NCBI RefSeq assembly: GCF_028198165.1
Contig: NZ_CP116339.1
Span: forward strand, 3,975,001-4,039,000
Reading direction: 5' to 3'
Source of the DNA: Pseudoxanthomonas sp. JBR18
GTDB taxonomy: Bacteria; Pseudomonadota; Gammaproteobacteria; Xanthomonadales; Xanthomonadaceae
DNA length: 64,000 nt
The position numbers and the translations under genes are program-made. The notes beneath the pieces are model-generated. The model saw only the letters and a program-made list of their open reading frames with translations, was not told the origin of the DNA and searched no databases. How positions within the stretch are numbered: the first letter of the stretch is position 1; the number at the start of each line of letters is the position of its first letter. Positions 1-64,000 of this stretch are shown here, piece after piece.

Positions 1-1706
1 ACGCGCTGACCGGCCCGTTGGTCGGCCGGCCGAAGTCCGCCACCTACCGCACCTCCGATGTGGTCGGCCTGGACACCATGGCCCATGTCATCAAGACCAT
101 GGCCGATACCCTGCCCGACGACCCGTGGCATCAGTACTTCACCTCGCCGAAGTGGCTGGAGGCGTTGATCGCCAAGGGCGCGCTCGGTCAGAAGGCCGGC
201 GCCGGCATCTTCCGCAAGGTCGGCAAGGACATCGTGGTGCTGGACCTGGAGAAGCAGGACTACCGCCCCGCTGATCGCGCCGCCGCCCCGGAAGTGGTCG
301 AGATCCTGAAGATCAAGGACCCGGCCGAGAAGTTCGCCAAGCTGCGCGAGAGCCAGCACCCGCAGGCGCAGTTCCTGTGGGCGACCTTCCGCGACCTGTT
401 CCATTACAGCGCCTATCACCTGGCCGACATCGCCGAGACCGCGCGCGATGTGGACCTGGCCATCCGCTGGGGCTATGGCTGGTCGCTGGGCCCGTTCGAA
501 ACCTGGCAGGCCGCCGGCTGGAAGCAGGTGGCGCAGTGGATCGCCGATGACATCGTCGCCGGCAAGACCATGTCCGATGCCCCGCTGCCGGATTGGGTGT
601 TCGACGGTCGCGACGGCGTGCATGGCGCCGAAGGCTCCTACAGCCCGGTGCAGGATGCCAAGCTGCCGCGTTCGTCGCTGCCGGTCTACAAGCGCCAGCG
701 CTTCCCCGATCCGGTCCTTGGCGAACAGTTCCCCAAGGGCGAGACCGTTTACGAGAACGACGGCGTGCGCATGTGGCACGACGGCGACGATGTGGCCGTG
801 GTCAGCTTCAAGACCAAGATGCACACCGTTTCCGACCAGGTGCTGGATGGCCTGCAGGAAGCTGTCGGCCGCGCCGAGAAGGACTTCAAGGGCCTGGTCA
901 TCTGGCAGCCGAAGGAGCCCTTCTCCGCCGGTGCCGACCTGGCCGGCGCGCTCGGCCTGCTGCAGGCAGGCAAGGTGGATGCGTTCGAGGCCATGGTCGC
1001 CAACTTCCAGGCCACCAGCCAGCGCATCAAGTATTCGCTGGTGCCGGTCGTGGCCGCGGTGCGCGGCCTGGCCCTGGGCGGCGGCTGCGAATTCCAGATG
1101 CACAGCGCCAAGACGGTGGCCGGGCTGGAAAGCTACATCGGCCTGGTCGAGGCCGGCGTCGGCCTGCTGCCTGCCGGCGGCGGGCTGAAAGAGCTGGCCG
1201 CGCGTGCTTCGGTCGCCGCAGGTCCAGGCGGCGACGTGTTCGCCGAATTGAAGAAGACCTTCGAGACCATCGCCATGGCCAAGGTCTCCAACTCCGCGGT
1301 CAACGCGCAGGAACTCGGCCTGCTGCGCCCGACCGACAAGGTGGTCTTCAACGCCTACGAATCGCTGTACATCGCCAAGAACGAAGCCTCGGCGCTGGCC
1401 GAATCCGGCTACCGCCCGCCCCTGCCCGCGCGCCGCATCCAGGTCGCCGGCGACGTCGGCATCGCGACCTTCAAGATGCTGCTGGTCAACATGCTCGAAG
1501 GCCGCTTCATCAGCGAGTACGACTACGAGATCGCCACCCGCATCGCGACCGTCCTGTGTGGCGGCGAGGTGGACCGCGGCGCGATCGTCGACGAGGAATG
1601 GCTGCTCAAGCTGGAACGACGCCACTTCGTGGAACTGGCCCAGCAGGAGAAGACGCAGGCGCGTATCGCGCACATGCTCAAGACCGGCAAGCCCCTGCGC
1701 AACTGA
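1..1706 (+). CDS. 3-hydroxyacyl-CoA dehydrogenase / enoyl-CoA hydratase, 5' partial
   Basis: Fatty-acid beta-oxidation enzyme that hydrates enoyl-CoA and oxidises 3-hydroxyacyl-CoA. The open frame runs off the left edge, so the N-terminal NAD-binding domain lies outside and the TTG at 18 is not a real start. What remains is the helical 3-hydroxyacyl-CoA dehydrogenase part (GRPKSATYRTSDVVGLDT near its beginning), followed by a crotonase domain. The crotonase oxyanion-hole segments are visible as PFSAGADLAG and RGLALGGGCEFQ. The domain order (dehydrogenase first, hydratase last) is that of the FadN-like class, the reverse of E. coli FadB. A thiolase follows 24 bases downstream on the same strand, so the two probably form a beta-oxidation operon. 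The family is clear; the exact chain-length preference is not. Confidence 0.9.
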   Translation, partial: ALTGPLVGRPKSATYRTSDVVGLDTMAHVIKTMADTLPDDPWHQYFTSPKWLEALIAKGALGQKAGAGIFRKVGKDIVVLDLEKQDYRPADRAAAPEVVEILKIKDPAEKFAKLRESQHPQAQFLWATFRDLFHYSAYHLADIAETARDVDLAIRWGYGWSLGPFETWQAAGWKQVAQWIADDIVAGKTMSDAPLPDWVFDGRDGVHGAEGSYSPVQDAKLPRSSLPVYKRQRFPDPVLGEQFPKGETVYENDGVRMWHDGDDVAVVSFKTKMHTVSDQVLDGLQEAVGRAEKDFKGLVIWQPKEPFSAGADLAGALGLLQAGKVDAFEAMVANFQATSQRIKYSLVPVVAAVRGLALGGGCEFQMHSAKTVAGLESYIGLVEAGVGLLPAGGGLKELAARASVAAGPGGDVFAELKKTFETIAMAKVSNSAVNAQELGLLRPTDKVVFNAYESLYIAKNEASALAESGYRPPLPARRIQVAGDVGIATFKMLLVNMLEGRFISEYDYEIATRIATVLCGGEVDRGAIVDEEWLLKLERRHFVELAQQEKTQARIAHMLKTGKPLRN

Positions 1707-1730
1707 CGCGACGAGACGAGGACACTATTT

Positions 1731-2939
1731 ATGAGCAAGCAGATCCAGGATGCCTACATCGTCGCCGCCACCCGCACCCCGGTGGGCAAGGCGCCGAAGG
1801 GCGTATTCCGCAACACCCGTCCCGACGACATGCTCGCCCACGTGCTCAAGGCCGTGGTCGCGCAGGCCCCGGGCATCGACACCTCGCGCATCGATGACGC
1901 CATCATCGGCTGCGCCATGCCCGAGGGCGAGCAAGGCATGAACGTGGCACGCATCGCCGTGCTGCTCGCCGGCCTGCCCAACACCATCGCGGCCCAGACG
2001 ATCAACCGCTTCTGTTCTTCCGGCGTGCAGGCCGTGGCGCTGGCAGCGGACCAGATCAGGCTGGGCAATGCCGACCTGATGCTGGCCGGTGGCACCGAAT
2101 CGATGTCGATGGTGCCGATGATGGGCAACAAGGTGGCGCTGTCGCCGTCGGTGTTCAAGGACGACCACGTGGCCATCGCCTACGGCATGGGCATCACCGC
2201 CGAGAAGGTCGCCGAGGAGTGGAAGGTCAGTCGTGAGGACCAGGACGCCTTTGCCCTGGCCTCGCACCAGAAGGCCATCGCGGCGATCCAGGCCGGCGAG
2301 TTCAAGGACGAGATCACCCCTTACGAGATCACCTCGCACCAGCCCGACCTGGCCGACGGCAACACCATCCGCCTGCGCAAGCTGCTGGTGGAACAGGACG
2401 AGGGGCCGCGCCCGGATTCCTCGATCGAAGGCCTGGCCAAGCTGCGGCCGGTGTTCCGCAACGGCCAGTTCGGCGGCAGCGTCACCGCGGGCAACTCCTC
2501 GCAGATGAGCGATGGCGCCGGCGCGGTACTGCTGGCGTCCGAACAGGCGATCAAGGATTACGGCCTCACGCCCCTGGCACGCGTGGTGAGCTTTTCGGTC
2601 GCCGGCGTGCGCCCCGAAGTGATGGGCATCGGCCCGATCGCCGCCATCCCCAAGGCACTCAAGCAGGCTGGCCTGACCAAGGATCAGCTGGATTGGATCG
2701 AACTCAACGAAGCCTTCGCCGCCCAGTCGCTGGCGGTGATCCGCGACAGCGAGCTTGACCCGTCCAAGATCAACCCGCTCGGCGGCGCGATTGCCCTGGG
2801 CCACCCGCTGGGTGCGACCGGCGCGATTCGCACCGCGACCCTGGTGCATGGCCTGCGTCGTCGCCAACAGAAGTACGGCATGGTGACCATGTGTATCGGC
2901 ACCGGCATGGGCGCGGCGGGGATCTTCGAGGCGCTTTGA
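1731..2939 (+). CDS. acetyl-CoA C-acyltransferase (thiolase)
   Basis: A 402-residue thiolase that releases acetyl-CoA from 3-ketoacyl-CoA, the last step of beta-oxidation. The nucleophilic cysteine is C95 ([10 protein letters not shown]). The catalytic H358 sits in [15 protein letters not shown] and the second cysteine, C388, in [10 protein letters not shown]. Length and motif order are those of full-length FadA/FadI enzymes. The ATG lies 24 bases after the dehydrogenase stop, with an AGGA upstream at a slightly long spacing. It forms the end of the operon: a strong two-way terminator follows and the next gene (galU) is convergent. FadA and FadI types cannot be separated from this alone. Confidence 0.93.
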
Positions 2940-2984
2940 GTGCAGGCCTGAGGCGCGCCGGTATTGCGCCGGCGCATCCTGACC

Positions 2985-3018
2985 AAAAACAAAGGCGGCC
3001 GATGGCCGCCTTTGTTTT
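2985..3018. terminator. bidirectional intrinsic terminator between thiolase and galU
   Basis: A perfect 15-bp inverted repeat (2986-3000 against 3004-3018) with a three-base GAT loop. GC-rich core arms GGCGGCC/GGCCGCC are flanked by an A-run on the left and a T-run on the right, so it works as a terminator on both strands. It lies between convergent genes. Confidence 0.9.
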
Positions 3019-3041
3019 ACGCTCTAGGCAATGCGAAACCG

Positions 3042-3944
3042 CTATTGCGATTCGCGCACACCCAGCTCCTTCAGGGCGTTGCGCATGGCTTCGGCCGCGG
3101 CCTCACCGATCTTCTCGCTGTGCAACGCGTAATGGATGGTGGCTTCGACCAAGCCGATGTGCGCGCCGCAGTCGAAGCGGGTGCCCTTGAAGCGGTAGGC
3201 GTGGACCGGCTTCTGCTTGAGCAGGGCGGCGATGGCGTCGGTCAGCTGGATTTCTCCGCCGGCACCCGGCTTGGTCTCTTCAAGCAGTTTGAAGATGCTG
3301 CCATCGAGGACATAACGCCCCACGACGCCGAGGTTGCTCGGCGCATCGGCTGGCTGCGGCTTCTCGACCATGGCGTTGATCTTGCCACTGCGACCGTCGA
3401 ATGCATCGGTGTCGACGATGCCATAGCTGGCCGTCTTGTCCGGATCCACATCCTGCACGGCGATCTGGCTGGCGCCGGTGCTCTCGTGGGCGTCGGCCAT
3501 CTGCTTGAGCGAGCCGTCCCCGTCGCGATTGACGATCAGATCGTCGGGCAGCATCACCGCAAACGGCTCCTCGCCCACGATGGACTTGGCGCACAACACG
3601 GCGTGGCCGAGGCCGAGCGCCTCGTTCTGGGTGACAAAGATCGCCCGTACGCCCTTCGGCAAGGGATTGCGGACCTTTTCAAGCAACTCGAGCTTTCCGG
3701 ACGCCTCGAGCTTGTCTTCCAGCTCATAGGCCTTGTCGAAATAATCGCCGATCGCATGCTTGTATCGATTGGTGACGAAGATCAGGGTGTCGCAACCCGC
3801 TTCAACGGCTTCATCGACGGCGTATTGGATCAACGGCCGGTCGATGATCGGCAGCATTTCCTTCGGCACGGTCTTGGTTGCCGGCAGGAAGCGGGTGCCA
3901 AGGCCTGCGACGGGAAAGACTGCCTTGCGGATACGTTGGGTCAT
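3042..3944 (-). CDS. galU: UTP--glucose-1-phosphate uridylyltransferase
   Basis: Makes UDP-glucose from UTP and glucose-1-phosphate in the cytoplasm, supplying sugar nucleotides for LPS and exopolysaccharide. The 300-residue length is normal. The N-terminal nucleotide-binding signature GLGTRFLPATK is at residues 14-24, with KEMLPIIDRPLIQY just after and the metal/sugar-binding VMLPDDLIV further on. The start codon overlaps the stop of the upstream epimerase by four bases (ATGA), indicating translational coupling. It is the last gene of a minus-strand run that begins at lapA/lapB, so surface polysaccharide synthesis is the likely context. Confidence 0.96.
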   Translation of the reverse strand: MTQRIRKAVFPVAGLGTRFLPATKTVPKEMLPIIDRPLIQYAVDEAVEAGCDTLIFVTNRYKHAIGDYFDKAYELEDKLEASGKLELLEKVRNPLPKGVRAIFVTQNEALGLGHAVLCAKSIVGEEPFAVMLPDDLIVNRDGDGSLKQMADAHESTGASQIAVQDVDPDKTASYGIVDTDAFDGRSGKINAMVEKPQPADAPSNLGVVGRYVLDGSIFKLLEETKPGAGGEIQLTDAIAALLKQKPVHAYRFKGTRFDCGAHIGLVEATIHYALHSEKIGEAAAEAMRNALKELGVRESQ

Positions 3945-5848
3945 CGGTGGGTCCTGGCCTCTCTGGATGGGAATGGAACAACGGTATCGACGAGTTCATG
4001 ATCCTGTGCGCGGATGAACTCCGGCACGGCGGTATGCAACAGATCGCTGATCGTTTGGTCGTCGTAATCCGCAACAGCCTGACGCAACGCGTGCAACGTA
4101 CGTGTGACGGCCTCCGGAGAGACGGCCCGTGCACGGGCCTCCAGGATCTTCGAATGGGCCGTGGGGCGGTAGAGTTCCTCGGCGTGGAACAGGGTTTCGT
4201 GCAGCTTCTCACCGGGCCGCAAACCGGTGTAGGTGATGGCGATGTCGCGGCCCGGATGCTTGCCAGCCAGGCGGATCATCTGTTCGGCGAGTACCCGGAT
4301 CGGAATCGGCTCGCCCATGTCCAGCGTGTAGATGGACGCATGGGCCGCGCTCGCGGCGGCCTGCACGATCAACTGGCAGGCCTCCGGGATGGTCATGAAA
4401 TAGCGCGTGACTTCCGGGTGGGTCACCGTGACCGGGCCGCCTGCGCGGATCTGCTCGCGGAACAACGGCACGACCGATCCGGCTGAGTCGAGCACATTGC
4501 CGAAGCGCACGGTCGTGAAGCGCGTACCGTCCCGATCGTCCAGGCTCTGGCACGCCATCTCAGCAAGACGCTTGCTCGCGCCCAGGACGTTCGCCGGATC
4601 CACGGCCTTGTCGGTGGAGATGAAGACGAAGGTACCGACCTTGGCATCGCGGCAGGCACGGGCCATGGTTTCGGTGACCAGCACGTTGTTGCGTACGGCC
4701 TCGCGCAACTGACCTTCCAGCAAGGGCACATGCTTGTAGGCGGCGGCATGGAAGACCGCATCGGGCTGGACGACCCGCAACGCATGGGCGATCGCAGCCG
4801 GATCGCCACAGTTCCCGAGGAAGGGAATCACCTCGATATCCGGAAAGGCGCGCAACAGCGCCTCATGCGACTTGATCAAGGCCAGTTCGCTGATTTCCAT
4901 CAGCGCAATGCGCTGGGCGCCGTGCCGGGCGCACTGGCGACACAACTCCGACCCGATCGAACCGCCCGCACCCGTCACGAGCACGGTCCGTCCGCCCAGC
5001 CAGCCGCGGATCAATTTCCAGTCTGGCGTGACCGGCTTGCGCCCGAGCAGATCGTCGATGGCGACTTCCTTGAGCTCGCCCGGCAGGGAGCGGCCTTCCA
5101 GAATGTCCACCAGTCGTGGAACCGTCCGGAACGGCAACCCGGTGGCTTCGCAGATGGAGACCACCCGCTGCATCGCCGTGGCATCCAGCGAGGGAATGGC
5201 GATCACGATCAACCGCGCGGCGGTTTCGCGCGCGATGACGGGGGCATCCGCAAGCGCCCCCAGGACGGGCACGTCCCGCAGCTTTGTCCCATGCAGCCGT
5301 TCGGCATCGTCGAGCACGCCAACCGGCTCCCAGGCACCGCTGCGGCGCAGGTCCCGAAGCAGCGCCTCGGCCGCACGGCCGGCCCCCAACACCAGGACGC
5401 GCTTGGCCCCGACCTCCACCGCATCGCGCGTCTGATTATCCTTCCAGGCGCGGTACAGCAGTCGCGGAACACCGAGCATGCCGACCAGGGCGAACGGATA
5501 CAGCACCAACGCCGCACGCGAAACCGCGTCAATCCGGTTATAGATCACCAGTCCCATCGCGATGGCGAGCAAGCCGATCAGGCCGGCCTTGAAGATATTG
5601 CCCAGGTCCGGAACGCTCGCAAAACGCCACAGACCGCGATACAGGCCCACGCGCCAAAACACCAACCCTTGGGCCACCAGGACGATCACGGACTCAGCCG
5701 ACCACCACGGCAGCGCTGGTGCCCCCTGCACCATGGCATAACGGAGCCAGTGCAGCCCATGCCAGCACAGCCAGACCATGATCAGGTCGTGGCAGACAAT
5801 AGCCACGCGAGGAAGCGTGACCGAAAGGCGCGTACGCCAATACTTCAT
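3941..5848 (-). CDS. membrane-anchored nucleoside-diphosphate-sugar epimerase/dehydratase (CapD/WbpM family)
   Basis: A 635-residue protein of the large WbpM/CapD class, which convert UDP-GlcNAc-type sugars for O-antigen or capsule. The N-terminus carries about four membrane segments within residues 14-130. A first Rossmann motif VLVLGAG is at 151-157 and a second, VLVTGAGGS, at 289-297. The active-site area shows FISTDKAVDPANV (409-421), then a segment ending in ASK (424-426). The tyrosine of the usual YxxxK pair is absent, as in other members of this class. The start follows the stop of the upstream glycosyltransferase with no spacer, and the end overlaps galU by four bases. Product sugar unknown. 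Confidence 0.9.
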   Translation of the reverse strand: MKYWRTRLSVTLPRVAIVCHDLIMVWLCWHGLHWLRYAMVQGAPALPWWSAESVIVLVAQGLVFWRVGLYRGLWRFASVPDLGNIFKAGLIGLLAIAMGLVIYNRIDAVSRAALVLYPFALVGMLGVPRLLYRAWKDNQTRDAVEVGAKRVLVLGAGRAAEALLRDLRRSGAWEPVGVLDDAERLHGTKLRDVPVLGALADAPVIARETAARLIVIAIPSLDATAMQRVVSICEATGLPFRTVPRLVDILEGRSLPGELKEVAIDDLLGRKPVTPDWKLIRGWLGGRTVLVTGAGGSIGSELCRQCARHGAQRIALMEISELALIKSHEALLRAFPDIEVIPFLGNCGDPAAIAHALRVVQPDAVFHAAAYKHVPLLEGQLREAVRNNVLVTETMARACRDAKVGTFVFISTDKAVDPANVLGASKRLAEMACQSLDDRDGTRFTTVRFGNVLDSAGSVVPLFREQIRAGGPVTVTHPEVTRYFMTIPEACQLIVQAAASAAHASIYTLDMGEPIPIRVLAEQMIRLAGKHPGRDIAITYTGLRPGEKLHETLFHAEELYRPTAHSKILEARARAVSPEAVTRTLHALRQAVADYDDQTISDLLHTAVPEFIRAQDHELVDTVVPFPSREARTHR

Positions 5849-6832
5849 TTAGTGTTCCTCATCCGTGGGGAAGTCCCGGGCCAGCTGCAGCCACCACAGT
5901 GAGGAAGCCAGCACGTGGAACACGACTACAACCCCTGTCGCCAGCACGATATCGCTGCCCCAGGTCATTACCATCAGCATCGTAGCGGTCGCGGTCAGGG
6001 CTGCACAAGCAAGGGTTACCGGCGAGTGCCCCCAGCGTCGGGCGGCATGTTGATAGGCGTGCGTGGTATGCGGACGCCACCACGCTTCGCGCGCCAGTAC
6101 ACGACGAGCAAGCGTGAAGCCAGCGTCAATGCAGCACACGCCTAGTGGCAGCAGTACCAGACAAGGCGAACCGGGGTTTTGCGCCATGGCCATGGCCGCC
6201 AGCCCGGCCAGCGTGTAGCCGAGCGCCCCGCTGCCGACGTCACCCAGGAAAATGCGTGCCCCCGGGAAGTTGAACGGCAGGAAACCGACGAGCGCAGCGC
6301 AGAAGCAAGTCGCCAGCCAGGACCATGGCGCCACCAGCACCCAGGCGAAACCAAGGCTTCCAATCAAGGCTTGGCTCGCGACAAGGCCGTTGATGCCATC
6401 CATGAAATTCCAGATGTTGACCAGCGCCACGCACAACATGGCTCCAGCGATGGCCTGCCACCACGCCAGACCCTCCAAGCAAAGGCCCGCTCCCAGTAGC
6501 GCGCCGGCCAGCACATGCACCAGGAGTCGTGGCCACGGCGAGAGGGCGCGATGATCGTCCACCCACCCAATGCCGGAGACCAGAGCCAAGCCCACCACAA
6601 ACAGCACGAGCGCGGGGCGATGCGCGGGCCATATCAGGCCAGCTGCGCAGCACGCGCCCAACACCACCAGCACAATGGCCAACCCGCCGCCGCGTGGCGT
6701 GGGCACCACATGACTGCGCCTTGCGCCAGGCGCATCGATCATGCCGCGCCGCAGGGCGTATTGCCGCGTGATCCAGGTCAGGCCAGCCGAAGCCAACGCG
6801 CACACCACATAGCCCAACGCCAGGTCGGACAT
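5849..6832 (-). CDS. undecaprenyl-phosphate sugar-1-phosphate transferase, WecA/WbpL (GT4) family
   Basis: A polytopic inner-membrane enzyme of the MraY/WecA superfamily that starts a glycan on undecaprenyl phosphate. Family motifs appear in order: SHVVPTPRGGGLAIV, DDHRALSP, NFMDGINGL, FLGDVGSGALGY and the late HAYQ motif. I chose the ATG at 6832 (327 residues) because it overlaps the lapB stop by one base (TGATG), a common coupled arrangement, and places the first membrane helix at the N-terminus. A longer in-frame start would run 22 codons into lapB. With the downstream CapD-like enzyme it probably builds and loads the first sugar of an O-antigen or exopolysaccharide unit. Confidence 0.9.
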   Translation of the reverse strand: MSDLALGYVVCALASAGLTWITRQYALRRGMIDAPGARRSHVVPTPRGGGLAIVLVVLGACCAAGLIWPAHRPALVLFVVGLALVSGIGWVDDHRALSPWPRLLVHVLAGALLGAGLCLEGLAWWQAIAGAMLCVALVNIWNFMDGINGLVASQALIGSLGFAWVLVAPWSWLATCFCAALVGFLPFNFPGARIFLGDVGSGALGYTLAGLAAMAMAQNPGSPCLVLLPLGVCCIDAGFTLARRVLAREAWWRPHTTHAYQHAARRWGHSPVTLACAALTATATMLMVMTWGSDIVLATGVVVVFHVLASSLWWLQLARDFPTDEEH

Positions 6833-8010
6833 CAGACGACGGCGTAGTTCAACAGCGGCTTGACCGTTCCCCATTCCTTGCAGCTGGGGCACTGCCAATG
6901 ATGGGTCCGCGCGCCGAAGCCGCAGCGCGTGCAGCGATAGCTCGGGTTACGCACCAGGAGTTGGTCGGTGATGTGCTTGAGATCGTGCAGCGTTGCCGAA
7001 GCATCGCTGCCTTCGGACAGCGTCAGCTCGATCAGCGCCGCCTCGCCGCGCACGGACGGCCGATCCTTCAGCTGCCGGGCAAGGTAGACCCGCGCCTCAT
7101 GGAGTCCATCGTGCGTTTGCACCAGGCGGGTTAGCGCCAGCACGGGCGCGATGCCCCGGTAGTGCTCGCACATTTCGGACAGGAAGGCACGCGCGCCAGA
7201 AACATCGCCGACCTTCTCGTAGCTGGCCAGCAGCCCTGGCAGGATTTCGGGCAGGTAGTCGGGGTCGTGCCGGGCGGCGCGCTCGAACGCACGGATGGCC
7301 AACTCGGCATGTCCGGATTCGGCCTCCAGCCGTCCTTCAAGGATGCCGGCACGAACGGACTTGGCATCTGCCTGATAGGCGCGGGCGATCGCTTCACGCG
7401 CAGAATCGATCGCGTTGGCGGTGCGGTAGCGCTCGGCCAGTTCGCACTCGAATTGCGCGACCAGCTTGCCCATCGGCTCACCGGTGACTTCCTCGAAGCG
7501 GGTGGCGTTATCGATGGCCTTTTCCCAGTCGCGCTCGGCTTGGTAGATGCCGATCAGGTGCCGCAGCGCCTGCGGGGCACGCTGGTCGATCCTGGCCAGA
7601 TCGGTGAACACGGTCTCGGCGCGGTCGAGCAGGCCCGAACGCATGTAGTCCTCGCCGAGTGCCAGCAGGGCCTGGACGCGCTGTTGGTCGGTCAGGTCAC
7701 TGCGCTGCACCAACCCCTGGTGCAGGCGGATCGCACGATCCACCTCCCCACGCCGGCGGAACAGATGGCCCAGGGCGACTTGGGTTTCGAAGGTTTCCTT
7801 GTCCAGCTCGGCGATATGCAGGAATAGTTCGATCGCCTTGTCCGGCTGCTCGTTGAGCAGGTAGTTGAGGCCACGAAAGTATGTGCTGGACAGATGGCTG
7901 ACCTGAGTCACGTTGTGCCGTTGACCACCGCGTCGGCCGATTACCCAGCCGACCAGCGCGGCCAGCGGCACGAACAGGACGAACCAGAACCACTGGTTGA
8001 GAAAATCCAT
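6832..8010 (-). CDS. lapB: lipopolysaccharide assembly protein B (YciM)
   Basis: A 392-residue inner-membrane-anchored tetratricopeptide protein that in E. coli guides FtsH to degrade LpxC and so tunes LPS synthesis. The N-terminal anchor is at about residues 7-26 (WFVLFVPLAALVGWVIG region). A chain of TPR-like helices fills the middle. The C-terminus has a rubredoxin-like zinc knuckle with two CxxC pairs (YRCTRCGFG and WQCPSCKEWG). It lies four bases after lapA and is coupled to the next polysaccharide gene by a one-base overlap, linking LPS control to glycan synthesis. Confidence 0.95.
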   Translation of the reverse strand: MDFLNQWFWFVLFVPLAALVGWVIGRRGGQRHNVTQVSHLSSTYFRGLNYLLNEQPDKAIELFLHIAELDKETFETQVALGHLFRRRGEVDRAIRLHQGLVQRSDLTDQQRVQALLALGEDYMRSGLLDRAETVFTDLARIDQRAPQALRHLIGIYQAERDWEKAIDNATRFEEVTGEPMGKLVAQFECELAERYRTANAIDSAREAIARAYQADAKSVRAGILEGRLEAESGHAELAIRAFERAARHDPDYLPEILPGLLASYEKVGDVSGARAFLSEMCEHYRGIAPVLALTRLVQTHDGLHEARVYLARQLKDRPSVRGEAALIELTLSEGSDASATLHDLKHITDQLLVRNPSYRCTRCGFGARTHHWQCPSCKEWGTVKPLLNYAVV

Positions 8011-8014
8011 TCGG

Positions 8015-8311
8015 TCAGATTCCCGACTTTGGTGGCACGTTGGATGTGGTCTGGACAGGCGCTTCTGCAGCTATTGGCGTCGCCCGGCCGGCCTTGCGCA
8101 GGCGTGCGTAGAGCGGCCAGGCCACGGTGGCCAGGACGATCAATGCACCGATGCAGACTCCGCTCAGCAGCGACACGATGATCGCCGCGCCCGAGCCGGT
8201 CTGGATCTGGGTAAACAGCAGGTTGAGCTTGATCGGCTGCGTATTGAGGATGCCCACGACAAGCCCAACGGCCAGAAAGACCAGGGCGATGATCAGGCGG
8301 ATGATGTTCAT
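8015..8311 (-). CDS. lapA: lipopolysaccharide assembly protein A domain protein (YciS)
   Basis: A 98-residue protein with two membrane helices (about residues 4-22 and 42-66), typical of LapA, the small partner of LapB in LPS assembly. The NTQPIKLNLLF segment between the helices is characteristic of the family. It sits immediately upstream of lapB with four bases between them, the usual conserved pair, and downstream of ihfB, as in E. coli where the ihfB-lapA-lapB order is also found. Confidence 0.92.
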   Translation of the reverse strand: MNIIRLIIALVFLAVGLVVGILNTQPIKLNLLFTQIQTGSGAAIIVSLLSGVCIGALIVLATVAWPLYARLRKAGRATPIAAEAPVQTTSNVPPKSGI

Positions 8312-8413
8312 GGAGTCCCTCCAGGGGCGTAGGCGCCTAGCTTAGCCGAGGCGGACACGACGGGACGTTGGATCAGGGTCGCGACGCTGCGCGACGTGGA
8401 CCGAAGCGGCAGC

Positions 8414-8722
8414 TCAATCGCCGCCGATCTCTTCGATCGGAGACACGGTGCTGACGCGCTCGCGCAGCTCCTTGCCTGGCTTGAAATGCGGCACGTGCTT
8501 GGCCGGCAACGCAACCGGATCACCGGTCTTCGGGTTGCGACCCATGCGCGGCGGACGATAGTGCAGGGAAAAACTGCCGAAACCGCGGATCTCGATGCGT
8601 TCGCCGCGGGTCAAGGCGCCCCCCATCATTTCCAGCAACGACTTGACCGCAAGGTCGACGTCGTCCGGCTTCAGGTGTGGCTGCCTGCGGGTCAGGATCT
8701 CGATCAGTTCGGATTTCGTCAT
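8414..8722 (-). CDS. ihfB: integration host factor subunit beta
   Basis: A 102-residue HU/IHF-family DNA-bending protein. The DNA-binding signature [20 protein letters not shown] lies in the second half, with the intercalating proline arm RNPKTGD. The N-terminal [10 protein letters not shown] and the position between rpsA and lapAB identify the beta subunit. IHF bends DNA at promoters, origins and recombination sites. Confidence 0.95.
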
Positions 8723-8756
8723 CGGCTGCTATGCGCGAAACATCTGGACATGACCA

Positions 8757-8783
8757 CCGCCGGCCCGGGATCCGGGCCGGCGG
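8757..8783. other. perfect GC-rich stem-loop between rpsA and ihfB
   Basis: Two perfectly matched 12-base arms (8757-8768 and 8772-8783) enclose a GAT loop, all within the 82-base gap. There is no T-run on either side, so it is not a standard intrinsic terminator. A role in RNA stability, or in partial termination that separates the very high rpsA level from ihfB, is an inference. Confidence 0.6.
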
Positions 8784-8804
8784 GGCTTCACTCATGCAAC
8801 AGGC

Positions 8805-10496
8805 TTACTCGGACTTGCCGCCGTCCAGCTGCGCGCGCAGCAGCGCACCCAGGCTGGTGGTACCGGTAGACGCTTCGGCCGTGGTCTTGTTGTACTCAGC
8901 CAGGGCTTCGGCGGTCTCCGCCTCGTCCTTGGCCTTGATCGACAGCTGCAGGCTGCGGCCCTTGCGATCCATGCCCATGAACTTGGCTTCGATCGTCTGC
9001 CCGACCTTCAGGTGCTGGCTGGCGTCGTCCACGCGGTCGTAGGAAATATCGCGGGCCATCACATAGCCCTCGACACCATCGGCCAGTTCGATCGTCGCGC
9101 CCTTGGCGTCGACTTCCTTGACCACGCCTTCGACCTTGGAGCCCTTCGGATTGGCGGCCATGTACTGGCCGAACGGATCCTGCTCCAGCTGCTTGACGCC
9201 CAGGCTGATGCGCTCGCGCTCCGGATCGACGGCCAGGACGACTGCGTCCAGGTTGTCGCCCTTCTTGAAGTTGCGCACGATGTCTTCGCCAGTGGTGTTC
9301 CAGCTGATGTCCGACAGGTGGATCAGGCCGTCGATGCCGCCGTCCAGGCCGATGAAGATGCCGAAGTCGGTGATCGACTTGATCTGGCCGGACACCTTGT
9401 CGCCCTTCTTGTGGATGGCCGCGAAGGTCTCCCACGGATTGGCAGCGACCTGCTTCATGCCCAGCGAGATGCGGCGACGCTCTTCGTCCACGTCCAGGAC
9501 CATGACCTCGACCTCGTCACCGACCTGCACGACCTTGGACGGGTTGACGTTCTTGTTGGTCCAGTCCATCTCGGACACGTGCACCAGGCCCTCGACGCCC
9601 GGCTCGATCTCCACGAACGCGCCGTAATCGGTGACGTTGGAGACCTTGCCGAACACGCGGCTGTTGGACGGATAGCGACGCGAGATGTTGTCCCACGGAT
9701 CCTCGCCCAGCTGCTTGAGGCCCAGGCTGACGCGGTTGCGCTCGCGGTCGTACTTGAGCACGCGCACTTCCAGCTCCTGGCCGACTTCCACCACCTCGGA
9801 CGGATGGCGCACGCGCTTCCAGGCCATGTCGGTGATGTGCAGCAGGCCGTCGATGCCACCCAGGTCGACGAACGCGCCGTAGTCGGTGAGGTTCTTGACC
9901 ACACCCTTCAGCACCACGCCTTCCTGCAGCTTGTCCATCAGGGCCTCGCGCTCCTCGGAGTGCTCGGACTCGACGACGGCACGACGGGAGACCACGACGT
10001 TGTTGCGCTTGCGGTCCAGCTTGATGAGCTTGAACTCCAGCTCCTTGCCTTCCAGGTAGCCGGGATCGCGCACCGGGCGCACATCGACCAGCGAACCGGG
10101 CAGGAACGCGCGGACGTCCTTGATGTCGACGGTGAAGCCGCCCTTGACCTTGCCGCTGATGCGGCCGGTGATGGTCTCGTTCTTCTCCAGGGCTTCTTCC
10201 AGCTCGTCCCACACCATGGCGCGCTTGGCCTTCTCGCGCGACAGGACGGTTTCGCCAAAGCCATTCTCGAGCGAGTCGAGCGCGACCTTCACCTGGTCGC
10301 CCACACCCACGTCGATCTCGCCGGCGTCGTTACGGAACTGTTCGATCGGCACGATGCCTTCGGACTTCAGGCCGGCGTTGATCACCACCACGTCGTTGCG
10401 CACCTCGACCACGGTGCCGACCACGATGGCGCCGGGCTTCAGCTTGGCCAGATGGTTCTGGCTCTGCTCAAACAGTTCTGCAAATGATTCGGTCAT
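8805..10496 (-). CDS. rpsA: 30S ribosomal protein S1
   Basis: A 563-residue ribosomal protein that captures mRNA on the 30S subunit. Six consecutive S1 RNA-binding domains are evident from the repeated pattern G-x-V-x-x-(I/V)-x-D-(Y/F)-G-A/I-F-(V/I), for example [37 protein letters not shown] and [19 protein letters not shown]. Length is as usual for gammaproteobacteria. The order cmk-rpsA-ihfB is conserved with E. coli. Confidence 0.97.
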
Positions 10497-10668
10497 TGTT
10501 GATTACTCGGTTGGACACACAGACAGGTGGCGACCGGAGAAAGCCGGCCTTGCCCCTGTCCACCCTTTTGCGGCACCGTGACGGCTACCGTGTGTTGGTT
10601 GGTTTGAAAGAACACCACGGCGACCAAGGACGGCCGCGACGTGGCACGGGATCTGCCGCACGAGCGCT

Positions 10669-11349
10669 TCAGGCGGCGGAAGCAGGCACCAGGGCCAGCA
10701 CCCGCTCGACGACGGCCTCGATGCCAAGCCCGGTGGTGTCGATGAGGACGGCGTCTTCGGCCGGCCGCAGCGGCGCCACCGTACGTTGGGCATCGCGAGC
10801 GTCGCGCGCGAGGATCTCGCGCAGCAGACCGTCAATTGTCACCGAAACCCCCTTGTCTTTCAACTGCTTATAGCGCCGCTCCGCACGCTCCTCCGCGCTG
10901 GCGGTCAGAAAGACCTTGAAAGAGGCATCCGGGAAGATGACCGTGCCCATGTCCCGGCCGTCCGCCACCAGGCCGGGCGCGACCCGAAACGCCCGCTGGC
11001 GCTCTTTCAGCGCCGATCGGACTTCCGGGATGGCGGCGATCGCCGAGGCCACCGTTCCGGTGGTTTCCAGGCGCAACTCGTCGGTCGCGTCGACCTCGTT
11101 GACCAAGACCCGCATGTCGGCCCCGACCTGTTCACGAAACGAGACCCGGGTGTCGAAGGTGCAGCGCACCAGCGCCGCGGCATCGGACAGATCCAGGTCG
11201 GCCCAACTGGCGGCCACGCCCACTGCGCGGTATAGCGCACCAGAATCGAGGTAATGCCAGCCCAGGCGCGTGGCCACCAGGCGACTGACCGTCCCCTTGC
11301 CCGCCCCAGAGGGGCCATCGATCGTGAGCACGGGAATGGCGTCGGTCAT
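10669..11349 (-). CDS. cmk: cytidylate kinase
   Basis: A 226-residue kinase that phosphorylates CMP and dCMP. The P-loop GPSGAGKGT is at the N-terminus. The CMP-binding region follows ([11 protein letters not shown]), along with [13 protein letters not shown] and the lid segment [11 protein letters not shown] use the ATG at 11349, which gives the normal family length. The frame stays open upstream for 41 codons, but those residues do not resemble the family. It lies upstream of rpsA on the same strand with a 172-base gap that probably contains the rpsA promoter. Confidence 0.95.
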
Positions 11350-11452
11350 TGCAAAGGCTTCCTTGGGCGGGGAGAAGCATGAAATTATGGACGAAGCGCC
11401 TGGCCCGCGCCGGCAGCTGGCGATGTACAGTCGAAAAAATTCGCCCAACCAC

Positions 11453-11482
11453 TTGAACGGGAACGGAAACACCCGCTAGAAT
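11453..11482 (+). promoter_or_regulatory. sigma70-type promoter of rpmJ
   Basis: A -35 box TTGAAC (11453-11458) and a -10 box TAGAAT (11477-11482) are separated by 18 bases and lie 48 bases upstream of the rpmJ ATG. Both match the consensus at five of six or four of six positions. Confidence 0.6.
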
Positions 11483-11529
11483 GGCGGGCTTAGTACGTTC
11501 CATCCCATTCCACGCCGAGGTTTTACGTC

Positions 11530-11655
11530 ATGAAGGTCCTGTCCTCCCTGAAGTCGGCGAAGGCCCGTCACCGCGACTGCAAGGTGGTCCGCCGTCGTGG
11601 CAAGGTCTTCGTGATCTGCAAGTCCAACCCGCGTTTCAAGGCCCGCCAGCGCTGA
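11530..11655 (+). CDS. rpmJ: 50S ribosomal protein L36, type B (zinc-ligand-poor form)
   Basis: A 41-residue, very basic protein reading [20 protein letters not shown] at its start and ending in [11 protein letters not shown]. This is the YkgO-type L36. Only two cysteines are present (C17, C30), so the four-ligand zinc site of classical L36 is missing. A GAGG lies about ten bases upstream of the ATG. A single-gene unit is suggested by a good promoter 48 bases upstream and an intrinsic terminator 30 bases downstream. Confidence 0.95.
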
Positions 11656-11684
11656 TTGACTGGCGCCGCGAGGCACGCAGAGAG

Positions 11685-11706
11685 CCGCCCGCCCGGGCGG
11701 TTTTTT
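11685..11706 (+). terminator. intrinsic terminator of rpmJ
   Basis: A stem CCGCCC/GGGCGG with a four-base GCCC loop is followed directly by six T residues. Confidence 0.85.
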
Positions 11707-11757
11707 GTTGCCCGGGGTCTGCTATAAAGGCCGTCTCAACTGGGGAGCCCGTGAGCC

Positions 11758-12084
11758 ATGAAGCATTGTCTGTCCCTGCTGTCCCTGATCGCCCTGGCTG
11801 GATTGAGCGCAACGGTGTCCGCCGAGACGCTGCTGATCGACCGGGTTCACGAACCGGCTTCCAACCTGCCCGTGCGCGGCTTGACCGGCGCCCAGGTCCA
11901 GGCCAAGTACGGCGTACCGCAGCAACGCCTGGATCCGCGCGGTGGCCAGAAGCGCCAGTGGCCCACGATCAACCGCTGGGTGTACCCGGAGTTCACCGTC
12001 TACTTCGAAAAGAACAAGGTGATCGACGTGGTGGCCAACAAGGCCAGCCCCGACGAGATCGGGCCCAAGCCGCCGATCCGCTGA
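11758..12084 (+). CDS. small secreted protein of unknown function
   Basis: A 108-residue protein with a clear signal peptide: the hydrophobic stretch LSLLSLIALAGLSATVSA ends in an AxA-like site near residue 22. The mature part has LTGAQVQAKYGVPQQR followed by EFTVYFEKNKVIDVV. This pattern of a helix, a turn and a beta-hairpin recalls the small BamE/SmpA-like fold, but that is only a resemblance. It lies alone between rpmJ and aguA, and I cannot assign a function. Confidence 0.75.
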   Translation: MKHCLSLLSLIALAGLSATVSAETLLIDRVHEPASNLPVRGLTGAQVQAKYGVPQQRLDPRGGQKRQWPTINRWVYPEFTVYFEKNKVIDVVANKASPDEIGPKPPIR

Positions 12085-12187
12085 AACATGCCGGCGCGAT
12101 GCTGAAAGGACCGCGCCGCCTGCACTGACCGCCGTTGTCAGGCAGGATTTTCAACCTGAGTGCCGGTGACCCGTCCCGGCCCAGCCC

Positions 12188-13231
12188 ATGGAACACACGA
12201 TGAGCAATGTCCGTTTCCCCGCGGAGTGGGAGCCCCAGTCCGCGATCCTGATCGCGTGGCCGCACGCCGGCACCGACTGGGCCGAACGCCTGGAACAGGT
12301 CGAAGAGACCTACATCGCGCTGGTCGCCGGGATCACCCGGTTCCAGCCCGTGGTGATCTGCGTGGCCGACGCCGACCTGCAGATCTATGCCGAGGCGCGC
12401 CTGCGTTCGGCGCGTGTGGACATGGCACGGGTGCATTTCGTCGAGGCGCCCTACAACGACACCTGGCTGCGCGACTCCGGTCCGATCAGCCTGCGTGGCG
12501 AGGACGGCTTCAGGCTCATGGACTTCCGCTTCACCGGCTGGGGCGGCAAATACGAAGCCTCGCTCGACGACCTGCTGGTCGGCGCGCTGTCTGGCGCTGG
12601 CGTCTTCCGCGACGCCTCGGTCCAGAGCGTCGATTTCGCCCTGGAAGGCGGCGCCATCGAGACCGATGGACACGGCACCCTGCTCACGACCTGGCGTTGC
12701 CTGCATGAACGCCACCCCGAGGCTTCGCGCGCCTCGCTGTCGGACACCTTGAAGCACACCTTGCAGCAGGACCGCGTGCTCTGGCTGGACCACGGCTACC
12801 TGGAAGGCGACGACACCGATGCCCACATCGACACCCTGGCCCGCCTGGCGCCAGACGATGCCATCGTCTACCAGGCTTGCGACGATGCCACCGACGCGCA
12901 TCACGACGAGCTGCAGGCGATGGGTGCCGAGCTTGCCGCCCTGCGCACCGCCGAGGGGAAGCCGTACAAGTTGTATCCGCTGCCCTGGGCCCAGCCGGTC
13001 CTGGACGGCGGCCGCCGGCTGGCGGCCAGCTACGCGAACTACCTGATCCTCAACGGGGCGGTGCTAATGCCGGCCTATGGCGATCCGGCCGACGGCCCCG
13101 CCGCCGCCGTGCTGGCCCAGGCCTATCCGGGGCGGGAAATCGTGCAGATCCCCTGCCGTGCCCTGATCTGGCAGAACGGCAGCCTGCATTGCGTGACCAT
13201 GCAGCTACCCGAGGGCCTGCTGGCGCTCTGA
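12188..13231 (+). CDS. aguA: agmatine deiminase
   Basis: Converts agmatine to N-carbamoylputrescine, the first step of the arginine-decarboxylase route to putrescine. The sequence shows the guanidino-group-modifying fold: substrate-binding NDTWLRDSGP, the conserved FALEGGAIETDG, and the C-terminal nucleophile C335 in NGSLHCVTMQ. The length of 347 is near the family norm. A second ATG four codons in (12200) is an equally possible start. The next enzyme of the pathway, aguB, lies 161 bases downstream on the same strand. Confidence 0.94.
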   Translation: MEHTMSNVRFPAEWEPQSAILIAWPHAGTDWAERLEQVEETYIALVAGITRFQPVVICVADADLQIYAEARLRSARVDMARVHFVEAPYNDTWLRDSGPISLRGEDGFRLMDFRFTGWGGKYEASLDDLLVGALSGAGVFRDASVQSVDFALEGGAIETDGHGTLLTTWRCLHERHPEASRASLSDTLKHTLQQDRVLWLDHGYLEGDDTDAHIDTLARLAPDDAIVYQACDDATDAHHDELQAMGAELAALRTAEGKPYKLYPLPWAQPVLDGGRRLAASYANYLILNGAVLMPAYGDPADGPAAAVLAQAYPGREIVQIPCRALIWQNGSLHCVTMQLPEGLLAL

Positions 13232-13392
13232 ACTTTCGGCTTGCGCAGCGTTCCAAGTGCCGTGCTTCGGCGCCGGCGTTCTAATGAGGGCGCCAAGTCG
13301 CTCCCATGCGGTGCTCATGGCGACACGCCTGCCGGGCCTGCGATGCAACCGCGTTACCATCCTCCGCTCCCCTGTTACCGCGCAGTCCCGAC

Positions 13393-14277
13393 ATGACGCC
13401 TGACCGACTCCCCGTTGCCCTGATCCAGGAAAAGAACCAGGGCGACGCCGACGCCAACCTGACGGTGATCGAGCAACGCGTGGCCGAGGCGGCCAAACGC
13501 GGCGCCAAGCTGGTGCTGCTGCAGGAGCTGCACAACGGCGCGTACTTCTGCCAGCACGAGTCGGTGCACGAATTCGACCTGGCCGAGCCCATCCCGGGCC
13601 CCAGCACCACGCGCCTGGCCGAACTGGCCAGGCAGCACAAGGTCGTGCTGGTGAGCTCGTTGTTCGAACGCCGCGCCGCGGGGCTTTATCACAACACCGC
13701 CGTGGTCTTTGAAGCCGACGGGTCGGTCGCTGGCAAGTACCGCAAGATGCACATCCCGGACGACCCGGGCTTCTACGAGAAGTTCTACTTCACTCCGGGC
13801 GACCTTGGCTTCAAGCCGATCGATACCTCGGTCGGCCGCCTGGGCGTGCTGGTGTGCTGGGACCAGTGGTATCCGGAAGGCGCGCGCCTGATGGCGCTGG
13901 CCGGTGCCGACCTGCTGCTCTACCCGACCGCGATCGGCTGGGACCCGGACGACGCACAGGACGAGAAGCAGCGTCAGCGCGATGCCTGGGTGCTGAGCCA
14001 CCGCGGCCACGCCGTGGCCAATGGCCTGCCGGTGCTCAGCTGCAACCGTGTCGGCCACGAAACTTCGCCGCTGGGCGCATCAGGGATCGACTTCTGGGGC
14101 AACAGCCACGTGCTGGGGCCGCAGGGTGAGTTCCTGGCCGAGGCCGGCGGCACCGCCGAGATCCTCAGCGTCGAGGTCGACCTGAAGCGCAGCGAGCACG
14201 TGCGGCGGATCTGGCCGTTCCTGCGCGACCGCCGCATCGACGCCTATGGCGACCTCACCAAGCGCTACATCGACTGA
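13393..14277 (+). CDS. aguB: N-carbamoylputrescine amidase
   Basis: A nitrilase-superfamily hydrolase that completes putrescine synthesis by removing the carbamoyl group. The Glu-Lys-Cys triad is visible in LVLLQELHNG, YRKMHIPDD and GVLVCWDQWYPE. The ATG at 13393 gives 294 residues, matching the family. The frame is open further upstream but those codons add no homologous sequence. It pairs with aguA just upstream. Confidence 0.95.
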   Translation: MTPDRLPVALIQEKNQGDADANLTVIEQRVAEAAKRGAKLVLLQELHNGAYFCQHESVHEFDLAEPIPGPSTTRLAELARQHKVVLVSSLFERRAAGLYHNTAVVFEADGSVAGKYRKMHIPDDPGFYEKFYFTPGDLGFKPIDTSVGRLGVLVCWDQWYPEGARLMALAGADLLLYPTAIGWDPDDAQDEKQRQRDAWVLSHRGHAVANGLPVLSCNRVGHETSPLGASGIDFWGNSHVLGPQGEFLAEAGGTAEILSVEVDLKRSEHVRRIWPFLRDRRIDAYGDLTKRYID

Positions 14278-14299
14278 TGCCGGCAAAAGCGCAGTGCGC

Positions 14300-14836
14300 A
14301 TGAGCACGCCGCCTCGAATCCGGCCGGTGCGCGCCGACGACATCCCCGCCATCACGGCGATCTATGGCGCACAGGTCAGCAGTAGCGTGGCGACCTATGA
14401 ATATGACCCGCCGGACGCAGCCGAAATGCAGCGCCGCATGCAAGCGCTGCTCGACCAGGGCTACCCCTACCTGGTGGCGGAACTGGACGGCCGCGTTGTC
14501 GGCTATGCCTACGCCAGCAGCTATCGCGCCCGGCATGCCTACCGGTTCACCGTGGAGAACACGGTCTACGTAGACGCTGACTGTCACGGCCAGGGCGTGG
14601 GCGCGTTGCTGCTGGAGGCGCTGATCGAAGCCTGCACCGCGCGCGGCTTCCGGCAGATGATCGCGGTCATCGGCGAGGCGGCCAATGCGGCCTCGGTCCG
14701 CCTGCACACCCGCGCCGGCTTCCGTGTCGTGGGCACCTTCCAGGGCATCGGCCGCAAGCACGGCCGCTGGCTCGATACGCTACAGATGCAGCGGGCGCTG
14801 GGTGACGGCGACGCTGGCGCACCTTTCGACGAGTAA
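14300..14836 (+). CDS. GNAT N-acetyltransferase, phosphinothricin/methionine-sulfone acetyltransferase type
   Basis: A 178-residue acetyltransferase. It has the family opening RPVRADDIPAITAIYGAQV and ATYEYDPP, and the acetyl-CoA-binding motif A segment VYVDADCHGQGVGALLLEAL, with ASVRLHTRAGF after it. This subfamily (Pat/MnaT-like) acetylates phosphinothricin, methionine sulfone or related amino acids; the true substrate here is not known. The ATG at 14300 is preferred because an upstream in-frame start would overlap aguB by 32 bases. Confidence 0.85.
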   Translation: MSTPPRIRPVRADDIPAITAIYGAQVSSSVATYEYDPPDAAEMQRRMQALLDQGYPYLVAELDGRVVGYAYASSYRARHAYRFTVENTVYVDADCHGQGVGALLLEALIEACTARGFRQMIAVIGEAANAASVRLHTRAGFRVVGTFQGIGRKHGRWLDTLQMQRALGDGDAGAPFDE

Positions 14837-14839
14837 TCC

Positions 14840-16072
14840 ATGACCGACTCCGATTCCCCAACCCTGCCCGCCGCGTCCGCAACCGAGGAGGCTGTCGAAC
14901 AGCCCATGCGCGTGGTCGAGCGCGATGGCGTGCGCTATACCCTGCTGGGCACCGCGCACGTGTCCAAGGCCAGCGTCGACGCCGTGCAGCGGGCCATCGA
15001 AACCGGCGCCTACGACGCCGTCGCGGTCGAGCTGGACACCCAGCGGCTGCAGGCCCTGAGCGATCCGGACGCGCTGGCCAAACTGGATCTGGTGCAGGTC
15101 ATCCGCAAGGGCCGCGTGGCCCTATTCGCCGCCAACCTGGCCCTGGCCGCCTACCAGCGGCGGCTGGCCGAGCAGTTGGGCATCGAGCCCGGCGCCGAAC
15201 TCAAACAGGCCGTCGCCTCCGCCCGCGAGCGCGGGTTGGCGGTGCACCTGATCGATCGCGAGGTCGGGCTGACCTTCAAGCGCGCCTCGGCCGGGCTGGG
15301 CTTCTTCGGCAAGCTCAAGCTCGGGACCGGGCTGCTGGGCGGCCTGTTCGCCTCCGAGGAGGTCGGCGAGGAGGAGATCGAGCAGCTCAAGCAAGGCGAC
15401 ATGCTGGAAGCCAGCTTCGGCGAGTTCGCCAAGGAGAGCCCGGCCCTGTACGAGGCAGTCATCGCCGAACGCGACCGCTACATGGCCGCGCGCCTGCGCG
15501 AAGACGCCGGAAACGCCCGCGAGGTCCTGGCCGTGGTCGGGGCCGGCCACCTGCAAGGCCTGGCCAGGCATCTGGTCGAGGACCAGGCCGATCCGGCCAC
15601 CGTGCGCAGCGAGCTGGAGTTCGTGCAGGCCAAGCGCAAGCTGCCGTGGATCATGATCCTGCTCAGCGTGCTGGTGCTGGGCGGCATCGCATGGGGCTTC
15701 TACAGCGGCGGCCTGAAGGTGGGCAGCACCCTGCTGCTGCAGTGGCTGGTCCTGACCGGTGGCCTGGCCGGACTGGGCTGCCTGGCCGCTGGCGGACACC
15801 CCTTCAGCATCCTGGCGGCGATCATCGCCGCCCCGCTCAAGCCCTTTCGCCCGGGCCTGCCGGCCGGCGCGTTCAGTGCACTGGTGGAAGTGCACCTGCG
15901 TAAGCCGGCCTACGGGGATTTCCTGGCGTTGCGCGACGATGCGCAGACGCTCAAGGGCTGGTACCGCAATCGCGTCTGCCGCGTCGTGCTGACCTTTTTG
16001 CTGACCAACCTGGGCAGCATCATCGGCTTCTGGACCACCGGCGCGCTGGTCGCCCGCAAGCTGCTGGGCTGA
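14840..16072 (+). CDS. TraB/PrgY-family membrane protein
   Basis: A 410-residue protein with an N-terminal TraB/GumN-like domain and a C-terminal membrane part. Visible family motifs are the GTAHVSKASVDAV segment near residue 38 and VVGAGHLQGL near residue 233; these conserved G and H residues resemble a metal-dependent hydrolase site. At least three or four hydrophobic segments follow after about residue 265. It starts three bases after the GNAT gene, so the two are probably co-transcribed. PrgY in enterococci limits a peptide pheromone; no such role can be claimed here. Confidence 0.85.
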   Translation: MTDSDSPTLPAASATEEAVEQPMRVVERDGVRYTLLGTAHVSKASVDAVQRAIETGAYDAVAVELDTQRLQALSDPDALAKLDLVQVIRKGRVALFAANLALAAYQRRLAEQLGIEPGAELKQAVASARERGLAVHLIDREVGLTFKRASAGLGFFGKLKLGTGLLGGLFASEEVGEEEIEQLKQGDMLEASFGEFAKESPALYEAVIAERDRYMAARLREDAGNAREVLAVVGAGHLQGLARHLVEDQADPATVRSELEFVQAKRKLPWIMILLSVLVLGGIAWGFYSGGLKVGSTLLLQWLVLTGGLAGLGCLAAGGHPFSILAAIIAAPLKPFRPGLPAGAFSALVEVHLRKPAYGDFLALRDDAQTLKGWYRNRVCRVVLTFLLTNLGSIIGFWTTGALVARKLLG

Positions 16073-16099
16073 GGCCTGGCCTCCCGATCGGCGTCAGCC

Positions 16100-19000
16100 T
16101 CAGGCTGCGCCGGTCGCCAGTTCCGTCGGCACGCCGCGCGCGCGGCGCACCAGGCGGGCCATACCAGCGCTGAGATCGTCCAGGATCGCGTAGATCGTCG
16201 GCAGGAACAGCAGGCTGACCACGGTCGAGAACGCCAGCCCACCGGCAATGGCGCGCGCCATCGGGAAATACGGCGGGCCGTCGCCGCCCATCTGGGTCCC
16301 GCCCAGTGCAATGGGGACCATCGCCAGGATCGCCGTGCCCATCGTCATCATGATCGGACGCAGGCGCTCTCGACTGCCCTCCACCAGGGCCTCGGTACGG
16401 CTCAGGCCACTGCGGCGCAGGGTGTTGATGTGTTCGATCATCACGATCCCGTTGTTCACCACCACGCCCATCAGCACCAGGATCCCAATGAAGGACATGA
16501 TGCCGAACGTGGTGCCGGTGACCCAGAACAGCCAAAACACGCCGAAGATCGAGAACACCACCCCGGACATGATCGCCGCCGGGAACAGCAGCGACTCGAA
16601 CACCGCTGCCATCACCAGGTAGATCATCAACAGGGCGATGACCATGTTGAACAGCATCTGCTGCATGGCCTCGCCATCGTCCTGGTAATCGCCTCCGTCA
16701 AAGGTGTAGTGATACCCAGGCGGGAAGCTCATCGCCTTGAGTGCCTCCTCCATCGCTTCGCGTCCCTTCGGGGCGGGCACCTGCTCGGCCAGGTTGGCGG
16801 TGATGGTCAGCGTGGTCTGGCGATTGAAGCGCGAGATCTGCGACGGTGACGGCGACTGATCCACGCTCACCATCGACATCAGCGGCACGCTGCGCCCGTC
16901 CTTGGCCCGCACCGTGAAGCCTTCCAGATCGGCGATGGTCGACTGCTCGGCACCGGCGAAGCGCACCGTCACCGGCACTTCGGTCTCGCCACGACGCAGC
17001 TCGCGCAATTGGCCGCCACGCAGGGCGATGTTGACGAAGCTGGCGACGTCCTGCGCCGAGAACCCGAAGGCCGCCGCACGCTCACGATCCACACGGACCT
17101 TCAGCTCGCTGCTCTGGTCACCGGCATCCACGCGCACGTCGCGCAGCTCCGGCCGCCGCGCCAGGGCCGGCACCACATCGCGTGCGATCTCGCGCAGCAT
17201 GCCGGTCGAATCGCCGGTGAGCTGGACCTGCACGCTGTTGCCGCCCTTGCCATTGTTACCGTTGCCATCGCCCAGCACGATGTCGGCCCGGGCCGAACGC
17301 GGCATCAGCTTGCGCAGCGCTTCGACCCGGCGCCGGGTTTCCTCCGGATCCTTGGTGTCGAAGGTCACCATGGTCGAGGCGCCCTCCGATTCGCTGAACC
17401 ACGAATAGATCTGCTCGATGCCCATCGCCTTGCGCTGGCCCTCGAGCACCTGCTCGGCACGAGCAACCTCGGCGGACATCTGGTCGCGGGTGTAGGAACC
17501 ATGGAACTGGTACATGACCCGGGTCTCCCCGGCCGAACCCCCGCCGAACATATCCATCTGCGTTCGCACCATCGGCACGACGCTGGCCGCCACGATCAGC
17601 ACGATGCCCAGCACGCTCCAGCCGCGATGGGCCAACGACCAGCGCAGTCCACGGGCGTAATGACGCTGCATCCACGGGATCAGGCCACGATGCGACTGCA
17701 ACTGGGGCGGGGTCTTCATGCGCGCGGCCAGCATCGGGATCAGGCTGATCGCCACCAGCCAGGAGGCCAGCAGCGAGACCGAGATCGTCACCGCGATCTG
17801 CGCCATGAAGATGCTGATCTGGTTGATCTCGCCGAACAGGTTGGGCACGAACACGATGCAGTGGCACAGCGTGCCGGCCGACAGCGCGATGGCGACATGC
17901 TTGGTGCCCAGCAGTGCGGCCTTGACCGGTTCACCAGGCATCTTTTCGCGCTCCTGGAAGATGCTTTCGACCACCACCACCGCGTTGTCCACCAGCATGC
18001 CCACGGCCAGCAGCAGGCCCATCATGGTCAGGATGTTGAGCGTGACCCCGGCGAAGTACATGAAACCCAGGGTGATCACGAAGCAGATCGGGATCGCCAG
18101 GGTCACCATCAGGGTCGAGGGCCAGTGGCGCAGGAAGAAGAACAGCACCGCGATGGACAGCACCAGGCCGATCGCGCCGGCCTCGGCCAGTTCCAGCAGC
18201 GAGGAGGTCACGTTGTCGCCCTGGTTCTCCATGATCTTGACCTGCACGTCGCGCAGCTGCGGCTGGGCGCGGATCGCCTCGACCTCGGCCAGCGCATCGC
18301 GCGAGACCTGTACCAGGTTGGCGCTGCGCTCCTTGTAGATGTCCATGCCCACGGCGGGCTTGCCGTCCAGCCGGCGCCCGTAGTCCATGCGCGAGGGCTT
18401 CAGCTGCACCTGGGCCACATCGCCCAGGCGCAGGCCGTGGTCACCGATCACCAGTTCACGCAACTGCTGCAGGTCGGCCACCTCTCCCATCGGCTGCACG
18501 CGCAGGCGCTGGCCGTGGTCGTCGATCTGACCTGCGGAGATGGAGAAATTGGCGGCCTTCAACCGCGTGGTGAGGTCGTTGAGATTCAGTCCATGCGCGG
18601 TCAGGCGATCCGGCGCAATGGCGACCTCGACCTCGTTGGGCGCCGCACCGGAAATCTCCACCCGTGCCACGCCTGGGATGCGCTCGAGCCGGCGTTTGAA
18701 CTCGCGGTCGATCATGTCGTAGGCGTTGGTCATGTCGCGGTCGCCGGCCAGGCGCACGCGCAGGATCGGCTGGTCGCCGCTGGACCACTTGAACACCGAA
18801 TAGCGGGTCAGGTCGTCTGGCAGCTCGCTGCGGATGGCATCGATGCGCTCGCGCGCATCGGAAGCGGCGATGGCGATGTCCCGATCCCAGTCGGAGAACT
18901 CGATGAACAGGTTCGCCCCATCGGCGGTGGCCGTGCCGCGCAGGCGTTTGATCCCCGGCATGATCGCCACGGCCTCTTCGGCCGGACGCAGCACGTTGCG

Positions 19001-19176
19001 CTCGACTTCCTCCGGCGTGGAGCCCGGATATGGCAGTTGCACGAACAGGAAGGGCGCGGAGATGTCGGGAAAGGCCTCCAACGGCAGGCGGATGGCGGCG
19101 ATCGTGCCGACCACCAGCAGCGAGACGAAGCACATCACCGTGGTCACCGGGCGGCGGATGGACAGCGCGGCGATGC

Positions 19177-19180
<4 letters not shown>
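16100..19180 (-). CDS. RND efflux transporter permease subunit, second of two
   Basis: A 1026-residue inner-membrane pump protein of the HAE1/AcrB class, with two large periplasmic domains and twelve membrane helices by pattern. In helix 4 the proton-relay pair reads D398-N399 (GMLVDNAVVVVES) rather than the D-D pair of classical drug pumps and of its partner. This D-N version occurs in other RND branches. The start overlaps the stop of the first permease by four bases. Two different permeases behind one adaptor resemble the heteromeric MdtABC arrangement. No outer-membrane channel gene is in the window. Confidence 0.92.
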
Positions 19181-22620
<3,440 letters not shown>

Positions 22621-22630
22621 GGCAATCCCC

Positions 22631-23767
22631 TCAGCGCTGGCCGGACATGGCCACGGCCTGGGGCCGCGGCGGGGCATCGATGACCGTCACCGCGCTGCCA
22701 TCGCGCAGGGCGACCTTGCCGGCGGTCACCACGGCATCGCCGACCTTCAGGCCTTTGCGGATTTCGATCCATTCACCATCCACGTAGCCCGGTTCGACCG
22801 CCGTGCGCACCGCCTTGCCGTCATGCACGCGATAGACCGCCGGGTCGCCGTCGTCCAGCAGCGCCGCGCGCGGAATCACCAGGGCATCGGCGCGGTGGTC
22901 GTATTCGATGCGCAGACGACCAAACATCCCGGCCTGCAGCTGCGTATCGCCCTCCCCGTCGAACGCACAGACCACGCGGAAGGTACCGCTGCCCGAATCG
23001 ACCAGCGGCGCGACCCGGTCCACGGTGCCTTCGAAGGTCTGTCCGGGCAGCGCATCGGCCTGCAGGCTCACCGGCTGGCCGGCACGCAGGGTGGACAGCT
23101 CGCGCTCGGGCACGTTGAGCGTGGCTTCCAGGCGCGAGCGATCGATGATACGGATGATCGGCGTATTGATCTGCACGAAGTTGCCGGTCTTGATCGAGCG
23201 CGAGGCCACCACGCCGGAGATCGGTGCGGTCACGGTGGTGTAGGACAGTTCCAGACGGGCGAGGCGGTTCTGCGCGCGGATGTCCTCCAGGTCGTAGCGC
23301 AGCTGGTCCACGTCGTTGGCGCTGATCATCTGCTGGGCGACCAGTTTGGTCGCGCGCTGGTAGTTGCCTTCCAGCTTGCGCATCTGGGCCTCGGTCTGGG
23401 CCACGGCCAGACGCGCGCGATCGGCATCCAGCCGCACCAGCGGCTGCCCGGCATGCACCTGCTGGCCTTCCTCCACCAGCACGGCCAGGGCCACGCCGGA
23501 GGTCTTGGCCACCACCTGGGATTCGGCACGCGGCTCCAGGCTGGTGGTGCCCGAATAGCTCGCCGCCACCGGACGCCGGGCGGCCTTGACCGCCTCGACC
23601 GGCACCGCCTCGGCGGCGGCCGGCTTGTCCTTGTTGCTGGCCTCGGCAGCGGGTTTGGCATCGGCGCCATCGGCCTTGCCGCAGCCGGACAGGATCGGCA
23701 GCGCGGCCAGGGCCAAGAGCATGAGGCCGGTGCGGGCGGGGAAACGCGAGGGGGTGGCGCGGCGCAT
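22631..23767 (-). CDS. RND efflux periplasmic adaptor, lipoprotein
   Basis: A 378-residue membrane-fusion protein linking the two RND permeases to an outer-membrane channel. A lipobox LSGC with C29 anchors it. The lipoyl/hairpin region reads VLVEEGQQVHAGQPLVRLDADRA and TVTAPISGVVASRSI, both typical of the HlyD/AcrA family. I choose the ATG at 23767, which has AAGG ten bases upstream, over a TTG three codons earlier. The gene opens the operon, and its start lies 18 bases from a palindromic candidate operator. Confidence 0.93.
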   Translation of the reverse strand: MRRATPSRFPARTGLMLLALAALPILSGCGKADGADAKPAAEASNKDKPAAAEAVPVEAVKAARRPVAASYSGTTSLEPRAESQVVAKTSGVALAVLVEEGQQVHAGQPLVRLDADRARLAVAQTEAQMRKLEGNYQRATKLVAQQMISANDVDQLRYDLEDIRAQNRLARLELSYTTVTAPISGVVASRSIKTGNFVQINTPIIRIIDRSRLEATLNVPERELSTLRAGQPVSLQADALPGQTFEGTVDRVAPLVDSGSGTFRVVCAFDGEGDTQLQAGMFGRLRIEYDHRADALVIPRAALLDDGDPAVYRVHDGKAVRTAVEPGYVDGEWIEIRKGLKVGDAVVTAGKVALRDGSAVTVIDAPPRPQAVAMSGQR

Positions 23768-23784
23768 GGCGGTCAACCTTGACT

Positions 23785-23821
23785 GGTGTTGTAGACAACT
23801 ACATCACCAGTTCTATAGAAC
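23785..23821 (-). promoter_or_regulatory. double palindrome, candidate repressor operator of the RND operon
   Basis: Arm GGTGTTGTAG (23785-23794) and arm CTACATCACC (23799-23808) match at nine of ten positions around a four-base centre. Two bases further on is a perfect 12-base palindrome, GTTCTATAGAAC (23810-23821). Both lie directly upstream of the adaptor gene. Spacing and size suit a TetR- or MarR-type dimer. No regulator gene is adjacent in the window. Confidence 0.5.
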
Positions 23822-23942
23822 GACATGCGCCGAAGGTCATGGTGACCTGTGTCACTTCGTGTCACCGCACGACATGGGCGCCGGAACGCCCACGACGCGC
23901 GTAAGTTGTTGCGTCGCGTCATTTTTTTGCCGATCGCAGGCC

Positions 23943-23973
23943 TTGCCGGACGACCTGAACGGCAGGCTATACT
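23943..23973 (+). promoter_or_regulatory. possible promoter of the cytochrome c pair
   Basis: TTGCCG (23943-23948) and TATACT (23968-23973) with a 19-base spacer, 56 bases before the cytochrome ATG. The spacer is longer than ideal. Confidence 0.4.
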
Positions 23974-24029
23974 CGGCCCAGCCAAGCGCCGCGGACGGAA
24001 CGGGGCGCGCGCAAATCACGGAACACGAC

Positions 24030-24440
24030 ATGACGCGACCGCTGTTGTTCGCCGCCTGTTTCGCCCTGCTCTACGCCGGCGTGACCGCATCCAGCCAGGC
24101 CCGCCAGGACGCCACCGAACCCAACGCCCCGCCCTCCGCCCCCGCCCAACCCGCGGCAACGGCGCCCACACAGCCCGCCGCGGCCGTGGTCGGCAACGCC
24201 GAGACGGGTAAGCAGCTGTCCTACACCTGCCAGGGCTGCCACGGGGTGACCGGCTACAAGAATGCCTACCCCAACTTCCACGTGCCCCGGATTGGCGGGC
24301 AGTCCGCCGAGTACCTGGTCCAGGCCCTGAGCGAATACAAGGCCGGCAAGCGCAAGCATCCGACGATGCAGGCCCAGGCCCAGAGCTTCTCCAACCAGGA
24401 CATCGCCGACCTGGCCGCCTACCTGTCCAGCCTCAAATAA
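24030..24440 (+). CDS. cytochrome c, class I, periplasmic
   Basis: A 136-residue protein with a signal peptide (residues 1-24), a Pro/Ala-rich linker, and one haem-binding site C67-QG-C70-H71. A methionine in KHPTMQAQAQSF is a likely sixth haem ligand. The FSNQDIADLAAYLSSL ending is typical of small c4/c5-like cytochromes. The ATG at 24030 is chosen because it begins the signal peptide. The next gene, seven bases on, encodes a related cytochrome, so the pair probably arose by duplication and serves the respiratory chain. Confidence 0.88.
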   Translation: MTRPLLFAACFALLYAGVTASSQARQDATEPNAPPSAPAQPAATAPTQPAAAVVGNAETGKQLSYTCQGCHGVTGYKNAYPNFHVPRIGGQSAEYLVQALSEYKAGKRKHPTMQAQAQSFSNQDIADLAAYLSSLK

Positions 24441-24447
24441 GCCGACC

Positions 24448-24903
24448 ATGCGCACAGCCGTTCACGCCACCCGCCTGACCCTGGCCCTGCTCGCCGCCCT
24501 GGCGCTCGGCGCCTGCAGCAAGATCGAGACCACCGATACCGCAGCGGCCGACCCCGGTCACGCCAGCGGCGAGCACGGCAGCGCCTCCTCGGCCGGCCTG
24601 CCGCCCGGCAACATCGCCGCCGGGGAGAAGCTCGCCCAGCAGAAGGGCAAGGCCACCGGCCAGAGCTGCGTGGACTGCCACGGCGCGGAGGGCAACGCGC
24701 CGATCGCGGCGACCTATCCGCATCTGGCCGGGCAATATGCCGACTACCTGGCCCACGCGCTGCAGGCCTACCGCAGCGGCGACCGCGAACAAGCGCTGAT
24801 GTCGCCCCAGGCCGCCCAGCTCAGCGACCAGGACATCGCCAACCTCGCCGCATATTTCGCCTCGCGCAAGTCCAGCCTGCGCGATCTGCACGGACTGGAC
24901 TGA
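24448..24903 (+). CDS. cytochrome c lipoprotein
   Basis: A 151-residue monohaem cytochrome c with a lipobox LGAC (C23) rather than a cleavable soluble signal, so it should be membrane-tethered. Haem site C73-VD-C76-H77. The ending LSDQDIANLAAYFASRK parallels that of the upstream cytochrome. An intrinsic terminator lies about 45 bases downstream. Confidence 0.88.
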   Translation: MRTAVHATRLTLALLAALALGACSKIETTDTAAADPGHASGEHGSASSAGLPPGNIAAGEKLAQQKGKATGQSCVDCHGAEGNAPIAATYPHLAGQYADYLAHALQAYRSGDREQALMSPQAAQLSDQDIANLAAYFASRKSSLRDLHGLD

Positions 24904-24948
24904 GCCCGTCCGCGACACCGAACGCGCACGCGTTCCATGTCCAACCGC

Positions 24949-24973
24949 ACGGGCCCATCGGGCCCGTTTTTTT
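24949..24973 (+). terminator. intrinsic terminator after the cytochrome pair
   Basis: A perfect eight-base stem ACGGGCCC/GGGCCCGT with an ATC loop, followed by seven T residues. Confidence 0.9.
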
Positions 24974-24988
24974 GACTGCCACCCTGGA

Positions 24989-26812
24989 TCAGCTGCCGAC
25001 CGGGATGGGATGGCGCTTGACCGGGATGTCCGGCGGCGGACGCGCGGTCGCCGGATGGTCGTTCTTGTTGGGGTCGTACACGCCACACGCCCCGCCGGCC
25101 TGCAGGACCGACATCACGCAGCGGATCCGCTTGCTGGTGCCCGGGATCGGAATCTCCATCTCACGCACGCCCCGGCGGACCCAGTCCTGCAGAAGGCTTC
25201 CCCCCGGCAGCCAGTACTTGTCGAACATCGTCGGCTCATAGCCGATATTGGGTCGATCCAGCCAGGTGCCGGCCCGATCGGCGTCCAAACGCGCCTGCTG
25301 GCGCGAGCCCGGCACGCCCGGCTTGACGGTGCTGCCGCCTCCGGCCAGGTCGTCCGGCAGCTTTGCACTGCCATCAGCGTTGAACAGCCCCTGCCCGCCC
25401 GCGTCCCCTGGCGTGGCCTTGCTGGCTGCGCCCCAGTCGTCGGCGACCTGCTGACCCGGCGCACCCCAGTCATCGCGTTGCGTTGCGCCGGCACCGGGCC
25501 GTGCGGCCTGGTTGCCCGCCGTCTCGCGCCCTGCCACAGGTGAGGAGGGGGCGCCGCTTGTCCCGGTCGCCGATGCGGGCGCCTCCGCCGGTGCGGAAGC
25601 AGCCGTGGAGGACGGCTCCGCAACGGCGCCAGCCGGGTTCACCGCCTGTGTCGACGCGGGGGCTGGCGACTGGGCAGCGGTCGCATCCGGGGTGGCGTCC
25701 ATTGCGGCGCCGTCCTGCTGCGCGGCGGACGGTTGCGGCGCGGGGGGAGAGGGGACATCCCGCAGGCGCACCTGTGCCGGTGCCGCCTGGCTCAGCCGCA
25801 CCGGGGCGGCTGTCTCCGTCGGCCGGACCTGCTGCATCTGCGGTGCCTGAAGCGTCGGGACGGGCTCGGGCATGGGAATCTCACGCTGCCGGACCTGGGT
25901 CGGCATCGCCTCCAGCGTAGGTACCGGCGTCGCGCGCGGCGCGACCTGCTGCACGGCAACCGGCTGCTGGGTCTCCACCGGTTCCACCTCGCGCAACCGA
26001 ATGTTCGTCTCCGGCAGGCTGAGCTGCGGACTTGGCAGCGTGACCTGCGGCGGGGTCACCGGTGGCAGGACGAAGGACTGGGTGGGCTGCGGCGTTTGCG
26101 TCACCTGCAGGGGTTGCTCGGTCGCAGCGGGCGTGGGCGGCTGCGGCGCGGGCTCGGCGGCCGCGACCGGCGCAGGGGGCTGCGCCTGCTGTTGCGGTTC
26201 TGGCTGGGCTGGTGAAGACGCGTTCGACGGCGCGGGCGGCGCGGCTGCGGCCTGCGCCGCGGCTGGCGGACGGCGCGCGGACTTGGCCGGCGCTTGTGGA
26301 GCTTCATCAGCCGACGTTGCCGTTGCGGACGCTGCGGCTGGGGATGCAGGCGTCTGTGGCCCCGCGCCCCCGCCCTCCCCCTGTGTGCCACGCCCGATCA
26401 GGGTCAGTTGGATCCGTCCTTCCTGATCCTGCACTGGTGGCACCGGCACGGTGAGCATGCTTGCGAGCAGGAGAACAAACACGAAGCCCAGATGCAGCAC
26501 CAAGCTGCCGATCCGGCCGACCCAGCGCGTCCCACGTTCTTCCTTCGGGGGCGGATCCCAGTGCTGCCACAACAGCGAGCGGGCCGCGCGCCAGCCCTCC
26601 ATCGGCACGGGCCGCGCAGGCGGCCGGGCGCGCATCGCGGCGACCGCGGCCGCGGTGATGTGGGCGATGGGTTCGTAGGTCAGCTGGCCGTCGCGCGTCG
26701 GCGCGTTACGCAGCCAGATGCCCCAGCCGTGCGGCAGGCCCGTGGTCTTCTCGACGACGTGCACGGGCCGGCGCGCCCGCAGGAAAGCGATGATCTCGGT
26801 GGCGGTCGTCAC
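24989..26812 (-). CDS. proline/alanine/glutamine-rich single-pass membrane protein
   Basis: A 607-residue protein. The N-terminal 90 residues look folded and cytoplasmic. One membrane helix follows at about 101-123, then some 400 residues of low-complexity Pro/Ala/Gln sequence with loosely repeated units such as VPTLEAMPTQVRQRE and VPTLQAPQMQQVRPTE. A compact C-terminal domain contains two cysteines (RIRCVMSVLQAGGAC). The layout recalls TonB or TolA: anchored inside, spanning the periplasm with a stiff linker. Similar Xanthomonas proteins are named transmembrane repetitive proteins. The start codon is GTG, 15 bases from the nfuA stop on the same strand, so the two are probably co-transcribed. 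Function unknown. Confidence 0.8.
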   Translation of the reverse strand: MTTATEIIAFLRARRPVHVVEKTTGLPHGWGIWLRNAPTRDGQLTYEPIAHITAAAVAAMRARPPARPVPMEGWRAARSLLWQHWDPPPKEERGTRWVGRIGSLVLHLGFVFVLLLASMLTVPVPPVQDQEGRIQLTLIGRGTQGEGGGAGPQTPASPAAASATATSADEAPQAPAKSARRPPAAAQAAAAPPAPSNASSPAQPEPQQQAQPPAPVAAAEPAPQPPTPAATEQPLQVTQTPQPTQSFVLPPVTPPQVTLPSPQLSLPETNIRLREVEPVETQQPVAVQQVAPRATPVPTLEAMPTQVRQREIPMPEPVPTLQAPQMQQVRPTETAAPVRLSQAAPAQVRLRDVPSPPAPQPSAAQQDGAAMDATPDATAAQSPAPASTQAVNPAGAVAEPSSTAASAPAEAPASATGTSGAPSSPVAGRETAGNQAARPGAGATQRDDWGAPGQQVADDWGAASKATPGDAGGQGLFNADGSAKLPDDLAGGGSTVKPGVPGSRQQARLDADRAGTWLDRPNIGYEPTMFDKYWLPGGSLLQDWVRRGVREMEIPIPGTSKRIRCVMSVLQAGGACGVYDPNKNDHPATARPPPDIPVKRHPIPVGS

Positions 26813-26827
26813 CGGGCAGCGTTGAGG

Positions 26828-27421
26828 TCAGGCAGCGTCGCGCGGCATGTACGGCGCTTGGCCGGTGTCGTGATCGGTCGCATCCCGCACCGCCGTCACG
26901 CCAGGCACGCGGGTCAGCAGGGTCTTCTCGATCCCCTGCTTGAGGGTCACATCGGCCATGCCGCAGCCATGGCAACCGCCGCCGAAACGCAGGAACACCA
27001 CGCCCTCGCCGGTCACTTCCTCCACGGCCACCCGGCCCCCGTGCGATGCCAGTTGCGGGTTGACCTCATGCTCGACGACCCAACGCACCCGCTCGACCAA
27101 CGATGCGCCTTCGGCGGGCGCCTTGCCCTTGATGTGCGGCGCCTTGATCGTCAGCTGGCTGCCTGCCCCCTGGGTGACGAAATCGATCTCGGCATCGTCC
27201 AGCCACGGCACGCTGGCCGCATCGACATAGACCGTGAAGCCTTCACACTCCACGACCCATTCGTCGCCAGCCAGGTCGCGGGGCTCGGCGAACTCCAGCC
27301 GCGCATCGGCACGCGGGGTGCCGGCGTCCACTGCGCTGAGTCTCACGCCCAGGCCGGGCGTGGCCTCGCGCTCGATGAGTTTGCGGAAATGGCTCTGGGC
27401 AGTGTCGGAAATCTGGATCAT
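26828..27421 (-). CDS. nfuA: Fe-S biogenesis protein NfuA
   Basis: A 197-residue iron-sulfur carrier that delivers 4Fe-4S clusters to target enzymes. The N-terminal half is a degenerate A-type (IscA-like) domain lacking its cysteines. The C-terminal Nfu domain holds the cluster-binding pair C150 and C153 ([14 protein letters not shown]). The length is normal for the family. Confidence 0.95.
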
Positions 27422-27537
27422 GCCCGTATTCTAACGGCCCGCCGCCGACACGTCAGAGCCACTCGTTCACGGCTCCCGGTGGTACGTTCAGCCGCCCGAC
27501 CCGCGCGCCCAAGTGCGCGCCCCGCAGGAGAACCGCC

Positions 27538-27885
27538 ATGTCCGACCTCATTCCGCTGGCCCAGGCCCATTGCCTGCCCCGCAGCGGCGCCGAGCACCGG
27601 CTCGGGCAGGCCCGCATCGCCGAACTCATGCCGCAGCTGCCCGGCTGGGAACTGGTCGAACAGGGCAAGGCCCTGAGTCGCACGTTCCGCTTCACCGACT
27701 ATTACCGCACCCTGGCCTTCGTCAACGCGCTGGCCTTCATCGCCCATCGCGAAGACCACCACCCCGACCTGGGCGTGCACTACGACCGCGTCGTGGTGCG
27801 GTTTTCCACCCACGACGTGGGCGGACTGAGCGAGAACGACTTCATCTGCGCCGCCAAGGCGCAGGCCCTGGACCCCGAACAATGA
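27538..27885 (+). CDS. phhB: 4a-hydroxytetrahydrobiopterin dehydratase
   Basis: A 115-residue pterin-4a-carbinolamine dehydratase, which recycles the pterin cofactor of phenylalanine hydroxylase. The catalytic histidine cluster is visible in [14 protein letters not shown]. The AGGAGAA seven bases upstream of the ATG is a near-ideal ribosome binding site. The stop overlaps the start of the next gene by four bases. Confidence 0.93.
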
Positions 27886-28325
27886 ACCTCAAGCCCATGA
27901 ACCGATCGCTTCGCCTGTCCCTGACCGCGCCGTTGCTGCTGCTGGCCGCATGCAACCAGACGCCGGCAGGCAACGAGCAGGCCGCCCCTGCCGCGCCCGC
28001 TGCCACCGAATTGACCGCCGTGCAGACCCCGCCGCCCCAGTATCCGCTGGAAGCGGCCTGCAACGGACAGGGCGGGACGACCACCCTGAAGGTGACCGTC
28101 GGCACCGAAGGCACGCCCACCGATGTCACCGTGGCCCATGGCAGTGGCAACGACGCCCTGGATCAGGCGGCCATGACGGCCGTGAAGACCTGGAAGTTCA
28201 AGCCCGCCACGCGCGGCGGTCAGCCGTTCGCCCAGACCATCAACGTGCCGGTGAACTTCCCCGCCCCGCAGGTCCGTCCGGACGCATGCTTCTCGCTGGA
28301 CGAAAAAAAGCCCGCGCAGTCCTGA
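27882..28325 (+). CDS. lipoprotein with TonB C-terminal-like domain
   Basis: A 147-residue lipoprotein. The lipobox LLLLAAC places the lipidated cysteine at C24. A short Ala/Pro linker follows, then a TonB-C fold: [20 protein letters not shown], the helix [20 protein letters not shown] and a last strand [11 protein letters not shown]. TonB domains normally contact outer-membrane transporters, but this one lacks a membrane helix that could couple to ExbB/ExbD. The start overlaps the phhB stop (ATGA); a second ATG five codons in is possible. Confidence 0.82.
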
Positions 28326-28345
28326 TGCCGGCCTGGCCCTGGCCT

Positions 28346-29326
28346 TTACGCTAGGGCATCCAGCGCCGCCGCCAGATCCTCCGAAAGCGGCGCATTGAGC
28401 ACGTAAGGGGTGTGCCCGGCATCGAGCGCGAACTCCAGCGAGGCGGCGTGCAGGAACAGCCGCTTCAGGCCCGCCTGGTCCCGTAGCCGCTTGTTGGCCG
28501 CCGGGTCGCCGTACTTGTCGTCGCCCGCCACCGAATGGCCGATGTGCTGGGCGTGGACGCGGATCTGATGGGTGCGCCCGGTCTCGATCAGCACTTCGCA
28601 GTACGACTGCCCGCCGCGGCGCTCCAGCACCTTGAAATGGCTCACGCTGGGCTTGCCGCCCTCGTTGACCTGAACGTGGCGCTCGCCGCCCTGCCGAAGC
28701 CCGACCAGCAACGGCGCATCGACGGTCATCACCCCGTCGGGCATGCGCCCGGTCAGCAGGGTCAGGTAGCGCTTGCGGATGCCCTTTGTCGGGCCGGCAT
28801 CCTCGCGCAGCAAGGCCTGCAGCTCGGTCAGGGCCGAACGCTTCTTGGCCAGGATCAGCAGGCCCGAGGTGTCCCGGTCCAGGCGGTGGACCAGCTCCAG
28901 GGACTGGTTGGGCCGCAGGGCGCGCATGGTTTCGATGGCGCCATGACTGATTCCGCTGCCGCCGTGGCTGGCCACTCCGGTCGGCTTGTTGATGACCAGC
29001 AGGCGCGCGTCCTCGAACACGATCGCCGCCTCCATCCGCGCCAGGAAGCCCGCCGGCGGCGCCGCGCGGGGGCCAGTTTCCTCCAGGCTCACCGGCGGAA
29101 TGCGCACCTCGTCGCCCGGCTCGAGCTTGCGCTCGGCCTTGGCCCGCCCCCCGTTCACCCGGACCTGGCCGCTGCGGACCAGCTTGTAGACCAGGCTGCG
29201 CGGGGCGCCCTTGAGCTGTCCGAGCAGGAAATTGTCCAGGCGCTGGCCGCCGCGATCGGCGGGCACCACGACCATGCGGACGGCGCTACGGGCAGGCGGG
29301 TTTTCGGGGTGGGAGGGGGCGGTCAT
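28346..29326 (-). CDS. rluC: 23S rRNA pseudouridine synthase, RluC type
   Basis: A 326-residue pseudouridine synthase with an N-terminal S4 RNA-binding domain (RLDNFLLGQL, LVYKLVRSGQVRVNG) and the RsuA/RluA catalytic core. The active-site aspartate is in HRLDRDTSGLLILAK. By length and by its position divergent from rne, as in E. coli, it is most likely RluC, which modifies positions 955, 2504 and 2580 of 23S rRNA. Confidence 0.9.
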   Translation of the reverse strand: MTAPSHPENPPARSAVRMVVVPADRGGQRLDNFLLGQLKGAPRSLVYKLVRSGQVRVNGGRAKAERKLEPGDEVRIPPVSLEETGPRAAPPAGFLARMEAAIVFEDARLLVINKPTGVASHGGSGISHGAIETMRALRPNQSLELVHRLDRDTSGLLILAKKRSALTELQALLREDAGPTKGIRKRYLTLLTGRMPDGVMTVDAPLLVGLRQGGERHVQVNEGGKPSVSHFKVLERRGGQSYCEVLIETGRTHQIRVHAQHIGHSVAGDDKYGDPAANKRLRDQAGLKRLFLHAASLEFALDAGHTPYVLNAPLSEDLAAALDALA

Positions 29327-29735
29327 TTGTCCATCTTGTCTGTTACACTCGGCCTGCGAGATAAGGGTTTGATTTCGCTAGGAAGTTGCGTCACGGGCCA
29401 GAAGCCCAGCTTTCTTCAGCGAAGCCCGGCACAGTGCGCGACCACCGTCCTCGGGGCGGCCATGTTAGCGGCTCGCCGGCAGACCCCGACACCCGCCGGG
29501 TGCGTCAGACATCCGAAGCTGAACACGTCCCGCGCGGCGCAACCGGCCTTTGGGCCTGTCGCCGACGGTCCCGCAACACCGACATCGCAACAAAGCGCTC
29601 CCGCGGCTCGCCGTGGTGTCGAAGCGCTGGAAGCTCCAACCCGCCCCACCCGCGCTGCGCGCGAGGAGCGGCCGAACGTTCCAGAGGCAAAACGCCATGG
29701 TGTTTGTCGCGCGGTAGAGCGCGAGGAACACAACA
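29327..29735 (+). promoter_or_regulatory. 409-base rluC-rne intergenic region, long rne leader
   Basis: No gene is evident between the divergent rluC and rne starts. A weak promoter candidate lies at TTGTCT (29336-29341) and AGATAA (29359-29364), spaced 17 bases, which would give an rne leader of roughly 370 bases. The rne ATG has GAGGAA eight bases upstream. In E. coli the rne leader is a target for autoregulation by RNase E; the long leader here suggests a similar role, but I have not folded it. Confidence 0.45.
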
Positions 29736-32700
29736 ATGAAACGTATGTTGATCAATGCCACGCAGGCAGAAGAACTGCGCGTGGCGATCGTGGATGGGCA
29801 AACGCTGTACGACATCGATATCGAGCAGCCCTCCAAGGAACAGAAGAAGTCCAACATCTACAAGGGCCGCATCACCCGGCTCGAACCCTCTCTCGAAGCG
29901 GCCTTCGTCGACTACGGCGCCGAGCGCCATGGCTTCCTGCCGCTGAAGGAAATCTCCCGCGATTATTTCCAGGCCGGCGTGGACCACCACAAGGCCGGCC
30001 TGCGTGAACTGTTGCGCGAAGGCCAGGAAGTGGTCGTGCAGGTCGACAAGGACGAGCGTGGCAACAAGGGCGCGGCCCTGACCACGTTCATCTCCCTGGC
30101 CGGCCGCTACATGGTGCTGATGCCCAACTCGCCCACCGCCGGCGGGGTTTCGCGCCGGATCGAGGGTGACGACCGCGCCGCGCTGAAGGCCGCCATGGAC
30201 GCGCTGACCATCCCCGACGACATGGGCGTGATCATCCGCACCGCTGGCGTGGGCCGCGACGCCGAAGAGCTGCAGTGGGACCTGGACTACCTGCTGAGCG
30301 TGTGGAAGGCCGTGGCCGAGGCCGCCCTGGCCAAGCCGGCGCCGTTCCTGATCTACCAGGAGTCGCGCCTGATCGTGCGCGCCCTGCGCGACTACCTGCG
30401 CAGCGACGTGGGCGAAATCCTGGTCGACACCGAGGAGCTGTACGCCACCGCGCAGGAGTTCATGCAGCAGGTGATGCCGCACAACCTGCGCAAGCTCAAG
30501 CACTACACCGACGATATCCCGCTGTTTAACCGCTTCCAGATCGAATCCCAGATCGAGGGCGCCTACGAGCGCAATGTGCGCCTGCCGTCCGGCGGCTCGA
30601 TCGTGGTCGACCAGACCGAGGCGCTGACTGCCATCGACGTCAACTCGGCCCGCGCCACCAAGGGCGGCGACATCGAGGAGACCGCGTTCCACACCAACTG
30701 CGAGGCGGCCGAGGAAGTGGCCCGCCAGCTGCGCCTGCGCGACCTGGGCGGCCTGGTGGTGATCGACTTCATCGACATGGCGTCCAACAAGCACCAGCGT
30801 GAGGTGGAAAACCGCCTGCAGAATTCGCTCAAGTACGATCGCGCCCGCGTTCAGCTGGGCCGCATCTCGCGCTTCGGCCTGATGGAGATGTCGCGCCAGC
30901 GCCTGCGTCCCAGCCTGGGCGAGTCCAGCCAGATCGTGTGCCCGCGCTGCGACGGCCATGGCCGCATGCGCAGCGTCGAGTCGCTGTCGCTGTCCATCAT
31001 CCGCGTGGCCGAAGAGCACGCCATGAAGGACAACACCGGGCAGGTCCTGGTGCAGGCGCCGCTGGAGATCGCCAACTACCTGCTCAACGAAAAGCGCGGC
31101 GCGCTGCGCGAGATCGAGCAGCGCCACGGCTCGCCGATCATCATCGTGGCCGACGAGCAGCTGCACACCCCACACTACGAGGTCACGCGCCTGCGCGAAA
31201 ACGAGCTGGGCGAAGAATCCAGCAAGCCCAGCTATCAGCGCGGCACCCCGCGCAAGCTGCCGGTGCATGCGTTGACCAAGGCCCAGCTCAACATCCCCGC
31301 CGCCCCGGCGGTGACCACGGTCAAGCACGCCCAGCCTGCCCCGGTCCGCCAGGAGCGCGAGGCACCGGCCCCGGTCGAACCCACGCCGGCCCCCGTGGCG
31401 CCTGCTCCGCAGCCGGTCGTCGCGCCGGGCGGCGTGGTCGGCTGGCTCAAGCGCGTGTTCGGTGCCGCCAGTGCCCCTGCGCCGGCCTCCCCGACCACGC
31501 CCGCACGCGGCAACGACAGTCGCCAGGGTCGCGCCGAGCGTGGCAATGGCAACGCGCCGCAGCAGCGCCGTGACGCCAACCGCGGCCAGGGTGGTAATGG
31601 TCGCGGCGGCCAGAACGGCCAGCAGCGACGCGAGCGTGGCAAGGACAAGGACAAGGACAAGGAGGCGAACCAGAACAACGGTGGCGCCCAGCAGCCGCGC
31701 AATCGTGGCGAGCAGCAGGGCAAGCCGGCCAGGCAGCAGCCCAAGGCCAAGCAGCAGGAAAAGCAGCAGGACAAGAGTCCCTCACCTGCGCAGGCCAACG
31801 AGCGGGGTCCCAAGCCCCAGCGTGAGCCGCAGCAGAAAACGCCCGAGGTCCAGAACGAGGTCAACGCCGCCGTTGCGGCCGCTGCGCTCGTGCAGGGCGC
31901 AACCGTGGCGCAGCAGGACACCGCGCCTCAGACCGCTCCTGCCCCCGAGGCGCGCAGCGAAGCCCCGGAAGCACGCAAGCCACGCGAGAAGAAGCCTCAG
32001 GTCGAGGACACCGAGACCCTGACCCCCGTTGTACCCGAAGGCCAGGAAGCGACCGATGAGGCCAACGCGGCGCAGGACACGCACGAAGCGAACGAAGCCG
32101 AATCCGGCGATGAGAACGGCACCCCGCGCCGTCGCCGTGGCCGTCGCGGCGGTCGCCGTCGCCGTCGTGGCAATGGCGAAGGCAATGGAGCGCCGCACGA
32201 CCAGCACGATGCGGACGCCGACCAGGCGGGCGATGAAGAGCCGGTCGTGATCGCGTCTTCTTCCCAGCCCGAGTTCGACTTCGACGATGCCGAGCCGGCA
32301 ACGCCGGCACCCGCGCCAAGTGCTCAGCCTGCCAGCGCGCCCGTGACTGCGGCCGCGGCCGCAGTGGTTGCCGTCGCCGATGCGACGCCGGAACCCAAGT
32401 TCGAGCAGAACCAGGACGCCGCCGAGGCCGCACCGCAGGCCTCCTCCGAACCAGCCGCCCCCCCGGCGCCGCAGGTCATGACGCCAGCCGCGGTCGCCGT
32501 GGCAGTCGCCTCGGAAGTCGCTCCTGCCGAGGAGATCGCGCCGTTGGTGGTGGAGGAGACACCCGCCACCGCAGCGTTTGCCGAGGCGGACACGCCATCC
32601 GACGCAACCCCGGCTCCGGTGGAACCTGTCGTCGCCACCGCCGCGGAAACCGTCGATGCCGCGGGCCAGCCCGACCTGCTGGTCGCCGCCGAGGTCGCCC

Positions 32701-32942
32701 CGTCCGCCGCGGAAGCAGAAGCCGCGCAGCAGGCCGCCAAGCCTCAGCCGATCACGCCACCGGCCGGTTCGCTGTTCTTCGCTGCCGACGTGGCCACTCC
32801 GCGTTCGGTGACCCGCCACCTGTTTGAGCCTGCGTCTCCGTCGCAGCCCGCGCAGGTGCCGAGCGAAGCACACAACGACGATGCCCCCGCTGCCGGCGAT
32901 ACGGCAGGTGGCAGCGATTCGGAAAGCGAACGCAGCGCCTGA
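29736..32942 (+). CDS. rne: ribonuclease E
   Basis: A 1068-residue endoribonuclease for mRNA decay and rRNA/tRNA processing. The N-terminal half is the catalytic domain: S1 fold at about 37-120, 5' sensor around 120-175, and DNase I-like site with D301 ([11 protein letters not shown]) and D344 (LVVIDFIDM). The zinc link is C402-PR-C405. From about residue 520 on the sequence is disordered and rich in Arg, Gln, Pro and Ala, with an arginine patch near 796-815 ([15 protein letters not shown]) likely to bind RNA and a long Ala/Pro/Glu tail. This noncatalytic part normally scaffolds the degradosome and varies between lineages. Confidence 0.96.
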
Positions 32943-32970
32943 TCGGCGCTGCACACCGGCGCGTGCTGGG

Positions 32971-33618
32971 TCAGACCACGCGCGCCGGATCCACCAGGCC
33001 GTACTGCGCGGCCAGGCGGGCCAGCGACACGGTGTCCTGGACGTTGACCTTCTGGAACAACCGCGACTTGTGCGTGTTGACCGTCTTGGGGCTAAGGCTG
33101 AGACGCCGCGCGATGTCTTCCTGTCGCAGGCCCTGGATGAGCAGCATGGCCACTTCCAGCTCACGCGGGGACAGCGCATCGAATGGTGACCCCGCCGTGT
33201 CCACACTGGACAACGCCAAGTTCTGCGCCACGCTGGAGCCCAGATAACGACGCCCGCGCGAAACCTCCCGCACGGCGCGCACCAGCTCTGCGGCGTCCCC
33301 ACCCTTGCCCACATAGCCCGAGGCTCCCGCCTCGAGCAGCCGCTTGGGCAACGGACCGTCCTCCAGCACCGAGACGATCACCACGCGCGTGCCATAGTCG
33401 CCGCGCACGATGCGCTCGGTGACATCCAGCCCGCTCAGGCCCGGCAGATGCAGGTCGCACAACACGACATCGGGCTTGAGCTTGCGGATCTCCGGCAGCG
33501 CGTCTTCGCCATTCTCGGCTTCGCCAACGACGTCCATATCGTCCTGTCCGGACAAGATCATCTTCAGACCGGTCCTGACCAACGCATGGTCATCGACCAG
33601 GAATACCCGGATCATCAT
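32971..33618 (-). CDS. NarL/FixJ-family response regulator
   Basis: A 215-residue two-component regulator. The receiver domain has D9 and D10, the phosphoacceptor D55 (VVLCDLHLPG) and K105. The C-terminal LuxR-type helix-turn-helix reads LSPRELEVAMLLIQGLRQEDIA with a typical recognition helix (SPKTVNTHKSRLFQKV). This is the UvrY/GacA size class. AAGG touches the first ATG; the second ATG (33615) is also possible. No sensor kinase is adjacent: upstream the sequence runs into foreign IS material, so the original neighbour may have been displaced. Confidence 0.9.
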   Translation of the reverse strand: MMIRVFLVDDHALVRTGLKMILSGQDDMDVVGEAENGEDALPEIRKLKPDVVLCDLHLPGLSGLDVTERIVRGDYGTRVVIVSVLEDGPLPKRLLEAGASGYVGKGGDAAELVRAVREVSRGRRYLGSSVAQNLALSSVDTAGSPFDALSPRELEVAMLLIQGLRQEDIARRLSLSPKTVNTHKSRLFQKVNVQDTVSLARLAAQYGLVDPARVV

Positions 33619-33811
33619 CCTTGCTTCCCCTTGTGCAAGACATCATCCTCTCCCCGCCTGCCAGACTAAACGTCGCCATCACGCGGAGCAAGCCGACCGC
33701 CTCGCGCCATGGACGATGCAAGGGCGCTGCCGGCCTCAGCTTCCCGGGGAACCCTCCGCAGTGGCCGATGATCCGTTCTTCGCTGGACTGCTTACTCATA
33801 TCCAATCTCAT

Positions 33812-34143
33812 TGACCCACCCCCGGATAACTGGGCGTACGAGGCAGGTGTAGAGCTGGACTTTTCTCGCCGTGGCACGCCGACGGACAACGCGATGGTGG
33901 AAAGCTTCAACGGCCGGCTGCGGCAGGAGTGTCTGAACGAACATTGGTTCTTGTCGTTGGCCGATGCGCGGAGCAAAATCGAAGCGTGGCGGCGCTTCTA
34001 TAACGAGGAGCGTCCCCACAGTGCACTGGCATGGAAAACCCCTGCGGAATTCGCCCGAGAACACCGGTCCCAAGCGAATTCCCAGGTGCCGGAGAAGGTC
34101 GGAATCTCTACCGGCTGATGGCCCTGCGATCGGGGGTGGGTCA
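33812..34143 (+). mobile_element. internally deleted IS3-family (IS407-like) element keeping both ends
   Basis: A 332-base remnant that begins TGACCCACCCCCGG and ends CGGGGGTGGGTCA, the inverted terminal repeats. Nothing remains between the left repeat and the last third of the transposase. The retained frame encodes the C-terminal part of the DDE transposase, from WAYEAGVELDFSRRGT, including the catalytic Glu in AMVESFNGRL. Bases 33881-34143 are identical to the other copy (38378-38640, inverted). The 50 bases before that differ at seven sites, all synonymous. No target-site duplication is visible. Confidence 0.85.
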
Positions 34144-34149
34144 AGGTGT

Positions 34150-35691
34150 CTACCTTCGAAGTGGACGAGTGAGGCCACTGGGTTTGCTCAAGCCTTCGAG
34201 CAATGCCTTTGCTTCCATCAAAGTGTCGCCCGCCTCAACCGCAACCTCGATTGGAAGCACAGCAACCACCGGACTGGTCAGATTCGCCGCATGAATCTCT
34301 ACATGAAGCGCCGCTTTCCTTGATTGGTTGCTACCGAACCATACAAGCTCGAACTCAAAGGACTCAGGTGATGAACGATGCCGCCACTGCTGACACGTCA
34401 GCTCGGTGGAAGGCCGAGGGTCATCTGGTCGCTCGCCGGCTCGCCAGTAAAACGAATCGATCTCCCGGGCTGCCGGCATCATAGGCAGCCTGTTCAGATG
34501 AGCGGAGAAGAGAGGCTCGTGCCTCTGGATACTTCCAGCTAAAGATGCGAAATGGTCCAATGAACTAAAGGCTTTAACCTTCTTCCAAGAACCCTTTGGG
34601 GGAGCCGGAGGCCGCGGCAACTCCAAATCCGGGCCGCGAATCTCCACCTTCAACTCGACTCCACCCTCAAACCCCAGTGGCACGGGCTCCTCTTCCTCTT
34701 TGGGAAGCTTGATCAGCAAACCGCCGCCGCGCATCGAAAACGTGACGCGCACATCCTCCGCTGGGCGCGCTCCGTCGTTACGCAATTTCAAGATGATTCT
34801 CGGCGCAGGCTGGCAACGCTCAAGCTTCTGATGAAGTTCTTTGAAGTATTCCTCACAGGTCGACAGCCATTGCGGATACGCTTCCTCCTGATACGACAGG
34901 ATCTCGTTTTCCGACGCGGGAACAAATTCCTCATGCCCGAGGTATGCCGCTAGGCCTGGCATTCCTGGAGCAGCACTGCGAGTGGAACTTTCGCGGGGTC
35001 CAAAGTCAGTTTCCATCGGGTAGCGTCGCTTAAGCAATTCCAGGAGCGCATCGGACTCTGAATCACTTAAGGGTTCAAAGCTTTCACAGTTAAAGCGCCA
35101 AGGCGTGGCTTCTGCCTCAATGACACATGCGGGTTCGCTTTTCTTGAGCTGCTCGATTTCGCCCTCGAGCGCTTTTAACTTCTTCCGGTCCTCATCAGCC
35201 TCAGCCGGTAGCAGCCAGTCGGGCGGAACGCGATGGAATGCCACCCCTACCCGGCGTGCGCTCAGTAGGACACCATTATCATTGGACAGAAGCTTCACTT
35301 GCTGGTCGGCGAAGGCCACAGCTTGCGTCAGTGCTGACACTGTTCCGACGATCGCGTCGTCAGCTTGCGAGTAGTCGAGGCCGCCGCTAAGGCCAGCGTC
35401 CGGCCGGAACTCGTCGCCCGAAACCATAGTCACTGACGGCACTCGACCTTCGGACAGATCAACTACTGACGTCTCAAGAAGTCGGCCAATCAGGCTGTTG
35501 ATGATGCGAGCTCGCTTAGCCAGGCGGCCCTGCCCCCCTTTGTGCCTGTCGACTTCACGAAGCACCGGAGCGATCAGAACCAACGTGATTGAATCAACGC
35601 CTGGAAATTCATCCTTCCAAGGAAGTTCGTTGAGCTGACGGCACTGCATCAGCACATTGGTGTCAGGAACGAGATAAATATTTATGGACAC
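34150..35691 (-). CDS. PIN-domain protein with a large uncharacterised C-terminal region
   Basis: A 513-residue protein. Residues 5-160 read as a PIN ribonuclease domain with the full acidic set: D10 (LVPDTNVLM), E46 (VLREVDRHK), D111/D112 (SQADDAIVG) and D138 (LLSNDNGVLL). A short charged coiled coil (about 166-187) follows. The remaining 320 residues match nothing I know. A stretch near 320-375 (RIILKLRNDGARPAEDVRV) looks like a beta-sandwich adhesion or CARDB-like module. The stop codon lies only six bases outside the IS end, so the extreme C-terminus may have been changed by that insertion. It is divergent from the HExxH gene. A nuclease role in defence is inference. Confidence 0.7.
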   Translation of the reverse strand: MSINIYLVPDTNVLMQCRQLNELPWKDEFPGVDSITLVLIAPVLREVDRHKGGQGRLAKRARIINSLIGRLLETSVVDLSEGRVPSVTMVSGDEFRPDAGLSGGLDYSQADDAIVGTVSALTQAVAFADQQVKLLSNDNGVLLSARRVGVAFHRVPPDWLLPAEADEDRKKLKALEGEIEQLKKSEPACVIEAEATPWRFNCESFEPLSDSESDALLELLKRRYPMETDFGPRESSTRSAAPGMPGLAAYLGHEEFVPASENEILSYQEEAYPQWLSTCEEYFKELHQKLERCQPAPRIILKLRNDGARPAEDVRVTFSMRGGGLLIKLPKEEEEPVPLGFEGGVELKVEIRGPDLELPRPPAPPKGSWKKVKAFSSLDHFASLAGSIQRHEPLFSAHLNRLPMMPAAREIDSFYWRAGERPDDPRPSTELTCQQWRHRSSPESFEFELVWFGSNQSRKAALHVEIHAANLTSPVVAVLPIEVAVEAGDTLMEAKALLEGLSKPSGLTRPLRR

Positions 35692-35809
35692 TTGACCTTT
35701 ACCTCCTTTGGTCGGTTAATCGTAAGGCGGTCGATTCCAAAGCACACCAAGACCCGCTGACAGACCGCGCCCTACGCCCATAAGCCGACCCTTCCAGCAT
35801 CCGAGCATC

Positions 35810-36865
35810 ATGACCGATCAACTGCCCCTTTCGACCGTTCCGACGAACCTGAGCTTGGCTCTCATGAACTTCCCGGATGACCAGGAGTTCATCCAGAAGT
35901 TCAGTGACGAGATGTCAGTCGCGATAGTCGATTGCGGCCGCTTCCTTGACCTCGAACGCCTTGCCGGCGTCACCGTCGGATATGACTTCGACGCGGCCCT
36001 AGCGTCTGTTGACCTGGGTTACGAGTCGGGGATTGCAACGCAATACACGAACAACGGTGACGTGGTCGCGGTCGCGAAGGCAATGAACGTGCTGCGGGAT
36101 GGCAAGGTCATGTCGCACGTGGTCTACAACGCAAACGTCATCGTTGCGCTCGTAGATCCAACCAACGAGTATCACTTGGACGCCCTGCATATCATCGCCC
36201 ACGAGTTCGGACATGTGGCAGAACTGAAGTGGAGGGACGAAGCCATGCCTGGCTTGATGCTGACCAGGCCAGAGGGCGAATGGGTAGACGTAACGCTCTT
36301 GCAGACCATCTTGACGGCCTGGGAGGAATACGCCGCCTGCCGGATGACAGGGACAATTGGAGACCGTCAAGCATTGAAGCTTCGCTACGCGGCAGAGTTG
36401 GATAGGGCAGCGGGCTACTCGTTGGCCCGCGCCCAAGAGCAGATCAAGCAATATCGAACTCACGGAGATGTCAACCGCCTTCTGATTAACGCTGGCGAGC
36501 CCATCGCCATGCCCTTTAAGATGGCCGGCTACCTCTTAGGACACTTGGACGCTATCGACGCGCCGGACCTTCTTGAGGACCTGTGCCCCGTCTACGCTAA
36601 TTCCCACCTCGTAGCGCTGATGTCCGAGCTTAGAAAGGCGCTGCGAAACGTTTGGAGTGAACGTGATGCAGGAAAGGGCATCGGAGTATTCGATCCGCTG
36701 AAATCACTGATTCTCCAAGCCTACTCAGCGGCTGGAATCGACCTCGCCCCCGGTAGCAATGGCCATGGCTACTATGTCAGCGTGCCATGCACCGCCGAGA
36801 CCATGCCCAATGGCGAAGCAGACATGGCCATCGTCCTCCTTCGAAGAAAGCTCGGGCTAGACTAA
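35810..36865 (+). CDS. HExxH-motif metalloprotease-like protein
   Basis: A 351-residue soluble protein. The zinc-protease motif HEFGH is at residues 131-135 within a hydrophobic helix (ALHIIAHEFGHVAEL). A likely third ligand is E172 or E173 in TAWEEYAACRMTG. No signal peptide, so it should be cytoplasmic. The N-terminal 120 residues, with alternating strands (GYDFDAALASVDLGYE), probably form a substrate-binding part. I do not recognise a named family beyond the general gluzincin-like pattern. The gene starts 118 bases from the divergent PIN gene and is followed 77 bases on by the serine protease gene, so the two proteases may be an operon. Confidence 0.65.
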   Translation: MTDQLPLSTVPTNLSLALMNFPDDQEFIQKFSDEMSVAIVDCGRFLDLERLAGVTVGYDFDAALASVDLGYESGIATQYTNNGDVVAVAKAMNVLRDGKVMSHVVYNANVIVALVDPTNEYHLDALHIIAHEFGHVAELKWRDEAMPGLMLTRPEGEWVDVTLLQTILTAWEEYAACRMTGTIGDRQALKLRYAAELDRAAGYSLARAQEQIKQYRTHGDVNRLLINAGEPIAMPFKMAGYLLGHLDAIDAPDLLEDLCPVYANSHLVALMSELRKALRNVWSERDAGKGIGVFDPLKSLILQAYSAAGIDLAPGSNGHGYYVSVPCTAETMPNGEADMAIVLLRRKLGLD

Positions 36866-36942
36866 GAACGAAGGCGCCATATACGGCAATACGCCTTTGC
36901 TACATAAAATACTTATAGAACCACCAACGAATAGGAATTAGA

Positions 36943-37902
36943 TTGCGAAAGAAAGAGTTCAAGGCGTACGCTTTAGGCGGAGACGGGGCCAAAGAGCTCA
37001 TTCGCTACCAGAAGATACTTCCGGAAATATCTGAACAGGCGCATGAATCCGTCGTGGTCCTTAAGCGGGAAACCCAGTCAAAGGGCGATGAGCAGATAGG
37101 CTCCGGTATTCTGATAAGAACCGGCGATAGATTATTTTTGGCCACAGCACAGCACGTTTTGTCTAACTGGTTTCAGCCGAACACCCCTCATACGATTAGG
37201 CTATCCACAAGCTTCGGGATATTCAAATTAGCAGGATCCGCGTGGATAGCAGCCTATGACCACCCAATAGGAAAGGAGAAGCTGATTCTTGACACAGCCG
37301 TTCTTGAGATCACGGGAGAACTGCTCACCGTTGGCTTGGAAAAATCTCTCGGCGAGATAGAAATTACATCAAACAGCCACGACGATCTCTACGTGATGGC
37401 GGGCTACCCATTAAAACTGACCACCGCTCCCATTTTAAATTCAACAATCTATGGACTATCTATAATCCCCACAGCACTCTATGGATCTAGACGCATATCG
37501 GGTCAAATGGCTAGTGTCCAAATCGGTGACAGTATAATTGACGACGCTTCGCTAGCATTTGTCTACTATGGCATGAAGTTCGAAAATAATACCCTAAGTG
37601 AGATGCCGAGCATTCGGGGCATAAGTGGAGGGGCAGTATTCAGAGTTCTTAACTGCCCATTAGACGTCGACTCCGAAATCCCGGAAAAGCTGCAACTATC
37701 GATCGCTGGAATACTCATTGAAACCGCTTCTAGAATAAATGATCAACCGCCCCTTATGATTGCGACAAACATTTTAGTAGTCTCAGAAATGATAAAATCG
37801 CTTGCATCCGAAGCGGCGAGATTTTCTTGGGAGTCGAAGCAAATTGGCAGACCGATTTCAGCCGCACCTTATCCACTGTCTATCATTCCTGACGAAATAT
37901 AG
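36943..37902 (+). CDS. trypsin-like serine protease
   Basis: A 319-residue protein with a readable chymotrypsin-fold triad: H71 (FLATAQHVLSNW), D117 (LILDTAVLEI) and S228 (IRGISGGAVFRV). Conserved GSG-I-L-I precedes the His, as in family S1/DegP-like proteases. No signal peptide and no PDZ domain, so it is probably an intracellular protease. The start is a TTG with AGGAA five bases upstream; no ATG gives a comparable N-terminus. Codon use is strikingly AT-rich compared with core genes, a sign of recent transfer. Proteases of this type act as effectors in several bacterial conflict systems; such a role here is inference. Confidence 0.72.
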   Translation: MRKKEFKAYALGGDGAKELIRYQKILPEISEQAHESVVVLKRETQSKGDEQIGSGILIRTGDRLFLATAQHVLSNWFQPNTPHTIRLSTSFGIFKLAGSAWIAAYDHPIGKEKLILDTAVLEITGELLTVGLEKSLGEIEITSNSHDDLYVMAGYPLKLTTAPILNSTIYGLSIIPTALYGSRRISGQMASVQIGDSIIDDASLAFVYYGMKFENNTLSEMPSIRGISGGAVFRVLNCPLDVDSEIPEKLQLSIAGILIETASRINDQPPLMIATNILVVSEMIKSLASEAARFSWESKQIGRPISAAPYPLSIIPDEI

Positions 37903-38052
37903 AGTATGCGAATAGAAACGACCGCGCCGCGACTCGTTCCCGTTGTGCTGCACTGCGCAATGAAGCACAAATCTGGATGGTGTAACTTAATTCCGTGACG
38001 CACGGCCGGATTCGAGCGTGCAATCGATCACCTCTGCCTTCAGGATGAAGTT

Positions 38053-38523
38053 ATGGTCAATAAAGTGATTTTCGTTGCCTTCGCGATTGAAGACGTCGCA
38101 ATTCGAGACATGATCAAAAGACAGTCACTTAACACCAAGTCCCCTTTCGAATATATCGATATGTCAGTCAAGGACGCATACGACGACGAGTGGAAGAAGA
38201 AGGTCCGCACCAGAATTCTGCGATCGGATGGCGTCCTTGCAATCGCGACGAAGAACTCGCTGAAATCCACAGGGCAGAAATGGGAAATCCAGTGCGCGAA
38301 GGACGAGGGCGTTCCAGTCAAGGGAATTTGGGCTTACAAGGACGACGGCACTGTCTTGCCTGGTGTGAGCACGATGGTGACCCACCCCCGATCGCAGGGC
38401 CATCAGCCGGTAGAGATTCCGACCTTCTCCGGCACCTGGGAATTCGCTTGGGACCGGTGTTCTCGGGCGAATTCCGCAGGGGTTTTCCATGCCAGTGCAC
38501 TGTGGGGACGCTCCTCGTTATAG
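38053..38523 (+). pseudogene. TIR-like (MTH538/DUF1863, ThsB-type) protein truncated by an IS
   Basis: The first 108 residues match the TIR-like domain of the ThsB class: VIFVAFAIEDVAIRDMI, then NTKSPFEYIDMSVKDAYDDE, ILRSDGVLAIATKNS and KWEIQCAKDEGVPVKGIW. Proteins of this domain make NAD-derived signals in Thoeris defence. At base 38378 the frame enters the terminal repeat of an IS, and the last 48 residues are read from IS DNA, so the native C-terminus is missing. AGGA seven bases upstream supports the start. No ThsA-like partner (SIR2 or other NAD-sensing effector) is in the window. Confidence 0.75.
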
Positions 38524-39254
38524 AAGCGCCGCCACGCTTCGATTTTGCTCCGCGCATCGGCCAACGACAAGAACCAATGTTCGTTCAGACACTCCTGCCG
38601 CAGCCGGCCGTTGAAGCTTTCCACCATCGCGTTGTCCGTCGGTGTGCCACGGCGGGAAAAATCCAGCTCAACGCCAGCCTCATACGCCCAACGGTCGAGC
38701 ACCTTGCCAGCAAATTCACTGCCGTTATCCACCTTGATCGCTTCCGGCTTGCCGCGTTGAACAACCAGGCGCGTCACCGCTTCAGCCACGTCGTCAGCAC
38801 GCAGGGACTGATCGACGACGATCTCCAGACACTCGTGCGTGAAGTGATCCAGCACCGGCAACAGCCGGAACCGACGGCCGTCGAACAATGCGTCACTCAC
38901 AAAGTCCATTCCCCACAGCGTGTTGGGTGCGGTCGCAATTTTGATCGGCTGCCTGCGACGACTGCTTCGGCTGCGACGCGGCCGGCAATGCCTTAAAGAC
39001 AGGCCTTCTTCCTTGTAGATGCGATGCACGCGCTTGTGGTTATCGCGCCACCCCTCCCGGCGCAGCATCACCAGCACCCGCTCGCAACCATAGTGGATGC
39101 GCGTCTGCGTGATCTTGCGCATCCGCAAGCGGATGGCGCTACAGTCGCGCGCTTTGGCCTTGTACGAAAACGCTGAGCGCGACATCGCCACGATCCGCAG
39201 CGCACGCCGTTCGCTCACCCCAAAGCGCTCTCTCAAACGGGCAACCCAGCTGCA
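38378..39254 (-). mobile_element. 3' part of an IS3-family (IS407-like) element, fused to an integrase remnant
   Basis: The element begins at its transposase-end terminal repeat TGACCCACCCCCG (38378-38390) and contains the orfB transposase through codon 38403. At about 39254 it stops abruptly inside integrase sequence. orfA and the other terminal repeat are gone, so it could not transpose by itself. It lies in opposite orientation to the copy at 33812. Confidence 0.82.
38403..39254 (-). pseudogene. IS3-family OrfB transposase, N-terminus replaced by integrase sequence
   Basis: Most of an OrfB transposase: helix-turn-helix-like RERFGVSERRALRIVAMSRSA, then the rve/DDE core. In the numbering of the fused frame (38403-39758, 451 residues), the triad is D285 (LWGMDFVSDA), D344 (IKVDNGSEF) and E380 (AMVESFNGRL), with 35 residues between the last two, as required for the DD(35)E family. 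It is read as one open frame with the upstream integrase fragment, giving a chimera; without OrfA, transposition is unlikely. Confidence 0.8.
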
Positions 39255-40130
39255 GTCCTTGCCGATCTCGGCCAGATATCGGCTAAACGCTTTCGTGATC
39301 CAGTTCCCCTGCCCGTTCATGGCATCTGCTTTGGCCTGCGGAAACAAGCGCTTGTGGCCAGTAGTTTTTCGGCTTTCCACCCAGTCCCAAAATCCAAGCG
39401 CCAGCAGCTCGGGATGGATCGGCACCGTGCGCAAGCTGACTTCGGTTTTGACCTTCTGGTGCTCTCCCTCGTCCGAAATCCGGATGCAAGGGAGATTGTC
39501 TTCCTTAAATACATCGGCCACCAGCAACTGCCCGACCTCAGAGGCTCTGGCACCTGTGTAGAGGCCAATAAGCGCTGCCCAGCGGGCGTTCGGAGAAAGC
39601 CTTGGGAAGCTGACCGGCGAGAAAATCGCCTGAATCTGCTCTCGGTCGTAGGCCTTGAAGCCGAGCTTCCGTCGTGCCCGCTTCTCACGAAGTGAATAGC
39701 TCACATGCCCAGACGCCGGGTTGTCGCCCTTGGGTAGTAGCCTGAGGCAATTGCCCAATCGAAAAACCCACCCTTCCCGCCCACATAGCTTTGCTTGTTC
39801 ATCAGGGTCGGGGTGGAAGCACCCTTATCGCGCAAGTGCTGAAACCAATGCGCCAGATCGGTCCGTGTGACGCTGTGGAGCTTGGTCTCGGTTCCAAGAC
39901 ATGTCTTTCTTGCAAAGCCTATCCACACGTCGATCCCTCAACACGTCGAAGGCCTGAGCATAGCCTGAGGCAAGCATCAAAGCGCGCAATCGCGCGCTAG
40001 GCAGTTCTTTCGTGTGGAGGGTGTGCTTGATGACCTTGCGACCCAAGACCGATTGCAGATCAATGGGAACGCGTTGGCGGAAGGAGCAGTGACCGGAGGA
40101 GGATCGGATGAGGTGGTGGGGGATGCGCAT
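39255..40130 (-). pseudogene. phage-type tyrosine integrase, frameshifted and 3'-truncated
   Basis: Starts at 40130 with HHLIRSSSGHCSFRQRVP, the short N-terminal domain of tRNA-targeting integrases. The core-binding part (STPTLMNKQSYVGGKGGFFD) is in a second frame, between about 39925 and 39750. The catalytic part returns to the first frame, with the first arginine in GLYTGARASEVGQL (R71 of the fused frame). The remaining catalytic residues, including the nucleophilic tyrosine, are lost where the IS begins. Two compensating frameshifts plus the truncation make it inactive. It lies 85 bases past the tRNA-Ser 3' end in the same orientation, the normal place for such an integrase. Confidence 0.85.
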
Positions 40131-40215
40131 CGGGAGATGTGTCCCGATTTGTGTCCTGCCCCAGACCTCAATTTCTCGCCAAAATCAAATGTAAATCATT
40201 GATTTATATAGATAA

Positions 40216-40305
40216 TGGCGGAGAGAGTGGGATTCGAACCCACGGAAGGTTTGACCCTTCGCCGGTTTTCAAGACCGGTGCCTTAAACCGCTCGGCCATC
40301 TCTCC
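40216..40305 (-). tRNA. tRNA-Ser (anticodon UGA)
   Basis: A 90-base tRNA on the minus strand. Acceptor stem GGAGAGA (from 40305) pairs with TCTCTCC near 40220-40226; the discriminator is G and CCA is encoded at 40216-40218. The T-arm GGTTCGAATCC and a long variable arm are present. The anticodon loop CTTGAAA gives UGA. Its 3' end borders the genomic island and is the presumed attachment site. Confidence 0.95.
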
Positions 40306-40404
40306 GAAGTGCATGCCGGCAGGCCCGGCAGCAAAGCGCCCGGCGCGGGGCCGGGCGCGTATTCTCGCACGTGCGCGGGGCGGCGGGTACCGCCCCGGGG
40401 CGGG

Positions 40405-41376
40405 TCAGGAGGCCTTGCGCAGGCCCAGTTCGACCAGGCGTTCGACGCACTTGCCGCCACAGTCCAGGCGCGAAGCCTCGATCTGCTGCGGCAGGTGTTC
40501 GGCCAGGTAGTCGATGAACACGCGCACCGCCGGCAGCAGGCCACGGCGCGAGGCGAACACGGCATGGCAGATGCCCTGCGGCAGCGACCATTCGGGCAGC
40601 ACCACCTCCAGCTCGCCGCTGCGCACCGCATCGGCGCACACGGTTTCGGGCAGCAAGGTGATGCCGTATCCATCCTTGGCCATCGCCTTGAGCAGCGGGA
40701 AATCGAAGCCCGCCAGGCGCGGCTGCAGCTCGACGCGGCGCACCTCCCCGGCCGGCCCGTGCAGTTCCCAACGCTGGCGGGCCTCGTCCTCGCTCATCGA
40801 CATGGTCACGTGCTGGGTCAGGTCCTCCGGGGTCTGCGGCCGGCCGGCGCGCTGCAGGTACTTGGGGCTGGCGACCAGCAGTTCCTGGATCTGGCCGAAG
40901 CTGCGCATCACCAGGCTGCCATCGTCGTCCAGCTTGGCGCGCACGCGCAGGGCGATGTCGTAACCCTCGTTGATGATGTCAACGCGCCGGTTGTTGACGT
41001 GCAACTGCAGGCGCACCTTGGGGTACTTGTCCAGGAACGCCGGCAGGATCTTGGGCAACTGCATCTGCGCCACGGCAACCGGCACGCTGACCCGGACCAC
41101 GCCACGCGGCTCGGCCGAGAGGCGGTCCACCACTTCGCGCGCAGCCTGGGCTTCGGCGAGCATGGTCTGGGCATGGCGATGCACGCTCATGCCCACGTCG
41201 GTCACCGCGAAGCGACGCGTGGAACGCTGCAGCAGGCGCACGCCCATGTCGGTTTCCAGCTGGCTGATGCGCCGGCTCAGGCGTGACTTGGGGATGCCGA
41301 GCGCGCGTTCGGCCGCGGCGAAGCCGCCGTGGTCGACGACCATGGCGAAGTAATAAAGATCGTTGAGGTCTTGCAT
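40405..41376 (-). CDS. LysR-family transcriptional regulator
   Basis: A 323-residue regulator: winged helix-turn-helix in residues 1-60 (FAAAERALGIPKSRLSRRIS), then a LysR substrate-binding domain beginning VRVSVPVAVAQMQLPK. The ATG at 41376 gives the usual start MQDLNDLYYF; an upstream in-frame start adds 19 non-family residues. Its target is not evident from the neighbours (serS is on the same strand 113 bases away; tRNA-Ser lies beyond its end). The AaeR/PcaQ-like subfamily is possible but not certain. Confidence 0.9.
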   Translation of the reverse strand: MQDLNDLYYFAMVVDHGGFAAAERALGIPKSRLSRRISQLETDMGVRLLQRSTRRFAVTDVGMSVHRHAQTMLAEAQAAREVVDRLSAEPRGVVRVSVPVAVAQMQLPKILPAFLDKYPKVRLQLHVNNRRVDIINEGYDIALRVRAKLDDDGSLVMRSFGQIQELLVASPKYLQRAGRPQTPEDLTQHVTMSMSEDEARQRWELHGPAGEVRRVELQPRLAGFDFPLLKAMAKDGYGITLLPETVCADAVRSGELEVVLPEWSLPQGICHAVFASRRGLLPAVRVFIDYLAEHLPQQIEASRLDCGGKCVERLVELGLRKAS

Positions 41377-41489
41377 GGCGGCATCCCGAATCTGGAACGA
41401 TTCAGGACATTTAACACCCGCATGTTTGTCCATGCAACGAAAACGGACAAATTCAGGCGGGATTCTCTACCCCGCCCGTGGGCCAATCC

Positions 41490-42914
<1,425 letters not shown>

Positions 42915-42916
42915 TC

Positions 42917-43567
42917 ATGTCCCGTGCCAGCTCCAGCGAACGCGCCTTCACCTTCCGTTTGCCGCATCGCGCACTGTGGTTTGCGCTGGGCGCCTTCGTG
43001 CTGGGCTTGGGTCTGTTCGGGCTGTTCTGGCTGACCAACCGCGACGATGAGGCCCTCTATTCTGTCCAGCCGGTCGATAAGACCGCCGAGGCCGCCCTGT
43101 CCGAACCGCTGCCCGAGCCGATGGCCGCGCAGGACAACGCCAGTGGCATGCAGGCACCGTCGGCGAGCGATACGCAAGCCGCCGCCGATACCACCGCGTC
43201 CAGCCAGCCATTGCCCAAGGCCGTGGACCAAACCGCGGACGCCGGCGCTGCACCGACCACTCGGCCACCTGCGGCGGCGCAGGCCGACCGTCCGACCCCG
43301 CTGCCGATCGAGGCGCAGAGTCCCGCCCCGACCTACCCCCCTGCGGCGCTGCGGCGCGGCGACACCGGCACGGTCGTGGTGCGCATCGAGGTGGATGCCA
43401 ACGGTGATCCGGGCGGCGTGGCCCTGATCCAGCGCAGCGGTTCTCGCGATCTGGACCGGGCCGCCATGCAGGCGGTGCGTCGCTGGCACTTCCAGCCTGC
43501 GATCGAAGACGGCCAACCAGTGGCCGGCAGCGTCGACGTGCCGGTGGAATTCAATCTGCAGCACTGA
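42917..43567 (+). CDS. inner-membrane TonB-family protein
   Basis: A 216-residue protein with one N-terminal membrane helix (about 20-39), a Pro/Ala-rich periplasmic linker, and a C-terminal TonB domain with the family pattern YPPAALRRGDTGTVVVRIEV, then DLDRAAMQAVRRWHFQPA and a final strand VDVPVEFNLQ. It resembles TonB but the helix lacks the SxxxH motif through which TonB couples to ExbB/ExbD, and no exbBD genes are nearby. It lies 146 bases from serS, divergently, and a related gene follows. Confidence 0.82.
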   Translation: MSRASSSERAFTFRLPHRALWFALGAFVLGLGLFGLFWLTNRDDEALYSVQPVDKTAEAALSEPLPEPMAAQDNASGMQAPSASDTQAAADTTASSQPLPKAVDQTADAGAAPTTRPPAAAQADRPTPLPIEAQSPAPTYPPAALRRGDTGTVVVRIEVDANGDPGGVALIQRSGSRDLDRAAMQAVRRWHFQPAIEDGQPVAGSVDVPVEFNLQH

Positions 43568-43719
43568 TGGTCGCGGCCCGCGTGAAATCCGGTTTGCATC
43601 ACTGAACCCCAGCCGGTTGCGGAATGCGGCGTGGCCGGCATTGTCACGTCACAAAAACGACATGGCACCAACACTGCTCGCAAGCGTCCCCTAAGGACGC
43701 CACCAGTGAGGTTGAAACC

Positions 43720-44271
43720 ATGCGTCCATCGTCGTCCGACACCGCGCAAGGCGTGGACAGCGCGCCCTCGTCGTCCACGTTAAAGCGCAGATCCATCGGC
43801 CCGCTGCTGTGGCTGATCGTTCTGCTGGTTCTGGTGGGCGGAGCGATCTGGTGGTTCGGCGCCACGCGTGAGACAGCACCCGCTCCTACCGCGACCGCGC
43901 CAACCGACCCCGTCGCGTCGCCTCCTGCGAAAGCAGCGCAGACCAACGGGCAGTCCCAGGCCCCTACCGCGTCCAGCCGGACACGCCCGGTCATCGCCGA
44001 TCGCGATGCGCGCATGGCCGAGGGCATGCCGCAACCAGACTATCCGGGCGAGGCGCTGCGCGCTGGCGAGGGCGGGACCGTGCTGCTCAACGTGGAGGTG
44101 GATGCGCACGGCGAGCCGTCCCAGATCAGCATCGCCAAGCGCAGCGGCAACCGGCAGCTGGACCGCGCCGCCCTGACGGCGGCAAGCAAGTGGCAGTTCG
44201 AGCCGGCCATCCGCGATAGCGAGGCAGTGACAGCGACCGTGCAGATCCCGGTGGAGTTCTCGCCGCAGTAG
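43720..44271 (+). CDS. inner-membrane TonB-family protein, paralogue of the preceding gene
   Basis: A 183-residue single-pass protein: membrane helix at about 28-46, Ala/Pro/Thr-rich linker, and a TonB-C domain with YPGEALRAGEGGTVLLNVEV and LDRAALTAASKWQFEPA. The last residues VQIPVEFSPQ parallel the VDVPVEFNLQ of the previous protein, so the pair came from duplication. GAGG lies eight bases before the ATG. The 152-base gap suggests it may have its own promoter. Confidence 0.82.
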   Translation: MRPSSSDTAQGVDSAPSSSTLKRRSIGPLLWLIVLLVLVGGAIWWFGATRETAPAPTATAPTDPVASPPAKAAQTNGQSQAPTASSRTRPVIADRDARMAEGMPQPDYPGEALRAGEGGTVLLNVEVDAHGEPSQISIAKRSGNRQLDRAALTAASKWQFEPAIRDSEAVTATVQIPVEFSPQ

Positions 44272-44337
44272 TACTGCGGCCCGCGCACGGACGCGCCGCC
44301 AGCGATTGCGGTGCGCGTGCGTCCCTGCCCCTCCGGC

Positions 44338-45252
44338 TCAGAAGGCGTAGCGCAGCTCCAACTGCACAAAGCGGTAGTTGTAACCGCTATCGCTGCTGCC
44401 GTTGATGGCCGGCATGTCGCTGTAGCCTGCATCGAGACGCAGCCAGGCTTGTTTCCAGCGCGGCGTTTCCACCCCACCTTCCAGCAGCCTTGCCTGGCGC
44501 CAATCCTCCTGCCCACTGCGCTGCCGCCCCAGCCCTGCCCGCGCATACCACTGGGTGCCGCCGATATAGCGCCGCCAGGCCAGCACGCCCATCGCCTGAC
44601 GGTAGTCGCCGGGCGTGTAGTAATCGGCCTCGCGCACATGGCTGTCGTGGTAATAGCGCGTCCTCAGCTGGAGACTGAGGCCTTGCTGTGGCAGGAAGGC
44701 ATAGACCAGGTTAGCGCGCAGGTGCGTGCGCAGGTTGTCGCCCACACCGAAGTCCTGCACCCCTCCCAGCACTGTGGCGTTCCAGCGCTCGGAGAACGGC
44801 AGATCCAGTGCGGCGCCGGCATAGGTCTGGACCCAGCCGTTGTGCACCCCCTGCCGCGTCTCCAGCACGTCGCGTTCGACGAAGAACTCCTTGCGGAAGG
44901 CGTCCTCGCTGTGGATCGTGCCACTGCCCAGCAGGCGATGTCCGTTGCTGCCCACGCTACCCTGCCAGCGCCACTCGCCCGCATGGCCTGCGCCGGTCAG
45001 GAACAGCCGACCTTCCTCACGGCGCCAACCATCACCGGAGAAACGCGCGTCCTGCACGGTCACCCCACTCCACTGATCGTAGGAGGTATAGGTCCAGTCG
45101 CCGGAAACCCCGGTCTTGAGCGTCTGGTTGCCGTCCGAATCCGAACCCAGGAACACCTGCGCCTGTAATGCGCGGTCGGGCGTTTCCGAGGCAGGCTGAG
45201 CGGTGGCGGACAGGGCGGCCAACATGGCCAGGCCGATGCAATGCGACTTCAT
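44338..45252 (-). CDS. outer-membrane beta-barrel protein linked to a glycosyltransferase
   Basis: A 304-residue exported protein. A signal peptide (MKSHCIGLAMLAALSATAQP) is followed by alternating amphipathic strands rich in Tyr, Trp and Gly, and the chain ends in ...VQLELRYAF, the C-terminal aromatic signature of barrel proteins. Its start overlaps the glycosyltransferase stop by one base (TAATG), so both are translated together. An export pore or anchor for the polysaccharide made by that enzyme, in the manner of the YaiO/PgaA barrels, is a reasonable inference. Confidence 0.78.
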   Translation of the reverse strand: MKSHCIGLAMLAALSATAQPASETPDRALQAQVFLGSDSDGNQTLKTGVSGDWTYTSYDQWSGVTVQDARFSGDGWRREEGRLFLTGAGHAGEWRWQGSVGSNGHRLLGSGTIHSEDAFRKEFFVERDVLETRQGVHNGWVQTYAGAALDLPFSERWNATVLGGVQDFGVGDNLRTHLRANLVYAFLPQQGLSLQLRTRYYHDSHVREADYYTPGDYRQAMGVLAWRRYIGGTQWYARAGLGRQRSGQEDWRQARLLEGGVETPRWKQAWLRLDAGYSDMPAINGSSDSGYNYRFVQLELRYAF

Positions 45253-46655
45253 TATTTGGTTCCCCACGTCTTGCGCACGCCCAGTGCTTCCTTGGCATAT
45301 CCCAGCACGCAAACCGGCTGCAGGATCATCGTGTAGGCCAGGCTGTAGAACAGGAATCCGCCTACGTTGCGCCGTACTTTCAGGCTCTGGCTGCGGAACA
45401 TCAGCGCCTGCACACGGAAGATGATCAGGTTCCAGACCATCGCCAGCGGCAGCACCAGCAGCGTCATTGGCCCGGCGATCCAGTACACGCCGAACATCGC
45501 CAGTACCAAACCGGGGATGAAAGCGAGGGTATAGACCAGGTCCAGCGGCAGGAACAACAGATTCCACCAGATGAACAGCGTGGTCATGCGAGGCTTGAGC
45601 AGCAGGCTGCCATGCCGGGCAAAAGCCTCCATCAGGCCGCGCGACCAGCGCTGGCGCTGACGTGAGAACTGCCGCAGCGAGGCCGGCACCTTGGTGAACA
45701 GGCAGGCGTCCTCGCAGTAACCGATGCGCGCCCCGGTCTTCAGCAGTCCCCAGGACAGCACGATGTCCTCGCCCACGCACTCGGGCCAGCCGCCGACGTG
45801 TTCCAGTGCCGCTCGGGTGTAGAGCGAGAAGGCGCCCTGTGCGACGAGCGTGCCGTGGTACATGCTCTGGATCCGCTTGACCGCCGCGATGCCGTGGAAG
45901 TAGTCCCACTCCTGGCCCCGGGTCAGCAGGTTCTCACGCGAGTTGCGGACCAGGACCGCGCCAGCCACCGCAACCGTACCGGCCGGATCGGACAGGAAGC
46001 GCCCGACCAGCTTGCGCAGCGCATCGGCGCGCAAGCAGCAGTCGCCGTCGACGGTGATCACCAGCGCCTGGCGCGTCTCGGCCAGGCCGCGGTTGAGCGC
46101 GCGCGATTTGCCACCGTTGCGTGCCTGCTCGAGGACCCGGATGCGAAGCCCGGGCCGTCCGTGCTCCAGCGCCGCCGCCTTGGCGATGGCCAGGCTGTCG
46201 TCGGTGGAACCATCGTCGATGACCACCACCTCCACTTCGCCGGCATAGTCCTGCCGGGCGAAGCTGGCGAGCGTCTCACCGATGTTGGGCCCCTCGTTGT
46301 AGCAGGCCAACAGGACGCACACTTCCGGCGTTCCTGGATGCTCGGTTCGCGCGGGGCGACGGTCGGCCAGAATCGAACCGATCAGGAAGGCATTCATGAA
46401 GCCCGGCACATAGGCGATGAAGGCAATGATGATCAGGGCCGGCACGAACCCGATCGGCTGGGAGAGCTCATGCAGCCAGCGCATCGAGAGCTTGACGCTG
46501 AGGGCGGTCCAGGCGATCGAGGCCATCAGTACCAGCACGTACTTGACGCGAACCGGGACATAGAAGCGGCGCGCATGCGGCGCCGGGGCGAGTGGCGCAT
46601 CGGCGCCCACCGTGGCCTGGAGCGCCACGGGATGGAGTCGGGTCAGGTCGGACAT
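45252..46655 (-). CDS. processive family-2 glycosyltransferase, inner membrane
   Basis: A 467-residue enzyme of the PgaC/BcsA/hyaluronan-synthase-like class. Two N-terminal helices (about 38-55 and 69-95) precede the GT2 domain, with D147-D148 (VIDDGSTDDS), the DGD metal motif at 203-205, the acceptor-site ED at 296-297, and QRQRW at 333-337, the hallmark of processive synthases. Four or more helices follow. The substrate (glucose, GlcNAc or other) cannot be read from the sequence. No ribosome binding site is obvious at the ATG; slightly longer GTG/TTG starts are possible. Coupled with an outer-membrane barrel gene, so probably an exopolysaccharide system, but without deacetylase or c-di-GMP domain genes here. 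Confidence 0.88.
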   Translation of the reverse strand: MSDLTRLHPVALQATVGADAPLAPAPHARRFYVPVRVKYVLVLMASIAWTALSVKLSMRWLHELSQPIGFVPALIIIAFIAYVPGFMNAFLIGSILADRRPARTEHPGTPEVCVLLACYNEGPNIGETLASFARQDYAGEVEVVVIDDGSTDDSLAIAKAAALEHGRPGLRIRVLEQARNGGKSRALNRGLAETRQALVITVDGDCCLRADALRKLVGRFLSDPAGTVAVAGAVLVRNSRENLLTRGQEWDYFHGIAAVKRIQSMYHGTLVAQGAFSLYTRAALEHVGGWPECVGEDIVLSWGLLKTGARIGYCEDACLFTKVPASLRQFSRQRQRWSRGLMEAFARHGSLLLKPRMTTLFIWWNLLFLPLDLVYTLAFIPGLVLAMFGVYWIAGPMTLLVLPLAMVWNLIIFRVQALMFRSQSLKVRRNVGGFLFYSLAYTMILQPVCVLGYAKEALGVRKTWGTK

Positions 46656-46827
46656 CACACATGCCAACAGCAGAGATGGCCCTGTTCAGCACTAAACGTG
46701 CCAACTCCTGGGACCCCCGAATTCACGGCACCCTAACAAATGTTTACGCCGCAAATAGCGTGACGCATATCAAGGAAATGACCTGCCGCGTCACTTATCG
46801 CCAACGGCCCGGAACCTGCCTGCGAGC

Positions 46828-48084
46828 TTAGCTCGCAGCGCGGGTCTGGCCACGACCCTGCACCACGAATCGCTCCACGGTCAGTGCCTCCAGGCCCATC
46901 GGACCGTAGGAATGCAGGCGCGTGGTGGAAATCCCGATCTCTGCGCCCAGGCCCAACTCGCCGCCATCGGAGAAGCGCGAGGACGCGTTGACCATCACCA
47001 CCGCCGCGCGCAGCGCGCTGACGAACGTGGCGGCATGGGTGTCGTTTCCGGTCGCGATGACCTCGGTGTGGTCCGAGCCGTAGTGGCGGATGTGTTCGAT
47101 GGCAGCGTCCAGGCCGTCGACGACGCGGACGGCCAGGATCAGGTCGAGAAACTCAGCGGCGTAGTCCTCGTCGCTGGCAGGCTTGGCCTCGGCCACTAGC
47201 ACGCGCGTGGCCTCATCGCCGCGCAGCTCCACGCCACGTGCCAGCAGCGCCTTGGCCGCCATCGGCAGGAAGCGCTCGGCAATGGCCTTGTGCACCAGCA
47301 GTGTCTCCAGCGAGTTGCACGCGCTGGGACGCGACACCTTGCCGTCCACCAGAAGGCCGACTGCCAGGTCCAGGTCGGCGCTGTCGTCCACGAAGAGGTG
47401 GCACACGCCCTTGTAGTGCTTGATCACCGGCACGCGGGCATGCTCGGCGACGAAGCGGATCAGGCCTTCGCCGCCGCGCGGAATGGCCAGGTCGACGATG
47501 TCAGTCAGCTGCAGCAGTTCCAGCATGGTCTCGCGGCGCAGGTCGGTGACCAGGGTCAGTGCCGCAGCCGGCACGCCGGCGGCTTCCAGAGTCGCCTGCA
47601 AGACCTGGGCGATGGCGGTGTTGGAGTGGATCGCCTCCTTGCCACCGCGCAGGATGACGCCGTTGCCCGCCTTGATGCACAGCGCCGCCGCGTCGGCGGT
47701 CACGTTGGGGCGCGCCTCGTAGATCATCGCGATCACGCCCAGCGGCACGCGCACCTTGCTGACTTGGATGCCGTTGGGGCGGGTGTCGGTGCGGGTGACC
47801 TGACCGACCGGATCCGGCAGGCGCGCCACTTCCCGCAGGGCAGCGGCGATGCCGTCGATACGCTCCGGCGTCAGCGTGAGCCGGTCCAGCATGGCGCTGC
47901 CGGTCCCGTTGTCCCGCGCGGCCTGCAAATCCTGCGCGTTGGCCGCCAGGATGGCCTGCGCCTGGTCCTGGAGCCGCTGCGCCATGGACGTCAGCAGGTC
48001 GGCCTTGTCGGTTGAGGACAGCTGCGCAAGCACCTGGGCGGCGTCGCGGCAGGCCAGGGCCTGGGTCTTGATGTCATCGGTCAT
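46828..48084 (-). CDS. proA: glutamate-5-semialdehyde dehydrogenase (gamma-glutamyl phosphate reductase)
   Basis: Second enzyme of proline synthesis, reducing gamma-glutamyl phosphate with NADPH. 418 residues of the aldehyde-dehydrogenase superfamily. The catalytic cysteine is in [14 protein letters not shown]; the cofactor-binding regions are seen in [16 protein letters not shown] and [11 protein letters not shown]. The ATG at 48084 gives [11 protein letters not shown], the normal length. proB lies upstream on the same strand across a repeat-filled gap. Confidence 0.95.
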
Positions 48085-48118
48085 GGCGGAAGGACTCGGC
48101 ACGAAAGGAGGGTTGCGG

Positions 48119-48186
48119 GTGGGAGCCGCCACGGCGGCGACGGGCCCTTACCGGCAAAGCCCCATCGCCGCCATGGCGGCTCCCAC
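48119..48186. repeat. inverted-repeat pair (REP-like) between proB and proA
   Basis: Two 26-base arms (48119-48144 and 48161-48186), each starting or ending in GTGGGAGCCGCC or its complement, match at 24 of 26 positions in inverted orientation. Each arm is itself a small hairpin (GCCGCC/GGCGGC). They fill the 114-base gap. Confidence 0.75.
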
Positions 48187-48198
48187 CGTAGACGGCGG

Positions 48199-49365
48199 TC
48201 ACAGCAGCACCAGGTCGTCGCGGTGGATCACGTTCTCACCGTAGCTATAGCCCAGCACGGCCTCGATCTCGCGCGAATGCCGTCGCGCGATGCGGCGGAT
48301 GTCGGCGGCAGAATACTGGGCGATGCCCCGCGCCAGGCGGCGCACGCCGTCGGCATCCCGCTGCTGCACCTCGACCATGTCGCCGCGCCGGAAGTCGCCT
48401 TCGGCCCCGGTCACCCCGCCCGGCAGCAGGGAGGCGCCCTTGCCGGCCAGCGCCGCGGCCGCTCCGGCATCGACCAGGATCGCACCCGCTTCCACCGGCG
48501 CATGGCGCAACCAACCTTTGCGCGCGGCGATGCGGGTCTGCGCGGCATGGATGCGGGTGCCGCGCAGCCGATCCAGCGCCAACCCGCGCACGACCTCGGC
48601 GCTGCGGCCATTGAACAGATAGGTCTCCACGCCCGCCGCGCCGGCCTTGGCGGCGGCTTCCAGCTTGGTCCGCATGCCGCCGGTGCCCACGCTGCTGCCG
48701 CTGCCGCCCGCCATCGCGAACACCTCGGGCGTCAGCGCCGTCACCTCGTCCAATGGCCGCGCGGTCGGATTGCTGCGCGGATCGGCGGTGTACAGGCCGT
48801 CGATGTCGGTGGCGATGAACAAGGCATCGGCGTCGACCAGCGCGGCCACCACAGCAGCCAGGTTGTCGTTGTCGCCCAGCTTGAGCTCGTCGATGGAGAC
48901 GGTGTCGTTTTCGTTGATGACCGGCAGCGTGCCCAATGCCAGCAGCTCCAGCAGGGTCGCGCGCGCATTGAGGTAGCGGCGACGGTTGCGCAGGTCGTCA
49001 TGGGTCAGCAGCACCTGCGCCACCGGTCGCTCGAAGAAGTGCTGCCACAACCCGATCAGCTGCGCCTGGCCGAGCGCGGCCAGCGCCTGCCGCGCGGCGA
49101 TGGCCGCACCGGCTTCGGCGGCCCTGGGCACGATCGCACGCCCGGCCGCGACCGCGCCGGAGGACACGATCACCACCTCGCGCCCGGCCAGTACGTTGGC
49201 CGACACGAACTGGGCCAGGCCCAGGGCGAACTTCGGCGACAACCCGCCCCCGTCCGCCGCCAGCAGACTGCTGCCAACCTTGAGCACCGCCCGCCGCCAC
49301 GGCGGCAGGGCCTGTTCGGTGAAGGGAGACAGCGCGATGGGGGTGGGGAGCGCGGCGTCATTCAT
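48199..49365 (-). CDS. proB: glutamate 5-kinase
   Basis: First and feedback-controlled enzyme of proline synthesis. 388 residues: an amino-acid-kinase domain (VLKVGSSLLA; VVIVSSGAVAAG; VINENDTVSIDELKLGDND; TDIDGLY) followed by a C-terminal PUA domain from about residue 290 (AGAILVDAGAAAAL, FRRGDMVEVQ). The order proB-proA downstream of the arginine genes is usual for Xanthomonadaceae. Confidence 0.95.
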   Translation of the reverse strand: MNDAALPTPIALSPFTEQALPPWRRAVLKVGSSLLAADGGGLSPKFALGLAQFVSANVLAGREVVIVSSGAVAAGRAIVPRAAEAGAAIAARQALAALGQAQLIGLWQHFFERPVAQVLLTHDDLRNRRRYLNARATLLELLALGTLPVINENDTVSIDELKLGDNDNLAAVVAALVDADALFIATDIDGLYTADPRSNPTARPLDEVTALTPEVFAMAGGSGSSVGTGGMRTKLEAAAKAGAAGVETYLFNGRSAEVVRGLALDRLRGTRIHAAQTRIAARKGWLRHAPVEAGAILVDAGAAAALAGKGASLLPGGVTGAEGDFRRGDMVEVQQRDADGVRRLARGIAQYSAADIRRIARRHSREIEAVLGYSYGENVIHRDDLVLL

Positions 49366-49497
49366 GGGGTGCTAGGGATGATAAGGAAATTAGTAACTCA
49401 GGAACCTGCGTGGGTCAGCGGTGACGGGAAGCCGCCCCAATCAGTCAGAAGCGGACATTGGGTAACGCGAGAATCAAGCAACGCCTTGAATGAATTG

Positions 49498-49767
49498 TCA
49501 TGGCTCATCGGGCTGGGCTAAGCCGTCGTAGTAGCTCTCACAGTGCACTTCTTCTTTGGCATCAGCGATTGCCTGCTCAACTTCAGCTAGGGGAACACGG
49601 ATGCCAGCTCCGTTATCGAATACCTCAAACCAAAAAGTGCCGTCTTCATCCTGACCAATGGTCCCGATACCCGCACGGAGCTGACCTAGGACCTTCCCTG
49701 CAACATCAACAGGGACTAGCTCGGCCTGAAACCCATCGCCGGACACTGAGGACCAAATGATCTTCAC
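49498..49767 (-). CDS. small conserved-looking hypothetical protein
   Basis: An 89-residue soluble acidic protein from a GTG at 49767, with no recognised domain. The frame is open to 49857 through a TTG; neither start has a convincing ribosome binding site. Predicted strands (VKIIWSSVSGDGFQAELVPVD and GTFWFEVFDNGAGIRV) suggest a small beta protein. It sits with yciI between argH and proB, where related genomes have none, so both were probably inserted. Could be a fragment. Confidence 0.45.
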   Translation of the reverse strand: MKIIWSSVSGDGFQAELVPVDVAGKVLGQLRAGIGTIGQDEDGTFWFEVFDNGAGIRVPLAEVEQAIADAKEEVHCESYYDGLAQPDEP

Positions 49768-49937
49768 TCTTGGTGCTGGAATGACTTGGTGAGATGCCAC
49801 GGAGCTAATTCCTACGTTAAGCCGGCCCGCGAATCGAATGACGGATGGCCGGAACAAGATTGCCTGGGCGTGCTTTGTATCAATATCCGCTGCGGGTTAA
49901 ATGCGCCCATCAAGCGGCAACATTCAGCGCTCGAAAG

Positions 49938-50195
49938 CTAGGGCGTGTTCCACTCGTACACGGTCAGCTCGGACGCGTCGCGCAGGGCCAGCGGGTCGGT
50001 GGCGACCAGCGCCTGGGCCTGCTCCAGGCTGTCGAGGTTCTTGAGCACGTACGCGCCGCCGCTGCCGTCGCTGAAACCGCCGGTCATGTGGAGCTGGCCT
50101 TCGACCTTGAGATTGATCAACCAGTCCTTGTGCGGGCCGATCACGTCGTCCGGAAACTCAGGCTTGCGCTTGGCCATTACCAGATACAGCTTCAT
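49938..50195 (-). CDS. YciI family protein
   Basis: An 85-residue single-domain protein of the YciI fold, a small ferredoxin-like alpha/beta sandwich whose members have a conserved His-Asp pair. Family features: an opening MKLYLVMAKRKP, HKDWLINLKVEGQLHMTGGF, and the ending LTVYEWNTP. Its biochemical role is uncertain. Confidence 0.85.
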   Translation of the reverse strand: MKLYLVMAKRKPEFPDDVIGPHKDWLINLKVEGQLHMTGGFSDGSGGAYVLKNLDSLEQAQALVATDPLALRDASELTVYEWNTP

Positions 50196-50367
50196 TGACG
50201 CTTCTCCTGCTTGTGTTGCGTGGCTGGCGCGATGAGTTGCGCTGCGGGAGCCACTGGATGATCAGACATTCGCCTGCCGTAAAGCAGTTCCCGCCCGCGC
50301 CGGGAAACGACTCAAACCTGGCTGGCAACCCTGAGCATTCCGCTCGATCCCCCGACCAGTCAAAACA

Positions 50368-50423
<56 letters not shown>

Positions 50424-50470
50424 CAGTGATCTTGACTCACCCTAGCCGTAAAGCGAGCCGAGCATCGCAG

Positions 50471-50637
50471 CAAGTCAGGGCCGAAGAGGCGCCCTGTTTG
50501 AGCGAAGCGAGTTTGGGCGCCGTGCCCTGACTTGCGAGAAGCGCAGGGGCCCGACGCGCCAGCGTCGGATCGCGTCCCGGCGAAGACGGTTTTGCTTCCT
50601 TTTGCCAAGACAAAAGGAAGTCGCGCCGAAGGCGCGA
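50471..50637. repeat. cluster of perfect inverted repeats, likely a dispersed palindromic element
   Basis: Outer arms CAAGTCAGGGC (50471-50481) and GCCCTGACTTG (50524-50534) enclose a second pair, GCGCCC (50489-50494) and GGGCGC (50515-50520). Further right are a perfect hairpin CTTCCTTTTG/CAAAAGGAAG (50595-50620, six-base loop) and another, TCGCGCC/GGCGCGA (50621-50637, GAA loop). I recall similar blocks in other Xanthomonadaceae intergenic regions, but could not search. Confidence 0.75.
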
Positions 50638-50678
50638 AAGCCTTTGCCCTTGCTTCCAACACAAGGCCAAACACCATC

Positions 50679-51977
50679 TCAGCCGCCCAGCCCCTCCCAA
50701 CGCCGCCGCAACACCTCCAACTGCAGATCCGCCGCCGCCCCCGGCGACACCCGCGCCGCCAAACTCCCTTCCGGCGTGCGTCCCTGCCCCGCCGTGTCCG
50801 CACTGGCCGCCGCGGCCTTGTAGGCCTCGCGGAACGGCACGCCGGCCACCGCGGCTTCCACCGCCACGTCGGTCGCATACATGCCCGAATCGATCGCCGC
50901 GTGGATCTTGTCCTGCCGCCACTCCAGATTGGCCAGCAACGCCGGCAGCAGCTCCAGCGCCGCCAGCCCGCGGCCGAAGCCGTGGAAGATCGCGCCCTTG
51001 GAGCCCTGCAGGTCGCGGTGATACCCCGATGGCAGCGACAGCAGCTGCTCGATCTCGGTCTTGGCTGCCGCCACGCTGGCGTGGGTGGCGCGCATCAGCT
51101 CGATCACGTCCGGGTTGCGCTTGTTGGGCATGATCGAGCTGCCGGTGGTGTACTGCGCCGGCAGCGCGACGAAGCCGAACTCGCCACTGGTGAACAACGA
51201 CAGGTCCCAGGCGATGCGGCGCAGGTCCAGCGTGGCGCCGCCGAGGGCCTCCAGCGCGGCCAGCTCGAACTTGCCGCGCGAGAGCTGCGCATAGATCGGC
51301 GAGACCTGCATCCGGGCAAAGCCCAGTTCGGCGGTGGTGTGCTCGCGATCCAGCGGCAGGTTGACGCCGTAGCCTGCGGCGGTCCCCAACGGGTTGGCGT
51401 CCACCAGGCGGAAGGTATCCATCGCGCGCGTGGCGTTGTCGATGAAGGCTTCGGCCCAGCCGGCCCACCACATGCCTGCCGAGGACACCACCGCACGCTG
51501 GATGTGGGTATAGCCGGGAATCGGCATTCCCTTTTCGGCTTCCGCGCGGTCCAGCGCCACCTTGGCCACCTCGCGGCTCAGCCCGGCCACGCGCAGCAGC
51601 TTGTCCTTCAGCCACAGGCGCGTGGCGACCAGGATCTGGTCGTTGCGGCTGCGGCCGGTGTGGATCTTGCGGCCGGCATCGCCCAGGCGCTCGGTCAGGC
51701 GCGCCTCGATGGCCGAATGGCAGTCCTCGTACTGCGCATCGAGCACGAAGGCACCGCTGCGGAAGTCTTCGGCCAGCACATCGAGTTGCTCGCTCAGCTT
51801 GCCCAGCTCGGACAGCGAGAGGATGTCGATGTGCTGCAACCCCTGCGCATGCGCCTTGCTGGCCGCGATGTCGTACAGGAAAAACTCGCGGTCCAGGATG
51901 ACGTCATCGCCGGCCAGGAAGGTCTGGATCTTGGCGTCGACCGCGACGCCGGGTTTCTGCCATAACAAGTCAGCCAT
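50679..51977 (-). CDS. argH: argininosuccinate lyase
   Basis: Last step of arginine synthesis, splitting argininosuccinate to arginine and fumarate. 432 residues; fumarase/aspartase signature [12 protein letters not shown], with HTGRSRNDQ and the TGYTHIQ-like PGYTHIQRA region. The ATG at 51977 has AGGAG eight bases upstream, which settles the start despite a longer open frame. The start of the protein ([10 protein letters not shown]) is typical of this lineage. Confidence 0.96.
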
Positions 51978-52034
51978 GGATGGTTCTCCTGCGAAGACAG
52001 CGTTGAAGCTGTCTTGAATTTGGTCTTTGCATCT

Positions 52035-52171
52035 GTAGAGCGGAGCTTGCTCCGCTGAGGCCTTCCCCGGAACGTCCACGTGGCTGGACCGGGACGGCAG
52101 CGGAGCAAGCTCCGCTCTACAAAACTCGATGCGCGATGGAAGGGACAGCGGCGGAGCGAGCTCCGCTCTAC
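52035..52171. repeat. three GTAG-headed palindromic repeats (SMAG-like REP cluster)
   Basis: GTAG followed by the hairpin AGCGGAGC-TT-GCTCCGCT lies at 52035-52056. The same unit inverted (ending CTAC) is at 52099-52120, and a third, slightly varied inverted unit is at 52150-52171. The GTAG head with a short hairpin matches the SMAG repeats described in Stenotrophomonas maltophilia. They fill the argC-argH gap. Confidence 0.85.
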
Positions 52172-52181
52172 AAAGGGCGGG

Positions 52182-53135
52182 TCAGTGTGGGATCGAGGTC
52201 AGCTCATCCAGGCCCAGGGCCAGGTTGAGGTTCTGCATGGCCTGGGTGGCCGCGCCCTTGAGCAGGTTGTCCAGCGTGGACACCACCACCACGCGCTTGC
52301 CGCCCGGGGCCAGGGTGAAGCCACCGATCTGCACGCCATGGGTGCCGGCGATGCGGCTGACCCACGGCGCATCGTCGATCACCTCCACCAGCGGCTCGTC
52401 GGCATAACGCGCCTCATACAAGGACTTGATCGCCTCGCGCGTCATCGCGTGCTGCAGCCACAGGTTGACGGTCATGGTGATCCCGCGGAAATGCGGCGCC
52501 ACGTGCGGCATGAACTCCACCGGCAGGCCGAGCTGCGCGGACACCTCGCGTTCGTGCATGTGGTTGGTCAGCGAATACGGCATCAGGTTGTCGGCCAGCA
52601 GCTCGGGGTTGTTCTTATCCGACGGCGTGGTCCCGGCACCTGAATAGCCAGAGACGCCGAAACACTGCGGTGGACTGGCCAGTTGATCCAGTAATGGCGC
52701 GATGGCCAGCTGCATGGCCGTGGCATAGCAGCCGGGGTTGCTGATGCGCTTCTGGCCGGCATACCTGTCGCGGGTGAGTTCCGGCAGGCCGTAATACCAG
52801 CTAGGTTCAAAGCGGTAGTCGGCCGACAGGTCGACGATGATCGTGTCCGGCGCGACCGCCTCGAGCGCGACGACGAAGGGCTCGGCCTTGCCGTTGGGCA
52901 GCGCCAGGATCACCGCGTCGGCGCCCTTGGCGGCCACGGCGTCGGCATCGAGATTCTCGAAGCGCAGCGCACCGGCATAGGCGGCGTTGTGTTCGCTGAC
53001 CGGCTGGCCGTCCAGCTCGCGCGAGGACACGAAGGCCAGCTGCAGCTGTGGGTGGGCGACGATCAGCTTGATCAGCTCGCTGCCGGTGTGGCCGCGCGCG
53101 CCGACGATGCCGACGGTGAACGTTTTGGAAGTCAT
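52182..53135 (-). CDS. argC: N-acetyl-gamma-glutamyl-phosphate reductase
   Basis: NADPH-dependent reductase of arginine synthesis. 317 residues: Rossmann motif [16 protein letters not shown] at the N-terminus, and the active-site cysteine in [18 protein letters not shown]. The ATG at 53135 overlaps the stop of the upstream GNAT gene by four bases (ATGA), marking tight operon coupling. Confidence 0.95.
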
Positions 53136-53740
53136 GCGTGCTTGTCCAGCTGGTGTTGCAGATGGGTTTTGATCGCCGGCCATTCGCGGTCGAGGATCGA
53201 GAAGATGACGGTGTCGCGCAGGGAACCATCGGCGTGGCGCTTGTGGTTGCGCAGGACGCCGTCCTGCTTTGCGCCCAGGCGGGCGATCGCCGCGCGCGAG
53301 GCATGGTTGAACCAGCTGGTTTCCAGCACCACCGAGGCCACACCCAGGGTCTCGAACGCGTAGCCCAGCAGCAGCTGCTTGGCCTGCGTGTTCAAGCCGG
53401 TGCGCTGCGCGCGCGGTGCGTACCAGGTGTAGCCGATGCTCAGGCGCGGCACCGCCACATCGATGTCATAGAAGCGCGTGCAGCCGGCCACCACGCCATC
53501 GGCGTCCAGCACCGTGAAGCACAGCATGCGGCCCTGCGCCTGCTCGGCCAGCGCGGCGGCGATGTAGCCGTCGATGGCCTCGGCCCTAGGAACGCCGGTG
53601 TACCACAGGGCCGGCAGCACGCCGTCGGCGACGATCGCGCGCAGGCCGTCGGCATGCGTCGGCGACAGCGGCGCCAGGGTGACGTGGTCGCCACGCAGGG
53701 TCGGCACGCAGGTCCAGGCGGTGGCGTCGGCCTGGGTCAT
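53132..53740 (-). CDS. GNAT N-acetyltransferase (RimJ/RimL type) within the arginine operon
   Basis: A 202-residue acetyltransferase with the RimJ-like pattern [39 protein letters not shown] and the late [17 protein letters not shown]. It is coupled on both sides: one-base overlap (TGATG) with the argB stop and four-base overlap with argC. Its place inside the pathway operon suggests a role connected with acetylated intermediates, but RimJ-type enzymes usually modify proteins, so the substrate is open. Confidence 0.85.
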
Positions 53741-55065
53741 CAACCCACCAGCGTCGGCTGGCGCGTCGCGCAATGGGCCACGCACTGCTTGATCTGGTCG
53801 AAATCCTCCATGCCGTACCAGAACACCTTCCACTTCTCCTGCTTGAAGCAGCCGTCGGACTCGGCGTAGTAGAAGATGTTGATCTGGTTGTTGTGGCGCG
53901 AACGCCAGAACAGCTGCGGCGTCTCCTCGCGCATCACGTTCCAGACCGCACGGCCCAGGCCCTCGCCCTGCGCGTCGTCGGACACGGCGAACTTGTCCAG
54001 GTACACCATGCCGTCGCCATCGGTGAGGATGATGGCGGTGCGGTAGTTCTCGCTGACGTAGGCGCGCAGCAACGCGGTCTTCTCGAAATAGTCCGGCACC
54101 AGCGTGCGGCGGAAGCTGGATTCGATCAGGGTCTTCAGCCGCGGCAGGTCCAGCTCGTCCCAGGAGGTCGCCTTCAGCACGCGCTCGCCACGCCGGACCA
54201 GCGTGCCGGAGCCCTTGTGCGTGAACAGCTCCTTGGCCAGGTCCGCCGGCCGGGTGATCGACACCGACGATTCCAGCGGCAGCTTGTCCAGCAGATCCTT
54301 GATCTGCTCGATCTTGACCTTCATCCCGCCGTGGATCCACGGCTGGGCAATCAGGTGATCGTACTCGGTGGACAGGTTGATCGAGTCGATCACCTTGCCC
54401 TGCTCGTCGAGCAGGCCGCCGGTGCCGGTGAGGAAGATGATCTTGTACGGTTGCAGCTCGCGCACCAGCTCGTTGGCGGCAAAGTCGGCGTTGATGTTGA
54501 GGATCTGGCCGGCCGGGGTTTCGCCCAGGCTGGTGATCACCGGGATCGAGCCGGCCTGCAGGCTGGCTTCGATCGGCGCCAGGTTGACCGCCTTGACCTC
54601 ACCGACCAGCCCGTAGGTGGCCTGGTCCAGGTAGTCGGCTTCGAACACGCCGCCGGTGATCGAGGTGGCACGCGCGCCGGCGGCCTGCAGCGCCTCGACC
54701 AGCTTCAGATTGGAGGACTGGAACACCTTGCGCACGATTGCCAGGCCTTCGGGCGAGGTCACGCGCAGGCCGCCCACGGTCTGCTTCTCGATACCGGCGG
54801 CCGACAATTCCGCATCCAGCTGCGGGCCGGCGCCGTGCAGCACGATCGGGGTCAGGCCGACTTCCTGCAGGAAGGTCAGTGAGGAAGTCAGGTCGTCCAG
54901 CTCGTCGCGCAGCACCGCGCCACCGACCTTCACCACCGCAAAGCGCTTGGCATCGAGCTGCGAGAAGCGCTTGAGGTACTGGCTGATCTCCTTCGCGCTG
55001 GCCATGCTCGAAAGCAGGCGCACGATGGTCTGGCGGGTCTGGGCGTTGGTCACGGGGATATTCAC
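53740..55065 (-). CDS. argB: bifunctional N-acetylglutamate kinase/synthase
   Basis: A 441-residue fusion: an amino-acid-kinase domain ([42 protein letters not shown]) followed from about residue 300 by a GNAT domain that makes N-acetylglutamate. This NAGS/K arrangement is known from Xanthomonas and some other lineages, and resembles vertebrate NAGS; the kinase step also depends on it. A separate argA is not needed. The start is uncertain: GTG at 55065 is chosen to begin just before the conserved [18 protein letters not shown]; other GTG and ATG codons are close. Confidence 0.93.
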
Positions 55066-55131
55066 GATGTGCGGACTGACTCTTTTGAGGTGGCAGGCGG
55101 CCACGAAGGCCGCCGGCGAGATGCGCTGGAA

Positions 55132-56226
55132 TCAGCGCCCATTGATGATGTGGTGGACCGATCCGGCGTAACGCTCCAACTGCTCCAGCGTCACGAACTC
55201 ATCGGCGGTATGCGCCTGGGCGATATCGCCCGGGCCGTAGACCAGCGCGGTGTAACCACCGGCCGAGAACAGCGAGGCCTCGGTCCAGAAATCCACCGCG
55301 TTGCCGATGGGCAGGCCCAGTTCGTCGGCGACATCGCGCGCGGCCAGGCGACGCTCCTCGGCACGGGCGATGTCGCCCGAAGGCAGGCTCGGGCCGCGGA
55401 AGGTTTCCTCGAAATGCGCCGCGGCCGGTTCGGCGAAACCGGCGAAGGTGCTCAGCAGGTCGTCGACGTCCATCGAGGGCAGCGGCCGGAAGCCAAAGCG
55501 CAGCTCGGCCGCTGGCGCGATCATGTTGGCCTTGATGCCACCTTCGACCCGGCCGATGTTGAAGCGCAGGCCGGTCAGCCCGCCAAAACGCGCATGGCTC
55601 AGCGACTCGACATGGTCCAGCGCCTTGCCGCCCCAGCGCATGGCCTGGTGCAGGGCGCTGGCCGATGGATCCTGCTTGCCCGAGGCATGGCCGGCGCGAC
55701 CGGCGAACTTCATCAGCACCGAGCTGATGCCGCGATGCGCCAGCACGGCCTCGCCCATGGTCGGCTCGGCGACCAGAATCGCCTCGTACGGCAGGCCACG
55801 GGCCAGGAACGCGGCGATGCAACGCGGGTCATTGGCTTCCTCGTCGGAAGAGAACAGGAAGGCCGCATCGCCATCGCCGGCATTGGCCGCGGCGATCAGC
55901 GCGGCCGCCGCGCCCTTGATGTCGCACACACCCAGGCCGACCACGCGATCGGCCTGGCGGCGCATCACGTGCGGATCGGCGCTCCAGTGCGGCGAATCCG
56001 GCACGGTATCCAGGTGCACGTTGAACAGGTATCTGGGCGCGCCGCGCACGGCGTAGAAGCTGATCGCGCCGGCGCCGTGGTCGATCACCTCGACCTGGAA
56101 GCCCGGCAACTGCGCACGCAGGTAATCGAAGATGCCGCCAGTGGTCAGCGCACGCGGCGGGTTGCGGGTGTCGAAGGACACCAGCTTCTCCAGATGCGTC
56201 AGCGTGGTTTCGAGCAGATGGGTCAT
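55132..56226 (-). CDS. argE: N-acetylcitrulline deacetylase (ArgE-like, M20 family)
   Basis: A 364-residue zinc hydrolase of the M20 family: H71-x-D73 (FNVHLDTVPD), D102 (VCDIKGA), and the general-base pair E129/E130 (SSDEEAND). By sequence alone it could act on acetylornithine, but the linked carbamoyltransferase uses acetylornithine, so the substrate should be acetylcitrulline, as shown for the Xanthomonas enzyme. It lies 66 bases upstream of argB. Confidence 0.92.
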   Translation of the reverse strand: MTHLLETTLTHLEKLVSFDTRNPPRALTTGGIFDYLRAQLPGFQVEVIDHGAGAISFYAVRGAPRYLFNVHLDTVPDSPHWSADPHVMRRQADRVVGLGVCDIKGAAAALIAAANAGDGDAAFLFSSDEEANDPRCIAAFLARGLPYEAILVAEPTMGEAVLAHRGISSVLMKFAGRAGHASGKQDPSASALHQAMRWGGKALDHVESLSHARFGGLTGLRFNIGRVEGGIKANMIAPAAELRFGFRPLPSMDVDDLLSTFAGFAEPAAAHFEETFRGPSLPSGDIARAEERRLAARDVADELGLPIGNAVDFWTEASLFSAGGYTALVYGPGDIAQAHTADEFVTLEQLERYAGSVHHIINGR

Positions 56227-56245
56227 GTCAGTCGGTCTATCGGGT

Positions 56246-56689
56246 TCAGGCGGCGGAAGCGGCGGCGCGGCTGTAGAGCTCCATGTCGAGCTTCTCCATC
56301 AACCGGTCCGGACGCGCGGGTGGCACGAAGCCGAACTGCGCATACAGGCCATGCGCATCGAAGGTGGCCAGCATGAAGCGACGCAGGCCCTGCAGCTGCG
56401 GATGCGCCACGATGGCCTGCATCAGCTGCTTGCTGTAGCCATGGCCGCGCTGGCTTTCCAGCACGAACACGTCGGCCAGATAGGCGAACGTCGCACCATC
56501 GGTGATGACCCGCGCGAACGCCACCTGCCCCACCTCTTCGAGATAACCACCGAAGCACAGCGACCCGTCGATGGCGCGCTGCACCGTCTGACGCGGGATG
56601 CCGCGCGACCAGTAGGCCTGGACCAGGAAACCGTGGATCACGTCCAGGTCCAGGCGGGTCTTGTCGGTGGAGATGTCGAGTGTGGTCAT
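56246..56689 (-). CDS. GNAT N-acetyltransferase
   Basis: A 147-residue acetyltransferase with acetyl-CoA motif LADVFVLESQRGHGYSKQLM and the ending GLYAQFGFVPPARPDRLMEK. This subfamily (similar to PhnO/YjcF-like small GNATs) is common but of unknown substrate. It lies 19 bases upstream of argE in the arginine cluster, and is the third acetyltransferase domain in this run. Confidence 0.85.
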   Translation of the reverse strand: MTTLDISTDKTRLDLDVIHGFLVQAYWSRGIPRQTVQRAIDGSLCFGGYLEEVGQVAFARVITDGATFAYLADVFVLESQRGHGYSKQLMQAIVAHPQLQGLRRFMLATFDAHGLYAQFGFVPPARPDRLMEKLDMELYSRAAASAA

Positions 56690-56758
56690 GTCTTCGCTTT
56701 AAACATCATTCGTCGCTTCCGCGGCGTTCAACAGACGGATGTCTGGTCAGGCGGGAGC

Positions 56759-56792
56759 CCAGTGACTTGCAAGTGATCAGGCAAGCCACTGG
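56759..56792. repeat. imperfect inverted repeat after argG
   Basis: CCAGTGACTTGC (56759-56770) pairs with GCAAGCCACTGG (56781-56792) at 11 of 12 positions. It lies 32 bases past the argG stop. Without a T-run it is a weak terminator at best. Confidence 0.45.
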
Positions 56793-56823
56793 ATCCCCTC
56801 CTGCGCGGGAATGACGGGCCCGA

Positions 56824-58023
56824 TCAACCTTCGCCGTTGACCTGCGCGTACAGCGTGGAGCTCATGCCGAACAGCTTGATGAAGCCTTCGGCCTCTTCCA
56901 CGCCCCAGTCGGCCGACTGCGCGTAGGTCGCGCCCTTGGCGTTGAGGATGTGCGGCGACTTAACCGCCACGGCCTCGACGCGGCCGCCGTCGGTACGCAA
57001 CACCACCTCGCCGTTGACCTTGCCCTGCGAGGACTTCAGAAAGGCCTCGATGTCGGTCTTGAGCGGGTCGTGGTAGAAGCCCTCGTACACCAGCTCGACC
57101 CACTTGCGCGCCACTTCGGGCTTGAAGCGATTCTGCTGCTTGGTCAGCACCGCATCCTCCAGCGCGCGGTGCGCGGCCAGCAGCGACACCAGGCCCGGCG
57201 CCTCGAACACGATGCGGCCCTTCAGGCCGATCACGGTGTCGCCGGTGTACACGCCACGGCCCACGCCGTAGGGGGCGAAGAGCTTGTTGAGCTTGGCCAG
57301 AATCTTCTCGCCGGCCAGCTTTTCGCCATCCAGCGCCACGGCCTCGCCGTTGACGAAGCTCAGGGTCACCGACAGCGGCGCTTGCGGCCACTCGGCGCGC
57401 GGCGCGCACCAGCCGCGTGCGCCCTCGCCCGGGGCTTCCCAGCGATCGATCTCCCCGCCGGACATGGTCAGGCCCAGCAGGTTCTCGTTGATGGTGTAGG
57501 CCTGCTGCTTGGCGCGCACGCCGAAGCCGCGTGCTTCCAGGTACTGCTGCTCGTAGGCGCGGGTCTGGGTGTGCTCTTTCTGGATCTCGCGGATCGGCGC
57601 GACGATCTCGTAGTCGCCCAACGCCTTGACCGCCAGGTCGAAACGCACCTGGTCGTTACCCATGCCGGTGCAGCCATGCGCGATGGCCTTGGTGCCCAGC
57701 TCGGCGGCGCGCTTGAGCGCGGCATCGACGATCAGGTAACGGTCGGAGACCAGCAGCGGGTATTGACCCTGATAGCCCTCGCCGGCCCACACGAAGGGCT
57801 TGACGAAGCCGTTCCAGATCGCAGGGCCGCCATCGACGGTCTGGTGGCTGGCCACACCCAGTTCGGCGGCGCGCTGCTCGATGAAGGCGCGCTCGGCATC
57901 GTCCACGCCGCCGGTGTCGGCGAACACGGTGTGCACCGCGTAGCCCTTTTCCTGCAGGTAGGGAACGCAGAAGCTGGTGTCCAGGCCGCCGGAAAAGGCC
58001 AGCACGATGTCTTTCTTGCTCAT
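56824..58023 (-). CDS. argG: argininosuccinate synthase
   Basis: Joins citrulline and aspartate using ATP. 399 residues: P-loop-like pyrophosphatase motif [11 protein letters not shown] at the N-terminus, [15 protein letters not shown], and [14 protein letters not shown] in the middle. Normal length for bacterial ArgG. It follows the carbamoyltransferase by 26 bases. Confidence 0.96.
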
Positions 58024-58049
58024 GATCTGTGGTTCCGAAAGGTGGGGAA

Positions 58050-59060
58050 TTACTGGGAAATCAGGGCGGCCATGATCGCCTTCTGCACGTGCAGACGGTT
58101 CTCGGCCTCATTGATGGCGATGCACTGTGGCGAATCCATGACCGCGTCGGTCGCCTTGACGTTGCGACGCAGCGGCAGGCAGTGGCTGAACACGCCGTTG
58201 TTGGTCAGGGCCATCTTGGCCTCGTCCACGATGAAGTGCTTGTACTGGTCGCGAATAGGCTTCTCCGGGCCCCAGTTGCCGAAGTACGGCAGCGCGCCCC
58301 AGCTCTTGGCGTAGACCACATCGGCACCGGCGTAGGCGCTGTCGATGTCGTGGCTGACCTTGAGCGAGCCGCCGCTTTCGGCCACGTTGTCCTGCGCCCA
58401 ACCCATGTAGCGCTCGTCGAGGACGTACTCGGGCGTCGGGCACAGCAGGGTCACGTCCATGCCCATGCGCGTGGCGATGGTCAGGGCCGAATTGGCCACC
58501 GCGGTGTTGAGCGGCTTGGGGTGGTAGGTCCAGGTCAGCACGTACTTCTTGCCGCGCAGGTCGGAGGTGCCGAAGTATTCCTGCAGCGCCATCACGTGGG
58601 CCAGCTCCTGGCACGGATGGGTGATGGTCTCCATGTTGATGACCGGCACCGGGCAATACTTGGCGAAGCTCTTGAGCACGCGGTCCTGGCGGTCGATTTG
58701 CCAGTCCACGAACTTCGGAAACGCGCGCACCGCGACGATGTCCGCATAGCGTCCCAGCACCTGGGCCACTTCGGCGATGTGCTCCTCGGCCTCGCCATCC
58801 ATCACCGTGCCCAGGTCGAACTCGATCGGCCACGCATCCTTGCCCGGCTGCAGCACCACCGCGTGGCCGCCCAGCTGGAAGGTGCCCAGCTCGAAGCTGG
58901 TGCGCGTGCGCATGGACGGGTTGAAGAACACCAGGGCCACCGACTTGCCCTTGAGCTCGCTGCCCAGCTTGTTGCGTTTGAACAGCGCGGCCTGGGTCAA
59001 CAGGGCGTCCAGGTCCGGACGGCTCCAGTCCTGGGTGTTCAAGAAGTGCTTCAAGGGCAT
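58050..59060 (-). CDS. argF': N-acetylornithine carbamoyltransferase
   Basis: Transfers carbamoyl to N-acetylornithine to make N-acetylcitrulline, the variant step that defines the acetylated arginine route. 336 residues. The carbamoyl-phosphate loop [11 protein letters not shown] and [12 protein letters not shown] are visible, along with [13 protein letters not shown]. Three residues reported as diagnostic for the Xanthomonas enzyme are present at the same numbers: W77, E92 and K302, the last known to be carboxylated. The ATG at 59060 has AAGG eight bases upstream. Upstream is a leader with a terminator and short peptide; see the attenuator entry. Confidence 0.96.
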
Positions 59061-59135
59061 CGGGTCATCCTTTGCGAGATTGGGCGCGCCGGCCGGCGCG
59101 GTTGCGATTGAAACTTTCCAGTGACGCGAAAACGA

Positions 59136-59199
59136 AAAAACCCAGCCTGATGGCTGGGTTTTTCCGGTGTGCAGGCGAAGACCTCCGGTGACCCAGCTA
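59136..59199 (-). promoter_or_regulatory. candidate transcription attenuator of argF'
   Basis: On the minus strand an intrinsic terminator, stem CCCAGCC/GGCTGGG (59152-59158 with 59141-59147, loop ATCA) extended by A/T pairs, ends in six T residues. It lies 75 bases before the argF' start. An upstream segment GCTGGGT (in 59191-59197) is complementary to ACCCAGC of the terminator's first arm, so the two hairpins cannot coexist. That segment begins at the stop codon of a short leader frame. These are the parts of a ribosome-mediated attenuator. The hairpin could instead just terminate the gene upstream. Confidence 0.55.
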
Positions 59200-59286
59200 G
59201 GAGCAGGATTCCGGTCGGCGAGCACGCGAGGTCATGCCCGAGGCCATCCGGGCGGCGCTTGCGTACAGGTGCGAAGAGATCTTCAT
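59197..59286 (-). CDS. putative arginine leader peptide, 29 residues
   Basis: A short frame from ATG (59286) to TAG (59197-59199), reading MKISSHLYASAARMASGMTS then RARRPESCS. Four of 29 residues are Arg; the RARR cluster is placed 6 to 9 codons before the stop, just ahead of the anti-terminator segment. An AGGA lies ten bases before the ATG. Arginine starvation would stall a ribosome on this cluster. That is inference from layout; no published leader of this kind is known to me. Confidence 0.45.
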   Translation of the reverse strand: MKISSHLYASAARMASGMTSRARRPESCS

Positions 59287-59345
59287 GGGGCGCGCATCCT
59301 CGCACGCCGCCGTGCTGCGGCGCAAGGCCGAGTGCGACAGATCCC

Positions 59346-59843
59346 TCACTGGCCCGCGTAGGGCATCACCGAGACGCGGATGCGCAGGCGATTGCCGGGA
59401 TCCTCGGCCATGCGGTTGCGGTACTTGGTGCCCTTGTAGACGTAGTCCACGTCGTAGGCGATGGGTCGGCGGAACTCGCGCTCGACCGTGACCATGTGGC
59501 AGTTCTGGTCCGCTGAAGACGTTGACCTGGATTTGGCATCCGAGGGCTTGCCATCGGCTGGCTGGCTGTCGTCCCCGGTAAAGATGCCCTTGACCGAATC
59601 GACCATCCGCGCGATGCGCCCTTCTTCCTTTGGCGCCTCTTCGTCCTCCTGCCTGGCCGGCGAATCGCACTGCTGCTCGGTGCGGCTGGCCCGCAGCGTC
59701 TGGTAGACCGGCTCGACGGAGAGCACCTGCGCGTAGTCGATCCTCACGTTCTCCACCGGAACCACCGTGGTCTGCTGCGCGGACGCTGGGACGACGCAGG
59801 CACAAAGACTGACGGCAAGCAGGACGCGGAAGGCTGGAGGCAT
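59346..59843 (-). CDS. secreted protein of unknown function, C-terminal beta domain
   Basis: A 165-residue exported protein: signal peptide FRVLLAVSLCACVVPASAQ, a charged, low-complexity middle (residues 60-112) with two cysteines flanking it (C59, C115), and a conserved-looking C-terminal part. That part contains VTVEREFRRPIAYDVDYVYK and NRLRIRVSVMP. The YDVDYVYKGTKY pattern recalls the C-terminal beta module found beside glycine-zipper envelope proteins. Function unknown. A cysteine before the AxA site is not in a lipobox. Confidence 0.7.
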   Translation of the reverse strand: MPPAFRVLLAVSLCACVVPASAQQTTVVPVENVRIDYAQVLSVEPVYQTLRASRTEQQCDSPARQEDEEAPKEEGRIARMVDSVKGIFTGDDSQPADGKPSDAKSRSTSSADQNCHMVTVEREFRRPIAYDVDYVYKGTKYRNRMAEDPGNRLRIRVSVMPYAGQ

Positions 59844-60104
59844 ACAGCGCGGGGGAATGGGAAGCGAGGCGGAGATACCACAGGACAGTGTAGGCAGCAG
59901 GGCTGGAACTGGGCTGAATCCGCGCTGTCGACTGACACGCCCGCATGCACCGTGAACAGGCGTGGGCCGGGCACGTTCCTGCCAAGCACACGCCATGCAG
60001 GCAGCGACACGCATGGGCCTGGGCGCCCCGCGCGTACCGCCGTGTCCTATCCAGGTATCGCTGACAAGCCCTAGAATCAACGGCCTGCTTCCTGTCGTGC
60101 CCCC

Positions 60105-61472
60105 ATGTCCCTGCAGCTGTTCAATACCCTGACGCGCCGCGTCGAAGCCTTCACCCCGCTGGATCCGGCCGCTCCGACCATGTACGTGTGCGGGCCGACG
60201 GTCTACAACTACGTGCATATCGGCAACGCCCGTGGCCCGGTGGTGTTCGGCGTCCTGGCCCAGCTGCTGCGCCGCCGGTACGGCGGCCTGCGCTACGCCC
60301 GCAACATCACCGACGTGGACGACAAGATCAACGCCGCCGCCGCCGAACAGGGCGTGCCGATCTCGGCGATCACCGACCGGTTCACCGCCGCCTACCGTGC
60401 CGACATGGCCGCGCTGGGCGTGGTCCCGCCGGACATCGAGCCGGAGGCGACCGCGCACATCCCGCACATCATCGCCATGATCGAGCGATTGATCGACGCC
60501 GGCCACGCCTATGCCGCCGATGGGCACGCGTTGTTTTCGGTCGGCTCGTTCGACCGGTACGGCCAGCTCTCGCGCCGCGATCCGGACGAGCTGCTGGCCG
60601 GCGCGCGCGTGGACGTGGCGCCGTACAAGCGCGACCCGGGGGATTTCGTGCTGTGGAAGCCCTCCACCGACGCGCTGCCCGGCTGGGACTCGCCGTGGGG
60701 ACGCGGCCGGCCGGGCTGGCACATCGAATGCTCGGCCATGGCCGCCGCGCACCTGGGCCAGACCATCGATATCCACGCCGGCGGCGTGGACCTGCAGTTC
60801 CCGCATCACGAAAACGAGGTCGCCCAGAGCGAGTGCGCACACGGCGGAGTGACGTTCGCCCGCTTCTGGCTGCACAACGGCATGCTCAACTTCGGCGGCG
60901 CCAAGATGAGCAAGTCGGTGGGCAATATCGCCCGCGTCCACGACCTGCTCCAGGCGCACCCGCCCGAGGCACTGCGCTACGCCCTGCTCTCGGCGCACTA
61001 CCGCCAGCCGCTGGATTGGTCCGATGCGCTGATCGAGCAGTCGGTGCGCACGCTGGACCGCCTGTACGGGACGCTGCGCGACCTGGGCGACGTGGACGCG
61101 CAGGCACATATCCCGGCCAGCATCGAAGCCGCATTGGACGACGACCTCAACACGCCGCTGGCGCTGGCCGAAGTAGCCCGTCTCGCGAGCGAGGCACGCA
61201 AGGCCGAATCCGCGGACGACAAAACGCGCCTGAAGTCCGACCTGCTGGGCGCCGGCCTGGCCCTGGGCTTGCTGCAGCAGTCACCGGCCGAGTGGTTCGC
61301 CCGTGGCACCTCGTCCGACGACGACGCCCGCATCCAGGCCTTGATCGAGGAACGCGCCGCCGCAAAGCAGGCACGCGATTTCGCCCGGGCCGACGCGATC
61401 CGCGATCAGCTCGCCGGCGAGAACATCGTGCTCGAGGACACCCCGCAAGGCGTGCGCTGGAAGCGCGGCTGA
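60105..61472 (+). CDS. cysS: cysteinyl-tRNA synthetase
   Basis: A 455-residue class I synthetase. HIGH-type motif HIGNARG at about residue 45, KMSKS at KMSKSVGN, and zinc ligands C29 ([10 protein letters not shown]), WHIECSAMA and [11 protein letters not shown]. Normal length. A 180-base gap with palindromic sequence separates it from sufE. Confidence 0.97.
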
Positions 61473-61502
61473 TTTGATTGTTTCCTTCTCCCACCGGGAC
61501 GA

Positions 61503-61526
61503 GGCGCCTTTGGGGTGGAAGGCGCC
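61503..61526. repeat. palindrome in the cysS-sufE gap
   Basis: GGCGCCTT (61503-61510) pairs perfectly with AAGGCGCC (61519-61526). The rest of the 180-base gap includes a GGGAGAGGGG-type stretch of the sort repeated in Xanthomonadaceae intergenic DNA. No gene is visible here. Confidence 0.5.
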
Positions 61527-61652
61527 CCGAGGGGCGGATGAGGGTCAGCGAGCGACGCACGCGCGGCGCCAAACATCCCTGACTTCGCCCAACCCTCACC
61601 CCAACCCCGCTCCCAGAGGGAGAGGGGGCAACGCTCGCCATCTGGAAGACCC

Positions 61653-62093
61653 ATGACCGACACTGTTTTTCCGCTGGAACCCACTGCCGTCGAAGCGCAG
61701 GCGGCGATCAAGGAGGAGTTTTCCTTCTTCTCTGACTGGGCCGAACGCTACCAGTACCTGATCGACCTGGGCCGCAAGCTGCCGCCCTTCCCCGAGGCGT
61801 GGAAGACCGAGGAGCATCGCCTGCTCGGCTGCCAGTCGATGGTGTGGATCGTGCCGCAGGGCAACGCCGCCAAGCTCGACTTCCAGGCGATCAGCGACTC
61901 GGCCATCGTCTCCGGTCTGATCTACCTGGCCCTGCGCGTGTACGCCGGCCGCCCCGCGGCCGAGATCCTGGCGACCGAGCCGGACTACATCGCCGACATC
62001 GGCCTGGCCAAGCACCTCTCACCGACCCGCAGCAACGGCCTGGCCGCGCTGCTGGCCTTTATCCGCCAGACCGCCCAGGCCCAGGCGCAATGA
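61653..62093 (+). CDS. sufE: SufE family protein
   Basis: A 146-residue sulfur acceptor that takes persulfide from the cysteine desulfurase SufS/CsdA for Fe-S cluster assembly. The acceptor cysteine sits in HRLLGCQSMVWI; the rest (IKEEFSFFSDWAERYQYLIDLG) fits the family. It is isolated from other suf genes here. The stop overlaps the start of the next gene by four bases. Confidence 0.93.
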   Translation: MTDTVFPLEPTAVEAQAAIKEEFSFFSDWAERYQYLIDLGRKLPPFPEAWKTEEHRLLGCQSMVWIVPQGNAAKLDFQAISDSAIVSGLIYLALRVYAGRPAAEILATEPDYIADIGLAKHLSPTRSNGLAALLAFIRQTAQAQAQ

Positions 62094-63340
62094 GCGTCCC
62101 GCCGCCGGCGGACACCGCGGTCGGCGCGCGCGAGGTGCTGGCGCAGCCAGGGTTCATCCGGATCCTGGCCTACCGCATCTGCGCGATCCTGTCCTATCAG
62201 GTCGTGGCGGTTTCAGTGGGCTGGCACATCTACCAGATCACCCAGAACCCGCTGTCGCTGGGCCTGATCGGCCTGGCCGAAGTCCTGCCGTTCGTGTGCA
62301 CCGCGCCATTCGCGGGTTATCTGGTCGATCACCTGCCGCGGCGCCGACTGGGCATGACCGCCTCGACCGGACTGCTGCTCACGCCGCTGGTGCTGCTGGC
62401 GGTGGACAGGCAATGGCTGCCGGTGGACGGCGTGTGGCCGATGTACGCTGCCGTGTGCCTGACCGGCGCGGTGCGCTGCTTTCTGACCCCGGTCTACAAC
62501 GCGCTGTTCGCGCGTGTGCTCGAACGCCGCCAGTTCGCCCGCGGCACCAGCATCGCCAATGTCTTCTTCCAGGTGGGGCTGGTCACCGGGCCGGCGCTGG
62601 GCGGTGGCCTGGTCGCCTGGGGCGGGACCACCCTGGCCTACTCGGTCGCCGTCGTCCTGGCGGCCGTGGCTATTGCGGTGCTATACCCGCTGAAGGTCGC
62701 CGAGCCCATCGCCACCGGGCCGCGCGCGCCCGTGTTCAAGAGCATCGCCGAAGGCACCCGCTTCGTGTTTTCCAACCAGATCATGCTCGGCGCGATGGCG
62801 CTGGACATGTTCTCGGTCCTCCTGGGCGGTGCTGTGTCGATGCTGCCGGCCTTCATCCACGACATCCTGCACCACGGCCCGGAAGGGCTGGGCATCCTGC
62901 GTGCCTGCCCATCGCTGGGCGCGGTGGTGGCCGGGCTGTGGATCGCGCGCCATCCCATCGACCGCCATGCCGGTCACATCCTGATGATCGCCGTGGCGGC
63001 CTTCGGGCTGTGCACCATCGCCTTCGGCCTGTCGCGCAGCTTCTGGCTGTCGGCGGCGATCCTGGTGGTGTATGGGCTTTGCGACGGGGTGTCGATGGTC
63101 CTGCGCAGCACTATCTTGCAGCTGGCCACCCCTGACGAGATGCGCGGGCGCGTCTCGTCGATCAACAGTATTTTCATCAGCTCGTCCAACGAGCTGGGCG
63201 CGTTCTACGACGGGGTGATGGCGCGCTTCCTGGGCTTGGTGCCAGCAGTGCTTCTGGGCGGCTGCGTGACCCTGTGTGTGGTGGGCCTGACCGCCTTGAA
63301 GGCGCCGAAGCTGCGCCGAGTGTCAATCAAGGATCTCTAG
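62090..63340 (+). CDS. MFS transporter (enterobactin-exporter-like, MFS_3)
   Basis: A 416-residue permease with about 12 membrane helices. The loop 2-3 motif GYLVDHLPRRRLGM corresponds to the conserved MFS motif A. ATG overlaps the sufE stop (ATGA), so the frame open before it is ignored. EntS-like members export siderophores or drugs; the substrate cannot be told. The link to sufE suggests a joint transcript, not necessarily a joint role. Confidence 0.9.
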   Translation: MSVPPPADTAVGAREVLAQPGFIRILAYRICAILSYQVVAVSVGWHIYQITQNPLSLGLIGLAEVLPFVCTAPFAGYLVDHLPRRRLGMTASTGLLLTPLVLLAVDRQWLPVDGVWPMYAAVCLTGAVRCFLTPVYNALFARVLERRQFARGTSIANVFFQVGLVTGPALGGGLVAWGGTTLAYSVAVVLAAVAIAVLYPLKVAEPIATGPRAPVFKSIAEGTRFVFSNQIMLGAMALDMFSVLLGGAVSMLPAFIHDILHHGPEGLGILRACPSLGAVVAGLWIARHPIDRHAGHILMIAVAAFGLCTIAFGLSRSFWLSAAILVVYGLCDGVSMVLRSTILQLATPDEMRGRVSSINSIFISSSNELGAFYDGVMARFLGLVPAVLLGGCVTLCVVGLTALKAPKLRRVSIKDL

Positions 63341-63385
63341 GAACCCCTGCTTTTCGCGCCACCTGAACCGACAAGACCCACACCC

Positions 63386-63482
63386 GTAGAGCGGAGCTTG
63401 CTCCGCTGCTCTTGTCCCTCTAGCAGCCGGATCGGTAAACCGGATCAGCGGGAAGGCCCCAGCGGAGCAAGCTCCGCTCTAC
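63386..63482. repeat. inverted pair of GTAG-headed palindromic repeats
   Basis: The unit GTAG-AGCGGAGC-TT-GCTCCGCT (63386-63407) and the same unit inverted, ending CTAC (63461-63482), are the same family as at 52035. The pair lies between two convergent genes and would fold into a larger cruciform. Confidence 0.88.
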
Positions 63483-63531
63483 GCGGGATTGTTTGGCGGC
63501 GCTGGTGCTAAAGGGGAATCAGGGCCGCCGA

Positions 63532-64000
63532 TCACCAGACCAGGTCGTCCGGGACCTGGTATTTCGGATCGGCGTAAGGGTCGTCCTCGGCCGGTGCGTC
63601 CGGGTCGACCTTGAGCGCGACGGCCGGGGCGAAGATCGCTTCGACCTCGGCCAGCAGCGCCGCCTCCACCAGCAGGTAGCGACCGGCCTGCTGCACGATA
63701 CCCAGCTGCCCGGCGTTGAGCGCCTTGAGCTGGTCGGCGGTGACATGGATCCGCTTGATCTTGCCGCCGTACGGGAAGTGGCGGACCACCTCGGCCGCGG
63801 GATCGTTGAGGGTCTTGCCGGCGATCAGCGCATCCACCTTCGCCCGCGCCTCCCGGCGCAGACGGGCCTCTTCCTGCTTCAGGCGCTCGGCCTCGATGCG
63901 CTCGTCCTTTTCTCTCTGCGCGCGGATCGCATAGGCCTTGGCCAGGTCGATATCCTCACGCGAGCGCGGCTTGCCGCCGGACTTGTGGGCGCCCGGGCCC
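63532..64000 (-). CDS. DUF2058 (YaiL-like) protein, 5' end outside the window
   Basis: The C-terminal 156 residues of a DUF2058 protein. A charged coiled-coil, rich in Arg, Glu and Lys (REDIDLAKAYAIRAQREK), is followed by the compact domain PYGGKIKRIHVTADQLKALN with LGIVQQAGRYLLVEAALL. The frame stays open to the right edge, so the start is not seen. E. coli YaiL is nucleoid-associated; a similar role is possible. Confidence 0.88.
   Translation of the reverse strand, partial: GPGAHKSGGKPRSREDIDLAKAYAIRAQREKDERIEAERLKQEEARLRREARAKVDALIAGKTLNDPAAEVVRHFPYGGKIKRIHVTADQLKALNAGQLGIVQQAGRYLLVEAALLAEVEAIFAPAVALKVDPDAPAEDDPYADPKYQVPDDLVW

What the first reader, a model, noticed from the sequence alone, without database searches (positions are those of the whole stretch)
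59136..59286. Candidate arginine-responsive attenuator ahead of the acetylornithine carbamoyltransferase
The minus-strand leader of argF' contains, in order: a ribosome-binding-like AGGA, a 29-codon frame with Arg-Ala-Arg-Arg near its end, a segment GCTGGGT starting at its stop codon, and an intrinsic terminator whose first arm (ACCCAGC) can pair with that segment instead. A ribosome reaching the stop would cover the segment and let the terminator form; one stalled at the Arg codons would leave it free and prevent termination. This is the classic logic of amino-acid operon attenuation. I know of no such description for arginine genes in this family.
Basis: partly seen in the sequence, partly recalled or inferred. 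Interest (0 to 1): 0.75.

Follow-up and report, generated by a model that had tools for sequence, protein, structure and literature searches.

The report
Arginine attenuator before argF' operon
A short leader RNA in front of an arginine-making operon looks like a switch that senses arginine by how fast ribosomes read arginine codons, and an RNA catalogued only as a small RNA of unknown role appears to be its switched-off product.

Summary
The element overlaps Rfam RF02242, 'Xoo5 sRNA', whose founder was 5'-RACE-mapped in Xanthomonas oryzae just upstream of argF'. All 141 argF'-selected loci of two families carry the leader; its core TSRARR is invariant while third codon positions vary, and the last Arg codon is CGA in 108 of 109 unique segments. 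In distant families the peptides are unrelated but Arg-rich: 40 of 52 usable loci have at least 4 Arg in 10 codons, 7.1 expected. Region 2, at the leader stop, pairs with the terminator in alternative sequence versions. ArgR was found in 0 of 99 and 0 of 20 genomes. Nine answered literature searches showed no arginine attenuation of a biosynthetic operon. Weak points: no arginine-response data, a weak 1:2 hairpin, published RNA bands shorter than predicted. The frozen peptide core hints at a nascent-chain role.

The parts
59320..59325 (-). promoter -35-like TTGCGC
   Evidence: sequence; TTGC within the 50 nt before the leader start in 120 of 121 Xanthomonadaceae loci (loose pattern, no control)
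   Evidence: sequence; a NANN[AC]T hexamer ends 7-10 nt before the ATG in 108 of 121 loci (loose pattern, no control)
59288..59288 (-). transcription start, by homology
   Evidence: position 1 of Rfam RF02242; founder Xoo5 5' end by RACE; inference for this genome
59197..59286 (-). leader ORF of 29 codons plus stop, MKISSHLYASAARMASGMTSRARRPESCS
59215..59226 (-). Arg-Ala-Arg-Arg codons CGT GCT CGC CGA; CGA 59217-59215 is the proposed stall codon
59206..59214 (-). region 1 CCGGAATCC, can pair with region 2
   Evidence: fold of 1:2, -12.5 kcal/mol; weak in shuffle test
59185..59197 (-). region 2 GCTGGGTCACCGG, overlapping the leader stop
59164..59169 (-). CACCGG that extends the 2:3 antiterminator
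   Evidence: 2:3 fold, -20.2 kcal/mol
59152..59159 (-). region 3, terminator 5' arm ACCCAGCC
59135..59147 (-). region 4, terminator 3' arm GGCTGGGT, and T-tract
   Evidence: terminator fold -23.7 kcal/mol
58050..59060 (-). argF', N-acetylornithine carbamoyltransferase
   Evidence: NF003384, 631 bits, cut-off 288
50679..58023 (-). following genes argG, a small protein, acetylornithine deacetylase, argB, argC, argH; presumed same operon
   Evidence: NCBIfam above cut-off for all but the small protein, which has only below-cut-off likeness to N-acetyltransferases; co-transcription inferred

Best explanation
A ribosome-mediated transcription attenuator that senses arginine through the reading of Arg codons and controls argF' and probably the arg genes behind it. 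Transcription starts about 2 nt before the leader ATG. With ample arginine the ribosome passes the Arg codons to the stop, covers region 2 (GCTGGGT), and regions 3 and 4 form the terminator; the released leader is the RNA catalogued as Xoo5. With scarce arginine the ribosome stalls at the last Arg codon (CGA), covers the sequence just behind it, region 2 pairs with region 3, and transcription runs on into argF'. Shown here by sequence: frame, Arg codons, terminator, alternative pairing and their conservation. Shown by others: the homologous RNA exists and its 5' end is mapped. Inferred: translation of the leader, stalling, response to arginine.
For: Leader in 141 of 141 argF'-selected loci. 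CGA as last Arg codon in 108 of 109 unique segments; CGA is read poorly by the tRNA shared with CGU/CGC in a Salmonella his-leader assay (PMC4046918, passages). In 52 usable distant loci, 40 have at least 4 Arg in 10 codons (7.1 expected) and 30 at least 5 (1.7 expected), with unrelated peptides. Variable pair of regions 2 and 3 in 122 stop-anchored leaders: T-A 90, C-G 21, T.G 5, C.A 5, G.G 1; Fisher p 2e-14, 4e-6 in 55 representatives. Different pairings with the same logic in family f8. 2:3 within the best 5 of 100 shuffles in 98 of 122 near leaders with the 5' arm as target. Founder RNA detected upstream of argF' in X. oryzae. No ArgR in 0 of 99 and 0 of 20 genomes hit, 8 of 14 controls positive.
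Against: No measurement of an arginine response or of leader translation. With the whole hairpin as target only 29 of 122 near leaders are within the best 5 of 100 shuffles. The 1:2 hairpin is weak: mean z -0.80, 20 of 109 at rank 3 or better of 60. Five of 122 have a C.A mismatch in the pair that covaries and six of 122 duplexes rank worse than 20 of 100. The Fisher tests ignore common ancestry. Published bands of ~130 and ~100 nt and a 124-nt clone are shorter than the predicted 148-187 nt, median 158. Nine of 19 f9 genomes, all of genus g62, showed no such leader.
Confidence: 0.87

Rival explanations
1. Regulatory nascent peptide: the RNA switch is the same, but the conserved AxxA(S/A)GMTSRARR acts in the ribosome exit tunnel, so that the ribosome arrests at RARR in response to a metabolite (arginine, ornithine, acetylornithine) or to tRNA charging made sharper by the peptide.
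For: In 121 unique segments the non-Arg residues A(-9), A(-6), T, S and A(1) are invariant and G(-4) and M(-3) nearly so, while third positions vary (codon positions 1, 2, 3 of MTSRARR: 0, 0, 0.669 bits); conservation ends right after the RARR(P). Codon sensing alone does not need this. The speF orf34 leader also has a conserved core with an Arg pair (PMC6386406, passages).
Against: Distant families have unrelated peptides that share only Arg richness, so the peptide is not needed for the basic device. No arrest was tested. RNA-level constraint on part of the core is possible (Ala -9 is GCC in 104 of 109).
Confidence: 0.3
2. Xoo5 is a trans-acting small RNA whose gene happens to precede argF'.
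For: It was described and filed as an sRNA and has Northern bands (PMC3039613, passages; Rfam type).
Against: Conserved reading frame with synonymous variation; always next to argF' in the loci examined (nine of ten profile hits in f2-f11); covariation with the terminator. A trans role in addition is not excluded.
Confidence: 0.06
3. The hairpin is only the terminator of the upstream gene (59346-59843).
For: That gene has the same direction and a homologue is next door in 119 of 121 Xanthomonadaceae loci and 15 of 20 f12 loci.
Against: A homologue was seen in 1 of 60 distant loci (450 nt searched), and that one, G300, has no leader, while 52 have a terminator and 40 an Arg-rich frame. In X. 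oryzae the RNA starts between gene and hairpin.
Confidence: 0.02

Closest known systems
Classical ribosome-mediated attenuators of his, trp, leu, thr and phe operons in proteobacteria
   Same: Leader peptide rich in the codons of the pathway's product, region 2 that can pair upstream or with the terminator, intrinsic terminator ahead of the first gene
   Different: Amino acid is arginine; PMC1262725 (passages) lists his, thr and phe attenuators and T-boxes for arginine, not arginine attenuators; probably leaderless mRNA in Xanthomonadaceae; peptide core frozen within four families
speF leader orf34 of Salmonella (PMC6386406, passages)
   Same: Conserved leader peptide with adjacent Arg codons; low arginine stalls the ribosome and favours expression
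   Different: Controls ornithine decarboxylase, works through Rho, RNase G and RBS folding rather than an intrinsic terminator; peptide family PF10940 not matched here
Rfam RF02242 Xoo5 sRNA (PMC3039613, passages and sections 5 and 16)
   Same: It is the same RNA: window match 76.5 bits, gathering score 50
   Different: Filed as an sRNA of unknown function; the passages seen do not connect it with arginine ('arginine', 'argF', 'leader': no occurrence)
Fungal arginine attenuator peptide (recalled, no call)
   Same: Conserved upstream peptide of an arginine gene
   Different: Eukaryotic, stalls at its stop codon in the presence of arginine and acts on translation

Membership tests
Ribosome-mediated transcription attenuator | Leader ORF with clustered codons of the end product | tested here: met
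   141 of 141 near loci; 40 of 52 distant loci with 4 or more Arg in 10 codons, 7.1 expected
Ribosome-mediated transcription attenuator | Intrinsic terminator between leader ORF and first gene | tested here: met
   141 of 141 near loci; 52 of 60 distant loci usable, the other eight without a strong one or cut by a contig end
Ribosome-mediated transcription attenuator | Competing antiterminator pairing, conserved by covariation | tested here: met
   strength depends on the target used (98 or 29 of 122 near, 32 or 41 of 52 distant)
Ribosome-mediated transcription attenuator | 1:2 hairpin that frees the terminator when the leader is not translated | tested here: inconclusive
   20 of 109 at rank 3 or better of 60, mean z -0.80
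Ribosome-mediated transcription attenuator | Leader translated, stalling under starvation, readthrough regulated by the amino acid | not testable with these tools
   no expression or profiling data at hand
Rfam RF02242 Xoo5 | Score above the gathering threshold | tested here: met
   76.5 bits against 50
Nascent-chain arrest peptide | Protein-level conservation next to the stall site | tested here: met
Nascent-chain arrest peptide | Arrest that depends on the peptide sequence | not testable with these tools
   needs toeprinting
speF leader peptide family PF10940 | Match to the Pfam model | tested here: not met
   four leader peptides, no Pfam family at E up to 10

The most novel reading that the evidence does not exclude
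The device began as a plain Arg-codon attenuator and, in the families that carry AxxA(S/A)GMTSRARR, became a regulatory nascent peptide: on a probably leaderless mRNA the peptide makes the ribosome at the CGA codon hypersensitive to arginine supply or responsive to a metabolite of the arginine pathway. That would be an evolutionary bridge between codon-sensing attenuation and metabolite-sensing arrest peptides.
Probability: 0.3. Interest if true: 0.85.

Novelty: new variant of a known kind. Interest (0 to 1): 0.72.

Why it matters
It would supply the arginine control of an order in which no ArgR was found in the genomes sampled, add arginine to the amino acids sensed by classical attenuation of their own biosynthetic operon, reassign an Rfam 'sRNA' family as attenuator output, and offer a natural series from Arg runs to a frozen peptide in which the origin of nascent-peptide regulation can be tested.

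Tried and rejected
Second match in the own genome (2141576), a second match in G071 and matches in three genomes of other orders: inspected and judged chance, mostly inside or antisense to other frames. So the class-wide profile search gives true leaders in 5 of 369 genomes, all of this order; it sought only the GMTSRARR form, so Arg-rich leaders with other peptides outside the order were not looked for. The G323 match is on another contig than argF' and shows no leader.

Papers that did not bear on it: PMC8632094 (passages and section 19; no 'Xanthomonas', odc1 motif unrelated) and PMC5559785 (passages; no 'leader peptide' or 'argF').

Families: no Pfam family for four leader peptides, no NCBIfam family for the window peptide, no Rfam match in 12 divergent loci, so Xoo5 as modelled covers near relatives only.

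Pause hairpin at codons -11 to -3: weak (mean z -0.84; 15 of 73 at rank 3 or better of 60 synonymous shuffles).

Anchoring errors: L040 and L042 were misplaced, not counted and placed correctly. L214 and L215 were first printed in the wrong orientation and read correctly.

Full report
Observation. The leader frame runs 59286-59197 on the minus strand and encodes MKISSHLYASAARMASGMTSRARRPESCS; GCTGGGT begins at the G of its TAG stop. The terminator folds at -23.7 and the competing 2:3 structure at -20.2 kcal/mol.

A known RNA. An Rfam scan of the window gives RF02242 'Xoo5' at 59288-59169. The family is found in 254 of 297 sampled genomes of the same family at E 0.01 or better, 142 of 297 over the gathering score, and in 0 of 14 controls. 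Its founder was cloned from X. oryzae PXO99, 5'-RACE-mapped, given as 124 nt and seen as ~130 and ~100 nt bands; two transcripts were detected in early growth and only the short one later (PMC3039613, passages). It lies between PXO_00354 and PXO_00353, and a table of the same paper names PXO_00353 as N-acetylornithine carbamoyltransferase. The Rfam model has 124 positions like the mapped RNA, so its position 1 is taken as the transcript start (inference). It falls 2 nt before the ATG in the window and in the Xoo5 matches printed. In 121 Xanthomonadaceae loci, TTGC occurs upstream in 120 and a -10-like hexamer ends 7-10 nt before the ATG in 108 (loose patterns, no control). The leader mRNA is thus probably leaderless there. 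In family f12 (unnamed) the promoter-like sequences stand further upstream (by eye).

Conservation. All 141 contain the pattern for TSRARR, a terminator and an in-frame start 60-69 nt before the first of these Arg codons. Among 121 unique segments, nine of them from f2 and f3 and chosen by profile, MTSRARR is invariant but for one Ile; entropy at codon positions 1, 2 and 3 is 0, 0 and 0.669 bits, against 1.55, 1.40 and 1.37 in the tail. That is selection on the protein. The last Arg codon is CGA in 108 of 109 unique segments. In a Salmonella his-leader assay the tRNA for CGU/CGC/CGA read CGA poorly (PMC4046918, passages). A ribosome with CGA in its A site would cover roughly the next dozen nucleotides and leave region 2 free (footprint size recalled).

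Distant families. A profile of the peptide matched 10 of 43 genomes of f2-f11, nine of them next to argF'; G298 has MTSRARR too. I then took the stretch upstream of argF' from 60 genomes, mostly f4-f10. 52 were usable. 40 of 52 have a frame with at least 4 Arg in 10 codons ahead of the terminator (7.1 expected from 60 dinucleotide shuffles per locus) and 30 at least 5 (1.7 expected). Peptides such as NPRRRRVSQSTAG, LRRRRRSSQRRAG and VVVRRRRPLRQMELFG have little in common but arginine. Against this, eight of 60 had no strong terminator or were cut by a contig end, and 9 of 19 f9 genomes, all of genus g62, showed no such leader.

Pairing. With the terminator 5' arm as target, 98 of 122 unique near leaders lie within the best 5 of 100 shuffles and six rank worse than 20; 32 of 52 distant ones lie within the best 3 of 60. 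With the hairpin (5' arm, loop and 4 nt of the 3' arm) as target the figures are 29 of 122 and 41 of 52. The near set falls, probably because a longer GC-rich target pairs with many shuffles; the distant set rises because five f8 genomes pair the stop region with the loop and 3' arm (such as GCTCTTTGG with CCAAAGAGC), ranks 0-1 of 100. At the variable pair of 122 stop-anchored leaders (of 150): T-A 90, C-G 21, T.G 5, C.A 5, G.G 1; Fisher p 2e-14, and 4e-6 in 55 representatives under 75% identity. These p-values ignore ancestry, and many C-G cases are f12. CCAGGTT with AACCTGG in G321, G388 and G420 is a separate solution. The 1:2 hairpin is weakly supported: 20 of 109 at rank 3 or better of 60, mean z -0.80.

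Alternatives. A homologue of the upstream gene is next door in 119 of 121 and 15 of 20 near loci but in 1 of 60 distant ones, the one (G300) without a leader, so the hairpin is not just that gene's terminator. ArgR (PF02863) was found in 0 of 99 genomes of the family and 0 of 20 across the order, with 8 of 14 controls positive. The window carries argF', argG, a small protein with below-cut-off likeness to N-acetyltransferases, acetylornithine deacetylase, argB, argC and argH.

Literature. Nine searches were answered; their listings showed no paper on arginine attenuation of a bacterial arginine-biosynthesis operon. The nearest is the speF orf34 leader (PMC6386406, passages). Most subscription papers are not in the library, so this is not proof of absence.

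Open points. The predicted terminated RNA is 148-187 nt, median 158, over 121 loci, longer than the published bands and clone; processing is possible but not shown. Why non-arginine residues are frozen is not explained by codon sensing alone; a nascent-chain role is the most novel reading.

Noticed in passing
59119-59100 (minus strand): AAAGTTTCA-like motif between the terminator and argF'; a loose pattern G[TC]T[TG]CA occurs there in 71 of 121 Xanthomonadaceae loci and 3 of 20 f12 loci (no control). Function unknown; a second promoter or processing site is conceivable.
   Followed up: partly
50369-50423: Perfect hexamer repeat CTGTTG, 9.2 copies, just downstream of argH.
   Followed up: no
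L092: Contig labelled Bacillus subtilis SK7B5 carries an argF' 89% identical to the query and a Stenotrophomonas-like leader; probably contamination or a wrong label.
   Followed up: no
G346, G376, G372, G368, G364 (family f8): Leaders in which the stop region pairs with the terminator loop and 3' arm instead of the 5' arm.
   Followed up: partly
59346-59843 (minus strand): Small protein, below-cut-off likeness to NF008437 and UmoD models, a near-constant neighbour of argF' in Xanthomonadaceae (119 of 121).
   Followed up: partly
f9 genus g62 genomes (such as G304, G421, G401): Nine of 19 f9 genomes examined, all g62, show no leader with terminator before argF', while G347 and G329 of the same genus do.
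   Followed up: no
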